DNA of 64,000 nucleotides from Acidobacteriota bacterium (GTDB taxonomy: Bacteria; Acidobacteriota; Holophagae; Holophagales; Holophagaceae), in the NCBI GenBank assembly GCA_021794095.1, contig JAJYRN010000003.1, forward strand, positions 62,001 through 126,000, written 5' to 3'. Below are positions 1 through 64,000 of the stretch, piece by piece (position 1 is the first letter of the stretch; every line of letters begins with the position of its first letter). The notes beneath the pieces are model-generated. The model was not told the DNA's origin and did no database searches. It worked only from the letters and a program-made list of their open reading frames with translations. The translations under genes were made by a program, and so were the position numbers.

Positions 1-798
1 ATAGCCGGCCACTTCGGCGTAGATCTTCGCGCCCCGGGCCTTGGCGAGTTCGTATTCCTCAAGGATGACGATGCCGGAGCCCTCGCCCATGACGAACCCA
101 TCGCGGTCCACATCGAAGGGACGCGAGGCCCGCTGGGGCTCGTCGTTCCGGGTGCTCAAGGCGCGCATGGACGAGAAGCCGCCCACGCCCAGCTGGTTGA
201 TGACGGAATCGCTGCCACCCGCCATCATCCGGTCGGCGTAGCCGAAGGCGATGAGGCGCGCGGCATCGCCGATGGCGTGGGCGCCCGTGGCACAGGCGGT
301 GGCCACGGCGCTGTTGGGCCCCTGCAGGCCGTACTTGATGCTGGCCTGGCCGCTGGCCATGTTCACGATGAGGCTGGGGATGAAGAACGGACTGGTGCGC
401 CGGGGGCCGCGGTAGCTGTTGGCCTCTTCCCAGATGGTGCTGAGGCCGCCGATGCCGCTGCCGATGTAGACGCCGAACACCTCGCGCTCCGCCTTGCTGA
501 GCGTGACCTGGTCGAAACCCGCATCCATCCACGCCTCGTGGGCCGCGCCCAGGGCGTACTGGATGAAGATGTCCATCTTCTTCTGCTCTTTCTTGTCAAT
601 GCACCCATCGGGATTGAAGCCCTTGACCTGCCCCGCGATCTTGCAGGCGAACTCCGCGGTGTCGAACCGGTCAATGGGCCCGATGCCGCTTCGGCCCGCT
701 AGCAGGTTGTCCCAGGTCTCCGCGACTCCGAGCCCACAGGGGTTGACCGTGCCCATGCCCGTGATGACCACGCGGCGGCGATGGATGGGAGTGCTCAT
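1..798 (-). CDS. fabF: Beta-ketoacyl-ACP synthase II, 3'-truncated by window edge
   Basis: Condensing enzyme of fatty-acid elongation: it joins malonyl-ACP to a growing acyl-ACP in the cytoplasm. The visible N-terminal 266 residues begin with [18 protein letters not shown] and contain the nucleophile-cysteine motif [12 protein letters not shown], the usual KAS II active site. The C-terminal part with the two catalytic histidines lies outside the window. The ATG at 798 is preceded by a GAGGTGA-type ribosome site. It follows acpP on the same strand, separated by a stem-loop, the classic acpP-fabF order. Family assignment is secure; KAS II rather than KAS I rests on the acpP linkage. Confidence 0.95.
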
Positions 799-858
799 GC
801 GTCACCTCTCGAACGGACTGCGGGTCCTTGAAGTCTAATCGCCTGCGGGGTCCGGTTG

Positions 859-897
859 AAAAACGAACGTGCCGCAGGCCATGGGGCGCTGCGGCAC
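859..897 (-). terminator. Stem-loop with T-run between acpP and fabF
   Basis: A perfect 9-bp inverted repeat (GTGCCGCAG at 869-877, CTGCGGCAC at 889-897) lies just after the acpP stop on the minus strand and is followed by GTTCGTTTTT. This is the form of an intrinsic terminator or attenuator. It would let acpP be made in excess over fabF, as is usual for this abundant carrier protein. The effect on transcription is inferred. Confidence 0.6.
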
Positions 898-914
898 GGA
901 ATGCGGGCGTGGGA

Positions 915-1154
915 TCAGGCCTTGGCGTGCTTCTCGATGTAGGCAACCGCATCGCCCACGGTGCGGATCTTCTCCTGCTCGCTCTCGGGAATCTCGAGGC
1001 TGAAGGCCTCCTCAATGGCCATGATGATCTCGACAGTATCGAGGCTGTCGGCACCGAGGTCGTCCACGAAATGGCTGGCTTCGGTAATCGAATCCTCAGG
1101 CTTGGCCAGTTGCTCGGCAATGATTGCAATGACCTTCTTACGCACATCAGCCAT
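915..1154 (-). CDS. acpP: Acyl carrier protein
   Basis: Small acidic cytoplasmic carrier that holds growing acyl chains as a thioester on 4'-phosphopantetheine. The 79-residue length is typical. The prosthetic-group serine lies in the motif [19 protein letters not shown] (DSL, around residue 37). The start ATG at 1154 has a strong GGAGGAG ribosome site nearby. It is first in an acpP-fabF operon and diverges from xerD across about 95 bases. Confidence 0.98.
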
Positions 1155-1248
1155 CGTGGGCTCCTCCAGACGAACCCGAAAACCCTAACACATCCCCCTC
1201 CGAAAACAAAACCCCGAGTCAACCATCCGTTGCACCTCTCCCAGGGAT

Positions 1249-2199
1249 ATGCGGGAATGGCACATGCCCCGCCCTAAGCAGACCGAGGAACCCGAGCATG
1301 GATGGCCCCTGGGTTGGGCCGCCAGCCTGAGGGAATTCCGGACGTTCCTGGCGGTGGAGCGGGGGCTCTCCCCCCACACCACAGAGGGCTACCTGTCCGA
1401 TCTTGCCCATCTGGCATCCTGGGCCAGCACGGAGAATCTGGCCCCGGGCGAACTGACGCGCGATCACCTCTCGCGGTTCCTGGTCACCCAGCAGGCCCTG
1501 GGGAAGGCCCCCCGGAGTCTGGCGCGGATGAGTTCCAGCGTGCGATCGTTGCTGACCTTTTTGCGCATGGAAGGCGGCAGCGGCGCAGGCCCCGAGGCCG
1601 TGGTGAAGTCTCCCCGTCCGCCACGCATGCTCCCCCGCACCTTGAGCGAACCCCAGGTGGAGGCCCTCCTGGAAGCGCCGGACACGAACACCCCCCTCGG
1701 CATCCGCGACCGGGCCTGGCTGGAACTGCTCTATGCCTCGGGTCTCCGCGTCTCAGAGCTGGCGGGGCTCCCGGCCCTTGGTGTCTTCCTGGACGAGGGC
1801 TTTCTGAAGGTCATGGGCAAGGGCCGCAAGGAGCGGCTGATCCCCTTCGGCGCCAGCGCCGAACACTGGATCCGCGCCTGGCTGGCCTTGCGCTCCGGGT
1901 TCAAGCCGAAGGGGGGCGAACTGTTCGTGGGGCAGCGCGGCGAGCCCCTCAGCCGGCAGCACCTCTGGCGGCTTCTCAAGGGGTATGCGCGGAAAGCAGA
2001 CCTGCGGCCCGGCATGGTGAGCCCCCACGTCCTCCGGCACGCCTTCGCCACCCATCTGCTCGACCACGGGGCTGATCTGCGGGCTGTCCAGGCCATGCTG
2101 GGTCATGCGGACATCAGCACCACGCAGATCTACACCCATGTCCACCAGGCCCGCCTGCGCGCCCTCTACGACCGGATGCACCCGCGTGGCGGTGGCTGA
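1249..2199 (+). CDS. xerD: Tyrosine recombinase XerC/XerD
   Basis: Site-specific recombinase of the type that resolves chromosome dimers at dif with a partner Xer protein and FtsK. The 316 residues hold an N-terminal SAM-like core-binding domain (about 27-110) and a C-terminal catalytic domain. All expected catalytic residues are visible: R167 in ASGLRVSELAG, K191 in VMGKGRKERL, H260 and R263 in SPHVLRHAFATH, H286 in LGHADIS, and Y295 in QIYTHVH. It could start at 1249 or at an ATG at 1264. The sequence matches housekeeping Xer proteins rather than phage integrases, and no mobile-element genes adjoin it. XerC versus XerD cannot be decided without the partner gene. Its TGA stop lies inside a palindromic repeat. 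Confidence 0.88.
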   Translation: MREWHMPRPKQTEEPEHGWPLGWAASLREFRTFLAVERGLSPHTTEGYLSDLAHLASWASTENLAPGELTRDHLSRFLVTQQALGKAPRSLARMSSSVRSLLTFLRMEGGSGAGPEAVVKSPRPPRMLPRTLSEPQVEALLEAPDTNTPLGIRDRAWLELLYASGLRVSELAGLPALGVFLDEGFLKVMGKGRKERLIPFGASAEHWIRAWLALRSGFKPKGGELFVGQRGEPLSRQHLWRLLKGYARKADLRPGMVSPHVLRHAFATHLLDHGADLRAVQAMLGHADISTTQIYTHVHQARLRALYDRMHPRGGG

Positions 2200-2251
2200 C
2201 ATGAACGAGGGGGGACCGCCTGCTCCCCTTTGGTTCGCGATGTCCCCCCTC
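2196..2251. repeat. Palindromic repeat, copy 1 (supplies xerD stop codon)
   Basis: A 56-base element. Its first 30 bases and last 17 bases are identical to a second copy at 4291-4346; only the 9-base centre differs. It holds a perfect 10-bp inverted repeat, GAGGGGGGAC at 2207-2216 and GTCCCCCCTC at 2242-2251. The TGA at bases 2-4 of the element is the stop codon of xerD. It lies between convergent genes, so it may also act as a bidirectional terminator. REP-like status is inferred from two copies. Confidence 0.8.
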
Positions 2252-2293
2252 TTACACCACGGCTGATCGGGGCGACGGCCACCCTCTCTGCTA

Positions 2294-3175
2294 TCAGCGC
2301 TGGGCCAGCACCACGCCGGACGCGACCAGAACGGTCCCCGCCACGAAGGGCAGCGTGATGGGCTGGGCCAGGAAGAGCCATCCAAGCAGGGCCGTCACCA
2401 CCGGCTGGGCGTTGCTCGCGATGGCCACGCGGCTGGGTTCTTTCAGGGAGAGGGCGTGGAACCAGAGCAGGTAGGAGGCGACGCTGGTGACGAGGCCGAG
2501 GTAGACCAGGCCGACCCAGGCCATCGGCGGGACATGGGCCAGATGCAGGTGGGGAAGCCCGGCCACACCCAGGGGCGCGAAGACGGCCAGGCCGAACAGG
2601 ATGGACAGGGTCGTGGCGGACTGGGCGCCGTGCCTCAGCACCAGCGGCCGGCTGGCAACGGTGTAACCGGCCCAGGCGATCACAGCCACAAGGATCATCA
2701 GATCGCCCAGGATCCACCGGGGCGGCAGGATGGCGCGGCCTTGCCTTCCCGCCAGCAGCGCCACCACCCCCGCGAAGGCGAGGACAAGGCCCAGCAGCTT
2801 CTGGGCATTCGGGCGCTCCTGCCCGCGGGCCCAGGCCATCAGGAGCACGAACGTGGGTGTCAGGGCATACAGGAGCGCGGCATGGGACGGCAGGGTGAAG
2901 GCCAGTCCGCCGAGGAAGGCGATCTGGTTGAGCGCCACGCCCAGAAAGCCCAGCCCCAGATAGGCCCGCCACTCCGCCCGCGCCAGAGGCCAGAGGACAA
3001 GGCCCCGGAGCCGGGCCAGGAAGAGGAATCCAGCTCCCGCAATGAGGAACCTGAAGAGCCCCAGAACCAAGGTGGGGAAGGCATCCGCAGCGATCTTACC
3101 CACCAGGTAGGTGCCGGCGGAAAGACAGGTGTGGAGGGTCATGACGACGGCGAAGCGGAGGTCTGATCGAGCCAT
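2294..3175 (-). CDS. EamA/DMT-family transporter
   Basis: Integral inner-membrane protein of the drug/metabolite transporter superfamily, which usually exports small metabolites or amino acids. Its 293 residues form two EamA repeats with about ten hydrophobic helices, for example FPTLVLGLFRFLIAGAGFLF and the second-half stretch ILGDLMILVAVIAWAGYTV. Conserved proline/glycine-rich helix ends such as PITLPFVAGTVLVASGVVL support the family. The substrate cannot be told. It diverges closely from the WYL gene and converges on xerD. Confidence 0.85.
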   Translation of the reverse strand: MARSDLRFAVVMTLHTCLSAGTYLVGKIAADAFPTLVLGLFRFLIAGAGFLFLARLRGLVLWPLARAEWRAYLGLGFLGVALNQIAFLGGLAFTLPSHAALLYALTPTFVLLMAWARGQERPNAQKLLGLVLAFAGVVALLAGRQGRAILPPRWILGDLMILVAVIAWAGYTVASRPLVLRHGAQSATTLSILFGLAVFAPLGVAGLPHLHLAHVPPMAWVGLVYLGLVTSVASYLLWFHALSLKEPSRVAIASNAQPVVTALLGWLFLAQPITLPFVAGTVLVASGVVLAQR

Positions 3176-3274
3176 CCCTCCAGCATGGCCACCGCCAGGA
3201 CCTGGCGCCCCTCCGAAATGGACATGGACCGCCCAGGCAGGGATGGGCGATCATGGGCCCAGGAGTACCCATCC

Positions 3275-4294
3275 ATGGCCGTGACCAAGACCCCCCGCAA
3301 GAAGGCTGCCGCCGCCGAAGCCCCCAAGCCTTCCAAGGCCCCCACCAAGAAGCCGGCTGTGAAGGCCGCGACCCGGAAGGCCGCCCCCCAGGAAGCGCCC
3401 GCGCCCAGCCCCAGCAAGAAGCCGGGCCGTAAGCCCAAGGCACTGGTCGAATCCACCCCGGTGGCCGCCGAGTCCCCGTCTCCGCTGGATTCCGCTCCCA
3501 AGGCGGAAGCAAAGCGGAAGACCACTGCCTCCGCCACTGTCGCTCCACTCTTCCCAGCCTTCACCGAAACGGTGCTGGCCGCCATCCGGGAAGGACGCGC
3601 GCTCGAATTCATCTTCGCCGACGCCGACACGAATGCGCCTCGCACCTTCGAGCCACGCCAGCTCACCTTCGACGCGCTGAGCCAGGCCTGGTACGTCTGG
3701 GGCTGGGACCGCCGCTACAATGCCGAGCGTTTCCACCGGCTGGATCTGCTGGCGGAGATCAACCTGGTGGAAGGCGTGGGCCGTGCGGCGCAGGGCCCCT
3801 ACGCCGAGGGCACACCGGCCAACCAGATTGGCGGCTGGCTGGGGGGCGAACCCATCGCCGTCAAGGCCACCCTCATGAAGCAGTGGGTGTTCGCGGTGAA
3901 GCAGGCCCCGCCGGCCTTCCCCCATTTCCGCCTGGAGGAGACCGGCGATGGCCAGGCGCTGGTGACCTTTTCCGCCACGGACCTGCGCGCCATCGCGCGC
4001 TGGATCTTCCAGTTCGGCGACGGCATCCAGGTGGCCGAGCCCCCCCGCCTCCTGGATCGGATGCGGCAGGTGGCTGCGGTGTGGACGGGTCGCGAGCGCA
4101 CAGCAGCCCCTACCCCAACCCGCCCCGAGCCGCCCCACGCGGAGCATCGCCCCGCACCCCGCCCCGAAGCGCACCCGGAACCCCGCCGCCAAGAGGCCCG
4201 GCCCCCCCGGGAGACTCGGCCACGCGAACCGGAGGAGGAGGCTCCGCGGACCAAGCCGGGCAAGGTCGAGGTCATCCGTTTCGACCGACTCTGA
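3275..4294 (+). CDS. WYL-domain protein without a DNA-binding domain
   Basis: The core (about residues 95-275) matches a WYL domain followed by a WCX-like extension. Around residues 103-150 are GRALEFIFADADTN, FEPRQL and WYVWGWDRRYNAERFHRLDL, the usual WYL pattern; the later IARWIFQFGDGIQVAEPPRLLDRM fits WCX. WYL domains normally sense ligands such as nucleic acids or nucleotides and are fused to helix-turn-helix regulators. None is visible here. Instead there is a Lys/Ala/Pro-rich N-tail and an Arg/Pro-rich C-tail, both low-complexity and basic, which may bind nucleic acid. The ATG at 3275 has AGGAG ten bases upstream and is preferred over an in-frame ATG at 3185. The stop lies in palindromic repeat copy 2. 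Confidence 0.75.
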   Translation: MAVTKTPRKKAAAAEAPKPSKAPTKKPAVKAATRKAAPQEAPAPSPSKKPGRKPKALVESTPVAAESPSPLDSAPKAEAKRKTTASATVAPLFPAFTETVLAAIREGRALEFIFADADTNAPRTFEPRQLTFDALSQAWYVWGWDRRYNAERFHRLDLLAEINLVEGVGRAAQGPYAEGTPANQIGGWLGGEPIAVKATLMKQWVFAVKQAPPAFPHFRLEETGDGQALVTFSATDLRAIARWIFQFGDGIQVAEPPRLLDRMRQVAAVWTGRERTAAPTPTRPEPPHAEHRPAPRPEAHPEPRRQEARPPRETRPREPEEEAPRTKPGKVEVIRFDRL

Positions 4295-4346
4295 CATGAA
4301 CGAGGGGGGACCGCCTGCTCGCCTGCGGCTCGCGATGTCCCCCCTC
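4291..4346. repeat. Palindromic repeat, copy 2 (supplies WYL-gene stop codon)
   Basis: Second copy of the element at 2196-2251. The same perfect 10-bp arms occur at 4302-4311 and 4337-4346 with the same 25-base loop. Only the middle of the loop differs. The TGA at bases 2-4 again ends the upstream plus-strand gene, and the element again lies between convergent genes. Confidence 0.8.
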
Positions 4347-4393
4347 GTGCACCCCCACATGGTGTCCCGGCCAAGCCGGAACACCATGTCTGA

Positions 4394-5962
4394 TCACTCG
4401 GCCAGCGTCCACCCCCGCATGCCGGGCCAGTAGGCGAAGGGCTGCCCGAGCGGATTGAAGCCAACGCCTTGCAGCTTCACAGTGGCGATATAGCGATTCA
4501 GGTTGTAGGTGAGCGGGATCACGGGACGGTCCCGCCAGATCAATCCGGCAATGCGCTGATAGATGCGCTTCCGGGCTTCGGGATCGAGGGTGTGCAGCCC
4601 CTCGTCGAAGAGGCGGTCCACTTCAGGATTCACGTAGGAACTGACATTGGCCTTGCTGATCAGCCCCTCGCGCGTGAACAGCGGGCTGTCGTCATTGGGA
4701 TCAAGGGTCGTGGTCCATCCGTAGGACCAGATATCCCCTTGGTGGTTGGCCGACTTGACCCCGAGATCATCAAACGAGACGGGACGGATTTCGATGCGGA
4801 CACCGATCTTGGCGGCCCGGGCCACCAGGAGATGGGTGACACTCCGCTTGCCCGCGTCGCTCTCTTCGTAGGCGACCAGGCTCAAGGTGCGGCCCAGGGC
4901 ATCGTGCCGCAGGCCATCGGGCCCGAGATGCCAGCCGGCTTCGTCCAGCAGGGCCACCGCCCGCGAGAGTTTGGGCAAGGGTCGCGGCGTGGGATCGTAA
5001 GCCCAGCTCTCCGGGGACCAGAACGAGGTGGCCAGGCGGGTGCCAAAAAGTTCGCGGCCGCGGGACAGTTCCTCCCAGGGCACCATCTCCGCCAGGGCTT
5101 GGCGCAGGCGCACATCCCCCAGCAGGCTGAGTTTGGGATCGCAGTTCAGGAAAAAGGCATTGAAGGCCGCCTGGGGCGCCGCGTAGGCCTTGACACGCCC
5201 CTTCAGGATGACGCCATGCCGCACCAGGTAGTGGGTCAGCGGGCCCACCGGGCAGAGATGCAGGCGCCCGTCTAGCAGCGGAGTCCGCACATTCTTGATG
5301 GGATCTACGTTGATCAGGTCGAACGCCGGCCATTTCCCCGGGTGGGCGCCCCGGTAGCCGTCCCAGCGTTCAAGCCGCACTTCCTGCCGGTTGCCCTGGC
5401 CCACCACACGGTAGGGGCCGGAACCCACGGGAGTGAAACTGATGGGCTGGGTGGCTGGATGCGGGCCCATCGCATAGAATTTGCGCGGCACCGGAATGAA
5501 GTTGTAGAGGTCTGACATCAGCGTGCCACGGGGGCGGGCCAGGTGGATATGCACCGTCAGCGGCCCTTCGGCCGTGAGGCTGTCCATGGTCCGGATGCCC
5601 GGAACCGTGTCGCTGATGGCCCGGACCTGGGGCAGACGCAGCATCTTCCAGGTGAACACCACATCCTCAGCCTCGATGGGACTGCCATCCTGCCAGCGCA
5701 TGCCCGGCCGCAGATGCAGGATGATGTCGCGCCCGCCATTCTTGATATCCCACGATTGCAGCAATTCAGGAATGAAGTGCCCCTGCTCGTCAATGGTCAC
5801 CAGGCGGTCGAACACCAGGTCCACCATCTCGGTATCGGTATCCCGCGAGAGCAGGAGGGGATTGAGGGTGCTCCACCCGCTCAGGCCCACCCGGATGGGC
5901 GTCGCCGCCCCCAGGGCCAAGGTGGCGCTCAGCATGAACAGCAGCAGGCGGAAACGCATCAT
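4394..5962 (-). CDS. ABC-transporter solute-binding protein, family 5 (peptide/nickel type)
   Basis: Periplasmic binding protein of the DppA/OppA class (SBP_bac_5). The 522-residue length is typical. A signal peptide is visible (MMRFRLLLFMLSATLALGAA). Family features include RVGLSGWSTLNPLLLSRDTDTEMVD, DRLVTIDEQGHFIPELLQSW, WQDGSPIEAEDVVFTWKML and the C-terminal QRIAGLIWRDRPVIPLTYN. No permease or ATPase genes adjoin it, so it probably serves a transporter encoded elsewhere. The ligand is unknown; oligopeptide is most likely from the family. Confidence 0.88.
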   Translation of the reverse strand: MMRFRLLLFMLSATLALGAATPIRVGLSGWSTLNPLLLSRDTDTEMVDLVFDRLVTIDEQGHFIPELLQSWDIKNGGRDIILHLRPGMRWQDGSPIEAEDVVFTWKMLRLPQVRAISDTVPGIRTMDSLTAEGPLTVHIHLARPRGTLMSDLYNFIPVPRKFYAMGPHPATQPISFTPVGSGPYRVVGQGNRQEVRLERWDGYRGAHPGKWPAFDLINVDPIKNVRTPLLDGRLHLCPVGPLTHYLVRHGVILKGRVKAYAAPQAAFNAFFLNCDPKLSLLGDVRLRQALAEMVPWEELSRGRELFGTRLATSFWSPESWAYDPTPRPLPKLSRAVALLDEAGWHLGPDGLRHDALGRTLSLVAYEESDAGKRSVTHLLVARAAKIGVRIEIRPVSFDDLGVKSANHQGDIWSYGWTTTLDPNDDSPLFTREGLISKANVSSYVNPEVDRLFDEGLHTLDPEARKRIYQRIAGLIWRDRPVIPLTYNLNRYIATVKLQGVGFNPLGQPFAYWPGMRGWTLAE

Positions 5963-5998
5963 GGTTATTCCATCGGCAGATCTGGACCGACGCTGAGT

Positions 5999-6571
5999 TC
6001 AGAAAGCCAGCGCCCCCCGCTCCACCAGATCCACCAGGGCCTCGGACATCCGCTGGCCAGGCTTGGGGGGCCTCTCCACGATGGAGCCCACCAGCTTCTG
6101 GCCACCCCCGGGCTGCGTGGCAAAGACATAGAACGTCGGCACCCGCGCCACGTTCTGGGAGGCGCACCCCTTGGGCCAGGCGGCAGGATCAACCTTCTTG
6201 TCCCGGTAGACCCCCAGGTAATGCACCTCGATGAACGGATTGGGATGGGCCTCCAACGCGAGCAGTTCCGGCAGCTGGTGCTGGCTGTCGCTGCACCAGG
6301 AGCCGAAGACGGCCACCAGGGTGAGGGGCTGCTTCACGGCCTGCCAGCGGGCGACCAGCGCCGCGGGCAGGTGGGTCTTGGCGGTGGCCTCCCGGAAGAC
6401 CGCCCGGTGCGCCAGGATGGCCTCGCGTGTGGTGGGCCCGAGCAGCAGCGGCTGGTGATCCACCGCGTCGCAGGGCAACGCTCCGGGCGCCGTGGCTGGA
6501 ATCATCGGGGGAGGCGCAGCCGGCTGAGCGTTGAGCAGCGTGGTTGTCAGGAGGAGGGCGCGTTTCATCAT
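5999..6571 (-). CDS. Secreted thioredoxin-fold protein with a CxxS-type site
   Basis: About 190 residues with an N-terminal signal peptide (MMKRALLLTTTLLNAQ) and a thioredoxin-like core. The active-site region reads LVAVFGSWCSDSQHQLPELL, a WCxxS form in which the second cysteine is replaced by serine. A cis-proline motif VARVPTFYVF follows. CxxS proteins usually bind or isomerise disulfides rather than run a dithiol cycle. The ATG at 6571 (with a second at 6568) has GGAG upstream and is chosen over the longer frame from 6616. It lies just upstream of the peptide-binding protein on the same strand; whether they are linked in function is unclear. Confidence 0.75.
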   Translation of the reverse strand: MMKRALLLTTTLLNAQPAAPPPMIPATAPGALPCDAVDHQPLLLGPTTREAILAHRAVFREATAKTHLPAALVARWQAVKQPLTLVAVFGSWCSDSQHQLPELLALEAHPNPFIEVHYLGVYRDKKVDPAAWPKGCASQNVARVPTFYVFATQPGGGQKLVGSIVERPPKPGQRMSEALVDLVERGALAF

Positions 6572-6607
6572 CGGCTCCAGGAGCCTAATGCTACTCCCGC
6601 GGCAAAC

Positions 6608-6636
6608 TTGACTCAAACGCTCAAGAATCCTAGCCT
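6608..6636 (+). promoter_or_regulatory. Candidate sigma-70-type promoter for rrf2-ttcA
   Basis: TTGACT at 6608-6613, a 17-base spacer and TAGCCT at 6631-6636 lie just before the GTG start at 6655. The -35 is good and the -10 is weak. Rrf2 proteins often bind their own promoter, but no clear operator palindrome is visible here. Confidence 0.4.
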
Positions 6637-6654
6637 GTATTTTGGGAGTGTCCT

Positions 6655-7161
6655 GTGAAGATCTCCGCCCGAGGCAGGTACAGCATGCAGGCCCTGTTCG
6701 ACCTGGCCCACCACAGCCATGGCCAGCCGGTGCCCCTGCATGTCATCGCCGAACGCCAGAAGCTCTCCCTGCCCTTCCTCGAACAGATCTTCAACAAGCT
6801 GCGCAAAGCCGGCATCGTGGCCAGTGTCCGCGGCCCCCGCGGGGGCTACGTCCTCACGCGGCCCTGCAATCAGGTCAGCGTGGGCGAAGTGCTGCGCCTC
6901 ACGGACAGCAGCTTCTATGCCGCGGCCAAGGAGGATCCCAAGGCCGCCAACCGCGTGCTGATGGCCGACGAGAAGATGAGCCGCCTGCTCTGGAACCAGT
7001 TGTCTAACCACATCTCCGCCTTCATGGAGAAGGTCACCTTCGCTGATCTCTGCACCGAGACCGCCAGCAACACCTGCCCGGATTGCACCTGCCCCGAGTA
7101 CGTGAAGGATGTGGAAGGCCAGATCTCGCGCGGCGAACGCAGGCCCTGCGGCGTGCTGTGA
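6655..7161 (+). CDS. Rrf2-family transcriptional regulator
   Basis: Winged-helix regulator of the IscR/NsrR/RsrR type, usually controlled by a bound Fe-S cluster. The N-terminus MKISARGRYSMQALFDLA and the wing SVRGPRGGYVLTRP are diagnostic. Cysteines at 133, 141, 144 and 146 (DLC...CPDCTCPEY) could bind a cluster; a further cysteine (165) lies near the C-terminus. The spacing is not the standard IscR CX5CX7C. The start is GTG at 6655 with GGGAGTG upstream. It overlaps ttcA by GTGA, so the two are probably co-translated. That suggests a link between Fe-S status and a Fe-S-dependent tRNA thiolase. Confidence 0.88.
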   Translation: MKISARGRYSMQALFDLAHHSHGQPVPLHVIAERQKLSLPFLEQIFNKLRKAGIVASVRGPRGGYVLTRPCNQVSVGEVLRLTDSSFYAAAKEDPKAANRVLMADEKMSRLLWNQLSNHISAFMEKVTFADLCTETASNTCPDCTCPEYVKDVEGQISRGERRPCGVL

Positions 7162-8009
7162 GCAATCCCTGCGCGCTTCCCAGCCTGGCCCTGCCACCCA
7201 ACGAGGCTGACCTCAAGACCCTGCCCAGCCTGGAGCGCAAGCTCGCCCGCCGCCTGGGGAAAACCAACGGCGCCTACCAGCTCATTGCGGATGGCGACCG
7301 GATTCTCGTGGCCGTGAGCGGCGGCAAGGATTCCTGGGCCCTGCTCGACCTCCTGGAGCGCCTGCGCACGCGCGCCCCCGTGACCTTCACCGTGGAGGCC
7401 GTCACGGTGGATCCGGGTTTCCCCCAGTTCAACCCCGATCCCATCACCGAAACCTGCGAGCGCCTGGGCGTGCCCCATCACATCATCCCCGCCCCCATTG
7501 ACAGGATGGTGCGCACCAAGCCCGAGGAACTGCCCTGCATCATCTGCTCGCGGCTGCGGCGCGGCGTGCTCTACTCCTTCGCCAAGCAGCGCGGCTTCTC
7601 CAAGATCGCCCTGGGCCACCACCTGGACGACCTGCTGGAGACGCTGCTCATCAACCTGTTCTTCGAGGGCCGCCTCAGCACCATGCCCCTGCGCCTCACG
7701 AGCGACGATGGCGCCAACACCGTCATCCGTCCCCTGGGCACCTGCGAGGAGAAGGATCTCCAGCGCTACGCCTGGCTGCGTGGCTTCCCCATCGTGCCCT
7801 GCGGCTGCCCCCTCTGCGGCTGCTCCAGCCTGGAGAGCCGTCGCAAGCAGGTGAAGGAGCTGATCGCCTCCATGGAGACCAGCATCCCCCGCCTGAAGGC
7901 CTCCATGCTCGGCGCCATGGGCAACGTGAAGTTGAGCCACCTGCTGGATCTGAACCTCGGCGCCCTGAGCGCCAAGGGCGTGGATGAGGCCGTGGAGCGG
8001 TTGGGCTAG
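7158..8009 (+). CDS. ttcA: tRNA 2-thiocytidine biosynthesis protein TtcA
   Basis: ATP-dependent, [4Fe-4S]-containing enzyme that thiolates cytidine 32 of tRNA. The PP-loop SGGKDS is at residues 54-59. The cluster-binding pair CIIC is at 127-130 in ELPCIICSRLRRG, and a later cysteine-rich segment CGCPLCGC (215-222) supplies the third ligand. About 283 residues from the GTG at 7158, which overlaps the rrf2 stop codon; a longer in-frame ATG at 7083 would overlap rrf2 by 79 bases and is less likely. Its TAG stop shares CTAG with the stop of convergent rlmI. Confidence 0.92.
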   Translation: MSNPCALPSLALPPNEADLKTLPSLERKLARRLGKTNGAYQLIADGDRILVAVSGGKDSWALLDLLERLRTRAPVTFTVEAVTVDPGFPQFNPDPITETCERLGVPHHIIPAPIDRMVRTKPEELPCIICSRLRRGVLYSFAKQRGFSKIALGHHLDDLLETLLINLFFEGRLSTMPLRLTSDDGANTVIRPLGTCEEKDLQRYAWLRGFPIVPCGCPLCGCSSLESRRKQVKELIASMETSIPRLKASMLGAMGNVKLSHLLDLNLGALSAKGVDEAVERLG

Positions 8010-9196
8010 TCCACCGCCAGCCACAGCCCCTTGAGGTAGAACCCCTCGGGGTGGTTCAGGGCGTAGGGATGGTCGGCGGGCTGGCCGAGGTGGGCAAGGA
8101 CGCGGGCCTCGCGGCCGGCCTCCAGGAGGGCCGTCCACACGGCCTCCTGAAAGCGGGCGCGGTCCAGGTGCTGGCTGCAGGAGAACACCCAGAGCAGGCC
8201 GCCGGGCGCGGTGGCGCGGGCGCCGAGCCGGAAGACATCCTTGTAGGCCTTGAAGGCCTTGTCCACGTCCTTGCGCTGCTTGGCGAAGGCGGGCGGATCC
8301 ACGATGACGCAGTCCCAGGCACCAGGTTCCAGCTGCCGCATCAGCTCGAAGGCATCGCCCTCCATCCGCAGGTGGGCCGCGGGCTCCAGGCCGTTGGCCG
8401 CCCAGTCACGCTCCGCCTGGTCCAGGGCCGGGGCGCTGATATCGAGGGTGGCCACCGCCGAGGCACCACCCAGGCCCGCGTGGATGCTGAAGCCGCCGGT
8501 GTAGCCGAAGGCGTTGAGCACCCGGCAGCCGTCGGCGTGCGCTCCCACCTGCAGCCGGTGGGCCCGCTGGTCCAGGAAGAAGCCTGTCTTCTGGCCCCGC
8601 AGCAGGTCCACGCTGAGCTTTGCCGTGCCCTCATGCACCGTTACCGGACCGGCCAGACTGCCCTTCAGCAGCCGGTTCACGGGATCGAGGCCTTCCTCCT
8701 TGCGCCCCGACTGGCTGCGTTCCACGAAGGCCGTGAGGCCTTCCCGCTTCGCGATCTCCCAGAGCGCGGGCCACCAGGCGTCCCGCAGGGCCTCCAGGCC
8801 CGCCGTGCCCACCTGGAGCACCAGGGCGTGGGCGTAGCGGTCCACGACCAGGCCCGGCAGGCCGTCGCCCTCGCCGAACACCCACCGGCAGCCGCCCTGG
8901 GGATCCCAGAGACCCAGGGTCTTCCGAAGGGCCAGGGCCGATTCGAAGCGGGCGCGGAAGAATCCCTCGTCCAGCGGGCCGTCATCGAAACGGAAGATCC
9001 GCGCCGCCAGGGGATTCGTGGGGCTGCCGGTGCCCACGCCCAGCACGTTCCCGGAATCGTCGGCCACCCGCACCACCGGCGCGGAGGCCGGGGCCGCCAC
9101 GGCCCCGCTGAAGATCCAGGGGTGCCGCTTGGAGAGCAGGGCCTCCTTGCCGGGCTTGAGGCGGAGGAGCGGATAGGGCCAGCGGGGCGTGTCCAT
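8006..9196 (-). CDS. rlmI: 23S rRNA (cytosine-C5) methyltransferase RlmI family
   Basis: SAM-dependent methyltransferase of the RlmI/RlmK group, which methylates large-subunit rRNA. From the ATG at 9196 it is 396 residues. An N-terminal PUA-like RNA-binding domain (about 1-85, KRHPWIFSGAV) is followed by a Rossmann domain with LNAFGYTGGFS and VDPPAFAKQRKDVD. The C-terminal HPEGFYLKGLWL is also typical. A longer frame to 9484 has no family similarity upstream of 9196. It starts 22 bases from a divergent phosphodiesterase gene. Exact target base is inferred from the family. Confidence 0.88.
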   Translation of the reverse strand: MDTPRWPYPLLRLKPGKEALLSKRHPWIFSGAVAAPASAPVVRVADDSGNVLGVGTGSPTNPLAARIFRFDDGPLDEGFFRARFESALALRKTLGLWDPQGGCRWVFGEGDGLPGLVVDRYAHALVLQVGTAGLEALRDAWWPALWEIAKREGLTAFVERSQSGRKEEGLDPVNRLLKGSLAGPVTVHEGTAKLSVDLLRGQKTGFFLDQRAHRLQVGAHADGCRVLNAFGYTGGFSIHAGLGGASAVATLDISAPALDQAERDWAANGLEPAAHLRMEGDAFELMRQLEPGAWDCVIVDPPAFAKQRKDVDKAFKAYKDVFRLGARATAPGGLLWVFSCSQHLDRARFQEAVWTALLEAGREARVLAHLGQPADHPYALNHPEGFYLKGLWLAVD

Positions 9197-9218
9197 GGTT
9201 CCAGGGTACCCTGGGAGC

Positions 9219-10376
9219 ATGCGCGCCGCCGTTCTCCTCGCCTCGCTGCTCGTGTTTCCGGCGCCCGCCGCGCCGCCCGCGCCGGAACCCGCGCCGGTGC
9301 TCCTCATCAGCGAGGATGGCCTGGGCGCCAGCCAGTTCCGTCCCGACACCATGCCGAAGGTGTGGGCCCTTTCGGAGGCGGGTCGCCGCGGCGAGATGCT
9401 GCCCCCCTTTCCTGCCACCACCTTCAACGGCCACGTGACCCTGGCCACGGGCTGCTGGCCCGAGCACCACGGCGTGGTGGCCAACGCCTACCTCGACCCC
9501 GCGGACCATCACCTGGTCCGGGCTGCCTCGCGCGTCGAGGACCTCCAGCGCGAACCGCTCTGGGTGGCCGCCACCCGCAGCGGCGTCCGCACGGCGGTGT
9601 ACCACTGGGTCGGCGCCACCGGCCCCTGGAAGGGGGTGGCCGCCTGGCGCATGCAGGTCTTCCAGCCCGGACACTCCGATCGCGAGGGACTGGCCTTCTC
9701 CCAGACCGCCCTGGCTGATGGCGCAAAGCTGGTGATGACCTACCTTTCCGGCACCGATGAGGAAGGCCATCTCCACGGCCCCGGCAGCCCGGAGGTGAAG
9801 GCCAAGCTCAAGCGCCTGGATGACGAACTGGCCCCCTGGCTGACCAAGTTGATGGCCGCTCATCCGGGCCTCCGGGTGATCCTCACGGCGGACCATGGCA
9901 TGGCCACCATGCGACATCGTCTGTCCATTCCAGACCTGCTCCACGGCCTTCCCGCCACCTGCATCGCCCATGGGGGCAGCGCCTACATCTACCTCCGGAA
10001 GCCTTCGGACGAGGCCGCGGCATCGACGCGCCTGCGGGGCGCAGGCCTCACCGTGTGGCGCCGCGCGGAAGTCCCCATGCGCTACCACCTGGGCGGGAAC
10101 CCCCGTGTGGGCGACCTGGTGGTGCTGGCACCCGAGGGCACCTGGCTCTCCCAGGCGCGCACGCCGGCGGAGGCCGCCGCCGAGCGGCGCGGGCGGGCCG
10201 GCGCCCACGCCTATGCCCCCGAAACGCCCTCCATGCACGCCTGGCTGGTGGTGCTGGGGGATGGACGCGGCCCCCTCGGCGAGATCCCCGCCTGGGACAT
10301 CGCGCCCACGGTCGCCCGCTGGCTGGACATCCACTGGGCGCAGCCGCCGGACGGCAGGCCGGTGACTGCGCTTTGA
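9219..10376 (+). CDS. Secreted type I phosphodiesterase / alkaline-phosphatase superfamily
   Basis: Ectonucleotide pyrophosphatase/phosphodiesterase-like hydrolase (385 residues). The metal site and nucleophile are recognisable: LLISEDGLGASQF (metal Asp), PPFPATTFNGHVTLATG with the nucleophile Thr, SGTDEEGHLHGP, and RVILTADHGMATM. A signal peptide (MRAAVLLASLLVFPAPAA) predicts export. The ATG at 9219 has GGGAG just upstream. Substrate is not evident; nucleotides or phospholipid headgroups are family precedents. Confidence 0.85.
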   Translation: MRAAVLLASLLVFPAPAAPPAPEPAPVLLISEDGLGASQFRPDTMPKVWALSEAGRRGEMLPPFPATTFNGHVTLATGCWPEHHGVVANAYLDPADHHLVRAASRVEDLQREPLWVAATRSGVRTAVYHWVGATGPWKGVAAWRMQVFQPGHSDREGLAFSQTALADGAKLVMTYLSGTDEEGHLHGPGSPEVKAKLKRLDDELAPWLTKLMAAHPGLRVILTADHGMATMRHRLSIPDLLHGLPATCIAHGGSAYIYLRKPSDEAAASTRLRGAGLTVWRRAEVPMRYHLGGNPRVGDLVVLAPEGTWLSQARTPAEAAAERRGRAGAHAYAPETPSMHAWLVVLGDGRGPLGEIPAWDIAPTVARWLDIHWAQPPDGRPVTAL

Positions 10377-10388
10377 TCCGGAGCGGGC

Positions 10389-10405
10389 GCCGGGCTTCGC
10401 CCGGC
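10389..10405. terminator. Short GC stem-loop between convergent genes
   Basis: GCCGGGC at 10389-10395 and GCCCGGC at 10399-10405 form a 7-bp stem between the phosphodiesterase stop and the convergent permease stop. There is no long T-run, so terminator function is only plausible. Confidence 0.35.
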
Positions 10406-10407
10406 CC

Positions 10408-10866
10408 TTAACGCACGAGCCCCAGCAGCGCCTGGGCCAGGATGATCTTGAGGATGGTGGCCAGGGGATACACCGTGGCGAAGCCCACGTTGGGCAGCTC
10501 GTTGCCCGTCTGCTGGCTGGCATAGCCCAGGATGACGGGCTGGGTGTGCGCCCCGGCGAGGATGCCGAACATCACGTTCATGGGCACCCGGAGCAGGCGG
10601 TAGCCCACGTAGAGCGCCAGGGCATCCGCCACGAGGCAGACCGCGAAGGACGCCGCCAGGAAGAGGGGCACCACGCCGGGATGATCCGACACGATGGCCC
10701 GGAAGCCTTCGCCGGAAATCAGGCCGATGCCGGCGAAGAGGATGCTCGCGATGCCGAGGGAGGCCCCGGCGATGCGGACCTTGCTCAGGGGATAGCCCAG
10801 GGCCACCACCGCGAAGAGCAGCAGCAGGGTGTGGTGGGCCAGGAACAGGAGGCTCGACTGGAACAT
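10408..10866 (-). CDS. Half-size AspT/YidE/YbjL-type permease
   Basis: A 152-residue protein with about five hydrophobic helices. The end MFGILAGAHTQPVILGYASQ followed by VGFATVYPLATILKIILAQ resembles the second half of the aspartate-alanine exchanger duplication domain. Family members usually carry two such repeats and soluble TrkA-C domains in more than 500 residues; only one repeat is encoded here, with no partner visible nearby. It may dimerise to work, or be a remnant. It lies 36 bases downstream of the cysteine desulfurase gene on the same strand. Confidence 0.55.
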   Translation of the reverse strand: MFQSSLLFLAHHTLLLLFAVVALGYPLSKVRIAGASLGIASILFAGIGLISGEGFRAIVSDHPGVVPLFLAASFAVCLVADALALYVGYRLLRVPMNVMFGILAGAHTQPVILGYASQQTGNELPNVGFATVYPLATILKIILAQALLGLVR

Positions 10867-10902
10867 GGACGCTCCCCGGCCCCGGGGGGTCCGGGGCGCT
10901 GA

Positions 10903-11937
10903 TCAGGTGAGTCGCTGGAGGGCCGCCGCGAGGGCGTCCACCTCGGCTGGGCGCGCATCCGGCAGGAGCGACAACCGCACCACCGACCGCGCGTCGTCCA
11001 AAGAATACCCAAGGGTTGTGATTGCGTGACTCGGCTTCACCGCCCCGCTGTGGCAGGCGCTGCCCGTGCTGACGGCGAAACCGGCCAGGTCCAGGGCCGC
11101 CTGGACCGCCTCCCCATTCCGCCCGCGAACCAGCAGGGCCGTGGTGTTCGGCAGGCGGGGCCGGTCCTTCCCGATCACCTCGATGCCCCGGTTCCAGCCC
11201 AGGATCTCGGCCTCGAGGGCATCGCGCAGGGTGACCAAGGAGGCATTCAGTGATTGACGCTCCGTCAAATACCGCACCGCCGCCGCCAGTCCCAGGATGG
11301 CGGGCAGATCCTCCGTGCCGCCGCGCCGGCGCCGCTCCTGCGGGCCCTCCATCACCGCCTCCCAGGGCAGGCCAGACCGCATCCACAGCAGCGCTGCGCC
11401 CCGCGGACCGCCCATCTTGTGGCCGCTGAACACGGCGGCATCGCAGTCCGACAGGTCCACGGGCACCTTGCCCCAGGCCTGGGCGCAATCCTTCACCCGC
11501 AGCGCACCCGGCACCTGCGGCATGGCGTAGAGGATGCCCGTCTCGTTGTTCGCCGCCATCTGCACCACCGTGGCGCAGTCCTCCGGAACCTCCGGCAGCC
11601 AGGCCACCCGGCTCCAGTCGCGCAGGGGGTTCAGACAGGCGCTGTGCTCGCCGGGGAACACGGCGGCCGGGCGGTCCCCCAGGGCAGGCCGGAGCCCGCG
11701 GAGCAGCAGGTGCAAGGCCTCCGTCGCACTGGCGCAGAAGACCAGCTCCCCCGGTGCCACGCCCAGCGCAGCCGCGATCTCCCGGCGGGCCTCCTCCAGT
11801 TTGTAGCGCGCCCGCTGCCCTTCGCGGTGGGTGCTGGTGGGATTGGCCCAGTCCTCCACCATGGCCCGCCGCACGGCCTCCACCGCCTCTGGGTGGGGCG
11901 GAACCGTGGCGTTGGCATCGGCGTAGAGGCGCAGCAT
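10903..11937 (-). CDS. Cysteine desulfurase (class V aminotransferase, NifS/IscS-like)
   Basis: PLP enzyme that takes sulfur from cysteine for Fe-S clusters or thiolation. From the ATG at 11937 it has 344 residues. The PLP lysine lies in FSGHKMGGPRGAALLWM, and the sulfur-carrying cysteine in VSTGSACHSGAVKPSHAI. N-terminal LYADANATVPPHPEAVEAV is typical. It is somewhat shorter than IscS and has no iscU or iscA neighbour. ttcA, which needs sulfur, is only 3 kb away, but a link is speculative. It diverges from imuB. Confidence 0.88.
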   Translation of the reverse strand: MLRLYADANATVPPHPEAVEAVRRAMVEDWANPTSTHREGQRARYKLEEARREIAAALGVAPGELVFCASATEALHLLLRGLRPALGDRPAAVFPGEHSACLNPLRDWSRVAWLPEVPEDCATVVQMAANNETGILYAMPQVPGALRVKDCAQAWGKVPVDLSDCDAAVFSGHKMGGPRGAALLWMRSGLPWEAVMEGPQERRRRGGTEDLPAILGLAAAVRYLTERQSLNASLVTLRDALEAEILGWNRGIEVIGKDRPRLPNTTALLVRGRNGEAVQAALDLAGFAVSTGSACHSGAVKPSHAITTLGYSLDDARSVVRLSLLPDARPAEVDALAAALQRLT

Positions 11938-12023
11938 GACATGCCATTCAACCGCAGATGGCCCCGATCGAGATTGTTTTTCGCTTTTTTTACGCCATAC
12001 TTGAATCCCCTCTGGAGGTCCCG

Positions 12024-13193
12024 GTGCTGGCGATGTGGGTTCCCGAACTGCCGTTCCAGGTGGCCTGTGGGCGGGATGGCGGCCTGCGCGGCCGGCCCCT
12101 GGCCTTCCTGAGCCCCGAGAGCCCCCGCTCGCCCACCCTCTGGTTCGTGAACCGCCTGGGCCGGGCCGAGGGGCTGGCGCCGGGCCAGCCCATGGACCAG
12201 GCCCTCCGCGCCGCGCCGGGACTGGGGGTGCTGGATCCCTCCCCCCAGGTCTGGTGGGAGGCCCAGGCCGAACTGGGGACCTTCCTCCAGCATTGGACGC
12301 CCCAGGGCCAGCTCCTGCGCCTGGGCGAGGCCCTGGTGGAGCTCCAGGGCACCCAGCGGCTCTTCGGCCCCCTGGCAGACACCGCCGAGCGCATGCGCCG
12401 GGAACTGGCCGCGCGGCACGGCTGGGACAGCCACGGCGGCCTGTCCCTGAGCGCCACCGCCGCCCAGTTCGCCGCCCGCGCCGAACACCGGCTGGAGCGG
12501 GTGGTGGAGGGCGCCGAAGCCACCTTCCTGGCCCCCGAGCCCCTGCGCCGCCTGCCCGACCTGACCCCGCGCCTGCACGAGCGTTTCCGCCGCCTGGGGC
12601 TGCGGTCCTTCGGCGACCTCCAGCCCGTGCCCCTGCCCGTGCTGGCCGAGCTGACAAATCCCACGCTGGCGCCGGATCTGCGGGACCGGGTGCGGGGCGA
12701 GGACCGGCCGCGCCTGCCCCTGCTCACCGAGCGCCCCGGCCATGCCCGCCACGGCTGGCGCCTCCAGCCCCCCCGCCTGCCGGAGGAGGTGGCCCTGGCC
12801 GCGCGCTGCCTCGACTGGCTCTGGTCCGATCCCCGCCATCCCCGCACGCTGACGCTGCGCTGGTGGGATGTGGACAGCGAACCCCACGCCTGGCGCGCCG
12901 AGCCGGAGGATCTCACAGCCCCGCCCCTGGTGCTGGCCCGCCGCATCCAGACGGCCTTCCTGGCGGGCGCCACCCGGCGCCTGCTGGTCCGCGAGGTGGA
13001 GCTGCGCCTGGCCTGGGGCCTGGGTCGGGAATGCAGCCTCTTCGAGGATCCCCGGAACGCCAAGCTCGACCGCCTCGAACCCGCCCTGGCCCGGCTCCGC
13101 CGACGCTTCCCCGACCAGGCCGTGCGGCCGGGGTGGATGGGGCGGTCGCCCCCGCTGGACGCCGACAGGCAGACCAGAGACATCGCAGGTTGA
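12024..13193 (+). CDS. imuB: ImuB-like inactive Y-family DNA polymerase
   Basis: Adaptor of the mutagenic translesion complex that links DnaE2 to the sliding clamp. About 389 residues from a GTG at 12024, which has GGAGG five bases upstream; an ATG at 12033 is an alternative. The N-terminal MWVPELPFQVACG and middle RLGEALVELQGTQRLFG align with the ImuB fold, in which the catalytic acidic residues of Y-family polymerases are missing (VELQG instead of a DxSG). A helix-hairpin-helix-like part (LPDLTPRLHERFRRLGLRSFGDL) follows. No imuA gene is adjacent. dnaE2 follows on the same strand after a toxin-antitoxin insertion. Confidence 0.8.
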   Translation: MLAMWVPELPFQVACGRDGGLRGRPLAFLSPESPRSPTLWFVNRLGRAEGLAPGQPMDQALRAAPGLGVLDPSPQVWWEAQAELGTFLQHWTPQGQLLRLGEALVELQGTQRLFGPLADTAERMRRELAARHGWDSHGGLSLSATAAQFAARAEHRLERVVEGAEATFLAPEPLRRLPDLTPRLHERFRRLGLRSFGDLQPVPLPVLAELTNPTLAPDLRDRVRGEDRPRLPLLTERPGHARHGWRLQPPRLPEEVALAARCLDWLWSDPRHPRTLTLRWWDVDSEPHAWRAEPEDLTAPPLVLARRIQTAFLAGATRRLLVREVELRLAWGLGRECSLFEDPRNAKLDRLEPALARLRRRFPDQAVRPGWMGRSPPLDADRQTRDIAG

Positions 13194-13217
13194 CTGGAAC
13201 ATAAATTGTTCTACATT
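13190..13217 (+). promoter_or_regulatory. Promoter with an operator-like palindrome between -35 and -10
   Basis: TTGACT (13190-13195), a 16-base spacer and TACATT (13212-13217) form a good sigma-70-type promoter. The -35 overlaps the imuB stop codon. Inside the spacer is the dyad GAAC-N7-GTTC (13197-13211), ideally placed for repression. It could be the autoregulatory operator of the ribbon-helix-helix antitoxin downstream, or a damage-response operator for the repair genes. Which protein binds is not known. Confidence 0.5.
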
Positions 13218-13218
13218 T

Positions 13219-13482
13219 ATTGAGGCCGGAAAGATCTTCCACAGGGACGACGAGAACTGGGCCCACAGCGCCCGCCACGATGTCACCGAATCCCAGGCGG
13301 AAGAGGCCTTCCTGGCCTAGGATGCGAGGGTCTTCCCCGATGCCGGACGCCTGAATCGCTGGGTGCTGGAGGCCACCGTAGAAGGCCGGACGCTCAAGGT
13401 CGCCTTCGCCAGGGCTTTTCCCGAGGGATTCCGGGTCATCACCGCGCACGGGATGAGCCCCAAACGCAGGAGGACACCATGA
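13219..13482 (+). pseudogene. Degraded BrnT-like toxin gene
   Basis: One frame reads a BrnT-type RNase-toxin pattern: DDENWAHSARHDVTESQAEEAF, then ARVFPDAGRLNRW, then VEGRTLKVAFARAF and FRVITAHGMSPKRRR. A TAG stop at 13318-13320 interrupts it, and no ATG, GTG or TTG precedes the domain in frame, so the left boundary is approximate. The frame's end TGA overlaps the antitoxin ATG (ATGA), the usual coupling of toxin and antitoxin genes. It is most likely an inactivated toxin; a sequencing error at the amber codon would not explain the missing start. Assignment to BrnT rests on motif reading only. Confidence 0.6.
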
Positions 13483-13817
13483 CCACCCGGAAACCTAAGC
13501 GCCTATCCATAGCCGAATTCGAGCAGGCCACCAGCCCCGGCGAGCACCTAGAGGCGCTGCGGGCCCGGCAGGAGGCGGATGCCGCCTGGGCGGAGCGGGC
13601 ATTCCGGGGCGCGGAGGCCCTGGGGGCACCCATCCGCCTCCAGCGGGGCCGCCCCAGGGCAGGCGATCCGGCCGCCCCGACCGTGGTGAAGGCCATCCGG
13701 CTGCCCGAAGCCCTGTTGCAGCAACTCCAGGCCACGGCCAAGGCCGAGGGGCTCTCCCTGAATGCCCTCCTTCAGATGGCCGCCGTGGAGTATCTCGTTC
13801 ACCACCGGGGCGCCTGA
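13479..13817 (+). CDS. Ribbon-helix-helix (CopG/BrnA-like) antitoxin
   Basis: A 112-residue protein whose C-terminal third (VKAIRLPEALLQQLQATAKA, then GLSLNALLQMAAVEYL) is a ribbon-helix-helix DNA-binding domain. The charged N-terminal half would bind the toxin. AGGAGG lies five to seven bases before the ATG, so it should be well translated. It follows the toxin relic with a 4-base overlap and is intact. It probably represses the promoter at 13190 (inference). With the toxin broken it may be an orphan antitoxin kept as a regulator. Confidence 0.78.
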   Translation: MTTRKPKRLSIAEFEQATSPGEHLEALRARQEADAAWAERAFRGAEALGAPIRLQRGRPRAGDPAAPTVVKAIRLPEALLQQLQATAKAEGLSLNALLQMAAVEYLVHHRGA

Positions 13818-13873
13818 AGCCCTTCTCCCGCATCCAAGCACGCTCAACCTTTTCGTCCCATGGACCGATTTCC

Positions 13874-16792
13874 ATGTTTGCCCTCGGCATCTCCGATTTC
13901 AGTTCCGGTGAAGGCGTCTACCCGGCGAAGCAGCTGCTCTACCTGGCGCGGCGGCTGGGCTACCGCGACCTGGTCTGCTGGGACCGGGGGGTGGCGGGCT
14001 ACCCAAAGCTGCGGGACACGCTGGCGTGGATCCACGAGGCCCGGCGGCTGGAGGGCCTGCCGCCGGATCCGGACTGGACGGGCTTCCGCCTGCACCTGGG
14101 CGCACGCTTCGACTGGCGGGGGCACGGCTACGGCGCCCTGCCCGTCAGCGACGCGGGCTACGCGGCCCTGAACCGCCTGCTGTCGGCCCAGGCCCACGGG
14201 GCGCGCCCCGACCTCGTGATCCCCGGCCTCGGCGAGCCCGAGCCGCCGGGAGGCTGCGTGCTGCTGGCGGAGGATCTCGCGGGCCTGGACGCCCTTCTTC
14301 GGGAGGGGCTCTATGGCGCCCTGCTGGCCCACCCCCGCCGGGCCCAGGAGGCGCGAAAGGCCCTGGCCGCGGGCCTGCCCGTGGTGGCGCCCCAGGTGCT
14401 GCGCTTCCGCACGGCCGAGGGCCTGGAGATGCACCGCCTGAAGCGAGCCATCGCGGCGCAGGCCACGCTCATCCGCACGGAGGCCCTGTGGGATCCCGCC
14501 GACGCCGCCGTGCCGCGCGCCGACTGGGAGGCCCGCTTCCCCTTCGGCGAACCCGCCGTGGCGAAGGCCACCGCCGCGGTGCTGGAGCAGGTGATTGGCT
14601 GGTCCCTCCACTGGGGCGCATGGGTGCTGCCGGATCCCCTGGGCCGCGAGGGCGCGGACCTGGACGCCCTCCTGCGCGAGAAGGTGCGGGCGGGCGTGGC
14701 GGCGCGGTTCCCGCACCCGGATGGCGACGTGCTGGCGCGCATGGAGCGGGAGCTGGACCTCATCGCCTTCAAGGGCTTCGCCCGCTACTTCCTGCTGGTG
14801 CAGGACATCGTGCAGGCCGCCCAGGGCGCACGCCCCCGCATCTGCGGACGGGGCAGCGGCGCGGCCTCCCTGGTGAGCTACGCCCTGGGCCTCAGCAACG
14901 TGGATCCCGTGGCCACCAACCTCATGTTCGAGCGCTTCCTCACGAAGGAGCGCCGGGATCCGCCGGACATGGACATTGATTTCGCCTGGGACGAGCGCGA
15001 CGCCGTCATCCAGTCGGTCTTCGCGCGCTACGGCCGCGACCGGGTGGCCATGGTGGCCAACCATGCCTTCTTCAAACCCAAGGGCGCGCTGCGCGCCGTG
15101 GCCCAGGCCCACGGGCGGCCCGATAGCGAGCTCAAGCAGCTGGCGCGATACGTCCGGGGCTGGGAAGGCGGCCTGGAGCGCGCGGCGGAGACCCCCGCCT
15201 GGGACGCGATCCTGCGCCAGGCCGCGGCGCTCACGGGCCACTTCCACCAGTTCTCCGTGCACCCCGGGGGCACCGTCGTGACGCCCGGCCCCTTCTGGGA
15301 ACACGCGGCCTTCCAGCCCGCGCCCGCCAAGGCGGGCGTCTCCACCACCACCTGGGACAAGGAGGGCGTGGAGAACTACGGCCTGGTGAAGATTGACCTG
15401 CTGGGGAACCGCAGCCTGGCCGTCATCCGCGATGCCTACGAGATCCTGGGAGCGCGCAGGCCCGCCGATCCCGGCACCCACTCGCGGAACGACGCCGCCA
15501 CCCAGGATCTGCTGAAGCGCGGCGACAGCATCGGCGTCTTCTACGTGGAGAGCCCCGCCACGCGCCAGCTCCAGCAGCGGGTGCAGAAGGGCGATTTCGA
15601 AACCCTGGTGATCCATTCCAGCCTCATCCGCCCCGCCGCCTACCGCTGGGTGGACCGCTACGTGAAGCGCAGCCGCGGCGAGGAGGCCTGGGAGCCCGGC
15701 GATCCCGTGTTCAACGAACTGCTGTCCGACAGCTTCGGCGTGCTGGTGTACCAGGAGGATGTCATCAAGGTCTGCGTGGCGCTGGCGGGCTGGAGCCACC
15801 ACGATGCCGACCAGCTCCGCAAGCTGCTGGGCAAGCCCGACTGCGAGAAGAAGCTGCCCTTCTTCGAGGCGCGGTTCCGCCGGGGCTGCGCCGAGCGCGG
15901 CGTGCGGCCCACCACGGTGGACGAGGCCTGGGACATGATCCGCACCTTCCAGGGCTACTCCTTCTGCAAGCCCCACTCGGCCAGCTACGCCCAGGTGAGC
16001 TTCGAAAGCGCCTGGCTGAAGGCCCACCACCCGGCCCTGTTCTTCGCCTCCGTCGTCACCAACCAGGGCGGCTACTACCCCGCCATCGCCTACCTGGGCG
16101 ATGCGCGGCGGCACCGGCTGGTGGTGCGGGGGCCCGATGCCAACGCCTCCGCGTGGCCCTTCACCGCCGAGGGCGAGCAGGCCCTGCGCGTGGGGCTCAT
16201 GCAGGTGAAGGGCGCCCGGCAGGCGGAGGTGGAGGCGCTGCTGGAGGAACGGGATACCCACGGCCCCTTCGCGGACCTGGACGACCTGCTGGGCCGCACG
16301 GCCCTCTCCGTGACCACCGCCGAGGCCCTCTGCGCCGCGGGCGCCTTCGACCGCTGGGCCCCAGACGGCGACCGCACCCGCCTGATGTGGGCGCGGCTGG
16401 GCGGCGTGCCCACCGGCGTGCGCCCGAGGCCCACCGATCTCTTCGACCGCGCCGACCTGGAGCTGGAGACCCTGGGCCTCACCCTGGAACTCCACCCCGC
16501 CGCCCTCGCCCGCGTCCGCCAGGGCGGCGGCCCCGACCGCGCCGCCGACGTAGCCAAACCCGGCCGCGCACTGCGCTTCTGGGCGCTGGTGGTGGCCGAC
16601 AAGGACGTCGCCACCGAGCGCGGCGAGCGCATGCAGTTCATCACCTTCGAAGACGAAACCGGCCTCGCCGAAGCCGTCGCCTTCCCCCCCGTCCTCAAAC
16701 GCCGCCAGCGCCCCTACCGCGTCGGCGACATCGTCCCCGTGAGGGGCCGCAGCACACGACAGGACGACCTGCCTGTGCTGGAAGTGGGGTGA
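13874..16792 (+). CDS. dnaE2: Error-prone DNA polymerase III alpha subunit (DnaE2/ImuC)
   Basis: Catalytic polymerase of the ImuB-DnaE2 mutasome, which copies past DNA damage. It has 972 residues. The polymerase palm is intact: ICGRGSGAASLVSYALGL and the catalytic acidic motif DPPDMDIDFAWDERD are visible, as is FHQFSVHPGGTVVT. A C-terminal OB-fold region (FWALVVADKDVATERGERM, ITFEDETGLAEAVAF) is present. The N-terminus MFALGISDFSSGEG lacks the histidine-rich metal motif that opens most PHP domains, so the PHP part looks degenerate. It follows imuB after the toxin-antitoxin genes. Confidence 0.92.
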   Translation: MFALGISDFSSGEGVYPAKQLLYLARRLGYRDLVCWDRGVAGYPKLRDTLAWIHEARRLEGLPPDPDWTGFRLHLGARFDWRGHGYGALPVSDAGYAALNRLLSAQAHGARPDLVIPGLGEPEPPGGCVLLAEDLAGLDALLREGLYGALLAHPRRAQEARKALAAGLPVVAPQVLRFRTAEGLEMHRLKRAIAAQATLIRTEALWDPADAAVPRADWEARFPFGEPAVAKATAAVLEQVIGWSLHWGAWVLPDPLGREGADLDALLREKVRAGVAARFPHPDGDVLARMERELDLIAFKGFARYFLLVQDIVQAAQGARPRICGRGSGAASLVSYALGLSNVDPVATNLMFERFLTKERRDPPDMDIDFAWDERDAVIQSVFARYGRDRVAMVANHAFFKPKGALRAVAQAHGRPDSELKQLARYVRGWEGGLERAAETPAWDAILRQAAALTGHFHQFSVHPGGTVVTPGPFWEHAAFQPAPAKAGVSTTTWDKEGVENYGLVKIDLLGNRSLAVIRDAYEILGARRPADPGTHSRNDAATQDLLKRGDSIGVFYVESPATRQLQQRVQKGDFETLVIHSSLIRPAAYRWVDRYVKRSRGEEAWEPGDPVFNELLSDSFGVLVYQEDVIKVCVALAGWSHHDADQLRKLLGKPDCEKKLPFFEARFRRGCAERGVRPTTVDEAWDMIRTFQGYSFCKPHSASYAQVSFESAWLKAHHPALFFASVVTNQGGYYPAIAYLGDARRHRLVVRGPDANASAWPFTAEGEQALRVGLMQVKGARQAEVEALLEERDTHGPFADLDDLLGRTALSVTTAEALCAAGAFDRWAPDGDRTRLMWARLGGVPTGVRPRPTDLFDRADLELETLGLTLELHPAALARVRQGGGPDRAADVAKPGRALRFWALVVADKDVATERGERMQFITFEDETGLAEAVAFPPVLKRRQRPYRVGDIVPVRGRSTRQDDLPVLEVG

Positions 16793-16810
16793 GGACTAAA
16801 AGCTAAAAGC

Positions 16811-16845
16811 GGAACACCGATGAACACAGATAAAAGCTGATAAAC
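16811..16845. repeat. Left inverted-repeat arm flanking the AT-rich island
   Basis: 35 bases of GGAACACCGATGAACACAGA-type sequence. Its reverse complement matches 19621-19664 with one mismatch over 34 positions, apart from one extra 10-base unit (GGTGTTCATC) in the right arm. Together the arms resemble the long hairpins found elsewhere in the window at 20692 and 32069, but with a 2.8-kb island in the loop. Confidence 0.8.
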
Positions 16846-16877
16846 AATGATAAAAACCAACTAATAGAAGAATTTAA

Positions 16878-16907
16878 GCGAGGTCTGAGTTGAGCGAAGG
16901 GTTAGGC
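16878..16907 (-). other. attC-like half site at the end of the HEPN gene
   Basis: On the minus strand GCCTAAC overlaps the HEPN stop codon (TAA) and is followed by CCTTCGCTCAACTCAGACC. This is the form of the R''-L'' half of an integron attC. It matches the equivalent site at 18712-18741 at 22 of 30 positions, all but one of the differences transitions. No good matching 3' half (GTTRRRY) is seen before the left repeat arm. Confidence 0.5.
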
Positions 16908-17645
16908 ATTCTTGGCAACCAAAGATTCAAGTTGGCCTTTTGTACTTAGAACGATCCTTTCTTGAGAAGTAAGGGATTTGTACTTCGGGGTCGGTTTGCC
17001 GAGCATTTCGATGATTGAAAACCGCATACGGGGAAGGCTTGGCTTACGCCCATTGAAAAATATTTCTTGGAGGCAACTGTGAAGCCTAACAAGAAACACC
17101 AAAAGCTTTTGTAATTCATTTATTTTTGTTTTGGAAAATAACGCTCGAATATCTGCACTATCCGATAATTCTTTATGAGCATAGACCTTGCTCCGAATAT
17201 CTCGATACCTCGCCTCGTACGTTCTTCGGTATTTCAGAACATGCCTTCGCAATCGTTTGAAATCATCTTGACTAGGCTCAAAAGCAGTCTTCATGTATTG
17301 CTCAATCCATTCGGAAGCGTTTCTACTAGAAGCCATTTTTCGCTTACGAAGTTCTTCCTTACAAAAAATTACGATATTTTTCTGGCACGATTGCAAAAGT
17401 CGATCGATGTTGTGTTTTGAGTTTTGATCGAAAATTCGACCTAAAGCAATGAAGCCAGATGTTTGCAAAGCGGTGAGGGTTGTATTCCAAAACATGGGCT
17501 CTTTATCCAGCTCTACTTTTATCCTTCGATTCATGCCTGCCACCTGATGAATGGTGAAGTGAGCATAGAAAAATTGAATTGCACTTTCGGCGTCGATCCG
17601 AAAGGATTCCAGTTCCTTGAGAAACTGATCGCTGGGGCATGTCAT
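16902..17645 (-). CDS. HEPN-domain protein, AbiU2-like
   Basis: A 247-residue, mostly helical cytoplasmic protein. The segment RDIRSKVYAHKELSDS contains R151-x5-H157, the RX4-6H motif of HEPN ribonucleases and HEPN binding domains, in the context typical of AbiU2-like proteins. Other helices (FWNTTLTALQTSGFIALGRIFDQ) fit that family. Base and codon use is far more AT-rich than the flanking genes. The ATG lies just after a GTTAGGC core site and the stop sits in a GCCTAAC site. It is downstream of the Sel1 membrane gene in the same orientation. A role as an RNase effector or abortive-infection protein is inferred. Confidence 0.6.
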   Translation of the reverse strand: MTCPSDQFLKELESFRIDAESAIQFFYAHFTIHQVAGMNRRIKVELDKEPMFWNTTLTALQTSGFIALGRIFDQNSKHNIDRLLQSCQKNIVIFCKEELRKRKMASSRNASEWIEQYMKTAFEPSQDDFKRLRRHVLKYRRTYEARYRDIRSKVYAHKELSDSADIRALFSKTKINELQKLLVFLVRLHSCLQEIFFNGRKPSLPRMRFSIIEMLGKPTPKYKSLTSQERIVLSTKGQLESLVAKNA

Positions 17646-17652
17646 GAGGATT

Positions 17653-17706
17653 GCCTAACGAACGAAGCCATTGTCTGACGCAGACTTTGGAATTTGAATG
17701 CTTAGC
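17653..17706 (-). other. attC-like site between Sel1 and HEPN genes
   Basis: The minus strand ends with GGCTTCGTTCGTTAGGC, the form of an attC 3' half with an exact GTTAGGC core (17653-17659) just before the HEPN start. A central perfect dyad GTCTG-N3-CAGAC lies at 17673-17685. The 5' core is degenerate (GCTAAGC at 17700-17706). The Sel1 stop codon TAG is inside the GTTAGGC core. Confidence 0.45.
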
Positions 17707-18587
17707 ACTCTTACGCGTTCCTTGCACTGACTCAACTCATCCGTAGTGAGTTTTGCGGCAATCTCGTCTCTTTTGGCACTAGCCTTGGGACTTTTCCAAT
17801 TTGCACAAAGGTCATACCAAACAAATGCTTCACAATAATTAAGATCCACACCATCACCGGAGTCGTAGCACCCAGCCAGCGAAAACTGAGCATCAGTGTG
17901 TCCTTGATACGCGGCCTTTTCCCACCAATGAAATGCTTCCTCGAGGTCCTGGGTTACACCATGCCCACATAAATAACACCACGCCAATTCGTTCTGAGAA
18001 TCCGCATCACCCTCTTCTGCAAGGACCCGATAGGACTCAGTAATTTCCCCTTGACTAATTGAGTCATCTACATCTTTATCAATCGTTTCATAATGTTTAG
18101 TGATTCCATGATTAGTTTCATCTATTTTGACCACAATCCAAAACGAAAGCATCCGCAAGCCAAAGGTCATTACGGCAAGAAAAATCAGGCCACCGAATAC
18201 GACCCAAAGCCCTTTGAACGCAGAGGCCAGGAAGGCCATCGGAAGAACCCCAATCCCTGCGAAAAACAAGCCGAAGGCAGCCCAGCCTGCACCCCAAAGA
18301 TGAATCGTGAGCAATAAGGACCACATCCAAAGGGTGGCTCCAAAGACATAAGAGATTCCAAATATCGCTTTGGCAGAAAAGGCTCTGAGTGAACGAAAAA
18401 ACAAAAGAGGAAGTATTACTAAGCATAGGATCCAAAAGGAGAGCCCGGAGACAAAAAAGAACCAGGGCAATAGCTTGTTGCTGGCCCAAGTAGCACCAAA
18501 GAAAAATAACGTAGGAATGACCAACACTGCTAAGCAGCCTATGGTACCAAGGAAACTGCCTCCCAAAGTTTTCAGCTTTGAAAACAT
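17655..18587 (-). CDS. Membrane protein with C-terminal Sel1 repeats
   Basis: About 310 residues from the ATG at 18587, which has GGTGG upstream; a longer frame reaches 18743 but would begin inside the preceding gene. The N-terminal half has about five hydrophobic helices (TIGCLAVLVIPTLFFFGATW, FFFVSGLSFWILCLVILPLL, WVVFGGLIFLAVMTFGL). The C-terminal half holds two Sel1 repeats (GDADSQNELAWCYLCGHGV and GHTDAQFSLAGCYDSGDGV), which usually bind proteins. AT-rich like its neighbours. Between a cyclase-like and a HEPN gene, a membrane effector or scaffold role is possible, but nothing in the sequence proves it. Confidence 0.65.
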   Translation of the reverse strand: MFSKLKTLGGSFLGTIGCLAVLVIPTLFFFGATWASNKLLPWFFFVSGLSFWILCLVILPLLFFRSLRAFSAKAIFGISYVFGATLWMWSLLLTIHLWGAGWAAFGLFFAGIGVLPMAFLASAFKGLWVVFGGLIFLAVMTFGLRMLSFWIVVKIDETNHGITKHYETIDKDVDDSISQGEITESYRVLAEEGDADSQNELAWCYLCGHGVTQDLEEAFHWWEKAAYQGHTDAQFSLAGCYDSGDGVDLNYCEAFVWYDLCANWKSPKASAKRDEIAAKLTTDELSQCKERVRVLSIQIPKSASDNGFVR

Positions 18588-18662
18588 CAATCCACCTTTC
18601 ATTCTACTGAGCTTGATTGAATTAACTGGAGGAATGATAAACGAGCCCGCCTGTGCCGAGGC

Positions 18663-18741
18663 GCCTAGCAAAGCCGAAGAAGCGGAACGATGAGAACAGA
18701 AGGCAATGCAGCCGGGGCCCGAGTCGAGCGGGGAGTTAGGC
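18663..18741 (-). other. attC-like site after the cyclase-like gene
   Basis: On the minus strand GCCTAAC (over the gene's TAA stop) is followed by TCCCCGCTCGACTCGGGCC. The site ends 79 bases later with CTTCGGCTTTGCTAGGC, where GCTAGGC is one base from the GTTAGGC core. The arms pair only partly. It closely resembles the site at 16878-16907. Confidence 0.45.
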
Positions 18742-19428
18742 AACCAGCCGACCAGCGAAGTAAAGCTCTGCTAGCCCTTTGTGAACAAGAATCCTGTCGA
18801 GATCATAACGAATATCATCGCGATTCTCGTAACACCAATTGAAATAGACTGAGCACTTTCGGCCGATCGCATCCCTGTCAATATCCTTCACCCCCTCGAA
18901 CCATCGCCACCAACCATCTGAGCCCACACTTGAATCACTGCCCATTGCTGAAGGGTGAACAAAGATGCCGAATGGAGGTGCACCTCGTTCGCCTAAATGT
19001 GCATTGATCATTGGCTCGCCAAGTAAAATATGTGATTGATACTCGGGACTTGAGCTTAGTGTAGTAGAGGCCTTTTTGCCAATATCACGGCCATGGTAAA
19101 TCTCACCATATGCAATTGCTCCGCGAATGAGGAACAAAAAACGTTCCTTCCCTTCTTCTATAAAAATCTTCGCAAGATCTGAATACATGGAACGAAGGAA
19201 TTTCTCCATCGAACACTTGTCTTGAGAGGTAACGTAGACTCCATCCATTACTGGGTAGAGAGTGATTCCATCGGTCATTGCTTCGAGTGCCGCGATATGA
19301 AGTTTGAAGACGAAGTTAGCAGCGACTTGGATTGATCGAGACATTACAGATTGGATGCCCATTACATCGATCCAGGCGACGTATTCCTTGCTTGGGTTTG
19401 GGAGATGACGAGAGTCGAAATATGCCAT
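18736..19428 (-). CDS. Putative nucleotide-cyclase-like palm-domain protein
   Basis: A 230-residue protein with the layout of class III cyclase/minimal-polymerase palm domains. A first-strand acidic motif EYVAWIDVMGIQSVM (D21) is followed by YPVMDGVYVTSQD (D62), then LIRGAIAYGEIYHG and HILLGEPMINAH, and a late APPFGIFVHPS strand. D21 and D62 are placed like the two metal-binding aspartates. No HD, GGDEF or CRISPR domain is fused. AT-rich codon use differs from the chromosome. The ATG follows a GTTAGGC core by four bases. It is first in the three-gene island, so it could make a signal nucleotide sensed by a downstream effector, as in Pycsar or CBASS (inference). Product unknown. Confidence 0.5.
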   Translation of the reverse strand: MAYFDSRHLPNPSKEYVAWIDVMGIQSVMSRSIQVAANFVFKLHIAALEAMTDGITLYPVMDGVYVTSQDKCSMEKFLRSMYSDLAKIFIEEGKERFLFLIRGAIAYGEIYHGRDIGKKASTTLSSSPEYQSHILLGEPMINAHLGERGAPPFGIFVHPSAMGSDSSVGSDGWWRWFEGVKDIDRDAIGRKCSVYFNWCYENRDDIRYDLDRILVHKGLAELYFAGRLVA

Positions 19429-19432
19429 GGTT

Positions 19433-19488
19433 GCCTAACTCGGTAACAGACGAACTGCACAAACCAAATGACTGGCTGTGCGTTATCG
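19433..19488 (-). other. attC-like site before the cyclase-like gene
   Basis: On the minus strand an exact GTTAGGC (19433-19439) lies four bases before the gene's ATG. Upstream are nested dyads: GCACA/TGTGC at 19457-19461 and 19477-19481, CCA/TGG inside them, and TAAC/GTTA outside. This would be the attachment site left by a previous cassette. The 5' core is poor. Confidence 0.4.
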
Positions 19489-19620
19489 GTTGCGGTGATG
19501 GAGAAGAAACACTGAAGGATGGAAAGCCGTGTCGATGCTGCCACGGAGTCGATCCGACTTCCATCCCAATCGATGCCCCGCCGCTCACACCATTGACACA
19601 ATTCCAATGCTTTATCAGTA
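19489..19620. other. Non-coding remnant between island and right repeat arm
   Basis: The space from 19429 to 19767 holds no convincing gene. Apart from the attC-like site and the right repeat arm, this stretch has only short open frames on both strands without family signatures or good ribosome sites. It may be the tail of a former cassette whose gene was lost. Confidence 0.4.
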
Positions 19621-19664
19621 TTCATCAGCTTTTATCGGTGTTCATCTGTGTTCATCGGTGTTCC
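19621..19664. repeat. Right inverted-repeat arm flanking the AT-rich island
   Basis: 44 bases built of TTCATCNGTGTT-type units, reverse-complementary to 16811-16845 except for one extra 10-base unit and one mismatch. It ends in GGTGTTCC. It marks the right border of the AT-rich island; normal GC-rich sequence resumes within about 100 bases. Confidence 0.8.
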
Positions 19665-19767
19665 ATCTTTTTGCCTTTGTCTTTTCCTCCCAAGTCCTCG
19701 GTGGTGAATCTGCCCTGGTTTTACCTGCCAGCCTTCGCGGGTTCCAGGTTCTCGCTACTCTGGTGCC

Positions 19768-20673
19768 ATGGCCAAGACGCTGGAAGGCAAGCTGGTGGTG
19801 GCGATTTCGAGCCGGGCGCTCTTCGATTTCGAGGAGGAGAACCGGGTCTTCGAGGAGACGGATGACCGGGCCTACATGGAGCTCCAGCTCTCGCGGCTGG
19901 AGGTGGCCGCGAAGCCCGGCGTGGCCTACCCGCTGGTGAAGAAGCTGCTGGCCTTCAACACGCCCGGAAACGATCAGGTGGCGGTGGTGGTCCTGTCCCG
20001 CAACGATCCGGTGAGCGGCCTGCGGGTGTTCCGTAGCGCCCAGGCGGCGCAGCTGCCCCTGGAGCGCGGCGTGTTCACCCGGGGGCGGGATCCCTATCCG
20101 TACCTGACCTCACTGGGAGCCAACCTCTTCCTGTCCGCGCGGGAGCAGGATGTGCGCGCGGCCCTCACGGCGGGCTTCGCGGCGGCGCGGGTCTACCCCG
20201 ACAGCGCCGTGGCCGCCGACCGGCATCCGGAGGAGATCCGCATCGCCTTCGACGGTGACGCCGTGCTGTTCAGCGACGAGGCGGAGCGCATCTACGAGCA
20301 GGGCGGCCTCGCGGCCTTCCAGGCCCATGAGACCGAGCGGGTGGCCGTGCCCTTGCCCCCCGGGCCCTTCAAGCCCCTGCTGGAGGCCCTCCAGCGGCTC
20401 CAGACCCAGGCGCCAGACGCGCCCATGCGCCTGCGCACCGCCCTCGTCACCGCCCGCAGCGCCCCCGCCCACGAGCGCGCCATCCGCACGCTCATGGCCT
20501 GGAACATCCAGGTGGATGAGGCCATGTTCCTCGGCGGCCTCGAGAAGGCTGATTTCCTGCGCGAATTCGAACCCGACTTCTTCTTCGACGACCAGACCGG
20601 CTATTGCGACACCGCCTCCCGCGTGGGACCGACGGGACACGTGGTCAGCGGCGTGAAGAACGAACGGGCTTGA
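19768..20673 (+). CDS. 5'-nucleotidase, cytosolic NT5C1-like family
   Basis: Predicted nucleoside-monophosphate phosphatase of the 5_nucleotid family related to animal cytosolic 5'-nucleotidase I. The 301 residues contain the expected blocks: VVAISSRALFDFEEENRVFE at the start, VAYPLVKKLLAFNT, VVVLSRNDPVSGLRVFRSAQ, RIAFDGDAVLFSDEAE, and the C-terminal FEPDFFFDDQTGYCDTASR. The phosphatase acidic residues lie in FDGDAVLF. It is probably cytoplasmic. No operon partner; the next gene is on the other strand after a long hairpin. Confidence 0.88.
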   Translation: MAKTLEGKLVVAISSRALFDFEEENRVFEETDDRAYMELQLSRLEVAAKPGVAYPLVKKLLAFNTPGNDQVAVVVLSRNDPVSGLRVFRSAQAAQLPLERGVFTRGRDPYPYLTSLGANLFLSAREQDVRAALTAGFAAARVYPDSAVAADRHPEEIRIAFDGDAVLFSDEAERIYEQGGLAAFQAHETERVAVPLPPGPFKPLLEALQRLQTQAPDAPMRLRTALVTARSAPAHERAIRTLMAWNIQVDEAMFLGGLEKADFLREFEPDFFFDDQTGYCDTASRVGPTGHVVSGVKNERA

Positions 20674-20691
20674 GGCGTTCCAAGGCTGACT

Positions 20692-20784
20692 GGACACGGA
20701 GGTCACGGAAAACGGCCGGAAGACACGGAAAAAGACAGGCTGCCTTTTCCGTGTCTTCCGTGAACTTCCGTGTCCTCCGTGACC
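20692..20784. repeat. Long intergenic hairpin of CACGGAA-type units
   Basis: Arms at 20692-20732 and 20745-20784 are about 40 bases each, built from short GGACACGGA/GGTCACGGAA-type units. The inner 16 bp (CGGAAGACACGGAAAA) are perfectly paired and the loop is about 12 bases. It lies between two convergent genes and may serve as a bidirectional terminator. Its architecture resembles the hairpin at 32069-32131. Confidence 0.8.
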
Positions 20785-20798
20785 AGCGCTTGCCTGGA

Positions 20799-21896
20799 TC
20801 AGGCGCCCACGACAGGCCCGTAGACGTTGTCCCGCTGCCAGGGCTGGTAGCCGGCGGCGCGGATCATGCGGGTCATCTCGTCGTTGTTCACGCTGTAGCA
20901 GGTGCCGGCGGCACTGACGACGTTCTCTTCGAGCATGAGGCTGCCCATGTCGTCGCAGCCGTAGTGCAGGGCCACCTGGCCGGTCTTGCGGCCCATGGTG
21001 ACCCAGCTGCTCTGGATGTGGGCGAAGTTATCGAGGTAGATGCGCGCCACGGCGATGGTGCGGAGGTACTCGGCGTCCGTGGGCTTGGGCACCTTGCCCT
21101 CCCACACGGTGTGGCCGCTCTGGAAGGGCCAGGCCGCGAAGGCCGTGTAGCCTCCGCCGTTGCCCCGGGCCAGGGCGCGGTCCTGCTGCTCGCGCAGCAC
21201 GCGCAGGTGATCCACGCGCTCGGCCATGGTCTCGGTGATGCCGAACATCATGGTGCCCGTGGTCTTCACGCCCGCCTCATGGGCGGCCTCCATGACCTCC
21301 AGCCACTTCTCGCGGCCGCCCTTGAGGGGCGCGATCTTCTTGCGGATGCGGTCCACGAGGATCTCCGCGCCGCCGCCGGGGATGGAGCCCAGGCCCGCAT
21401 CACGCAGGTCGGCGATGGTCTTGCCCAGGCTCTGGCCGCTGAGTTTGGCCATCATCTGGATCTCCACGGGCGAGAAGCCGTGGACCCAGATGCCCAGGTC
21501 GTGATTCAGGTAGCGCACCAGATCCAGGTAGTAGTCCCAGGGCAGGTCAGGGTTCACGCCACCCTGCAGCAGGAAGCCGGTGCCGCCAAGGGCTTTCGTT
21601 TCCTCCGCCTTTTGCTTGAGCTGCTCCTTCGTCAGCACGTAGCCGCGGGTGTCGCCGGGCTTGTGGTAGAAGGCGCAGAAGGTGCAGTAGACGTTGCAGA
21701 CGTCGGTGTAGTTGACGTTCCGGTCAATGACGTAGCTGACCCGGGCGGGCTCGTTGTGGCGGTCGCGCACGGCGGTGGCGGCCAGGGCCAGATCCGGCAG
21801 GTCGGCCCGTTCCAGCAGGTGGAGCGCGTCATCCTCGGAAACTCGGCGGCCCTGGAGGACGCCCTCGATGATCGGGTCGGTGGCGGTTGTCAGCAT
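20799..21896 (-). CDS. mqnC: Cyclic dehypoxanthinyl futalosine synthase (radical SAM)
   Basis: Radical-SAM enzyme of the futalosine route to menaquinone. The cluster motif CX3CX2C is CNVYCTFCAFYHKPGD, preceded by YVIDRNVNYTDVCN. Other family blocks are LGGTGFLLQGGVNPDLPWDY, WVHGFSPVEIQMMAK and GLGSIPGGGAEILVDR. At 365 residues it has normal length. MqnC is preferred over MqnE from the GYVLTKEQ and FQSGHT regions. It implies that this organism makes menaquinone by the futalosine pathway, as suits a respiring anaerobe or facultative anaerobe. Confidence 0.92.
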   Translation of the reverse strand: MLTTATDPIIEGVLQGRRVSEDDALHLLERADLPDLALAATAVRDRHNEPARVSYVIDRNVNYTDVCNVYCTFCAFYHKPGDTRGYVLTKEQLKQKAEETKALGGTGFLLQGGVNPDLPWDYYLDLVRYLNHDLGIWVHGFSPVEIQMMAKLSGQSLGKTIADLRDAGLGSIPGGGAEILVDRIRKKIAPLKGGREKWLEVMEAAHEAGVKTTGTMMFGITETMAERVDHLRVLREQQDRALARGNGGGYTAFAAWPFQSGHTVWEGKVPKPTDAEYLRTIAVARIYLDNFAHIQSSWVTMGRKTGQVALHYGCDDMGSLMLEENVVSAAGTCYSVNNDEMTRMIRAAGYQPWQRDNVYGPVVGA

Positions 21897-21906
21897 GTCG
21901 AGCGGC

Positions 21907-22071
21907 CTAGACCTGGTAGCCCATCACCTGGAGGCAACGGCGGCAGACGCATTCCTGGCCTTCCACGCCATGCTGGAAGTGTTCCAGGGTGTAGGGGCTC
22001 CGGCACTTCTCGCAGATCTGGGTGGGTTCGGTGCAGGTTTTCGGGGCGTAGAGATGGGTGGGATCGGGCAT
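21907..22071 (-). CDS. Small zinc-ribbon protein
   Basis: A 54-residue protein with CEKCRSPYTLEHF and later CVCRRCLQVMGYQV, a two-pair cysteine layout that suggests one bound zinc. The ATG at 22071 has GGAG six bases upstream; a TTG at 22092 would add seven residues. It ends ten bases before mqnC on the same strand and may be co-transcribed with it. No specific family is recognised. Confidence 0.55.
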   Translation of the reverse strand: MPDPTHLYAPKTCTEPTQICEKCRSPYTLEHFQHGVEGQECVCRRCLQVMGYQV

Positions 22072-22179
22072 GGATGACTCCGGAACCTCCAAGGATAGCG
22101 CGGATGGGGCCGGTCCGCTCCCGTGGGCCGGAACGGGAAAGGCGGCCCGAAAGCCGCCTTTCCAGGAGCGATGGGCGTC

Positions 22180-22503
22180 CTACTCTTCCGCGACGCCGGC
22201 CTTGGCGCTTTCGTGGGGATGGGCGTTCCGCTTGCCCTGGTACTTGTGCGCCTGCACCTCCAGCTTGTCCATGGCCTGGGTGATGCTGGCGTACATGTCA
22301 TCCGTGGTGGCCGAGGCCACGAAGGCATTGGTCCGGGTCTTGAGGGTGATCTCGGCCTCGTGCCGGTGTTTTTCGACGCTGAGGATGACGTGGACATCAA
22401 TGATGTCGTCCAGGAAGCTGGTCATCTTGTCCAGCCGGTCCTTGGTGAACGCCTTCAGGGGCTCGGTGAGCTCCACGTGGCGGCCGGTGTAGTGGACCTT
22501 CAT
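22180..22503 (-). CDS. hpf: Ribosome hibernation-promoting factor (short HPF/RaiA family)
   Basis: Cytoplasmic protein that binds the 30S decoding region of idle ribosomes. The 107 residues fit short HPF: MKVHYTGRHVELTEPLKAF, HVILSVEKHRHEAEITLKT and DMYASITQAMDKLEVQAHKYQGK. The long-form dimerisation domain is absent. It follows rpoN, its usual partner gene, so both are probably expressed from the lpt-rpoN operon. Confidence 0.93.
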   Translation of the reverse strand: MKVHYTGRHVELTEPLKAFTKDRLDKMTSFLDDIIDVHVILSVEKHRHEAEITLKTRTNAFVASATTDDMYASITQAMDKLEVQAHKYQGKRNAHPHESAKAGVAEE

Positions 22504-22586
22504 GGGACACTCCTCAAAGTGGGCCGGGCAGCCCGGTCAAGGATGGATGCAGCGGACCCGGTGCCAGGTTCCGGGTCCGTGTCGGC

Positions 22587-24155
22587 TCATCGGCGGCGGC
22601 GCTGGGAAGCTGGAGGAATCTTCAATTCCTCCCGGTACTTGTTGACCGTGCGGCGGGCCACCTTGATCCCGTCGCGTTCCAGCAGGCCGGCGATGGCCTC
22701 GTCAGAAAGAGGCTTGGCGGCATCCTCGGCCTGGACATAGGCCTTGATCCGATGCTTCACCACGGTGGCGGAGACATCAGAATCCTTCGGCCGGGCCGAG
22801 AAAAAGTAGTTCAGGTCGTAGAGGCCCTGGGGCGTGTGGATGGTCTTGGACTTCACCACGCGGCTGATGGTGCTTTCGTGGAAGCCGGTGGCTTCGGCCA
22901 CATCGCGCAGCACCATGGGCCGCAGATGCTCGATGCCATGCTCCAGGAACGCTTTCTGGAGTTCGACGATCTGGGCAGACACGCGCAGCACCGTGCGGTT
23001 GCGATCCTCCACGCCCCGGATGAAATCCCGGGCGCTGCGGAAACGCTCGCGGATGAAATCCTTGTCGGACTTGACATCCGCAGAGGCGAGGAAGCGCGGA
23101 TAGTCGCCGTTGACGCGCAGGCGCGGCAAACCTTCGTCGTTGAGGTAGATCTTCCAGTTGCCATCCTCGCCCTTGAGGACCACGACATCCGGCTTGACCA
23201 CCCGTTCGCCTTCCGGGTCGAAGGCGCGGCCCGGGGACGGGTTCAGATGCTTGAGCTGGGCCATCGCGACGGCCAGCTCCTCCTCGCTGCAGCCGAGCAC
23301 CTTCCGCAGCTTGATGCTGTCCCGGAGCCCCAGGAGTTCGGCGTGGTCCTGGATGATCCGCACGGCCAGATCATCGGGTTCGGCGCCCGCATGGGAAAGC
23401 TGGAGCAGCAGGCTTTCCTTCACCGTGAAACAGCCCACGCCGGAGGGATCGAATTCCTGGAGGAGCTCCAGGGCTGCGGCCAGATCGGGCTCGGACACTC
23501 CCAGATCCGCGGCGAGCGCGGCAGGGGTGGTTTCGAGGCTGGGCTGGTCGGGATCCAGGCGCAGGAAGCCCTTGGGATCCAGGCGGTCAATGAGGCGTTC
23601 CACCAGAGCCGCCCGGGGATCATCTTCTTCCAGCGTCTCGTAAAGCTGGCTGATGAGGTGGTCCTGCAGGGATTCCGTGGCGCTGAGCCGGTCCTCCCAG
23701 GAAAAGCGGTCCTCCTCGGGCAGGGCGCTGGTGCGCGGCAGATCCGCATCCCAGCTGTTCTCGGCGCCGCAGTCGGTCTCCTGGACCTGGGCCACCCCCT
23801 CCTCGGTGAATTTCTCCAGGTCGCCCTCGGGATTCATCTCCCCGGCTGCGTCGAGCAGGGGGCCGAGGTCCACGGTATCCACGCCTTCCGGCAGATCCAC
23901 GGCATCCGCGGCCTGCTCGGACGAGGCGTCGGTCACCTCGGAATCGCGGCCCTCCTCAATGGCCTCCAGCGTGGGCACTTCGTCCCCGTTCTCCGCCAGT
24001 TCCAGCAGGGGGTTCTCCTCGAGTTCCTTCTCGATGGTCTCGCTGAGTTCCTGCAGGTTCATCTGCCAGAGCTTCAGCTTCAGCTGCATGGCTGGGGTGA
24101 GCGCCAGGGTCTGGCTCTGGCTCAACCGCTGGGAAAGGAAGGGACCGTTGGCCAT
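22587..24155 (-). CDS. rpoN: RNA polymerase sigma-54 factor
   Basis: Alternative sigma factor that needs AAA+ activators. The 522 residues show region I (LSQSQTLALTPAMQLKLKLW), an acidic region II, the core-binding region, and the C-terminal RpoN box KVARRTVNKYREELKIP with the diagnostic ARRTV-KYRE. The helix-turn-helix segment RDVAEATGFHESTISRVVKSK is also clear. The ATG overlaps the lptB stop codon (TGATG). The order lptB-rpoN-hpf is widely conserved. Confidence 0.97.
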   Translation of the reverse strand: MANGPFLSQRLSQSQTLALTPAMQLKLKLWQMNLQELSETIEKELEENPLLELAENGDEVPTLEAIEEGRDSEVTDASSEQAADAVDLPEGVDTVDLGPLLDAAGEMNPEGDLEKFTEEGVAQVQETDCGAENSWDADLPRTSALPEEDRFSWEDRLSATESLQDHLISQLYETLEEDDPRAALVERLIDRLDPKGFLRLDPDQPSLETTPAALAADLGVSEPDLAAALELLQEFDPSGVGCFTVKESLLLQLSHAGAEPDDLAVRIIQDHAELLGLRDSIKLRKVLGCSEEELAVAMAQLKHLNPSPGRAFDPEGERVVKPDVVVLKGEDGNWKIYLNDEGLPRLRVNGDYPRFLASADVKSDKDFIRERFRSARDFIRGVEDRNRTVLRVSAQIVELQKAFLEHGIEHLRPMVLRDVAEATGFHESTISRVVKSKTIHTPQGLYDLNYFFSARPKDSDVSATVVKHRIKAYVQAEDAAKPLSDEAIAGLLERDGIKVARRTVNKYREELKIPPASQRRRR

Positions 24156-24895
24156 CAGTCGAGCCTGAACCGGTCGCCCAGGTAGACCCGGCGGATGTCG
24201 GGGTCTTCTGCGATCTCGCTGGGCCGGCCGTGCTTCATGATCATTCCATCCGCCAAGATATAGGCGCGGTCTGCAATCTGCAAGGTCTCGCGGACATTGT
24301 GATCGGTAATCAGCACGCCGATGCCGCGGGCTTTCAGATCCGCAATGAGACCCTGGATCTCCAGCACGGACTTCGGATCCACTCCGGCGAACGGTTCATC
24401 GAGCAGCATGATGCGAGGCTCGGTCACCAGGGCGCGGGCCAGCTCGCAGCGCCGCCGCTCGCCGCCGGAAAGGCTCAGGCCAAGGGTGTTGCGCACCTTG
24501 TCCAGGTGGAAATCGGCCAGCAGCCGCTCGCAGCGCTGCTGCTGGTCAGCCCTGGGAATGGGCTGAAGCTCGGCGAGGGCCAGGAGGTTTTCCCAGACCG
24601 TGAGGCCACGGAAGACACTGGATTCCTGGGGCAGGTAGCCGATACCCAGGCGGGCGCGCCGGTGCATGGGCGCCGTGGTGACATCGTTTCCCAGCCAGCG
24701 GATGCTGCCCTGATCCGGCGCTTCAACGCCCACCACCATGTAGAAGGTGGTGGTCTTCCCGGCGCCGTTGGGGCCCAGCAGGCCCACCACTTCGCCGGTG
24801 CCCACACACAGGCTCACATCGCGCACGACGATCCGGTCGCCGTAGCGTTTCTGGAGGTTGGCAGCCTCGAGGCAGTGGGTGGGCGTTTCGTTCAC
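24155..24895 (-). CDS. lptB: LPS export ABC ATPase LptB
   Basis: ATPase that drives lipopolysaccharide transport from the inner membrane with LptFG. Walker A is GLLGPNGAGKTTTFYMVVG, the signature LSLSGGERRRCELARAL, Walker B RIMLLDEPFAGVDP and the switch histidine ITDHNVRET. The PIPRADQQQRCERLLADFHLD segment is typical of LptB. GTG at 24895 is chosen as start; it gives 246 residues, close to the usual 241. It lies ten bases after the LptC/LptA gene and overlaps rpoN. Confidence 0.95.
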   Translation of the reverse strand: MNETPTHCLEAANLQKRYGDRIVVRDVSLCVGTGEVVGLLGPNGAGKTTTFYMVVGVEAPDQGSIRWLGNDVTTAPMHRRARLGIGYLPQESSVFRGLTVWENLLALAELQPIPRADQQQRCERLLADFHLDKVRNTLGLSLSGGERRRCELARALVTEPRIMLLDEPFAGVDPKSVLEIQGLIADLKARGIGVLITDHNVRETLQIADRAYILADGMIMKHGRPSEIAEDPDIRRVYLGDRFRLD

Positions 24896-24905
24896 ACCTT
24901 CATCC

Positions 24906-26645
24906 TTACCATGAGGGGCCCGCGCCTTTGCCCTGGACCCGACCCTGCCAGCGCACCACATGGGGACCGGGTTCCAGTTCGAGGGCATCCCCCTGCCCTT
25001 CGCCCAGTTGGCCGCGGAGCGATACGCGACCCTTCGCCTGGATCAGCTTCACGGAGCGGTCCGGGTTCATGGACACCGTGATGGACTGGGCCGCCAGGCT
25101 CCAGCCCTGGCCGCGGCAGACCACGTTGCCCGTGAGGGTCACCCGCTGGGATTCGCTCTCGCCTTGCTCGGCCCGGACGGCCAAGTCGCCATCCGCAGCG
25201 GCGAGGACACCGTTCACCCCCTCGGGGAAACGCAGAAGAGCCCCCTGGCGGATGATCCGGGGGCCGGAGAGCCGCTCCCGCAGGCGCGACCAGGCGGCCG
25301 GCTGGCCCTCCAGGGTCCAGCGGTCCTCCTGCCACAGGAGCCGGTTGCCGCGCAGGGTGCCGCCGCCCACCGGGTTCACCTGGACGGGGCCTTCGAAGGA
25401 CCAGGCCCTGGGATCGCCACTGCCCGCGCCGGCGCTGAAGGTGCCATCCTCGCCCCGGCCGTAGACCGGGGCCTGAAGGTGCCAGGCGCGGGTGGCGCGC
25501 TGGACCAGAATCCGGGGCGACGCGAGGCTATGGCCAGCCCACAGCAGGACGGCCTGCCCCTCGGCCGCGGCGGAACCCTTCGGCAGGTTGGCGGGCAGAT
25601 CCGGCCCTTCCCCCTCGCGGAGCAGCACCCGGGGAGCCCTGAGGGTCAACCGCTGGCCATCGCGGGGTTGCTCCCAGATGACATCGCCTTCCAGGCGCAG
25701 TCCCGCCGGGGTCCATCTCACCCCATTGGCGGTCAGGCTCTCCGTGCCGTCGGGCAGGGCTCGGTGGGCCTTGAACCCCCGCAGCTCAACCTGCTGGAAG
25801 GCCTGGCCGGGGGCGGGCCGGGGAGCCCAGCCGCCCTGCGCCTCCCCGCGCCAGCCGTCCTGGCGTTCAAAGGTGAGGGGCCCCGGCCACGTCACCGTGG
25901 TGGGGGCCAGGTCCGCCACGGAAGCCTGGAGGCTGCCATCGGTCAGGTGGGCCTTGACCTGCTCCAGACGGCCCGTCTGGAAGCCCGGGGTGGTCCACAG
26001 GCGGCCCGCCTCCATGCCCTTCAGGGTGGCGGGGGCGACGCCGGCCAGGGGCGCCTGCCAGACCACGGGGCCGTGATCCACCTGGATGCGGCCATCCGGT
26101 TCCCGCCGCCAGCCCGCGGGCAGATCCCAGGTGCCCTGGTCCTGCCCCTGGAGGGTCTCCCAATGCAGCGGCGCCAAGCCTTCCCAGGCCTCCCCGTTCC
26201 AGCGCAGGGCCGGCGCCGTGCCGGCCATATGCCCCCGGCCCAGGGGCTGCGTGGTGCCCGGCTGATCCACTTCCAGGTCCACCGGGCCTAGCAGGGTCCA
26301 GATGCCCTCCTTCCGGAAGGCGGTGGGCGAGGTCATCTGCCACTGGCCACCCGCGTCCTGCATGTGCCCCGTGACCTCGTCCAGCCGCAGGTTCTCCTCC
26401 GAGCCGGCGATGGTCTTGTAGTCCAGCACCATCCGGTTGGCCCCGAGCTGCTCGGTGAGGGTGCCGAGGGTGCCACGGGTGCGCTCGCCGAAGCCCAGGG
26501 TGTCGCCGCCGGAGGTGCCTCCCGCGAGACGCCGGGGGCTCGCCAGCATGTAGTAGGTGGTAAGACCCAGCACCCCGCCCAGGAGGCCGTAGCCCAGGAT
26601 CCGCCAGAGCGGATGCCGGGCCGGAAGCTGGAGGGGGAAGGTCAT
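24906..26645 (-). CDS. LptC-LptA-like fused LPS transport protein
   Basis: A 579-residue protein with an N-terminal membrane anchor (ILGYGLLGGVLGLTTYYML) like LptC and a C-terminal OstA/LptA-like region: VTLTGNVVCRGQGWSLAAQ, ITVSMNPDRSVKLIQAKGRV, GQGDALELE. The long middle is rich in short beta-type stretches with repeated Trp and Gly. LptC and LptA are normally separate proteins of about 190 and 180 residues; here one larger frame takes their place, between recJ and lptB. It would form the periplasmic bridge for lipopolysaccharide. It overlaps recJ by ATGA. The LptA-like C-terminus is clear; the rest is inferred from context. Confidence 0.7.
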   Translation of the reverse strand: MTFPLQLPARHPLWRILGYGLLGGVLGLTTYYMLASPRRLAGGTSGGDTLGFGERTRGTLGTLTEQLGANRMVLDYKTIAGSEENLRLDEVTGHMQDAGGQWQMTSPTAFRKEGIWTLLGPVDLEVDQPGTTQPLGRGHMAGTAPALRWNGEAWEGLAPLHWETLQGQDQGTWDLPAGWRREPDGRIQVDHGPVVWQAPLAGVAPATLKGMEAGRLWTTPGFQTGRLEQVKAHLTDGSLQASVADLAPTTVTWPGPLTFERQDGWRGEAQGGWAPRPAPGQAFQQVELRGFKAHRALPDGTESLTANGVRWTPAGLRLEGDVIWEQPRDGQRLTLRAPRVLLREGEGPDLPANLPKGSAAAEGQAVLLWAGHSLASPRILVQRATRAWHLQAPVYGRGEDGTFSAGAGSGDPRAWSFEGPVQVNPVGGGTLRGNRLLWQEDRWTLEGQPAAWSRLRERLSGPRIIRQGALLRFPEGVNGVLAAADGDLAVRAEQGESESQRVTLTGNVVCRGQGWSLAAQSITVSMNPDRSVKLIQAKGRVSLRGQLGEGQGDALELEPGPHVVRWQGRVQGKGAGPSW

Positions 26646-28312
26646 CGTCCCGCCTCCCCCAGCTCGGCCTCGACGAGCCAGGAACGCCCCCAGCGGGCGC
26701 TATCCTGGGGCGCGGCCGCCAGGTCCAGGACCGCGCCGGAAGCCAGCGAGGCTGGCCGGTCCGCCCCGGCGAACCAGGTCAGGGAGCCGGACAGCCCCTC
26801 GAAGCGCAGGCGCCAGTGGTCCTCCCCGAACCGCTCCGGGGCCGCCTTCATTCGGCCCGCCAGGCGGACCAGCGGCCACGGGAAGCCCTGGCCGAAGGGC
26901 TCCAGCTGCGCCAAGGTTCCGGCCGGAGGCAGATCCTCGGGAGCGCCATCCAGACGCAGGGCCGGAGGCTCCAGTCCAAGGGCCTGCTGGGCCGCGCCCC
27001 GCTGGAGGGCCTGGCGCACGAAGGGAAGGTGCGCGGGCTGGAAGCTGAGGCCCGCCGCGGCCCGGTGCCCGCCGCCCCCCAGCAGGAAGGGACGGGCCAT
27101 GGCCAGCAGCTCGCCCAGGTCATAGCCTTCGGGCGCCCGCAGGCTGCCATGGGCCACCCCGTCCACCACCGTGCAAACCCCCGCCGGCCGGCCACTGGCC
27201 CTCATCCGCTGGCCCGCCACGATCCCGAGAACGCCCTTGTGAGCCGCAGGATCCAGGGCCAGATCAAACGCCTCCGGACCCGGCGGATCGAGACGCTCCG
27301 CCAGCTCCCGCTGGATCCGGCGGCGTTCGCGGTTGAGCGCTTCCACCCGGGCCATCAGGCGCTCGGCCTCGGCGGCATCCCGGGTCAGCAGGAGGCGAAC
27401 CGCATCCTCGGCGCCGCCCAGGCGCCCCACGGCATTCAGGCGGGGGGCGAGGCCGAAGGCAATGTCCTGGGCGCCCGGACGGTCCTCCGCCCGGGCCGCC
27501 CGCAGCAGGGCCGCGAGGCCGGGGCCGTTCCTCCGGGGCAGTGCGGAGAGCCCGCGCCGTACCAGCAGGGCATTCTCGCCCTCCAGCGGCACCATGTCGG
27601 CGATGCTGCCGATGGCCACCAGCTTGAGCAGGCCATCCAGGAACGCCGCATCCTCCGCCGTGGGCACCGGCACCGCCCCCAGCAGGGCCTGGGCCAGCTT
27701 GAAGGCCACGCCCACGCCGGCCAGGTGGGGATTCCCGTAGCCGTCCAGATGCGGATGCACCACCGCACAGGCGCCCGGCAGGGTGTCGCCCAGCCCATGG
27801 TGGTCGGTGATGATCCAGTCCAGGCCCAGCTCCGCGCTGGCGGCTACCTCAGCCACGCTGCGCACGCCGCAGTCCACGGAAATCAGCAGTCCGGGATCCC
27901 GCCCGGCCTTGAGCTCCTGGATGCAGTCCAGATGCAGGCCGTAGCCATCCGAGAAACGATTGGGGATGAAAAAGCTGACGTCGGCCTTGAGCTTCTCCAG
28001 CACCCTCACCAGGAGGGCGGTGGCGGTGACGCCATCCACGTCGTAGTCCCCGTAGACCACAATGCGCTCCCCGGCTTCGATGGCCTTCCGGATGCGCGCC
28101 ACGGCGGCATCCACACCGGACAGCAGATGGGGATCGGTGCTGCGGCCCCAGGCTGGATCCAGGCGCCAGGCCAGCGCCTCGGGCTGGTCCAGGCCCCGAA
28201 GCCAGGCCAGGCGGGCCAGGCGAGGCTCAAGATCCCAGGCGGCCGCCAGGGACATCCAAGGCGCCGGTCCAGCCGGAAGGTTCCGACGGAGGCACCACCG
28301 CGCGGACGGCAT
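26642..28312 (-). CDS. recJ: Single-stranded-DNA exonuclease RecJ
   Basis: 5'-3' single-strand exonuclease of recombination and mismatch repair. The DHH-superfamily motifs are all visible: VVYGDYDVDGVTATALL, SVDCGVRSVAEV, DWIITDHHGLGDTLP with the DHH, and the DHHA1 glycine-rich GGGGHRAAAGLSF. About 556 residues, normal. The ATG at 28312 overlaps the accA stop (TGATG); a GTG one codon upstream is possible. It lies in a tight operon from accA to hpf. Confidence 0.95.
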   Translation of the reverse strand: MPSARWCLRRNLPAGPAPWMSLAAAWDLEPRLARLAWLRGLDQPEALAWRLDPAWGRSTDPHLLSGVDAAVARIRKAIEAGERIVVYGDYDVDGVTATALLVRVLEKLKADVSFFIPNRFSDGYGLHLDCIQELKAGRDPGLLISVDCGVRSVAEVAASAELGLDWIITDHHGLGDTLPGACAVVHPHLDGYGNPHLAGVGVAFKLAQALLGAVPVPTAEDAAFLDGLLKLVAIGSIADMVPLEGENALLVRRGLSALPRRNGPGLAALLRAARAEDRPGAQDIAFGLAPRLNAVGRLGGAEDAVRLLLTRDAAEAERLMARVEALNRERRRIQRELAERLDPPGPEAFDLALDPAAHKGVLGIVAGQRMRASGRPAGVCTVVDGVAHGSLRAPEGYDLGELLAMARPFLLGGGGHRAAAGLSFQPAHLPFVRQALQRGAAQQALGLEPPALRLDGAPEDLPPAGTLAQLEPFGQGFPWPLVRLAGRMKAAPERFGEDHWRLRFEGLSGSLTWFAGADRPASLASGAVLDLAAAPQDSARWGRSWLVEAELGEAGR

Positions 28313-29271
28313 CACCCCACGCTGCCCATGTGGGCGAACTTCTGGTACCGCGCCTCCACCAGTTCCTCGACGGAAAGATCCGCCAATTCGGAGAAGGCCT
28401 CTACGATGGCATCCTTCAAGGCCTGGGCGGCGGCATCGTGGTTGGCATGGGCGCCCCCCAGGGGCTCCTTCACAATGCTGTCAATGACCCCCAGTTCCAG
28501 CAGATGCGGCGCGGTGAGCTTCAGTGCCGCGGCGGCTTTCGGAGCCTGGGTGGCGTCCTTCCAGAGGATGGAGGCACAGCCCTCGGGCGAAATGACGGAA
28601 TAGATGGCGTTCTCCATCATGAGCACCCGGTCGGCCACGCCCAGGGCCAGGGCTCCGCCACTGCCTCCCTCGCCGATGACCACGGCGACGATCGGCACTT
28701 CGAGCTTGGCCATTTCCAGCAGGTTGCGGGCGATGGCCTCGGCCTGCCCGCGCTCCTCCGCATCCACCCCCGGGTAGGCGCCAGGGGTGTCAATCAGGCA
28801 GAGCACGGGGCGCCGGAACTTCTCGGCCAGCTTCATCAGGCGCAGGGCCTTCCGGTAGCCCTCGGGCTTGGGCATGCCGAAGTTCCTCAGGATCTTCTGC
28901 TTGGTATCGCGCCCCTTCTGCTGGCCGATGACCATGAGGGCATTGCCATCTATCCACCCGAGCCCTGCCACGATGGCCGCGTCGTCCCCGAAGTGGCGGT
29001 CGCCGTGCAGTTCTTCGAACCGCTCGCAGATCCGCTCCAGGTAGTCCAGGGTGTAGGGCCGCTTGGGATGCCGGGCGAGCTGGGCCCGCTGCCAGTCCGT
29101 GAGGTTGGAGAAGAGTTCAGCCTTCAGCTTGTCCAGCTTCTTCTGGAGTTTCTCTCGCTCCCGGTGCTGGGAGGGATCCATGGCCATGGCCTGGATCTGG
29201 GCTTCCAGTTCGAGGACCGGTTTCTCGAGCTGAGCCAGATCCATGACCTGTTCGGGGGTTGTATCTTTCAT
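28312..29271 (-). CDS. accA: Acetyl-CoA carboxylase carboxyltransferase subunit alpha
   Basis: Forms malonyl-CoA for fatty-acid synthesis with AccD. From the ATG at 29271 (GAGG upstream) it has 319 residues, the usual size. Family blocks include the N-terminal helix LEKPVLELEAQIQAM, HPKRPYTLDYLERIC, GDRHFGDDAAIVAG, LIDTPGAYPGVDAEERGQ and VVIGEGGSGGALALGVAD. accD is not in the window. First gene of the accA-recJ-lpt-rpoN-hpf run. Confidence 0.97.
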   Translation of the reverse strand: MKDTTPEQVMDLAQLEKPVLELEAQIQAMAMDPSQHREREKLQKKLDKLKAELFSNLTDWQRAQLARHPKRPYTLDYLERICERFEELHGDRHFGDDAAIVAGLGWIDGNALMVIGQQKGRDTKQKILRNFGMPKPEGYRKALRLMKLAEKFRRPVLCLIDTPGAYPGVDAEERGQAEAIARNLLEMAKLEVPIVAVVIGEGGSGGALALGVADRVLMMENAIYSVISPEGCASILWKDATQAPKAAAALKLTAPHLLELGVIDSIVKEPLGGAHANHDAAAQALKDAIVEAFSELADLSVEELVEARYQKFAHMGSVG

Positions 29272-29415
29272 GAAGCCTCGGCGAAGGTGACGTGCAAGCT
29301 CCCAGTGTAGAAGCCCCCGGGCTCCCCGCCCAGTCCCCGGGAACCCTGGGGGATCTTGCCCCATCCTTGGGGTAGCCCGGCGGGCGATCACCGGGTTTTT
29401 GACCGGAGGTACCCC

Positions 29416-29943
29416 ATGCTACCCATCGCCTCCTTCCTCCTGCTGCCGGCTGCCCTCCAGGCGCCGGCGCCCCTTCCGCCGCTGGTGGATGCCAAAACCC
29501 TGCCCGGCGTTCCGGGCCCCCTGGTGCCCCACTATCCCGATCCAGCCTTCGGCCCTGGCGCCTCCAGGATGGATCTGATCATCCGGGAGCGGGCCCGGCG
29601 CGGCATCAACATTCCCGCCGCGGCCCTGCCCGCAGGCTCCTGCCGGGTATCGGACCAGGTGGCCGGCGTCAGTGGCTGGAAGGCCTACCGGGTGGATGTT
29701 CCCGCCGGAGGCGGCTTCAAGGTCCGGCTTCATAGCCCCCAGGAAGGCTGGTTCCTGGTGAAAGTGGTGGACGCCTGGGGCCGGGAGGGGGCCGGGATGC
29801 TCCAGAACCGGATCCCCACGGGCAACCCGGAAGCCTCCTACCGGAATCCCAAGGCCTCGCAAAGCACCGTTTTCATCATCGTGGACACCCAGGACACCAG
29901 CCTGCAGGGAACCCCCTACACGCTGACCCTCACGCGGAATTGA
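29416..29943 (+). CDS. Hypothetical exported protein
   Basis: About 175 residues from the ATG at 29416, which has GGAGGT upstream. A short signal peptide (MLPIASFLLLPAALQAPA) predicts export. The mature part is rich in beta-type segments such as YRVDVPAGGGFKVRLHSPQ and GWFLVKVVDAWGREG, ending with TPYTLTLTRN. This resembles small beta-sandwich domains, but no family is recognised. It lies immediately upstream of coaE, in the same direction. Confidence 0.6.
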   Translation: MLPIASFLLLPAALQAPAPLPPLVDAKTLPGVPGPLVPHYPDPAFGPGASRMDLIIRERARRGINIPAAALPAGSCRVSDQVAGVSGWKAYRVDVPAGGGFKVRLHSPQEGWFLVKVVDAWGREGAGMLQNRIPTGNPEASYRNPKASQSTVFIIVDTQDTSLQGTPYTLTLTRN

Positions 29944-29966
29944 CCCTCGGGACGGAGGTTCCCCGG

Positions 29967-32051
29967 ATGCGGACAGCGCCCTTCCCCCTGCTTGGCCTCA
30001 GCGGCGGCATCGCCTCAGGCAAAAGTCATGTGGCCGCGCGGATGGCAGAGCGGGGCTGGGTGGTGGTGGATGCGGATGCCCTGGCCCGGGAGGCGGTGGC
30101 CCCAGGCAGCGCGGGACTGGAAGCCCTGATCGAGGCCTTTGGCCCGGAGCTGCTGGCTGCCGACGGGACGCTGGACCGGACCCGCCTCGGGGCCCGCGTG
30201 TTTTCGGATGCGGCCGCACGGCACCGGCTCAACGCCCTCCTGCATCCCCGCATCGAGGCCCTGCTGGCCGCCCGGGTGGCCGCCCTGCCCCCCGGCACCC
30301 GCGGAGCTGTGCTGGATGCGGCCCTCTGGGTGGAACGGGGCCGCGCCCACCACTTTGATGCTTTCTGGACCGTGGACGCGCCGGAGGCCCTGCGCCTCAC
30401 CCGCCTCGCGGCCCGGGACGGCCTCGACCTGGCCGCGGCCCGCGCCCGCCTGCGCGCCCAGGCCCGCGCGCCCGAGCGGGCGCTGCATGCGGACCGCGTG
30501 ATCCTCAACGATGGCCGGGATCTCGCTGGAATCCTCGACGAGGCCGAAGCCGCCCTTCTGGCAGACTGGAAGATCCGCCGCGCGCGGACCTGGAGATCAC
30601 CCATGCCCGCACCTTTCACGCCCGACCAGCTCCACGCGATCCTGGCCGCCTTGCTCGCCCGGGGCGGGGACTATGCCGAGGTGTTCGTCGAACGTCGCCA
30701 GGCCCATGCCCTCGGCATGGACGACGGCCGCATGGAGGATGTGCTCGCCGCCGAGACCTTCGGCGCCAGCCTGCGGCTGATGGAAGGCGAGGCCACCCGC
30801 TTTGCCGACCTCATCGCCCCCGCCTACGACGAACTGCTGGAGGCGGCCCATACCCTGGCCGCGCCGGGCCAGGGGCTGCCCGCGGCGCTGCCTGACTTGG
30901 TGCAGGAGACCTATCCCACACCCAGTCCCGTGGCCGTGGATCCCGAGACCGTGCCCCTGGCGGAGAAAGTCGCGCTGGTGCGTCGGGCCGAAGCCCTGGC
31001 CCGGGAACATGCGGAATCCCTGCGCCCGGGCGCCCTCAAGCAGGTGTCCGTCGGCTATGGCGACAGCACCCAGCGGGTGTGGATCGCCTCGGCGGAGCCC
31101 GAGGGCAGCGGCTGGATGACCCGCGCCACCGAGGATCACCGCACCCAGGGCGTGCTGCGCCTGAACGTCACCGCCGGGGACGGCCAGCAGCTCCAGACCG
31201 GCTACCAGGCCCTGGGCGAGACCCGCGGCTTCGAGCTGTTCACCGACGAGGCCGTGGCCCGCACCGTGAAGGAGGCCGTGCGCCTGGCCATCCAGGCCCT
31301 CGACGCCCAGCCCGCTCCGGCGGGCACCTTCCCGGTGGTGCTCAGCAGTTCCGCCGGCGGCACCATGATCCACGAAGCCTGCGGACACGGACTGGAAGCT
31401 GATCTGGCCCTCGCGGGCATGTCCGCCTTCGCCGGCAAGCTGGGCGAGAAGGTGGCTGCTGACGGCGTGACAATCATTGACGATGGCACCCTGCCCCACA
31501 AACGCGGCAGCCAGGCCGTGGACGACGAGGGCAACCCGGTCAGCCGCGTCGTCCTCATCGAGGATGGCGTGCTCAAGGCCTACCTCCAGTCCCGCAAGAC
31601 GGCCCGGAAGATGGACACGGAGCCCACGGGCAACGGCCGCCGCGAGAGCTACCGGCACCTGCCCATCCCCCGCATGCGGAACACCTTCCTGGCCCCTGGG
31701 AGCGAGGCCCCCGAGGCCATCCTGAAGGATCTGGATCGCGGCCTGCTGGTCACCCACATGGGCGGCGGCCAGGTGGACACCGTCACCGGCAACTTCGTGT
31801 TCCAGGTGACCGAGGGCTACTGGGTGGAGAAGGGCGAGCGGAAGTACCCCGTGAAGAACGCCACCCTCAGCGGGTGCGGCCCCGAGGTGCTGAAGCAGCT
31901 CACCCGCATCGGCAACGATCTCCACCACTTCGACATCGGCACCTGCGGCAAGGACGGCCAGGGCGTGCCCGTCAGCGACGCCCTGCCCACCATCCTCTGC
32001 CCCGCCCTCGTCGTCGGCGGCACCGCCGAACCCCTGCCCAGCGTGATTTGA
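29967..32051 (+). CDS. coaE: Dephospho-CoA kinase domain fused in frame to TldD
   Basis: One uninterrupted frame of 694 residues. Residues 1-210 are a dephospho-CoA kinase, the last step of coenzyme A synthesis: P-loop GLSGGIASGKSHVAARM, VVVDADALAREAV, and HPRIEALLAARV. Residues from about 213 are a complete TldD metalloprotease subunit. No stop codon separates them. The start at 29967 has GGAGG seven bases upstream. An internal ATG at 30603 with its own GGAG could start TldD separately, so products may be the fusion, TldD alone, or both. The pairing has no obvious metabolic logic. Confidence 0.75.
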   Translation: MRTAPFPLLGLSGGIASGKSHVAARMAERGWVVVDADALAREAVAPGSAGLEALIEAFGPELLAADGTLDRTRLGARVFSDAAARHRLNALLHPRIEALLAARVAALPPGTRGAVLDAALWVERGRAHHFDAFWTVDAPEALRLTRLAARDGLDLAAARARLRAQARAPERALHADRVILNDGRDLAGILDEAEAALLADWKIRRARTWRSPMPAPFTPDQLHAILAALLARGGDYAEVFVERRQAHALGMDDGRMEDVLAAETFGASLRLMEGEATRFADLIAPAYDELLEAAHTLAAPGQGLPAALPDLVQETYPTPSPVAVDPETVPLAEKVALVRRAEALAREHAESLRPGALKQVSVGYGDSTQRVWIASAEPEGSGWMTRATEDHRTQGVLRLNVTAGDGQQLQTGYQALGETRGFELFTDEAVARTVKEAVRLAIQALDAQPAPAGTFPVVLSSSAGGTMIHEACGHGLEADLALAGMSAFAGKLGEKVAADGVTIIDDGTLPHKRGSQAVDDEGNPVSRVVLIEDGVLKAYLQSRKTARKMDTEPTGNGRRESYRHLPIPRMRNTFLAPGSEAPEAILKDLDRGLLVTHMGGGQVDTVTGNFVFQVTEGYWVEKGERKYPVKNATLSGCGPEVLKQLTRIGNDLHHFDIGTCGKDGQGVPVSDALPTILCPALVVGGTAEPLPSVI
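30603..32051 (+). CDS. tldD: TldD metalloprotease, possible internal start within the CoaE frame
   Basis: TldD works with PmbA/TldE to cleave peptides, for example in antitoxin decay and microcin or modified-peptide maturation. The zinc-protease motif HEACGHGLEAD (HEXXXH) is present, with GGTMI before it, and DIGTCGKDGQGVPVSDA and CPALVVGGTAEPLPS near the end. From the ATG at 30603 it has 482 residues, the usual TldD length, and GGAG lies seven bases upstream. It reads in the same frame as coaE, so independent translation is likely but not certain. pmbA follows directly. Confidence 0.8.
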   Translation: MPAPFTPDQLHAILAALLARGGDYAEVFVERRQAHALGMDDGRMEDVLAAETFGASLRLMEGEATRFADLIAPAYDELLEAAHTLAAPGQGLPAALPDLVQETYPTPSPVAVDPETVPLAEKVALVRRAEALAREHAESLRPGALKQVSVGYGDSTQRVWIASAEPEGSGWMTRATEDHRTQGVLRLNVTAGDGQQLQTGYQALGETRGFELFTDEAVARTVKEAVRLAIQALDAQPAPAGTFPVVLSSSAGGTMIHEACGHGLEADLALAGMSAFAGKLGEKVAADGVTIIDDGTLPHKRGSQAVDDEGNPVSRVVLIEDGVLKAYLQSRKTARKMDTEPTGNGRRESYRHLPIPRMRNTFLAPGSEAPEAILKDLDRGLLVTHMGGGQVDTVTGNFVFQVTEGYWVEKGERKYPVKNATLSGCGPEVLKQLTRIGNDLHHFDIGTCGKDGQGVPVSDALPTILCPALVVGGTAEPLPSVI

Positions 32052-32068
32052 AAGAACAGAAGCAACTC

Positions 32069-32131
32069 ACCACGAAGACGGGAAGACCACGAGCCAACCT
32101 GTCTTTTTCGTGGTCTTCCTGTCTTCGTGGT
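32069..32131. repeat. Long hairpin between tldD and pmbA
   Basis: Arms 32069-32092 and 32108-32131 pair over 24 bp with a single mismatch that is a G-U pair in RNA; the loop is 15 bases. The units are CACGAAGAC/GAAGACCACGA. It looks like the hairpin at 20692. Lying inside the tldD-pmbA pair, it could cut expression of pmbA or protect the upstream message. Confidence 0.85.
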
Positions 32132-32157
32132 TCAAGCCTTTTCCCGAGATGCCCGAC

Positions 32158-33546
32158 ATGACTGATCCCTTTCGTTCCTTCATTCCCGAATCCCTCGAGG
32201 CCCGGCTCCAGGACGGCATCGCTCACGCCATGAAGCTGGGCGCGGCGGGCGCGGAAGCCTTCATCTCCGTGTCCCGCTCCCGCAAGGCCAAGGTGCAGAA
32301 CGGCGCCCTGGAGGATCTCAGCGCCTCCAAGCGCGGCGGCCTCGGCGTCCGCGTGATCCGCGCCGGAGCGAAGGGCTTTCGCACGGGGCTGGCCACCACG
32401 AGCGATCTGGCGGCGGCGAACTTCCGCGGCCTCTTCGCCCAGGCCTGGGAATTGAGCGCCCTGGGTGACGAGGATCCCTGGCTGCGGCAGGCGGAGCCCT
32501 CGGGCCGCGATGACCTGCCGAGCCGCTTCGATCCCGGGGTGGACGCCCTCACGCCGGAACAGCGCATCGAGCGGGCCCTGACCCTCGAAGCCGAGGCCCG
32601 GAAGGCCTCCTCGAAGGTGGCCGCCGTGCGGGAGTCCGCCTGGAGCGATGGTTCCGGCGCCAGCCTCCTCCTCACCCAGAAGGGGGTGCGGGCCGCGGAT
32701 CTCGGCTCCAGCTGCTCGGCCTCCATCGAGCTGGCCGTGGCGGATGGCGAGGAACGACAGGCCGCCTGGCATTGGGATGTGGCCCGCCGGCCCACGCTGG
32801 ATCTCGCCGCCATCGGCGCCGAGGCCGCCCTCAAAGGCGAGCGCAAGCTGAACCCGGGGCGCCTGGCGGCCGGGAAGTACCCGGTGGTTCTCCATCCGGA
32901 AGTGGCCGTGGACCTGCTGGGCATCGTGGCCGGCATGCTCGACGCCGAGTCCGTCCTCAAGCAGCGCAGCCTCTTCGCGGGCAAGCTGGGCGAGACCATC
33001 GCCTCGCCGCTGCTGACCCTTCTGGACGACGGCCGCCTCGCCGAGGCGCCCGGCTGCCCGGCTCTGGGCACCGAGCCCTGGGACGGCGAAGGCCTGCCCA
33101 CCCGCCGCAATGTCCTCATCGAAGGTGGCGTGCTAAAGACCTACCTGCACACCCTCAAGACCGCCGCAGAGATGGGCGTGGCGCCCACGGGCAGCGCCGG
33201 ACGCGGCATGGGCAGCCAGCCCGGCGCCACCACCTTCAACCTTTTCCCCCTGGCCGGGCAGACGGCGCCCGAGGCCCTCTACCGCATGGCCGGCGAGGGC
33301 GTCCTCATCACCGAGATCATGGGCCTGCACACCGTGGATCCCGTGAGCGGTGACCTGAGTGTGGGGGCCAGCGGCATCCGCATCCGGGGCGGCGTGCTGG
33401 CCGAACCCGTGGACAAGCTCACCTTCGCCGGCAACCTGCGCGACTTCCTCACGCGCATCGCGGCCGTGGGCAGCGATCTCCACTGGTACGGAAGCAGCGC
33501 AGGGCTCAGCCTCCTGATCGAGGACATCGCCCTCGGAGGCGCCTGA
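32158..33546 (+). CDS. pmbA: PmbA/TldE family protease subunit
   Basis: Non-catalytic partner of TldD in the TldD/E protease. About 462 residues. Typical blocks are AGAEAFISVSRSRKAKVQNG, GLGVRVIRAGAKGF, VVLHPEVAVDLLGIV, GSAGRGMGSQPGATTFNL, ITEIMGLHTVDPVSGDLSVG and the C-terminal DLHWYGSSAGLSLLIED. It lacks the HEXXXH of TldD, as expected. Start could be 32149 or 32158; GAG lies eight bases before the latter. Its stop overlaps the next start (TGATG). Confidence 0.92.
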   Translation: MTDPFRSFIPESLEARLQDGIAHAMKLGAAGAEAFISVSRSRKAKVQNGALEDLSASKRGGLGVRVIRAGAKGFRTGLATTSDLAAANFRGLFAQAWELSALGDEDPWLRQAEPSGRDDLPSRFDPGVDALTPEQRIERALTLEAEARKASSKVAAVRESAWSDGSGASLLLTQKGVRAADLGSSCSASIELAVADGEERQAAWHWDVARRPTLDLAAIGAEAALKGERKLNPGRLAAGKYPVVLHPEVAVDLLGIVAGMLDAESVLKQRSLFAGKLGETIASPLLTLLDDGRLAEAPGCPALGTEPWDGEGLPTRRNVLIEGGVLKTYLHTLKTAAEMGVAPTGSAGRGMGSQPGATTFNLFPLAGQTAPEALYRMAGEGVLITEIMGLHTVDPVSGDLSVGASGIRIRGGVLAEPVDKLTFAGNLRDFLTRIAAVGSDLHWYGSSAGLSLLIEDIALGGA

Positions 33547-34148
33547 TGAGCGGGGGCTTCTGGGACGAGCGCTACGCGGAACCCGAGCTGATCTACGGTG
33601 CCGAGCCCAACGACTTCCTGCGGGAAATGGCGCCACGCATCCCGCCGGGCCCCGTGCTGGGCCTGGGCGAGGGCCAGGGCCGCAACGCGGTGTTCCTCGC
33701 GGGCCTCGGGCACCCGGTCACCGCCGTGGACCAGTCCGCCGTGGGCCTGGCACGGGCCCGGGATCTGGCGGCATCCCGGGGCGTCGCGATCCACACCGTG
33801 ACCGCGGACCTCGCGGACGACGATCCCGGACCCGGCCCCTGGAGCGGCATCTTCTCCATCTTCTGCCACGTGCCCTCCAGCATCCGGCGGCGCCTCTACC
33901 CACGCTGCGCCGAGGTGCTCGCGCCGGGCGGTGTGCTGATCCTGGAATCCTACACGCCGGATCAGCTGGCCTATGGCACGGGCGGCCCGAAGGAGCCCGA
34001 CCTGCTCTGCACCCTCGCGGAGCTGGAGGGACTGTTGCCGGGCCTGGTGTTCGACGTGGGGCGGGAATGCGTGCGGGAGATCCTCGAAGGCGCCCTGCAC
34101 CATGGCGCCGGCGCCGTCGTGCAGGTGGTTGCGCACAAGCCGGTCTAG
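33546..34148 (+). CDS. Class I SAM-dependent methyltransferase
   Basis: A 200-residue methyltransferase. It begins FWDERYAEPELIYGAEPNDFL, with the SAM motif VLGLGEGQGRNAVFLAGLGH, acidic VTAVDQSAVGLARAR, and ILESYTPDQLAYGTGGPKE. It resembles the TehB/thiopurine-type small methyltransferases. Substrate unknown. GGAGG lies just before the start, which overlaps the pmbA stop, so it is co-translated with pmbA. Confidence 0.82.
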   Translation: MSGGFWDERYAEPELIYGAEPNDFLREMAPRIPPGPVLGLGEGQGRNAVFLAGLGHPVTAVDQSAVGLARARDLAASRGVAIHTVTADLADDDPGPGPWSGIFSIFCHVPSSIRRRLYPRCAEVLAPGGVLILESYTPDQLAYGTGGPKEPDLLCTLAELEGLLPGLVFDVGRECVREILEGALHHGAGAVVQVVAHKPV

Positions 34149-34200
34149 CCAGCGTTCCTGAAGATCTGCGATTCTGGAGGTTCGTGTCCCGGGATCTTCC

Positions 34201-35901
34201 ATGAGCCTCCAGTCCGCCCGCCAATACCTCGCCTTCCCGCACCTGGAGCCTGAACTCCGGGCGGAGTTGGAACCCCTTGTGGGTGCCGCCGGGGCTGGTG
34301 ATGTCAAGGCCCTGGCCGAGCTGGAGGACCGTTTCTCCGAGCCCCTGGCCTTCGGCACGGGCGGTCTTCGGGGCTTCATGGCCGCCGGGCTGCGCCGCAT
34401 GAACCGGCCCAACATCCGCCGCGTGTCCCAGGCGTTGGCCACCGTCGCCACCCGCCGGGCCCCCGGGAAGAAGGTCGCCGTGGTGGGCTTCGACACCCGC
34501 CTGAACTCGGCCGAGTTCGGCCGCGCCTGTGCTGAGGTCCTGGCCGCCGCGGGCTACCAGGTCTTCCTCGGCGACCGTCCCCTGCCCACCCCATTCTTGT
34601 GCTTCGCCATGAAGCGGCTGGGAGCCGCCTGCGGCGCCATCGTCACCGCCAGCCACAACCCGAAGGAGTACAACGGCTTCAAGGCCTACAACGACCTGGG
34701 CGGCCAGGTGGTGGATCCCTGGGATGTCGAAATCGAGGCCGAGATGGCCCGGCTGCCCCTGGTGCCCGAACCGCCCAAGGGGGCCGAGGGCCGTATCCAG
34801 CCTATCCCTGCGGATGTGGACGAAGCGTACTTGGCTCTGGGCCTCGGCCTGCTCCAACACCCCCATCCCTTCGAACCCGCCCGCATCCTCTACACGCCGT
34901 TCCACGGCACGGGCGTAGCCTTCGTTCCAGCCCTCTTCCAGCGCGCGGGCCTGCCCCTGACGGTGAGCCCCAGCCAGGGCGTCCAGGATGGCACCTTCCC
35001 CACAGCCCCCCGACCCAACCCCGAGGAGCTGGCCGCCTACCGGGCGCCCCTCGAAGAAGCCGAGCGCTCGGACGCGGAGGTCATCCTGGCCAACGATCCC
35101 GATGCGGATCGCATCGGCGTCGTGGCGAAGCGCAACGGCGCGTGGGAGCTGATGACCGGCAATGATCTGGCGGCCCTCACCCTCGACTACCTCTGCCAGC
35201 AGAAGGGCCGGGAGGGCGTGGTGGTGAGTACCGTCGTGACCTCGGATTTCATGGCTGAGGTGGCCCGGTACCACGGCCTTCCGGTCATGTGGACCCTCAC
35301 GGGCTTCAAGAACATCGCCGTCTGCATGGACCGCCTGGAGGCCCTGGGCGAGCCCTACGCCTTCGGCGCCGAGGAGAGCTACGGCATGCTGCTGCCACCC
35401 GCGCTGCGGGACAAGGACGGCGTGACCGCGGCCCTGGTGGTCGCGGAAATGGCGGGGCACTACAAGGCCCAGGGGCAGACCCTGTTCCAGGCGGCAGAGG
35501 CCCTCATGGCCCGCGTGGGCACCTTCCACAACCGCCTGGTGAACCTCGAGGATCCCCGCCCCGGAGGGGCCCAGCGCTTCGCCGAGGCCATGGGGCGCAT
35601 CCGGGCTGCGGGCCTCGCCTCCCTGGGGGGCGAAAAGGTCGCCTCCTGGGAGGATTTCCAGGCAGGCGAATGGCACGGTGAGGGCCGCACCGAGCCCATC
35701 CTGGACCGACCAGACCAGCGGGATCGGGCCCTGCCGATCCTGCGCAGCAATGTGCTTAAATTCCGCCTGGAAAGCGGCGCCTTCGCTGCCTTCCGTCCCA
35801 GCGGCACCGAGCCGAAGCTCAAGGTCTACCTCCAGAGCCGCACCGATGCCGCCCTTCTGGACCGCCTGGAGGCCGAAGCCAGGGCCCTCCTGGGCTTGTA
35901 G
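34201..35901 (+). CDS. pgcA: Phospho-sugar mutase (phosphoglucomutase/phosphomannomutase)
   Basis: Interconverts hexose 1- and 6-phosphates for glycogen, cell-wall and lipopolysaccharide sugars. The 566 residues match the four-domain alpha-phosphohexomutase fold: FGTGGLRGFM at the start, phosphoserine loop TASHNPKEYNGFKAYN, metal loop ANDPDADRIGV, sugar loop FGAEESYGML, and phosphate loop PSGTEPKLKVY. The length and FGTGGLRG start suit the PgcA-like subgroup. It follows the methyltransferase by 52 bases. Confidence 0.93.
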   Translation: MSLQSARQYLAFPHLEPELRAELEPLVGAAGAGDVKALAELEDRFSEPLAFGTGGLRGFMAAGLRRMNRPNIRRVSQALATVATRRAPGKKVAVVGFDTRLNSAEFGRACAEVLAAAGYQVFLGDRPLPTPFLCFAMKRLGAACGAIVTASHNPKEYNGFKAYNDLGGQVVDPWDVEIEAEMARLPLVPEPPKGAEGRIQPIPADVDEAYLALGLGLLQHPHPFEPARILYTPFHGTGVAFVPALFQRAGLPLTVSPSQGVQDGTFPTAPRPNPEELAAYRAPLEEAERSDAEVILANDPDADRIGVVAKRNGAWELMTGNDLAALTLDYLCQQKGREGVVVSTVVTSDFMAEVARYHGLPVMWTLTGFKNIAVCMDRLEALGEPYAFGAEESYGMLLPPALRDKDGVTAALVVAEMAGHYKAQGQTLFQAAEALMARVGTFHNRLVNLEDPRPGGAQRFAEAMGRIRAAGLASLGGEKVASWEDFQAGEWHGEGRTEPILDRPDQRDRALPILRSNVLKFRLESGAFAAFRPSGTEPKLKVYLQSRTDAALLDRLEAEARALLGL

Positions 35902-35905
35902 ATAC

Positions 35906-35933
35906 GGGAAGGGCGCCCGAGGGCGCCCTTCCC
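35906..35933. terminator. GC-rich stem-loop between convergent genes
   Basis: A perfect 13-bp inverted repeat, GGGAAGGGCGCCC at 35906-35918 and its complement at 35921-35933, lies between the mutase stop and the convergent cytochrome stop. It has no T-run, but the stem is strong in both directions. Confidence 0.5.
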
Positions 35934-35951
35934 TCAGTTGGCGTCGGGCCG

Positions 35952-36182
35952 CTACTTCTTCTTGAAGGTGGTGAGCTTCCCGCCCTGGACCCCGTGGCAG
36001 TCCTTGCACTGGGCTTCTTTGTACTTGGCCAGCATCTTGGTGGTGGCCTCGTTGAACTTCTTGTCCTTGGGATTGCCCACGTGGCAGGAGGTGCACTTCG
36101 CACCCTTCACAGTCGTGGGCTTGGCCATGGCTGGCGTGAAGGCCAGGACCAAGGCAGCGGTGGCAAGCAGCAGACGTCGCAT
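35952..36182 (-). CDS. Small periplasmic diheme c-type cytochrome
   Basis: About 76 residues from the ATG at 36182 (AGGAG upstream). A signal peptide MRRLLLATAALVLAFTPAMA is followed by two haem motifs, KGAKCTSCHVGNPKDKKF and CKDCHGVQGGKLTTFKKK. It is a paralogue of the next gene, with the same start (KGAKC) and KLTTFKKK/KLIVIKKK end. It probably shuttles electrons in the periplasm. The two small genes sit beside the large membrane cytochromes, their likely partners. Confidence 0.85.
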   Translation of the reverse strand: MRRLLLATAALVLAFTPAMAKPTTVKGAKCTSCHVGNPKDKKFNEATTKMLAKYKEAQCKDCHGVQGGKLTTFKKK

Positions 36183-36336
36183 GGTGGCTCCTTGAAGTGG
36201 AAGGAGGGCCCTTTGCGGGCACCTCGGGGGGCGGGGAAAGGAAAGATCAGCTGCGGACCCCCTCATGCTGACGATGTCGCGCTCGTTTGACAACCCCATG
36301 GTCGTATTTTAAATGATTCAAATTGAGACACATACA

Positions 36337-36362
36337 CAGAAAAGGCGCCCGAAGGCGCCTTC
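36337..36362 (-). terminator. Intrinsic terminator after the second small cytochrome
   Basis: On the minus strand AAGGCGCC, a TTCG loop and GGCGCCTT are followed by TTCTG. A UUCG-type tetraloop with T residues after the stem is a good intrinsic terminator. It would separate the two small cytochrome genes and isolate the expression of each. Confidence 0.7.
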
Positions 36363-36380
36363 CCGGGAAACTGGATCCAA

Positions 36381-36617
36381 CTACTTCTTCTTGATGACGA
36401 TCAGCTTGCCGCCCGCGCCCGCAGCGTGGCACTCCTTGCAGCTGCTCACGCTCTTGTGCATCTTAAGCATCATCGTGGCCATCTTGTTGAGGTTCTCCTT
36501 CTTGGGGGGCATCTTTTCGTGGCAGTCCGCGCACTTGGCGCCCTTGACGGCCATCGGGGTGGCGAAGGCCGGGACGGCCATAGCCAGCACGGCGAAGAGC
36601 AGGGTGGAGCGACGCAT
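36381..36617 (-). CDS. Small periplasmic diheme c-type cytochrome (paralogue)
   Basis: About 78 residues from the ATG at 36617 with AGGAG upstream. Signal peptide MRRSTLLFAVLAMAVPAFA, then MAVKGAKCADCHEKMPPKKE and SCKECHAAGAGGKLIVIKKK, giving two CxxCH haem sites. The span between them contains a Met-rich helix (MATMMLKMHKS), which could offer Met ligands. It is related to the neighbour at 35952. Confidence 0.85.
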   Translation of the reverse strand: MRRSTLLFAVLAMAVPAFATPMAVKGAKCADCHEKMPPKKENLNKMATMMLKMHKSVSSCKECHAAGAGGKLIVIKKK

Positions 36618-36738
36618 GGCATCTCCTTGGAGGAAGGGCCCGAACGGGTTGCCCGGGCGAGGGGTGAGAAGGGGTGGGGTAGCTTCAGGACTCAAGCACG
36701 GGCTCGCCTGAAGGAGGCGGCCCGGCTTGGCCAGTCTA

Positions 36739-38919
<2,181 letters not shown>

Positions 38920-38973
38920 GAAGGTACCTCCAGCGTGGGGGCAGAGAACGAAAACTCAGGACGGGTTGCCCTC

Positions 38974-39002
38974 ATGTTGCGAGGACTACGAAAGATTGTC
39001 AA
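38974..39002 (-). promoter_or_regulatory. Candidate promoter between the two large cytochrome genes
   Basis: On the minus strand a perfect TTGACA (39002-38997) is followed after 17 bases by CAACAT, about 55 bases before the ATG at 38919. The -35 is excellent and the -10 is weak. It could allow the downstream cytochrome to be expressed apart from its paralogue. Confidence 0.35.
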
Positions 39003-39034
39003 CCTATAGGTGATTTGATGGGGTGGGCGCCACC

Positions 39035-40930
39035 TCAGGCCTTCGGAGCCTCAGGCCCGTGCGGGTCTTCAACGGGATGGGCTTCTGCCCCAGCGGTGAT
39101 CTGGCGGTAGTACTCCGGACGTGTTTCGCGGATGTGATCCGCCGGAACCTTACCCGTGAGCCAGGCCATGTCCATCGGATAGACATCGGGATCGAAGATC
39201 ACCAGGTACCAGTGCCAGACGAGGATGGAGAGGGTCGCCAGGATCGCCTCGTACCAGTGCGCCGCCGTGGCCGCGTCCATCACCCATTTCGGGAAGTGGC
39301 TCAGGGTCCAGTTCTCGCCCCAGAGAAGGAACCCGGTCACAGCCATGACCACGGTGCCCCACATGTAGGCCCAGTACTCCATTTTTTCCGGATACCCGAA
39401 CATGCCGAAGGTGGGCCGCTTCTTCGTGAGCCCCAGGTTGTACCGGAGCATGTTGAAGATGTCCTTGGCATCCTGCCAGGTGGGCAACAGTTCCTTCAGG
39501 ATCACCCGGTCGCGCCGCACCATGGCCATGTGGAGCAGGTGGTAGAGCGTGCCGAAGGTGATCACGATGGCGGCGAACCGGTGGATGTAGGCCCGGCTGA
39601 CGGGCGTCAGGCCGCAGGACTGGAGGACATGGACCCAGGCCGCCTCCGGGAACTTGAGGGCGAAGCCCGTGATCACCAGGGTGATGAAGCTCGCCATCAC
39701 CATCCAATGGGCGATCCGGAAGCGCAGGTTCATGCGTTCGAGTTCCTCGCCAGTGCTGTGGTGGGGCTTGCGCCGCCGGAGCTTCTTGAGGAAATCCAGA
39801 CCGTTGTGCAGCAGCATGAAGCCGATGGTGAGGGGGATCAGAAGCAGGTAGGCCAGCCGGATCCACCGCACCACGGGGGCCTCCGAGGCGCTGGCGATGC
39901 TCACATGGATGCGGGCCCCGATGAGTTCCTTGCCGACGTTGGCGTGGCACTTGCCGCAGGTCTGGGGAAGGTTCTTGGGATTGACCGAAGAACGGGGATC
40001 GCTCGGCGGCAGGATGTCGTGCACACCGTGGCAGGAGGCGCAATTGGCCACGGTCGCCTGGCCGCCCTGAAGGGCGAGTCCGTGGTAGCTCTCCTTGTAG
40101 GAGGAGACGACGCCCGCGGGAATTCCGTAGCGGATCGCCAGGCGCTCGTTGGCGTGACAGCGCGCGCAAGTATCCAGCGAAACGTTCGCGGGGCTCACCG
40201 GAGAGCCGGCCTCGCTCGGGGCGAGAATCGCATGCTCGCCGTGGCAGTCCGTGCAGGTGGGCGCATCGGGCGAACCGTTGGCCACTGCCGTCCCATGCAC
40301 ACTCTGGACATAGGCGGCCTTGACCTGGGCATGGCAGGCGCCGCAGGTATTCACCACATTCGCCCGGTTGACCTTGGAGCGCGGATCGTTGGCCGCCAGG
40401 ATGTCGTGGCTTCCGTGGCAGTCGGAGCAGGAGGCCGCGGCGTCATTGCCCTTGGCCACCGCGCGCCCGTGGAGGCTCAGGCGGTAGGCTTCCACCGGCT
40501 TGGCGAAGGGGATGTGGTGCTTGGCCATGAAAGCCGGATTGGAATGGCAGGCGCCGCAGGTGTCCGGCAGGTTTTTCTTGGCCACCTTCGAGGCCGGATT
40601 GTCCGGCGCCAGCATCGTGTGAGGCGAGCCGTGGCACGAGGCGCAGGTGGCGGCATCATCCATGCCCTGCGAGCGGGCCTGCCCATGGATGCTGCCCGCG
40701 TAGGCCTTGACCTCGTCGGGATGGCAGGTGCTGCAGTCCACCCGGGCGGGCTTCCCGTCATGGGGCAGCTTCGTGATGCTGCTGTGGCAGCCCGTGCAGC
40801 CCATGGAGGCGTGGGGCGTCTTTTCGAACGCGGCGAGGCCCACATCGTGGCAGCCCGCACAGTCCTGGGGCGTGGGGGCTCCCGCCGCCAGGACGAGGCA
40901 CGAGAACAGCGCAGCCAGCAGAATCCGCAT
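39035..40930 (-). CDS. Second membrane cytochrome with 11 c-haem sites and a b-type domain
   Basis: A 631-residue paralogue of the preceding entry. A signal peptide (MRILLAALFSCLVLAAGA) is followed by eleven CxxCH sites in about 330 residues (CAGCH, CTGCH, CSTCH ... CGKCH). Then come membrane helices (IRLAYLLLIPLTIGFMLLHN, FRIAHWMVMASFITLVITGFAL, YIHRFAAIVITFGTLYHLLHM) with histidines for b haems. The ATG at 40930 (GAGGG upstream) is chosen over 40951. It likely oxidises menaquinol and passes electrons to periplasmic cytochromes. Spacings such as HGxHDILPPSDP recur in both paralogues. Confidence 0.85.
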   Translation of the reverse strand: MRILLAALFSCLVLAAGAPTPQDCAGCHDVGLAAFEKTPHASMGCTGCHSSITKLPHDGKPARVDCSTCHPDEVKAYAGSIHGQARSQGMDDAATCASCHGSPHTMLAPDNPASKVAKKNLPDTCGACHSNPAFMAKHHIPFAKPVEAYRLSLHGRAVAKGNDAAASCSDCHGSHDILAANDPRSKVNRANVVNTCGACHAQVKAAYVQSVHGTAVANGSPDAPTCTDCHGEHAILAPSEAGSPVSPANVSLDTCARCHANERLAIRYGIPAGVVSSYKESYHGLALQGGQATVANCASCHGVHDILPPSDPRSSVNPKNLPQTCGKCHANVGKELIGARIHVSIASASEAPVVRWIRLAYLLLIPLTIGFMLLHNGLDFLKKLRRRKPHHSTGEELERMNLRFRIAHWMVMASFITLVITGFALKFPEAAWVHVLQSCGLTPVSRAYIHRFAAIVITFGTLYHLLHMAMVRRDRVILKELLPTWQDAKDIFNMLRYNLGLTKKRPTFGMFGYPEKMEYWAYMWGTVVMAVTGFLLWGENWTLSHFPKWVMDAATAAHWYEAILATLSILVWHWYLVIFDPDVYPMDMAWLTGKVPADHIRETRPEYYRQITAGAEAHPVEDPHGPEAPKA

Positions 40931-40982
40931 AACACCCTCGCTAGTCATCAATCACCCTAGCGCGGAACCTCCACCTCACTGA

Positions 40983-40996
40983 TTGATCTACGTCAC
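40983..40996. promoter_or_regulatory. FNR/CRP-family-like site upstream of the cytochrome genes
   Basis: TTGAT-CTAC-GTCAC resembles the TTGAT-N4-ATCAA box with one full half and a partial second half. A weak -10 (TAGGGT on the minus strand at 40959-40954) would put the site near position -42, the usual activating spot. Function is inferred. Confidence 0.3.
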
Positions 40997-41082
40997 GAAT
41001 GCATCACAGAATTGCTGGCGTCAACAATTGTCTCAACATGTGAAATAGCGATTTCAGCATCCGGACCAATTCCCGCGAGGCC

Positions 41083-42738
41083 TCACAGCACGAGCTGCTC
41101 CTGATACTCACCGAACACGCGGCGCAGGGCATCGCACACTTCCCCCACGGTAGCCTCGGCCTTCACGGCGGCGAGGATGCAGGGCATGAGGTTCTCGCTG
41201 CCCCGGGCCGTTGCCTCCAACGCTCCGAGGCGCTCCTTCACCGCGGCGTGATCCCGCCCCGCCCGCACGGCGGCGATCTGCGTCCGCCGCTGGCCACCCA
41301 GGGCCTCGTCCACCCGCAGCAGGTCCGGCTGGACCTCGTTCTCCAGGGTGAAGCGGTTGACGCCCACCACCACCTGCTCGCCCTTCTCCACGGCCTTCTG
41401 GTAGGCATAGGCGGCGTTCTGGATCTCCCGCTGGGGGAAGCCACGCTCGATGGCGCTGACCATGCCGCCCAGGTCATCCACCTTGGCCAGGAGCGCCTGC
41501 GCACGGCTTTCCAGCTCATCGGTGAGGGACTCGATGAGGTAACTGCCCGCAAAGGGATCCACCACATCCGCCACGCGGTTCTCGTAGGCCAGGATCTGCT
41601 GGGTGCGGAGCGCAATGCGGGCGCTGGCCTCGGTGGGCAGGGCCAGGGCCTCGTCTCGGCTGTTCGTGTGCAGGCTCTGGGTTCCGCCGCACACGGCCGC
41701 CATGGCCTGGACGGTGGTGCGCACGATGTTATTGTCCGGCTGCTGGGCCGTAAGCGTGCTGCCGGCCGTCTGGGTGTGGAAGCGCAGCATCTGGCTCTTG
41801 GGATCGTCAGTCTTGAAGCGCTCCTTCATGATCCGGGCCCACAGGCGGCGGGCGGCGCGGAACTTGGCCACCTCCTCGAAGAACTGGTTGTGGGCGTTGA
41901 AGAAGAAGCTGAGGCGCGGCGCGAAGGCCTCCAGCTTCAGGCCCGCGTCCAGGGCGGCCTGCACGTAGGCGATGCCGTCGCCCAGGGTGAAGGCGATCTC
42001 CTGAGCCGCGGTGCAGCCCGCCTCCCGGATGTGGTAGCCGCTGATGGAGATGGTGTTCCAGTTGGGCACTTGGTCCGCGCAGAAGGCGAAGATGTCCGTG
42101 ATGAGCCGCAGGCTCGGACGGGGCGGGAAGATGTAGGTGCCCCGGGCCATGTACTCCTTGAGGATGTCGTTCTGGATCGTGCCCCCCACCTGCTTCCAGG
42201 AGACGCCCTGCTCCTCGGCCACGGCCAGGTAGAGGGCCAGCAGCACCGAGGCCGGCGCGTTGATGGTCATGCTGGTGGTGACCTTGTCCAGGGGGATGTC
42301 CCGGAAGAGGGTCCGCATGTCGTGGATGGAGCTGATGGACACGCCCACCTTGCCCACTTCCCCGAGCGCCATCGGGTGGTCGGGGTCCATGCCGATCTGC
42401 GTCGGCAGGTCGAAGGCCACGGAAAGGCCCGTGGTGCCCTGCTCCAGCAGGTAGCGGTAGCGTGCGTTGCTCTCCTCGGCCGTGGCAAAGCCCGCGTACT
42501 GGCGCATGGTCCACAGGCGCCCGCGGTAGCCCGTGGCCTGCACGTGCCGCGTGAACGGGAACCGGCCCGGCGCGCCCAGGTCGCGCAGCACATCCAGATC
42601 CGCGACGTCGGCGGGTGTGTAGCTGTTCTTCAACGGAATGCCGGAACTGGTCTCGAAGACCCGCTGGCGCAGCTTCGCGGGATCCTCCTGGACCGCCATC
42701 TGCGTGCGCACCTGGTCGAGGAAATCCTTCTGGTACAT
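41083..42738 (-). CDS. Methylmalonyl-CoA mutase large subunit (catalytic domain)
   Basis: Adenosylcobalamin enzyme that interconverts succinyl-CoA and (R)-methylmalonyl-CoA. The 551 residues cover only the substrate-binding barrel: [88 protein letters not shown] and [19 protein letters not shown]. The B12-binding domain must come from a separate small subunit, which is not in the window. With the biotin carboxylase and carrier at 52.7-54.8 kb it fits propionyl-CoA carboxylation and isomerisation. Isobutyryl-CoA-type mutases are close relatives and not excluded. Confidence 0.88.
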
Positions 42739-42817
42739 ACACCCTCCGGAATGTCCACCTTACCGTCCGCATGGAGCCCCACGCTACACTGGCCGTTCAC
42801 CCCATCCCGAGCCTGCC

Positions 42818-44431
42818 ATGCCGATGCCGCCTCCACCCCCTGCCGTGTACCAGATCCTCTCCGGCGCCAGCCTCTGGACCGGCCAGGGTGTGATGGCCGG
42901 CCAAGCCGTGGTGCTGCGGGGCGGAAAGATCCTCGCCGTGGGCCCAGAACGACATCTGGCCAAGATCTATCCCAAGGCTCAGCCCGTGGCCCTGCCCGGA
43001 GGCACCTTGCTGCCGGGTTTCATCGAGGGCCACGCCCATGTGGCGGGGATCGGCGCCCTGGCAGGCGAGGTGGATCTGATCAACGTCCCAAATCTGCCCC
43101 AGGCCCTGGATCGCATCCGGGCCTGGTCGAAAGCCCACCCAGGCGGTTGGTTGGTGGGTCGCGGCTGGGACCAGAACCTCTGGCCCACCAAGACCTTCCC
43201 CCGTGCGCTGGATCTGGATGCCATCCTCGGCACCCGCCCCGCGGTTCTCATCCGCGTGGATGGCCATGCCGCCTGGGTGGACACCGCGGCCCTCGCCGAA
43301 GCCGGCATTGATGAGAACACGCCGGATCCGCCGGGGGGCCGCATCCTGCGGGACGCCACGGGGCGCCCTACGGGCATCCTCCTGGATTCCGCAGTGGAGC
43401 TCGTGCAGAAGCGCCTGCCCGCACCCTCGCCCGCCGAGGTGGACCATCAGCTCCTCACGGGTCTGACCGCCCTCCGCAACGATGGCTTCACCGCCGTGGC
43501 GGACATGGGCATCAATGCGGTAACCCTGGCCGCCTACCGCCGGCTGGCGGAATCAAACGCGCTCCCCATCCGGGTCTTCGCCTACCTGGACCGGGATCCC
43601 GCCCTCATGGTCCAGGAGCTCCGCCATCCCCGGGATCGGGGCACGTCGTTCTTCCAGGTCCAGGGCGTGAAGTTCTACCTGGACGGCGCCCTCGGCAGCC
43701 GGGGCGCACGTCTCCTCGCCCCCTACGCAGACGATCCTTCCACCTCAGGCCTGTGGGTGACCGATCCCGCCGTGGTGCAGGCCGATGCCTCGGTCGCACT
43801 GCGCGCGGGCTACCAGCCCGCCATTCACGCCATCGGCGATGCCGCCAACCGGAAGGCCCTCGATCTCCTCGCCGCCGCGGAACGCAAGGCGGGCCGGCCG
43901 CGGGATCTGCCGCCCCGCATCGAGCACGCCCAGATCGTGACGCCCACGGATGCCGCGCGGTTTGGCAAGCTGGGCATTGTCGCCAGCGTGCAGCCCATCC
44001 ACTGCGTGGACGACCACGCCTGGACGCCCGCCCGCTTGGGGCCGAAGCGTTTGAAGGAGGCTTTCCCCTGGCGGACGCTCATGAGGGGCGGCGCCATGCT
44101 GGCCTTCGGCAGCGATGCCCCCGTGGCGGATCCCAACCCCTTCCTCGGGATTGCCGCCGCCGAAACCCGGCAGGATGCCGCGGGCGATCCACCCGGCGGC
44201 TTCCTCCCCGCCCAGCGGCTTTCGCGCGTCGAGGCCATCCGGGCCTACACCTCGGGAAATGCCCGCGCCCTGGGCCGCGCGAAAACGATCGGAACGATTC
44301 GGAAGAATGCCGTGGCCGACCTGCTGTGGGTGCAGGCACCAATCCTCCACCTGAGCGAGAAGGCGCTTCGCGCCCTCTGCCCCGGCCGCCTCTGGGTGAA
44401 CGGCGTGGAAGTCCCGCTTGAGCATCCCTGA
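42818..44431 (+). CDS. Amidohydrolase, YtcJ-like
   Basis: Metal-dependent hydrolase of the amidohydrolase family 3. About 537 residues. The metal motif is LPGFIEGHAHVAGIG, followed by GWLVGRGWDQNLWP, RVDGHAAWVDTAAL, VKFYLDGALGSRGARL, AIHAIGDAANRKALDL, RIEHAQIVTP and AFGSDAPVADPNP. No signal peptide is seen after the ATG at 42818 (a second ATG at 42824 is possible). Such enzymes cleave varied amides or formylated compounds; the substrate is unknown. Confidence 0.87.
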   Translation: MPMPPPPPAVYQILSGASLWTGQGVMAGQAVVLRGGKILAVGPERHLAKIYPKAQPVALPGGTLLPGFIEGHAHVAGIGALAGEVDLINVPNLPQALDRIRAWSKAHPGGWLVGRGWDQNLWPTKTFPRALDLDAILGTRPAVLIRVDGHAAWVDTAALAEAGIDENTPDPPGGRILRDATGRPTGILLDSAVELVQKRLPAPSPAEVDHQLLTGLTALRNDGFTAVADMGINAVTLAAYRRLAESNALPIRVFAYLDRDPALMVQELRHPRDRGTSFFQVQGVKFYLDGALGSRGARLLAPYADDPSTSGLWVTDPAVVQADASVALRAGYQPAIHAIGDAANRKALDLLAAAERKAGRPRDLPPRIEHAQIVTPTDAARFGKLGIVASVQPIHCVDDHAWTPARLGPKRLKEAFPWRTLMRGGAMLAFGSDAPVADPNPFLGIAAAETRQDAAGDPPGGFLPAQRLSRVEAIRAYTSGNARALGRAKTIGTIRKNAVADLLWVQAPILHLSEKALRALCPGRLWVNGVEVPLEHP

Positions 44432-44438
44432 GGCCCCC

Positions 44439-46208
44439 ATGCGCCTGTTCCTGGTCGCTCTCGCCCTGCCTTTGCTCGCCCAGCCTCCACACTTCACGGT
44501 GCGCGAGGCCATCCAGGCCGAATGGCAGCGCCAGCCACCGGCCTTCACGGAGGCACAGAAGGCCGCGCTCCCCGCTGCAGACCGCGCCCGCCTCGAACGC
44601 ACCCTGGCCCGCATCGGCGCCCCCGGGGCCCCGGCCCTGCTGCCGCCCGAACTCGACCCTCCCACGCCCGAGGCCTGGGAGGCCAAGGCGCAGGCGGCCC
44701 GCACGCCCCGGGAACGCTTCGACGCCCTCTTCTTCCTCAACCGCTTCAAGCACCCCGATGCCCTGAAGGCGCTCGACGGGCTTACGGCGAAGGATGCGTC
44801 CTCCTGGCCCGCCCACCTGCACCTGGAAGCCCAGATCGCCACGGCGCGGATCAACGGTGGCACCGTCGCACCCACCCTGGAGGCCTTCCTCGACGCCCTC
44901 CAGAAGGACGGCAAAGTGGATCCCGTCCGCGCCCAGGCCGCGCGCCTGCGGCTGGTGCTGGCTGGAAAGGAGAAGGCGCTGCTGCCGGCCATCCCCGCCA
45001 CGCCGGGCAGCGTGCTGGCGATGATGGATGCCCTGGCTTCCCGCCCTGCATCGGAGCGGGATCCAGTGATCAAGCGGCTGGTTCTGTCCGCGCCGCCTCC
45101 CCTGGGGCTGATCGGCCTCCAGCAGCCCCTTCCGGCCCAGAGGCATGTCATCGAGCCCTGCTTCACGGCCCGCCTCGCCGCTCTTATCCCGGACGGCCTT
45201 GCACCTCGGGAATCGGAACATGTCATCGAGCTGCCCCTGATGCTGGCCGCCACCGGCCGCTCCCCCTTCCTGGCCGCCGCCCTCGACGGACTGACCCACG
45301 TCTCCCGCAGCGACCTCGCCTTCTTCTTCCAGCAGATGCCCCCCAGCCGTTTCCCCGTCGTGCTCCAGGGCGGTCTGCTGGCTCCGCTCAAGCTCACGAA
45401 TGCGGCCCAGGCGGATGCCCTCAGGACCACGCTTCTCGATGGCCCCAATCCCATCGCCCGCGCCGCCGCCATCGCGGATCTTGCTGCCGCTCCCTTAGAC
45501 CTCAACGCCCTCACGCAGCGCTGCTGGGCAGATGCCGACTTCGACGCCCAGCAGACCCTCATCCAGAGCTACGCCCGCTGGAAGCTGCCACTGGAAGTCC
45601 AGAAGGCTCAGCTCCGGCGCTGGCTCACGCATCCCGACTGGGCCTGCCGCTACGAGGCCTACCAGGCCCTGGTGAAGCTCGATCCCGCCACCCCCTGGCC
45701 CGCGGCACCGAAACCCACGGCCACGGATGAAGCCATCCTGAAGGAGGCCACGCGCCTCGCGGAGCGTGGGAAGCCGGTGCGGCTGCGCATCACCTTCTCT
45801 GGGCGGCGCACCGTCACCCTGAAGCTCGATCCCACCGTGGCGCCCATGAACGTGGCGAACCTGGTGCTGCTGGCGCGGAAGCGCTTCTTCGATGGCCACC
45901 TCGTGCCGAGGGTGGTGCCGGACTTCGTGGTGCAGATGGGCAGCCCCTGCGACACCATGGATGGCGGCCCGGGCTACACCGTGCGCTGCGAAGACAGCAC
46001 GCACTGGTACGGCCCGGGCAGCGTGGGCATGGCCCTGGCTGGCAAGGACACCGGTGGCAGCCAGTTCTTCATCACCACCAACGCCACGCCGCATCTCACC
46101 GGCCACTACACGTGGCTCGGGCAGGTGGCGAACCCCAGCCATGATCTGAAGGTGCTCGACGGCCTCGAACTGGGCGCGACCATCGAGCGAGTGGACGTCC
46201 TTCCCTGA
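44439..46208 (+). CDS. Exported cyclophilin-type peptidyl-prolyl isomerase with long helical N-domain
   Basis: About 589 residues. A signal peptide (MRLFLVALALPLLAQ) is followed by some 400 residues of alpha-helical, repeat-like sequence that resembles HEAT-type repeats. The C-terminal 150 residues are a cyclophilin: FFDGHLVPRVVPDFVVQMGS, GPGSVGMALAGKDTGGSQFF, HLTGHYTWLGQV. The QMG and GSQFF blocks are diagnostic. It likely folds or checks proteins in the periplasm. The ATG at 44439 follows GAGG; an in-frame TTG at 44418 would overlap the amidohydrolase gene. Confidence 0.82.
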   Translation: MRLFLVALALPLLAQPPHFTVREAIQAEWQRQPPAFTEAQKAALPAADRARLERTLARIGAPGAPALLPPELDPPTPEAWEAKAQAARTPRERFDALFFLNRFKHPDALKALDGLTAKDASSWPAHLHLEAQIATARINGGTVAPTLEAFLDALQKDGKVDPVRAQAARLRLVLAGKEKALLPAIPATPGSVLAMMDALASRPASERDPVIKRLVLSAPPPLGLIGLQQPLPAQRHVIEPCFTARLAALIPDGLAPRESEHVIELPLMLAATGRSPFLAAALDGLTHVSRSDLAFFFQQMPPSRFPVVLQGGLLAPLKLTNAAQADALRTTLLDGPNPIARAAAIADLAAAPLDLNALTQRCWADADFDAQQTLIQSYARWKLPLEVQKAQLRRWLTHPDWACRYEAYQALVKLDPATPWPAAPKPTATDEAILKEATRLAERGKPVRLRITFSGRRTVTLKLDPTVAPMNVANLVLLARKRFFDGHLVPRVVPDFVVQMGSPCDTMDGGPGYTVRCEDSTHWYGPGSVGMALAGKDTGGSQFFITTNATPHLTGHYTWLGQVANPSHDLKVLDGLELGATIERVDVLP

Positions 46209-46295
46209 GAAACGGCCTGGGTATGATGGGAGACCGGGGCCTCCCGGTGCGCAAGAGTGCTTCTGCCGCGCACGACCCGCCCATAGGATGTCCGC

Positions 46296-46649
46296 ATGAA
46301 CCGCTTCCTGGTATCTCTCCCCCTCCTTGTGAGCTTCGCCTGCGTGGCTCAGAAAGGCCCCGTGCCCGCCCCATCTGCCGCCCCCTTCCAGCCCACCCTG
46401 GTGCTTCGTCCCGTCGCCGTGGCCGTGACCCCTGGCACCACCCAGGCCTTCCAGGCGGAGATCAACTATCCCGATGGCGTGCGCCCCCTCCGGCAGCCCA
46501 TCACCTGGGATGTGATCGAGCCCGGCGGCGGCACCATCACACCCGCAGGCGTGTACACCGCGCCGCTCCAGGCCGGCACCTACCACGTCGAGGCCCGGCG
46601 GGAGGACTTCCCGGCCGTGAGGGTCGCGGCTGTCGTCCTCGTCAAGTGA
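46296..46649 (+). CDS. Small exported Ig-like domain protein
   Basis: 117 residues with a signal sequence (MNRFLVSLPLLVSFACVAQ); the cysteine could be lipidated but the lipobox is imperfect. The rest resembles a single bacterial Ig-like (BIG2-type) domain: LRPVAVAVTPGTTQAFQAEI, PITWDVIEPGGGTITPAGVY and AGTYHVEARREDFPAV. Function unknown, perhaps an envelope adhesion or scaffold module. Its stop overlaps pyrD (GTGA). Confidence 0.7.
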   Translation: MNRFLVSLPLLVSFACVAQKGPVPAPSAAPFQPTLVLRPVAVAVTPGTTQAFQAEINYPDGVRPLRQPITWDVIEPGGGTITPAGVYTAPLQAGTYHVEARREDFPAVRVAAVVLVK

Positions 46650-47674
46650 CGGATCTCTACCGCCTCGCCCGGCCCCTGCTGTTCCGCCTGGATCCGGAGA
46701 CGGCCCACAACCTGGCCTTTTGGTTGGGTGCCCGAGCCTGCGCATGGCCGGTCCTGCGGGCCCCCGAGCGCCCCACAGCCCTTCAGCGGCGGGTGTTCGA
46801 CCTGGACTTCCCTTCGCCTTTGGGCCTGGCCGCGGGCCTCGATAAGGGCGCCACGCTGCTGCCCCTCTGGAAGGCCCTCGGATTCGGCCACGTGGAGATC
46901 GGCACCGTCACACCCCGGCCGCAGCCCGGCAATCCCAAGCCGCGCCTGTTCCGCTTCCCGCAGGCGGGCCTGATCCTCAACCGCATGGGCTTCAACAGCG
47001 AAGGGGCTGAAGTCGTGGCGGCCCGCCTGCGGCACCGGCCCGGGGGCCTCCTCGTGGGCGGCAACCTGGGCAAGAACAAGGAGACACCCGAGGCCCAGGC
47101 CCTCGACGACTACCGCGATGCCTACCGCCTCATCGCGCCACAGGTGGACTACATCGCCCTGAATGTGAGCAGCCCCAACACCCCTGGCCTGCGCAACCTC
47201 CAGGCCCCGGAGGCCCTGAAGCCGCTGCTGGCGGGCATGCTCAACCTACGCAAAGAGATGGGCCTCGAACACCAGCCCATCCTCTTGAAGCTGGCGCCGG
47301 ACTTGGCTCCGGAGGATCTCGACGCCATCGTCGAGGTGGCCGTGGCCTCGGGGATCTCCGGCCTCATCGCCACCAACACCACCCTCGATCGCGGCGTGGT
47401 GCCGGAGCCTCTCCGGGAGCGGGTGACGGCGAAGGGCGCCGGAGGGCTCAGTGGCGTTCCACTGAAGGCCAAGGCCCGGGAGGTACGCCAGCGGATCCTC
47501 ACCGCCCTGCGTGGCCGCCTGCCCCTGGTGGCCTGTGGCGGCCTGGGCAGCGCCGAGGATGTGCGCGGCGCCCTGGACGATGGCGCCGCCCTGGCCCAGA
47601 TCTACAGCGCCCTCATCTTTGAGGGTCCGGGGCTCGTGGGCCGGATCCACCGGGGGTTGATGGGTCCGACCTGA
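46646..47674 (+). CDS. pyrD: Dihydroorotate dehydrogenase (quinone, class 2)
   Basis: FMN enzyme of pyrimidine synthesis that passes electrons to quinone at the inner membrane. About 342 residues from the GTG at 46646. The N-terminal amphipathic helices (YRLARPLLFRLDPETAHNLAF) mark class 2. Other blocks: PSPLGLAAGLDKGATLLPLW, GTVTPRPQPGNPKPRLFR, NRMGFNSEG, and the catalytic serine loop LNVSSPNTPGLRNLQ. It ends one base from the convergent lspA. Confidence 0.95.
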   Translation: MTDLYRLARPLLFRLDPETAHNLAFWLGARACAWPVLRAPERPTALQRRVFDLDFPSPLGLAAGLDKGATLLPLWKALGFGHVEIGTVTPRPQPGNPKPRLFRFPQAGLILNRMGFNSEGAEVVAARLRHRPGGLLVGGNLGKNKETPEAQALDDYRDAYRLIAPQVDYIALNVSSPNTPGLRNLQAPEALKPLLAGMLNLRKEMGLEHQPILLKLAPDLAPEDLDAIVEVAVASGISGLIATNTTLDRGVVPEPLRERVTAKGAGGLSGVPLKAKAREVRQRILTALRGRLPLVACGGLGSAEDVRGALDDGAALAQIYSALIFEGPGLVGRIHRGLMGPT

Positions 47675-47675
47675 T

Positions 47676-48173
47676 TCAGGGCTTTTCGGGGGCTTCGGCC
47701 CCGGGGACGCGATGGCCGCGGAGCAGGCCAGCCAGGTAGAGGATGAAGCCCACCAGGATGAAGCTGTCGGCCACGTTGAAGGTCCAGTAGTGCCAGGAGC
47801 CGAAGACGAAATCCAGGAAGTCCACCACGTAGCCCCGGATCCAGCGGTCCGCGCCGTTCCCCAGGGCGCCGCCCAGGATCATGCCGAGAGCCACACGGTC
47901 GAAGGTGCGGGTATCCCGGGCCAGGAAGATCCAGCCGAAATACCCCAGGGCCACCACTCCCGCCACAAAGAACAGGGGCATGCGGATGTGGTCCGGCAGC
48001 CCGCTGAGGCTTCCGAAAATCGCCCCGCGGTTGAACGCCAGGCTCAGGTTGAAGAAACCATGGATCACGGGATAGGACTCGCCCTCGTGCAGGAAGGAGA
48101 GAACCCAGGTCTTCGAAGCCAGATCCGCCGCGAGCACACCGAGGGGCAGGAGCAACCAGAACAGGCGGCGCAT
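47676..48173 (-). CDS. lspA: Lipoprotein signal peptidase II
   Basis: Inner-membrane aspartyl protease that trims prolipoproteins. About 165 residues with four membrane helices. Catalytic aspartates lie in GALGNGADRWIRGYVVDFLDF and FNVADSFILVG; LAFNRGAIFGSLSG is also diagnostic. The ATG at 48173 overlaps the ileS stop (TGATG); longer upstream frames are ileS shadow. The ileS-lspA pair is common in bacteria. Confidence 0.95.
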   Translation of the reverse strand: MRRLFWLLLPLGVLAADLASKTWVLSFLHEGESYPVIHGFFNLSLAFNRGAIFGSLSGLPDHIRMPLFFVAGVVALGYFGWIFLARDTRTFDRVALGMILGGALGNGADRWIRGYVVDFLDFVFGSWHYWTFNVADSFILVGFILYLAGLLRGHRVPGAEAPEKP

Positions 48174-50947
48174 CAGGCCCCCACCACAGCCGCGCAGCGC
48201 GCGCAGAGGGCCCCATCCTCGCCCTTCCCGTGGCCGCCCTTGTGGTTCCAGCAGCGGGGGCATTTGGGGCCGGGGTGGGGACCAGAGTTAGGGACCATTT
48301 CACTTGAAGGGTCCACAAGACGAGTCACACCCGAGACGACAAGCAGGTCGTCCAGCGACTCCCCGAGCCTGTCCAACAAGTCCCACCCATCCTCTGTCTT
48401 CAAGTTGATCTGGACCTCGGCATCGAGACTGGTTCCGATCCATTTATCCGCCCTCAAAGGTTCAAGAGCGGAATGGACAGCTTCCCGGACCTCCCACAAC
48501 ATCTCCCACGCCGGATCGGCGGTCGAGGCAGCAGTCTCCGGAAACACCTGCTCGTGTACGCTCCCCTCGACGCCGGGGATCTGTTCCCAGGCCTCGTCGG
48601 CGGTAAAACTGAGGACGGGCGCCAGGAGCTTGGAGAGGCCCAGGGCCAGCTCGCGGCAGGTGTGGCGGCAGCTCCGGCGGCGCGGCGAGTCCAGGGCGTC
48701 GCAGTAGAGGCGGTCCTTGATGATCTCGAAGTAGCGACCGGAGAGCTCCAGCTGGCAGAAACCGTGGAGCGCCTGGGTGGCGTCGTGGAAGCGGAACTCG
48801 GTGTAGGCCTTCCGAACCTCAGCAGCCATGCGTCCGAAGGCGGCCAGCACCCAGCGGTCCAGGGGCGCGAGATCCTGCTCCGACACACTGTCCTTCGCCG
48901 GATCGAAGCCATCCAGGGCGCCCAGGAGGAAGCGCAGGGTGTTGCGGATCTTCCGGTAGGCGTCGGCGTTGCGGTCGAGGATCTCCTTCGAGATGCGCAT
49001 GTCCTCGCTGTAGTCGCAACTGGCGGTCCACCAGCGCAGGATGTCGGCGCCGAGGGTCTTGAGGATTTCGTCGGGCGTGATGACGTTCCCGAGGCTCTTG
49101 GACATCTTCTGTCCTTTGCCATCCAGCACGAAGCCGTGGGTGACGACCTGGGTGTAGGGCTTCTCGCCGCTGGCGGCCAGGTTGAAGAGGAGCGAGCTGT
49201 GGAACCAACCCCGGTGCTGATCGGAACCTTCCAGGTAGATGAACTGCCCGTAGTCCTCCGGCTTCAGCTCCGGATGGGACGCGCAGACCACCGTGGCGCT
49301 CACCCCGGAATCAATCCACACATCGAGGATGTCCGTTTCCTTCTGGAAGGCCGTAGAGCCGCAGACGCAGCGGGCCCCGGCCGGAACCAGATCCGCCACG
49401 GGCAGATCGGACCAGGCTTCGATCCCGCCCTGCTCGATGGCGGCAGCGGCCTTCTCGAAGATGGAGGGATGCACCAGGGGCTCGCCACAGGCCTCGCAGC
49501 GGAGCACGGTGATGGGGGTGCCCCAGGCACGCTGGCGGCTGATGCACCAGTCGGGACGGCTATCAATCATGGCGTAGATGCGGTTCTGGCCCTGAGGCGG
49601 AATCCATTTTGTGGTCTCCACACCCTCCCGGCCGAGGTCACGCAAGGTCTGACTCTTACCGTTCAGCGCCGAATCCATGGTGATGAACCACTGCTCCGTG
49701 GCCCGGAAGAGGATGGGCGTCTTGGTGCGCCAGCAGTGGGGATAGCTGTGGGTAAGGCTCTCTTCGTGCAGAAGGCTGCCATCCCGCCGCAGGCGGTCCA
49801 CCACCAGGGGGTTGGCGTCGAAGATGTTCTTCCCCTCGAGCTCGGGGTCGTTCACCGCAGGCAGGAAACGGCCATCGGGCCCCACGAGCTGGAGCAGGCC
49901 CAAGTGGTGGGCCAGGTTGAAGTCGTCCACGCCGTGATCCGGGGCGGTGTGCACCAGGCCCGTGCCGGTATCGGCGGTGACGTGGTCGCCCAGCAGCACG
50001 GGGCTTTTGCGATCCAGCCAGGGGTGGCGCGCCACGAGGGTTTGGAATTCCTTCCCTTTGCGGATCTCCACCGTGTGCAGCTCGTGGCCCAGTTTCTTCG
50101 CGAAGTCCTCGCGGAGGCTCACGGCCACGAGGTAATGCCGCCCGCCATCCCGCACCACGGCGTATTCCAGGTCAGGATGCATGGCCACGGCGAGGTTGCT
50201 GGGCAGGGTCCAGGGCGTGGTGGTCCAGATGGGCAGGAACAGCGGGGTGGGCAGCTCCAGGCGCTTCGCCTCAGCATCGGGCACGGGGAAGGCCACGGTG
50301 ATGGCGGGGCTGGTCCGGTCGGCGTACTCCACCTCGGCCTCGGCCAGGGCCGTGCGGGCGCCGTAGCTCCAGTGGACGACCTTCAGCTTGCGGGTGACGA
50401 TGCCGCGCTCGAAGAGCCGCGCCAGCTGGCGCACCACCTCGGCCTCGTAGCGGGGCGCCATGGTGAGGTAGGGCGTCTCCCAGGCGCCCAGCACGCCGAG
50501 GCGCTGGAAGGCGGTGCGCTGTGTGTCAATCCACTTCTGGGCGTAGGCCCGGCACTTCTGCAGGAAGTCAGCCCGGCTCAGCTCGCGCCGCTTGGGGCCC
50601 AGATCCTTTTCCACGGCATGCTCGATGGGCAGGCCGTGGCAGTCCCAGCCGGGCACGTAGGGCGAAGCGAAACCCTCCATGGACCGGGACTTCACCACCA
50701 TATCCTTGAGGATCTTGTTGAGCGCGTGGCCCATGTGGATGGCGCCGTTGGCATAGGGCGGGCCATCGTGCAAGATCGCCCTCCCCTTGCCCTCCTTCAC
50801 CCGGCGAGCCTGGATGCGCTCGTAGAGGCGGTTCGCCTTCCAGTGCTCGAGCCGTTTGGGTTCGCGCTGCGGCAGGTCCGCCCTCATCGGGAAATCCGTC
50901 TTCGGCAGGAAGACGGGGTATTTCTTAGCCTGGGCCTGGTCGCTCAT
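48173..50947 (-). CDS. ileS: Isoleucine-tRNA ligase
   Basis: Class I synthetase that charges tRNA-Ile and edits Val. About 924 residues from the ATG at 50947. The HIGH-type motif is PPYANGAIHMGHALNK, the KMSKS loop is GKGQKMSKSLGNVI, and the editing domain has WTTTPWTLPSNLAVA and ADTGTGLVHTAPDHG. A C-terminal zinc site is suggested by CPRCW and CARC. No T-box is seen in its leader. Confidence 0.97.
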   Translation of the reverse strand: MSDQAQAKKYPVFLPKTDFPMRADLPQREPKRLEHWKANRLYERIQARRVKEGKGRAILHDGPPYANGAIHMGHALNKILKDMVVKSRSMEGFASPYVPGWDCHGLPIEHAVEKDLGPKRRELSRADFLQKCRAYAQKWIDTQRTAFQRLGVLGAWETPYLTMAPRYEAEVVRQLARLFERGIVTRKLKVVHWSYGARTALAEAEVEYADRTSPAITVAFPVPDAEAKRLELPTPLFLPIWTTTPWTLPSNLAVAMHPDLEYAVVRDGGRHYLVAVSLREDFAKKLGHELHTVEIRKGKEFQTLVARHPWLDRKSPVLLGDHVTADTGTGLVHTAPDHGVDDFNLAHHLGLLQLVGPDGRFLPAVNDPELEGKNIFDANPLVVDRLRRDGSLLHEESLTHSYPHCWRTKTPILFRATEQWFITMDSALNGKSQTLRDLGREGVETTKWIPPQGQNRIYAMIDSRPDWCISRQRAWGTPITVLRCEACGEPLVHPSIFEKAAAAIEQGGIEAWSDLPVADLVPAGARCVCGSTAFQKETDILDVWIDSGVSATVVCASHPELKPEDYGQFIYLEGSDQHRGWFHSSLLFNLAASGEKPYTQVVTHGFVLDGKGQKMSKSLGNVITPDEILKTLGADILRWWTASCDYSEDMRISKEILDRNADAYRKIRNTLRFLLGALDGFDPAKDSVSEQDLAPLDRWVLAAFGRMAAEVRKAYTEFRFHDATQALHGFCQLELSGRYFEIIKDRLYCDALDSPRRRSCRHTCRELALGLSKLLAPVLSFTADEAWEQIPGVEGSVHEQVFPETAASTADPAWEMLWEVREAVHSALEPLRADKWIGTSLDAEVQINLKTEDGWDLLDRLGESLDDLLVVSGVTRLVDPSSEMVPNSGPHPGPKCPRCWNHKGGHGKGEDGALCARCAAVVGA

Positions 50948-51081
50948 CGGCGCCCTCGTGCGTCGGAGGAGCGCACCCGAGCGCCCCTGAGGTTGAAGGA
51001 TCAGTTCAGCATGGAGAAGCCTGCCCCACAAGCAGAAGGGCCCGCGAGCGAGCCCCTCGGCAGGCGTGCGACTCGGGCCGA

Positions 51082-51474
51082 TCAGGCCAGTTGGCTGGTG
51101 CAGTGCTTACAGCGGGTGGCTTTGAGGGGCACCTGCTCAAGACAGGCCGGACACTCCTTGGTGGTGGGTTCGGCCGGCGCCTCTTTCTTCTGCATGAACC
51201 GCCCCAGGAACTTCACCAGCACCAGGAAGACGACGAGGGCGATGATGAGGAAATTCAGCGTGGCGCCGAGCACGGCCCCGATCCGGAACTTCCCCAGAAC
51301 CCACTGCTCCCACTGCATGTTGGCCGGAAGCACGTAGCTCACCAGCGGCATGACGATGCCATCCACGAAGGCGGACACGATCTTGCTGAAGGCCGCGCCC
51401 ACCACCACGGCTACGGCCAGATCCACCACGTTGCCCTTCATGATGAAGGCCTTGAATTCGTCTTTCAGGGACAC
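51082..51474 (-). CDS. mscL: Large-conductance mechanosensitive channel with C-terminal zinc ribbon
   Basis: Pentameric inner-membrane valve that opens on osmotic downshock. About 130 residues from the GTG at 51474, which has AGGAGGAG upstream. The pore helix GNVVDLAVAVVVGAAFSKIV and second helix FLIIALVVFLVLVKFLGRF are clear. After them is a short tail CPACLEQVPLKATRCKHCTS, a two-pair cysteine ribbon that may bind zinc and modify gating or assembly. Confidence 0.95.
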   Translation of the reverse strand: MSLKDEFKAFIMKGNVVDLAVAVVVGAAFSKIVSAFVDGIVMPLVSYVLPANMQWEQWVLGKFRIGAVLGATLNFLIIALVVFLVLVKFLGRFMQKKEAPAEPTTKECPACLEQVPLKATRCKHCTSQLA

Positions 51475-51536
51475 GGGCTCCTCCTGGAAAAGGGGCAGGA
51501 GGCTCGAAAACCCCCTGCCCTGCAAGAATGCTCCGG

Positions 51537-52655
51537 CTACTTGGCGTGGCCGCCCTTTTTCTTGGCCGGGGCCGTCGTATCCACCACATCGGTCACGGTC
51601 TTGCGGACTTCCGCCTGGGCATCCTTCACCTTCACGTCAATCTCGACCCGGCGGTTCTTGGCCTGGCCTTCCCGGGTGGCATTGTCAGCCACGGGATTCT
51701 CGGGGCCCGCACCTACCGTCGAGACACGATCCTTGGGAATGCCGGATTCCTCAAGCACCTTGGCCACCGCATCGGCCCGGCGCTTGCTGAGAGCCTTGTT
51801 GAAGGCCTTGCTCCCCACCGAGGAGGTGTACCCGGTAACCACCAGGTTGTAATCGCCGTGGTAGGCCTTCAGGCTATCCGCCACCTTCTGGATGGCGGCG
51901 GTGCCGGCGGCATCCACATTCGCCTTGCCGTTCGCGAAATGCAGGAGGGCTTCATCAAGGACAATTTTGGCGGGCGGAGGCGGCGCAGGCTGGGCTACTT
52001 CCCGCGGTGGCTCGGGTGCCGGTGGAGGCGGCGGCGGCGGGGGCGGTGGCGGTGGCGGCGCTACGGGCTCCGGCTTCGGTTCTGGCGCCGGAAGCGGGGC
52101 CGGCTCGGGCGCAGGAGCAGCCTTGGGTCCACCACCCCAGGAATAGCCCAGCCCCAGCGTGGCCAGGTACTCCGTGCGGGAAGTGGGCAGTTCCACGCGC
52201 ACCGCTTTGGCGTTCAGATCGAGCATGACGTGGTCGGCCAGCCAGCCCATCACGCCGATGCCCCCGTGGTAGTTGAGCCGAGTGGTGCGATCGCCACTGG
52301 GGGAATAGGTGGAGCCCACCATCGTGCCGCCGATACCCGCGGCGAGGTAGGGATACCAATTCTCGGCGCCGGGACGCAGATTGAAGAGCCCGGAGAGGAG
52401 CAGGTGGGCTTCCTTGCCGGTGGGTGCGCCCGGAACATCGGCTTTCAGGTCACTCCGCAGGGCGCGCAGATCCAAGCCCCAGCGGTCTGTGAACCAGTAG
52501 CCGCCACCCACCCCGTAATGTATCTCATCCTTGAAGTGGGAGCCGCTCTCGAACGTGGTCTGCCCCAGATGTGCGGCCACCCAGCCTCGGTCTTGCTGCG
52601 CCTGCAAAGCCACCGTCGTGGCTCCGGCAAGCAGGAATAGGAAGATTCGTTTCAT
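51537..52655 (-). CDS. OmpA-family outer-membrane protein
   Basis: 372 residues. Signal peptide MKRIFLFLLAGATTVALQAQ, an N-terminal eight-strand-type beta-barrel (VGGGYWFTDRWGLDLRAL, YLATLGLGYSWGGGPK), a long Pro-rich linker of about 55 residues, and a C-terminal OmpA peptidoglycan-binding domain: FANGKANVDAAGTAAIQKV, VVTGYTSSVGSKAFNKALSK, RRADAVAKVLEESGI and GQAKNRRVEIDV. It probably ties the outer membrane to the cell wall. Confidence 0.9.
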   Translation of the reverse strand: MKRIFLFLLAGATTVALQAQQDRGWVAAHLGQTTFESGSHFKDEIHYGVGGGYWFTDRWGLDLRALRSDLKADVPGAPTGKEAHLLLSGLFNLRPGAENWYPYLAAGIGGTMVGSTYSPSGDRTTRLNYHGGIGVMGWLADHVMLDLNAKAVRVELPTSRTEYLATLGLGYSWGGGPKAAPAPEPAPLPAPEPKPEPVAPPPPPPPPPPPPPAPEPPREVAQPAPPPPAKIVLDEALLHFANGKANVDAAGTAAIQKVADSLKAYHGDYNLVVTGYTSSVGSKAFNKALSKRRADAVAKVLEESGIPKDRVSTVGAGPENPVADNATREGQAKNRRVEIDVKVKDAQAEVRKTVTDVVDTTAPAKKKGGHAK

Positions 52656-52762
52656 AGATCCTCCGCATCGGTTCCATGAGAATCATGGATTCCGCGCCGA
52701 GAATAACGCTTAATCCCTACGGTGCAACAGAAAGAGCGCTCGCGACTACGCAAGACACCCCG

Positions 52763-53290
52763 CTAGCTTGCCTCTGTAGCCGTGAGTTCCACCATCGGCG
52801 AGGCTGTCTCCACGGTACTGCCCTCCTGGACGTACAACTTGGATACGGTGCCCGCAGAGGGGCTCTTGTACTCATTCTGCATCTTCATCGCCTCGAGGAT
52901 GAGGAGGGTCTGGCCTTCCTGGACGGCCTCGCCGGCGGCCACGAGCAGTTTGACCACCTTGCCCGGCATGGGCGAGGTCAGGGTGCCCCCCGCTCCGGCA
53001 CCCACCCCGCCGCCGGCCAGGAGGGCGCGCCGGGGATCGGCCAGGGAGAACTCATAGACGCCACCGGACACCAGGGCCCGGAAGGCGTGGCTGTCGAGAT
53101 CCGGCGACTTACCGGGATCCAGCAGCACCTCCACGGATCGCCCTTCCATGAGGATGGAATAGCAGCCGGGCTCCACTTCGCGGATGTCAATGGGATGGGA
53201 TTCGCCCTCCCAGACAAGGGTCAGCGCTCCATCCTGGTGAAGGAGTTCCACCTCGTGCGAGTCCTTGCCGAGCGTCAGGGTTCGTTTCAT
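52763..53290 (-). CDS. Biotin carboxyl carrier protein
   Basis: 175-residue carrier with a C-terminal biotinyl domain. The biotin site is LLILEAMKMQNEYKSP (Lys of EAMKM), preceded by GTLTSPMPGKVVKLLVAAGE. The N-terminal 90 residues are a beta-rich region. It lies 38 bases downstream of the biotin carboxylase gene on the same strand, so the pair forms a split acyl-CoA carboxylase alpha part. Propionyl-CoA is the likely substrate given the mutase at 41 kb, but the transferase subunit is not in the window. Confidence 0.88.
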   Translation of the reverse strand: MKRTLTLGKDSHEVELLHQDGALTLVWEGESHPIDIREVEPGCYSILMEGRSVEVLLDPGKSPDLDSHAFRALVSGGVYEFSLADPRRALLAGGGVGAGAGGTLTSPMPGKVVKLLVAAGEAVQEGQTLLILEAMKMQNEYKSPSAGTVSKLYVQEGSTVETASPMVELTATEAS

Positions 53291-53328
53291 TCAGCGCCTC
53301 GCTTCTGTTGCGTGGTCAGGAGCATCGT

Positions 53329-54822
53329 CTACAACCGGTTGAACCGGCCCCAGTGTTTCCAGGCATCGGAGGTCCCGTCGCCTGAGCCGGCGGGCTGAGC
53401 GGCGCGGCGTTCCTCGGTCTCCAACTCGTGGAGGAGGGCCGCGGCCACGGCGAAGCGCAGATCGGGCCCCGGGCCCTTCTTCTTCCAGAACGGCTTGTCG
53501 AGCATGCCGGTGTTCAGTTCCCCTTTCCGGAAGGGCTCGTGCTCCATGAGCACCTCATGGAAGGCGATGTTGTGCCGGATGCCGCCGATGCGGTACTCGC
53601 CCAGGGCCGCCCGCATGCGGTCAATGGCCTCCATCCGGGTGGGGCCCCAGGTGCTCAGCTTGCTGATCATGGGGTCGTAGAACATGGGCACCTCGGCGCC
53701 TTCGTAGACACCGCTGTCATCCCGCACATTCCGGCCGCTGGGGGCCTTCAGATAGGTGATCCGGCCTGGGCTCGGCATGAAGTTCTTGTCGGGGTCCTCG
53801 GCGTAGACGCGACACTCGATGGCCCAGCCGTGCAGAGGAATCTGCTCCTGGGTGAGGGGCAATTTCTCCCCGCGGGCCACGAGGATCTGCCACTTCACCA
53901 GATCCAGGCCCGTGATCCACTCGGTGACGGGATGCTCCACCTGCAGGCGGGTGTTCATCTCCAGGAAGTAGAAATTGCGGTCGGCATCCGCCAGGAACTC
54001 GATGGTTCCCGCCCCCCGATAGTTCACGGCCCGGGCCACCTTCAGGGCTGCCTCGCCCATGGCCTTGCGCATCTCGGGGGTGACGTGGGGACTGGGCGCC
54101 TCCTCGATGACCTTCTGGTGCCGCCGTTGGACGGAACACTCCCGTTCGTGGAGATAGACGTGATTACCGTGGGCGTCGGAGAAGATCTGGATCTCGATGT
54201 GGCGCGGCTGGACGATGGCCTTTTCCACGTACACGCTGTCATCGCCAAAGGAGGATAGGGCCTCGCCCCGGGCCCGGGCCAGGGAAGAGGCGAAGTCCTC
54301 GGGCTTCGTGACCAGGCGCATGCCCTTGCCGCCGCCGCCCATGGCCGCCTTGAGCATCACGGGGAAGCCGATCTTGGTGGAGGCCACCAGCAGATCCTCG
54401 TCGCTCATGGTTTCCTGGACACCCGGCACCACGGGGCAGCCGGCGGCGATGGCTACCTCGCGGGCCGCGGTCTTGGAGCCCATGCTGACAATGGATTCGG
54501 GGCGGGGGCCGATGAAGGTCACGCCCGCCGCCTCGAAGGTCCGGGCGGCCTCTGCATTCTCGGAGAGGAAACCGTAGCCGGGATGCACGGCGTCCGCACC
54601 GCTGCGGCGGCAGACCTCCAGCAGTTTCTCCACCACCAGGTAGCTCTCCCGGGCCGGCGCGGGGCCGATGCAGTAGGCTTCGTCCGCCATGCGCACGTGG
54701 AGGGCCGCCCGGTCCGCTTCGGAGAACACCGCGACCGTGCGGATCCCCATCTCCCGGCAGGTCCGGATGACCCGGCACGCGATCTCGCCCCGGTTCGCGA
54801 TCAGTACTTTGGTGACAGTCAT
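53329..54822 (-). CDS. accC: Biotin carboxylase subunit of an acyl-CoA carboxylase
   Basis: ATP-dependent carboxylation of carrier-bound biotin. 497 residues with the full BC fold: VTKVLIANRGEIACRVIRTC, ADAVHPGYGFLSENAEAAR, ATP-grasp loop LKAAMGGGGKGMRLV, the catalytic block FYFLEMNTRLQVEHPVTEW and ECRVYAEDPDKNFMPSPG. The C-terminal tail of about 40 residues is longer than in E. coli AccC. It could serve acetyl-CoA or propionyl-CoA carboxylase; the carrier gene next door and the mutase nearby favour propionyl-CoA. Confidence 0.93.
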   Translation of the reverse strand: MTVTKVLIANRGEIACRVIRTCREMGIRTVAVFSEADRAALHVRMADEAYCIGPAPARESYLVVEKLLEVCRRSGADAVHPGYGFLSENAEAARTFEAAGVTFIGPRPESIVSMGSKTAAREVAIAAGCPVVPGVQETMSDEDLLVASTKIGFPVMLKAAMGGGGKGMRLVTKPEDFASSLARARGEALSSFGDDSVYVEKAIVQPRHIEIQIFSDAHGNHVYLHERECSVQRRHQKVIEEAPSPHVTPEMRKAMGEAALKVARAVNYRGAGTIEFLADADRNFYFLEMNTRLQVEHPVTEWITGLDLVKWQILVARGEKLPLTQEQIPLHGWAIECRVYAEDPDKNFMPSPGRITYLKAPSGRNVRDDSGVYEGAEVPMFYDPMISKLSTWGPTRMEAIDRMRAALGEYRIGGIRHNIAFHEVLMEHEPFRKGELNTGMLDKPFWKKKGPGPDLRFAVAAALLHELETEERRAAQPAGSGDGTSDAWKHWGRFNRL

Positions 54823-54849
54823 GGAGGGTTCCTCGGGAGATCGGGCATG

Positions 54850-55302
54850 ATGGGGAGGATGCGCCTCTCCAGCCTAGCAAAGCCACTGATCGTCTTCACC
54901 CTCGGCCTCTTGGCAGTCCACTGCGGGCGGAAGGGGGATCCCATTCCCCGCCCCCGGGCCGCCGCCCGAGCGCCGGGGGTCCGCCTGGACGGGCTGCGGC
55001 GCCTGGCCGTCACCCTGCCCACCCGGGATATCCGGGATGATGTCCTGGCCGGTGTGGACCAGATCCGGGTGCTGTACCTCCCCCTGGGCCTCACCCGACC
55101 CACCCCCGAAGAGATCTTCAGCAGGGGCCAGGTGGTCCTCGATCGCCGGCGCCCGGATCTGCCTGGCCCTGGGGGCACCGTGGTCCTGGATCTCCGCGCC
55201 CTGCATCGTCCCGCCGGCTGGATCGCCGTCGTCGCGGTACGGGTGGGCGAGGTGGCCGGCCAGCCCAGCGCTGTCCTGCCTTGGCTGGATCCGGCCCTTT
55301 GA
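54850..55302 (+). CDS. Putative small lipoprotein (LptM-like N-terminus)
   Basis: About 150 residues. The N-terminal hydrophobic segment PLIVFTLGLLAVHCGRKGD is followed by IPRPRAA; CGRKGDPIP resembles the CGxKGP motif of LptM-like lipoproteins, though the lipobox VHC is unusual. The remainder looks beta-rich (VDQIRVLYLPLGLTRP, GGTVVLDLRALHRPAGW), perhaps a fibronectin-like domain. The start at 54850 has GGGAG upstream; 54859 is possible. Function unknown. Confidence 0.6.
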   Translation: MGRMRLSSLAKPLIVFTLGLLAVHCGRKGDPIPRPRAAARAPGVRLDGLRRLAVTLPTRDIRDDVLAGVDQIRVLYLPLGLTRPTPEEIFSRGQVVLDRRRPDLPGPGGTVVLDLRALHRPAGWIAVVAVRVGEVAGQPSAVLPWLDPAL

Positions 55303-55379
55303 TCTGAGCATTCCTGAGCACTGCTCATGCTGTGATCCAGCCGGCCGATACCCCTTCAGGTAGGTCAGGAGTCCCCCGG

Positions 55380-57944
55380 ATGCCCATCCCTGAATCGCAG
55401 CGGCGTAAGCTTCAGGACCGCCTTGCGGCGATCCTGGCCGAGGCGGAGACTCTGGATGCGGCGGCACCCCTCATCATGGAGGCCCTGGGTGTCCCGATGG
55501 CCCCCGACCGCCCGGGTATCGAGGCGGAACGGGACCGGCTGGCCGAGATTCTGGAGGCCACCACGGATTTCGTGGGCATCGCGGATCCCGACGGCCGGAT
55601 TCTCTATGGAAATCGCGCCCTCCGAGACCTCGTTGGATCCGGCTCGGCGGAGCCGGGACATCCAGTGACAGGCGCTCACCCAGCCTGGGCGGCCCGGAAG
55701 GTGGTGGAGGATGGGATTCCCACCGCCCGCCGCGAAGGCGCCTGGCGGGGGGAAACCGCCTTCCTGGACCGGGAGGGCCGCGAGATCCCCACCTCCCAGG
55801 TCATCCTGGCCCACCGGGATCCTTCCGGGCAGTTGCTTTACTTTTCCACCATCGCCCGGGATATCTCCGAGCAGAAGCGTTCTGAACACTTGCTGGAAGG
55901 GTTGGTGAAACGTCTCGAGGATCTGCGCTATGCCGTGGATGAATCCACCATTTTCGCGATCACGGATGCGAGGGGCACCATCACCGAGGTGAACGAGCGT
56001 TTCTGCCAGGTATCTGGCTACACGCGGGAAGAGCTGCTGGGCAAAACGCACCGCATCATCAACTCCAGTCACCATCCCAAGGAATTCTTCAAGGAAATGT
56101 GGGGCACCATCCTGGCGGGCAGGGTCTGGCGGGGCGAGATCCGTAATCGCGCCAAGAACGGATCCATCTACTGGGTGGACACCACCATCGTCCCCTGGCT
56201 GGATCCGGATGGGCGCCCGGAGCGGTTCATCTCGCTGCGCACAGTCATTACGGAGCGGAAGCTGGTGGAGGAGGCGCTCCTGCGGCGGGAACGCCAGATG
56301 GAGCTCCTCGCCAACGCCAGTCGCGAGCTGAATCAGGAGTCGGATCTGGCCCTGGTCATGCGCCGTCTTGTGGAAACCGCCACCAAGCTCCTGTCCGTAT
56401 CCTCCGGCGCCTATGGACTCATGGACGGAGATACCATACGGATCAAGGAATTCCTGCGGGACGCCGCCTGGGAGGAGGTGGACCTGGCGTACCAGAAGGG
56501 ACAGGGCGCGCCGGGATGGGTCATGGAAACCCTCCAACCCTGCATCAGCGACGATGCGGTGCAGGATCCACGGGTCACGCCCGAAGTCCAGCGGCTGATG
56601 GGCTTCCGCGCCATGGCCGCCGTTCCCATCCTCGACCGGAAGGGGAGCATCCTCGGCTTCTTCGGGGTCCACGACCACCTTCCCAGGACCTTCAGCGGGG
56701 AGGAGCGCGCCCTGCTCGAAGGATTGGCCGCCCACGCCGCCGTCGCCATGGAGAACGCGCGGCAGATCGAAGCCCGCCGCCGCGAGGAAGAAGCGCTGCG
56801 CCACACCCAGAAGCTGGAAAGCCTGGGACTCCTGGCCGGAGGCATCGCCCACGATTTCAACAACCTGCTCACGGCCATCCTGGGCAACCTGAACCTGGCC
56901 ATGTTGGAGGTGATCCCGGATTCCCCCCTTGACCGCCGCCTCCAGAACATAGACCGCACCATCATGCGGGCTGCGGACCTCACGCGCCAGATGCTGGCCT
57001 ATACGGGCAAGGGCCAGTTCCAGAAACGGCGGATGGACCTCAATGCCACTGTGGGTGAAATCGCCCGGCTGCTCGAAGCCTCCCTGCCGAAGAAGATCAG
57101 CCTGGAATTCAACCTGCAGGAAGGCATCCCCTCGCTGGATGCCGATCCGGCGCAGATCGAGCAGGTGCTCCTGAACCTGGTGACCAACGCCGCGGACGCC
57201 ATCGGAGACAAGGAGGGAACTATCCGTCTGGCCACCGGGTTCCGGGAACTGACCGGCGCCTATTTGCAGGGCATGTTCCCGGGACAATCCCTGGCACCGG
57301 GGGCCTATCTCACCCTGGACGTGACCGACAACGGTTCCGGGATTCCGCCCGAGGTGTTCGACCGCATCTTCGATCCGTTCTTCACCACCAAGACCAAGGG
57401 CCGGGGCCTGGGCCTCTCCTCCATGCTGGGCATCCTCCGGGCGCATCAAGGGGGCATCAAGATCTACACCGAGCCCGGCCGCGGCAGCACCTTCCGGATC
57501 TTCCTGCCCGCCGCCCCCGCCGGGACTGCGGCGGCGGCGGATCATCCCGGAACCAAACTCTGGCATGGGCAGGGCCGGATCCTGGTCGTGGATGACGATG
57601 ATGAGGTGCGGGCCTCGACACGTTCCCAGTTGGAGGCCCTTGGCTTCGAGACCCTCGAGGCCCGGGATGGCCAGGAGGCGGTGGACATCTTCGAAGCCCA
57701 GCGGGGCCTCCTCGCGCTGGTCTTCATGGACCTCAGCATGCCCCACATGGACGGGAACGAAGCCCTCCAGGTCATCCGCAGCCTGGATCCGGAAGCCCGG
57801 GTGATTCTGTGCAGCGGCTTCGACCGGGGAGCCACCCGTCCCCCACGGGGCGCCACCGGGCCCAATGCGTTCCTCCAGAAGCCCTTCCGGATCGCGGATC
57901 TGTGCCAGGTGCTGCGGGACGTACTCGAAGGGCCACGCCCCTGA
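55380..57944 (+). CDS. Hybrid sensor histidine kinase (PAS-PAS-GAF-HisKA-HATPase-REC)
   Basis: About 854 residues from the ATG at 55380 (AGGAG upstream). In order: a PAS domain from about residue 60 ([16 protein letters not shown]), a second PAS from about 188 ([19 protein letters not shown]), a GAF domain ([18 protein letters not shown]), the phospho-accepting helix [19 protein letters not shown] with H491, an ATPase domain ([32 protein letters not shown]) and a receiver domain ([16 protein letters not shown], phospho-Asp 784). No membrane helix is seen, so it probably senses a cytoplasmic signal. No response-regulator gene is adjacent. Confidence 0.92.
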
Positions 57945-57954
57945 AGCGCGCAGA

Positions 57955-58737
57955 TCAGCCCAGCGCCAGCCCCTTCAGCGCGCTGCCGAGGTCGCCCAGT
58001 TCGGCACCTAGGCGCAACCGCAGCAGGAATTCCGTGTTGCCCTCGCCCCCTTTGATGGGGCTTGTGGCCAGATCCAAAGGCTTCAGCGGGGTGCCCGCGA
58101 AGAACGTCCAGACCTCTTCGATGACCCGCCGGTGGACCGCCGGATCGCGGACGATGCCCCCAGAGCCGACATCCTCCCGCCCCGCCTCGAACTGGGGCTT
58201 CACCAGCAGCACCGCCTGGGCGTCCTCCGTGAGGCTTGCCAGCACCGGCGGAATGGCCAGGCGCAGGGAGATGAAGCTGAGGTCCGCCACCAGCAGGCTG
58301 CAGCGTTCGGGGATTCGAGCGGGATCCCAGGTGCGGAGGTTCACCTGCTCCATGGAGATGACGCGGGGATCGGAGCGCAGCTTCCAGTGGAGCTGGTTGG
58401 TGCCTACATCCACCGCATAGACGCGCGCTGCGCCGCGCTGGAGCAGGCAGTCCGTGAACCCGCCCGTGCTGGCGCCGGCATCGAAACAGACGAGCCCTTC
58501 CGGCCGGATGTCCCAGCGGTCCAAGGCCCCTGCCAGCTTCAGACCGCCGCGGCTGACGAAGGGCGGCGCACCGCCCCGCAAGCGGAGATCCGCATCCTCT
58601 TGCACCGCGGTGCCGGCCTTGGTGACCGGGTGCCCCTCCACCAGGGCGTCGCCCGCCAGGATGCGGGCCTGGGCCTGGGCCCGGCTTTCACAGAGCCCGC
58701 GCTGCACCAGCAGCAGGTCGAGACGGAGCCTAGCCAC
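57955..58737 (-). CDS. tlyA: TlyA-family rRNA 2'-O-methyltransferase / hemolysin-like protein
   Basis: About 260 residues from the GTG at 58737. An N-terminal S4 RNA-binding domain (RLRLDLLLVQRGLCESRAQA) is followed by an FtsJ-like methyltransferase: FVSRGGLKLAGALDRW, CFDAGASTGGFTDCLLQRG, VYAVDVGTNQLHWKLR, LLVADLSFISLRLAIP and LVKPQFEAGRED. TlyA methylates ribosomal RNA in mycobacteria. It overlaps the mltG stop by eight bases. The longer frame upstream is shadow sequence. Confidence 0.92.
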   Translation of the reverse strand: MARLRLDLLLVQRGLCESRAQAQARILAGDALVEGHPVTKAGTAVQEDADLRLRGGAPPFVSRGGLKLAGALDRWDIRPEGLVCFDAGASTGGFTDCLLQRGAARVYAVDVGTNQLHWKLRSDPRVISMEQVNLRTWDPARIPERCSLLVADLSFISLRLAIPPVLASLTEDAQAVLLVKPQFEAGREDVGSGGIVRDPAVHRRVIEEVWTFFAGTPLKPLDLATSPIKGGEGNTEFLLRLRLGAELGDLGSALKGLALG

Positions 58738-59746
58738 GGGCCGCCCGCCGCTGCCGGGCCAGTTCCCGCCGGTAGGCGTTGACGTTCCGGTTGTGCTGGC
58801 TGAGCGTCGGTGCGAAGGCGTGTCCGCCGCGCCCCGTGGCGACAAAATAGAGATCCTTACCCACCTCGGGCGCCTTCGCGGCGGCGATGGCGGCGGAGCT
58901 AGGGATGGCGATGGGCGTAGGGGGCAGGCCCGCCACCGTGTAGGTATTGAACGGGCTCGGACGATGGATGTCCTCCGGTGTCGGGGCCGTGAACGCCAGG
59001 TCTCCGGAGATCCAGCGGGCATAGAGGCTGGTGGGATCGCATTGGAGGCGCATGCCCATGTGCAGCCGCTTGAGGTAAACCCCGGCCACCCGCGGCAGTT
59101 CCTCGGGCAGGTGGGTTTCCTTTTCCACGAGGCTCGCCAGGATGAGCGTCTGGTAGGGCGGCAGGGGGCCCCCCTCCAGCCTGGGGCGCACCTGGTTCCG
59201 GAAGGCCTCGACCAGGAGAAGGAGGATCTCTTCCGGTTCCATGGCGTGATTCAGACGGTAGGTGGCGGGGGCCACCAGGCCTTCCAGATCCTTGGCGTCC
59301 GGGAAACCCGCGATGCGGGCCAGCCGGGGGCTGCGCCAGAGTTTCCAGAAGACATCCTCCGGGATGAAGCTCTGGAGGCGCTTTTCCAGGCCCCAGCCGG
59401 TGAGGCCATCGGGCACGACCACAGCCGTGTAGTGGATCTCCCCCCGCCGCAGTTTGTCCGCCACATCGGCCAGGCTGGCGCGGGGACTGATGGTGTACTC
59501 GCCCCGGATGAGCTGGAGGTTGCGGGCACGGGCCCACAGCTTGAACAGGGCGGCGGAACGGATCACCCCGTCGCGGGCCATCCGGTCCGCCACCTGGTCG
59601 AGGCTCATGCCCTTCCGGACCAGCACGGTGGCTGGGTGCTGAAGGGGGCCCTGGCCCTTCCAGGCCCACCAGCCCCCGACCAGAGGCAGCAGGGCCAGGA
59701 GGGCCGTAGCCATCAGGAACCGGGGGGAGACGTGGGACCGCGCCAT
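58730..59746 (-). CDS. mltG: Endolytic murein transglycosylase MltG (YceG)
   Basis: Inner-membrane enzyme that cuts nascent glycan strands. About 338 residues from the ATG at 59746. An N-terminal membrane anchor (FLMATALLALLPLVGGWWAW) is followed by a LysM-like region (VRKGMSLDQVADRMARDGV) and the YceG catalytic domain with the Glu in LILASLVEKETHLPEELPRV, plus LQCDPTSLYARW and SPFNTYTVAGLPPTPIAIPS. It is the upstream partner of tlyA. Confidence 0.93.
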   Translation of the reverse strand: MARSHVSPRFLMATALLALLPLVGGWWAWKGQGPLQHPATVLVRKGMSLDQVADRMARDGVIRSAALFKLWARARNLQLIRGEYTISPRASLADVADKLRRGEIHYTAVVVPDGLTGWGLEKRLQSFIPEDVFWKLWRSPRLARIAGFPDAKDLEGLVAPATYRLNHAMEPEEILLLLVEAFRNQVRPRLEGGPLPPYQTLILASLVEKETHLPEELPRVAGVYLKRLHMGMRLQCDPTSLYARWISGDLAFTAPTPEDIHRPSPFNTYTVAGLPPTPIAIPSSAAIAAAKAPEVGKDLYFVATGRGGHAFAPTLSQHNRNVNAYRRELARQRRAARG

Positions 59747-59792
59747 TCCTCCAGCATGCCGTGATAGCGTGGTTCGATCCACCCGAGGAACC

Positions 59793-61214
59793 ATGGACGC
59801 ACCCGGCTACCGACGCCACTTGGGCCTTTTCTCCAGCACCATGCTCATCGCCGGCTCCATGATCGGATCGGGCGTATTCATCGTCGCGGCGGACATGGTG
59901 CGCACGGGACGCTCGGGGGGATTCCTCCTGGCGGCCTGGGGACTGACGGCGCTCCTGACGCTGTTCGCGGCCCTCAGCTATGGCGAATTGGCGGGCCTGT
60001 TCCCCAGGGCCGGCGGCCAATACACCTACCTCCGCGAGATCTACGGGCCCGGAACCGGCTTCCTGTATGGCTGGACCTTTTTTGTCGTCATCGAGTGCGG
60101 CACCATCGCCGCCGTGGCCGTGGGCTTCGGCAAGTACCTCGGCAGCTTCTTTCCCGCCGTCAACGATGCGGTGTGGATCGGCCCCCACCTGGACCTGCCC
60201 GTGCTCCACCTCAGCCGTGCCATCGCCGTGGGCCCCTACCACCTGGGCCTCACACCGGCCCGGCTTTCCGCCATCGCCGTGGTGGCCCTCCTGAGCGCCG
60301 TGAACCGCTACGGCGTGAAGCTCGGGGCCCGCATCCAGGACCTGTTCACCGTCGCCAAGATCGGTGGACTGGCCGCCCTGGTGATCCTCGGCCTCTGGCT
60401 CCACCCCACCGTCGCACCGGCGGCGGGGCCCTATGTGCCCGCAGGCCACGATCCCGCCCTGCCCTTCCTGACGGCGCTCCTGGTGGTCCAGACAGGCAGC
60501 ATGTTCTCCGCCGATGCCTGGAACTCCGTGACCTTCATCGCGGGCGAGGTGAAGGCGCCGGAGCGCACCATTCCCCTCTCGCTCTTCATCGGCACCACGG
60601 TGGTCTGCGGCCTCTACATCCTGGCCAATACCGCCTACCTGCGCGTGCTGGGTCCGGCGGGCATCGCCAGCGCATCCCAGGATCGGGTGGGCAGCGCCGC
60701 GCTCCAGGCCATCCTGGGCTCCGGCGGCGGACTCATCATGGCCGGGGCCATCCTCGTCTCCATGTTCGGTTGCCTCAACGGACTGATCTTCTCCGGCGCC
60801 CGGGTGTACCAGCGCATGGCCGAGGATGGGCTGTTCTTCCCCAGCGCCGCCCGCCTGAACGGGCACGGCGTTCCAGCCTTCGGGCTTGGGGTCCAGGCAC
60901 TCTGGACCTGCCTCCTGACCCTGACGGGAACCTACGGCCAGCTTCTGGATTTCGTCATGGTGTCGGCCATCCTCTTCTACATCCTCGCTGTAGGCGGCGT
61001 CTTCCTGCTCCGCTGGCGGAAGCCGGACCTCCCGCGTCCGGTGCGGGTCTGGGGCTATCCCTTCGTGCCGGCCCTTTACCTCGTGGGCGCTCTCGCCATC
61101 GTGGGCGCCCTCTTCATCTACCGCCCCAGCTACTCGTGGCCCGGCCTCGCGCTGGTCGCCGCGGGCTGGCCCGTTTACCTCGCGGTGCGACCCCGTACCG
61201 TCCGACCTGCCTGA
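59793..61214 (+). CDS. APC-superfamily amino-acid permease
   Basis: Inner-membrane transporter of 473 residues with about 12 helices. The family start FSSTMLIAGSMIGSGVFIVAA contains the substrate-loop GSMIGSG. Further blocks are ALSYGELAGLFPRAGGQYTYLR, FSADAWNSVTFIAGEVKAPE and YQRMAEDGLFFPSAARLN. It resembles the LAT-like exchangers. ATG at 59793 with GAGGA upstream. It is followed by a dehydrogenase gene in the same direction, perhaps for use of the imported amino acid. Confidence 0.88.
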   Translation: MDAPGYRRHLGLFSSTMLIAGSMIGSGVFIVAADMVRTGRSGGFLLAAWGLTALLTLFAALSYGELAGLFPRAGGQYTYLREIYGPGTGFLYGWTFFVVIECGTIAAVAVGFGKYLGSFFPAVNDAVWIGPHLDLPVLHLSRAIAVGPYHLGLTPARLSAIAVVALLSAVNRYGVKLGARIQDLFTVAKIGGLAALVILGLWLHPTVAPAAGPYVPAGHDPALPFLTALLVVQTGSMFSADAWNSVTFIAGEVKAPERTIPLSLFIGTTVVCGLYILANTAYLRVLGPAGIASASQDRVGSAALQAILGSGGGLIMAGAILVSMFGCLNGLIFSGARVYQRMAEDGLFFPSAARLNGHGVPAFGLGVQALWTCLLTLTGTYGQLLDFVMVSAILFYILAVGGVFLLRWRKPDLPRPVRVWGYPFVPALYLVGALAIVGALFIYRPSYSWPGLALVAAGWPVYLAVRPRTVRPA

Positions 61215-61226
61215 CCGGAGTGGCCC

Positions 61227-62348
61227 ATGCTGCATATCGTCGTTCTCGGAGGCGGCCGTGTCGGCAGTGCCATGGCGCGGGATCTGGCCCCGGATTTCAG
61301 GGTGACGGTCGCGGACCGCTCCGATGAGGCCCTGGCCCGCCTGGCCGCGGCGGGAATCGCCACCCGGAAGGCGGATCTCGCCTCACCTGCCGGCGTCCAG
61401 ACGGCTGTGGCGGACGCCGACCTCGTGGTGGGGGCCGTGCCTGGCTTCATGGGCTTCGCCACGGCGAAGGCCGTGCTGGAGGCCGGAAAGACCCTGGTGG
61501 ATATCTCCTTCTTCGACGAGGACTGCTTCGAGCTGGACGCGCTGGCCAAGGCCCGGAACCTCACGGCCGTGGTGGACTGCGGCATCGCGCCGGGCTGCGG
61601 CAACATCATCCTGGGCGATGCGGCGCGGCGCTGGGACCGCGTCACCCGCTTCGAGTGCCTCGTGGGCGGGCTGCCCGTGCTCCGTACCTGGCCCTACGAG
61701 TACAAGGCGGGGTTCAGCCCCATTGATGTCATCGAGGAATACACCCGCCCGGCCCGATACGTGCGGGAGGGGCACACCATCACCCTGCCCGCCCTCTCCG
61801 AACCCGAGCTGCTCGATTTCCCGGGCCTTGGCACCTTGGAGTCCTTCAACACGGACGGCCTCCGCAGCCTCATCCACTCCTTCCCGGAGGTGCCTGACAT
61901 GAAGGAGAAGACCCTCCGCTACCCGGGCCACATCGAGAAGATGCGGATGCTCCGAGAGAGCGGCTTCTTCCGCAAGGACCGCATCCGCGTGGGCGATGCG
62001 GAGGTGAGCCCGCTTGACCTCACCACGGCGCTGCTCTTCCCCCTGTGGTTCATGAACGAGGGCGACGAAGACTTCACGGTGATGCGCGTGACCGTGGAGG
62101 GCATCCAGGCTGGACGGTCCGCGCGGATCGAGTTGAACCTGCTGGACCGCTACGCTCCCGCCACCCGGACCACCTCTATGGCCCGGACCACGGGCTACAC
62201 CGCCACCGCCGCCGTGCGCCTTGTGGCCTCCGGCGGTTTCACAAGAAAAGGCATCAGCCCGCCGGAAGCCATCGGCCGCACCCCCGGCGGCTGGGACTTC
62301 GTTCGGGCCGAGCTGGCGAAGCGGAACGTGGTGTTCCGGGAAGCCTGA
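61227..62348 (+). CDS. Saccharopine-dehydrogenase-family protein
   Basis: 373-residue NAD(P)-dependent enzyme. Rossmann motif LHIVVLGGGRVGSAMARDLA at the start, then LVVGAVPGFMGFATAKAVLE, VDCGIAPGCGNIILGDAA, and the C-terminal substrate domain with EYKAGFSPIDVIEEYTRPA and GLGTLESFNTDGLRSLI. The family includes saccharopine and related amino-acid reductases. It lies 12 bases downstream of the amino-acid permease, so they probably form an operon. It ends flush with convergent rapZ. Confidence 0.87.
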   Translation: MLHIVVLGGGRVGSAMARDLAPDFRVTVADRSDEALARLAAAGIATRKADLASPAGVQTAVADADLVVGAVPGFMGFATAKAVLEAGKTLVDISFFDEDCFELDALAKARNLTAVVDCGIAPGCGNIILGDAARRWDRVTRFECLVGGLPVLRTWPYEYKAGFSPIDVIEEYTRPARYVREGHTITLPALSEPELLDFPGLGTLESFNTDGLRSLIHSFPEVPDMKEKTLRYPGHIEKMRMLRESGFFRKDRIRVGDAEVSPLDLTTALLFPLWFMNEGDEDFTVMRVTVEGIQAGRSARIELNLLDRYAPATRTTSMARTTGYTATAAVRLVASGGFTRKGISPPEAIGRTPGGWDFVRAELAKRNVVFREA

Positions 62349-63200
62349 TCAGCGGTTCAACTCGCGGTGCCGCACCACGAGGGTCTTCACGTCCGGCTGC
62401 AACCGCCCAGCCAATAGTTCCACCAGCGCCACGGACCGGTGCTGGCCCCCGGTGCAACCGATGGCCAGGGTGTGGTAGGCCCGGCCCTCTTGGCGCACCA
62501 GGGGGATGGACCAGCGCAGCCAGGTTTCCGTGCGGTCCAGGAATTCCCTGAAATCGGGAGATTCGAGCAGGTACTCCTTCACCGCCGCATCCTGCCCCGT
62601 GAGCGGCTTCAGAGCCTCCACGTAGAACGGATTCGGCAGGAACCGGGCATCCAGCACCACATCGGCATCCGGAGGCACCCCGCGCTTGAATCCGAAACTG
62701 ATGAGCCGGATGGTTACATCACGGGCGGGCAGATCCGGCAGGAGGGAAGCCAGGCGCTGGCGCAGGTCCGCCAGGCTCATCTGGCTGGTGTCGAGGATGA
62801 TGGTGGCCTGGGCACGGATGGGAGCGAGCAGCTCCCGCTCCCGCCGGATGCCCTCTTCCGCTGAGCCCAGCAGCGCCAGATGGTGCGGCCGCCGTGTCTC
62901 CGAATAGCGGCGCAGCAGCACGCTGTCCTCCGCTTCCACGAAGACAACCTGGACCGGAAGGCTACTGTTCTGGAGGCGCTCCATCAGCGGCTCGAAATCC
63001 GGGGCGAAATCCTCCTGGCGGCTGTCCATGCCCACCGCCATGCGCTCCCGGCCGGGGCGCAGCTTGGCTTCCAGTTCGATCAGGGGTTCCAGCAAGCGCG
63101 TGGGCACATTGTCGAGCGCCGTGCAGCCGCTGTCTTCCAGTGCACCCAGCACCGAATGCCGCCCTGCCCCCGAAAGCCCCGTGACGATGATGAGTTCCAT
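62349..63200 (-). CDS. rapZ: RapZ/YvcJ-family nucleotide-binding protein
   Basis: 283 residues. In enterobacteria RapZ controls GlmZ decay and amino-sugar synthesis; in others it is a nucleotide-binding protein near rpoN or PTS genes. The N-terminal P-loop is VTGLSGAGRHSVLGALE, in which Arg replaces the Walker Lys. Later motifs are ALDNVPTRLLEPLIEL and the C-terminal IGCTGGQHRSVALVE. It follows a bidirectional terminator after secA. The Arg variant occurs in other phyla, so function is probably retained. Confidence 0.92.
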   Translation of the reverse strand: MELIIVTGLSGAGRHSVLGALEDSGCTALDNVPTRLLEPLIELEAKLRPGRERMAVGMDSRQEDFAPDFEPLMERLQNSSLPVQVVFVEAEDSVLLRRYSETRRPHHLALLGSAEEGIRRERELLAPIRAQATIILDTSQMSLADLRQRLASLLPDLPARDVTIRLISFGFKRGVPPDADVVLDARFLPNPFYVEALKPLTGQDAAVKEYLLESPDFREFLDRTETWLRWSIPLVRQEGRAYHTLAIGCTGGQHRSVALVELLAGRLQPDVKTLVVRHRELNR

Positions 63201-63237
63201 ATCCAGAGAACCTACCAGGGGTGCGGGCCAGGCTCTA

Positions 63238-63273
63238 GCAAAACACGAGGGCCTTTCGGCCCTCGTGTTTTGC
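63238..63273. terminator. Bidirectional intrinsic terminator between secA and rapZ
   Basis: A perfect 16-bp inverted repeat (63238-63253 and 63258-63273) with a 4-base TTTC loop. The stem ends in A-rich/T-rich sides, so each strand reads a GC stem followed by GTGTTTTGC. It should stop secA transcription before rapZ. Confidence 0.75.
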
Positions 63274-63290
63274 TGGAAATGGGAAGAGGC

Positions 63291-64000
63291 TCAGTCTTCC
63301 AGCCCTCCAGCGGTGAAGCGCATCACCCGCTGGATGCCATCGGGGGGAGGATTGCCCTGCTCATCCGGCCCAAGCTCGATGACATCGCCGGGGCCATGGA
63401 AGAACGTTTCGTCCGGAACATAGGCGGGCTGGGGTTCCACGCGGAAGAGGTAGGAGACGATTTCATCCTCGTACCCGAAACGCATCTGCTCGAAGTACTC
63501 GTAGGATTCGCGCTTGTACTCGACGAGCGGATCCTTCTGGCCGTAGCCGCGGAAGCTGATGGCCTCCTTCAGGTGATCCATGACGAGCAGGTGGCGCTTC
63601 CAGGCCGCGTCAATGATCTGGAGGATGGACCAGCGCTCGTAGCTGCGCATGCCCTCGCCCCCGAGGCGCTCATCCTTCTCGGCGTAGATCCTCCGCACCA
63701 GTTCGGGCAGGGCTGTGATGGCCTGGGCCTGGGGCATCTGCGCAACGGCGTCCACTTCCTCGCCGGAGATGGCGAACAACTGCTCGACGCGCTCGCGGAA
63801 CCCGCCCAGATCACGCTCGCCCTTGTCTGAGAGGAAATCGTTCGCAAGGCCCTCAGCGATCTCTCCGGCGATCTGCAGCACATACTCCTGGGTGTTGCCT
63901 TTGAGAATCTCGGTGCGCAGCCCGTAGAAGAAGATGCGCTGCTTGTTCATCACATCGTCGTACTCGAGCAGATGTTTGCGGATTTCGAAGTTGTGGGTCT
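63291..64000 (-). CDS. secA: Preprotein translocase ATPase SecA, C-terminal part
   Basis: Motor that drives secretory proteins through SecYEG. The visible 236 residues are the 3' portion; the gene runs out of the window. It begins with THNFEIRKHLLEYDDVMNKQ, and has the helical-wing/scaffold segment SYERWSILQIIDAAWKRHLL, MDHLKEAISFRGYGQKDPLVEYK and YEYFEQMRFGYEDEIVSYLF. It ends RVMRFTAGGLED, so the zinc-binding C-terminal motif of many SecA proteins is absent. Confidence 0.97.
   Translation of the reverse strand, partial: THNFEIRKHLLEYDDVMNKQRIFFYGLRTEILKGNTQEYVLQIAGEIAEGLANDFLSDKGERDLGGFRERVEQLFAISGEEVDAVAQMPQAQAITALPELVRRIYAEKDERLGGEGMRSYERWSILQIIDAAWKRHLLVMDHLKEAISFRGYGQKDPLVEYKRESYEYFEQMRFGYEDEIVSYLFRVEPQPAYVPDETFFHGPGDVIELGPDEQGNPPPDGIQRVMRFTAGGLED

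Follow-up and report, generated by a model that had tools for sequence, protein, structure and literature searches.

A coaE-tldD gene fusion conserved across the Holophagaceae, with a probable internal start for free TldD

A single open frame in the genome of an Acidobacteriota bacterium of the family Holophagaceae runs from a dephospho-CoA kinase (CoaE) into a TldD-type protease. Is this frame a local accident or a stable gene, and is one protein made from it or two? The window analysed was a stretch of 64 000 nucleotides, and all coordinates are those of the window. The frame extends from ATG 29967 to TGA 32049-32051, nested within a longer open frame beginning at TTG 29940, with zero stops at the junction of the two halves. 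The following features were delimited.

29967..32051, + strand: CoaE-TldD fusion open reading frame (694 amino acids, about 74 kDa), defined by the open frame and its conservation in relatives
29991..30515, + strand: dephospho-CoA kinase domain (PF01121), residues 9-183, from the Pfam match
30603..32051, + strand: TldD half, also the predicted internally started TldD (482 amino acids, about 51 kDa)
32110..33546, + strand: TldE/PmbA partner open reading frame, whose real start is likely ATG 32149 or 32158
29356..29943, + strand: upstream hypothetical open reading frame (195 amino acids), ending 23 nt before coaE

The initial annotation had described a complete CoaE and a complete TldD without an intervening stop. 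This was borne out by the frame and by the Pfam domains of both halves, all of which scored above their gathering cut-offs. A frameshift or readthrough at the junction was ruled out, there being no stop to bypass. PF01121 was matched with 153 bits (cut-off 27) over profile positions 3-176 of 180, and TIGR00152 with 129.6 (cut-off 65.55). The motifs of the kinase (Walker A GGIASGKS, DAD, HP, RD and NDG) were found when the sequence was aligned with outgroups and with CoaE of E. coli; they are also retained in the fused relatives. AALW replaces PLL, and AAL is found in other Acidobacteriota as well. Structure matches of the first half were several dephospho-CoA kinases, 2f6r being part of the comparison. 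In the genome of the window (2.99 Mb, rated 99% complete) the fused frame is the sole CoaE match; the CoaE half is therefore presumed to be an active dephospho-CoA kinase.

In the second half, PF01523, PF19290 and PF19289 were matched at residues 237-685 with 25.5, 38.5 and 244.7 bits, respectively. The best solved relative is E. coli TldD (5nj5, E 5e-83). The zinc-site residues used for comparison (HExxxH and Cys) were taken from PMC5810440. HEACGH (residues 469-474) and C660 are conserved, and the HEACGH and TCGKDGQ motifs align with E. coli TldD and are invariant in 30 relatives. The cut-off of the NCBIfam equivalog PRK10735 was missed (307 bits vs 513). Judged by homology, the TldD half is a TldD-type protein standing outside the E. 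coli-type equivalog. Two TldD/TldE-type matches were found in the genome, namely the fusion and the adjoining downstream gene, and the TldD of the fusion is expected to pair with this adjacent TldE. Since the CoaE motifs and the TldD zinc ligands are intact, both halves would be expected to work. The space between tldD and tldE holds an inverted repeat (32069-32131, 24-nt arms, 96%); when up to 3 mismatches are allowed, its arm sequence is found 20 times across the genome, so this is a dispersed palindromic repeat.

Conservation was then examined in the family, identified as Holophagaceae by named records (Geothrix and relatives). The sample comprised 71 family genomes outside genus g2 with a CoaE match. 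Seventy loci were read; genome G045, cut by a contig end, is not among them. Locus L005, which has Ns inside TldD, was left out of the 69 readable loci, a few of which are truncated on one side by a contig end. The fusion is open in 69/69 readable orthologous loci from ten genera of this one family, so the question whether relatives keep the fusion was answered positively at every readable locus. Walker A and HEACGH are 458-460 residues apart in almost all of the 30 loci for which the spacing was measured; in L003 the figure is 469. A scan of public genomes gave full-length matches in Geothrix type strains (G. fermentans, G. rubra, G. limicola and others) and in Holophagaceae metagenome-assembled genomes. 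Another 17 matches (Thermotogaceae, Clostridia and similar) cover the TldD part only, with no CoaE in the flanks examined. In the other two families that make up the class, coaE occupies an open frame of its own (201-264 codons), and no tldD was seen within 1.5 kb of it in 10 loci checked. No equally long CoaE frame was found outside the family among the matches listed from 396 genomes across the phylum. Of the loci with long CoaE frames elsewhere in the phylum (455-604 amino acids), nine were retrieved and five read. In each of these five the extra length is a chance GC-rich overhang in front of an ordinary CoaE, without TldD, and they were rejected as fusions. In a related genus, g18 (L089, L090, L100), tldD-tldE and coaE lie unfused on one strand within about 10 kb. 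Taken at the level of sequence, the CoaE-TldD fusion is a fixed family-wide architecture and not a local accident.

The same hypothetical neighbour upstream of coaE was found in g2, g6, g11 and some loci of g1, the genus of the window. The motif GGCACAAT recurs roughly 20-30 nt upstream of the apparent coaE start at many g1 loci (e.g. L011, L026, L057), with GTG, CTG or TTG at the apparent start in place of ATG. Many Geothrix-like species may therefore have a promoter close to coaE and a weak start codon for it.

Because no stop separates the halves, the fusion product is unavoidable wherever coaE is translated. Whether a second product could be made was addressed at the start of the TldD half, where two further features lie.

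30592..30595, + strand: internal Shine-Dalgarno (SD) sequence GGAG, 7 nt before ATG 30603, preserved through use of AGA, a rare Arg codon
30555..30596, + strand: constrained block at the 3' end of coaE (42 nt), defined by synonymous conservation

In g1, 45/45 species use AGA or AGG for the Arg codon that contributes AG to GGAG, as against 4.3% AGA/AGG (0.56% AGA) among the other Arg codons of the same frames (n=2,510); these counts come from related, non-independent species and are not probabilities. This column is the extreme of 51 Arg columns, the next having 57% AGA/AGG. Genera with Ser at that position use AGT or AGC, so that GGAG is retained, and g6 has a shifted variant, AAGGA. Of 67 aligned internal ATGs, 63 have an SD-like match 4-10 nt upstream; seven control conserved Met columns have none. 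Compared with randomised synonymous sequences, the mRNA around ATG 30603 is less folded (mean z +0.81 in g1); at control Mets z is negative. The rare-codon score along the frame has its maximum at the internal start. The codon conservation points to selection, and the use of different amino acids to reach the same nucleotides is hard to explain without selection for initiation, although selection on GGAG could serve another purpose. ATG 30603 is thus a predicted in-frame internal start whose SD and start codon appear to be kept beyond the needs of coding. The proposal that ATG 30603 with GGAG is usable as a TldD start was supported by this conservation of the SD, the ATG and the codons in most genera.

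The highest synonymous conservation of the whole frame falls within the 30555-30596 block, whose pattern is CTT CTG (G/T)CA NAC TGG A(A/G)G (G/A)TC CGC CGC GCG CGG ACC TGG AGA. Rare CTT and GCA/TCA codons are kept, GCA/TCA even when the amino acid changes. The first part of the block is also present in other genera, has a changed sequence in g9, the genus in which the SD too is lost, and was found a single time in almost all genomes of the genus that were searched. An RNA hairpin (CTTCTGG/CTGGAAG) is possible in many sequences; it was rejected, as covariation was unsupportive: an Ala/Ser change breaks a pair, uncompensated, in 20/69, and RNAalifold gave no consensus structure for the block. 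The block was also rejected as a promoter, no -10-like sequence being seen by eye.

We consider it likely that this is a fixed Holophagaceae gene fusion with a second, internal start giving free TldD in most genera. Translation from ATG 29967 would run through coaE into tldD and yield the 74-kDa CoaE-TldD, which would be both the only dephospho-CoA kinase of the cell and a complete TldD able to pair with the adjacent TldE. In most genera, the second ribosome-binding site in the 3' end of coaE (GGAG, ATG 30603) would add a free TldD of about 51 kDa, and TldD could in this way be made in excess over CoaE. In g9, the second start would have decayed and left the fusion alone. Going by these sequence patterns, it is very likely that most of the family makes two products, the 74-kDa fusion and the 51-kDa TldD, both of which would accumulate, and that g9 makes only the fusion.

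The strongest competing explanation is a one-time ancestral loss of a stop, with a functionless fusion tolerated while the internal start carries the role of TldD; we rate it as a serious possibility, somewhat short of an even chance. The short linker and the ATG and SD placed where a stand-alone TldD would be expected to start, kept in most genera, agree with it. So do reduced genomes of genus g2 in this family, three of which (about 1 Mb) are without TldD and TldE. Where coaE was matched, in two of them (L042, L043; about 1.2 Mb), it is diverged and stands alone, ends at the linker position and adjoins the same upstream gene as the coaE of the window; CoaE therefore does not need TldD. In an rpoB tree g2 falls within the family, with modest support, which makes loss of the tldD half likelier, though not certain, than a primitive state. 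Against a tolerated accident, zero split forms were seen in the 69 readable loci, even though a stop could be regained by few base changes. Genus g9 also stands against it: the internal SD is lost in 5/5 genomes and the internal ATG is replaced by GGC or GTG in 2/5, but the fusion, TldE and the TldD motif are all retained. The next candidate starts in g9 lie 16 to 43 codons downstream, SD sequences having been scored at conserved Met columns only. The fusion is probably the sole source of TldD in g9, as far as its sequences indicate. The SD is also missing in one g5 genome; given this and g9, the internal SD is not essential. The accidental stop loss put forward in the initial annotation may therefore describe the ancestral origin but not the present state, which is fixed across the family, and its tolerance thanks to the internal start fails as a general explanation.

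Beyond the preferred reading of a fixed fusion with a second start, the covalent link itself might be functional. A bifunctional CoaE-TldD/E complex would then let CoA supply and proteolysis influence each other, and the 42-nt block would tune the ratio of fused to free TldD. This extension is regarded as unlikely. It is quite unlikely that just the 74-kDa protein is made and that GGAG/AGA and the rare codons slow the ribosome at the domain boundary and so aid folding. Rare codons are indeed clustered at this boundary, but slowing leaves unexplained the exact 7-nt GGAG-ATG spacing, the change of Arg to Ser via AGT, the AAGGA variant of g6 and the reduced structure around the ATG. Cleavage of the fusion by a protease, giving separate enzymes, would act on the following segment.

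30576..30617, + strand: linker, in which the C-terminal helix of CoaE finishes (~residue 206) and a brief segment of low confidence leads on to TldD in the AlphaFold2 model

AlphaFold2 predicted a helix at 187-206, pLDDT under 50 at residues 205-213 and the next helix at 219-229; CoaE and the N-terminal part of TldD were mostly confident, and the C-terminal part of TldD was poorly modelled (mean pLDDT 64.5). The short low-confidence linker would suit cleavage, but nothing positive speaks for it. TldD/E probably requires at least 15 unfolded residues at the N-terminus (PMC5810440), which makes self-cleavage at a short internal linker improbable. Cleavage is accordingly held to be very unlikely. 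A sequencing error or mis-assembly that erased a stop is refuted by the same open junction in 69 loci of separate genomes, Geothrix type strains included, and its probability is practically nil.

Comparable systems are known for each part of this arrangement. In-frame internal starts give two proteins from bacterial genes such as cheA, clpB and infB. The pIGRK Rep gene is likewise reported to give two proteins via an in-frame internal start (PMC6854812). As in these four cases, an internal start codon would let one frame yield a long and a short product; the short one is predicted here to be a complete second enzyme, whereas in those cases it is a truncated isoform. Mycobacterial CoaE is fused to UPF0157, reported to help folding (PMC2765170), and likewise sits in a longer protein with an extra domain, but its partner is not a protease. 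In the animal bifunctional CoA synthase (PPAT-DPCK, PDB 2f6r), dephospho-CoA kinase is also joined to another enzyme; that partner catalyses the preceding step of the same pathway, whereas here it is an unrelated protease. The zinc motif and full domain set of the TldD half are shared with the heterodimeric metalloprotease TldD/TldE of E. coli (5nj5; PMC5810440), and TldE is encoded beside it, but E. coli TldD is a separate protein without a kinase domain. A literature search found neither dephospho-CoA kinase together with TldD nor Geothrix with TldD. CoaE domain fusions and in-frame internal starts are both known; the present gene combines the two.

Throughout this family, a presumably essential biosynthetic enzyme is permanently joined to a protease whose function in the cell is poorly known. 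Natural comparisons are at hand, with the internal start lost in one genus (g9) and the protease half probably lost in reduced genomes. Annotation pipelines are warned that one gene probably yields two products. The role of TldD/TldE outside peptide-antibiotic maturation becomes testable in culturable Geothrix.
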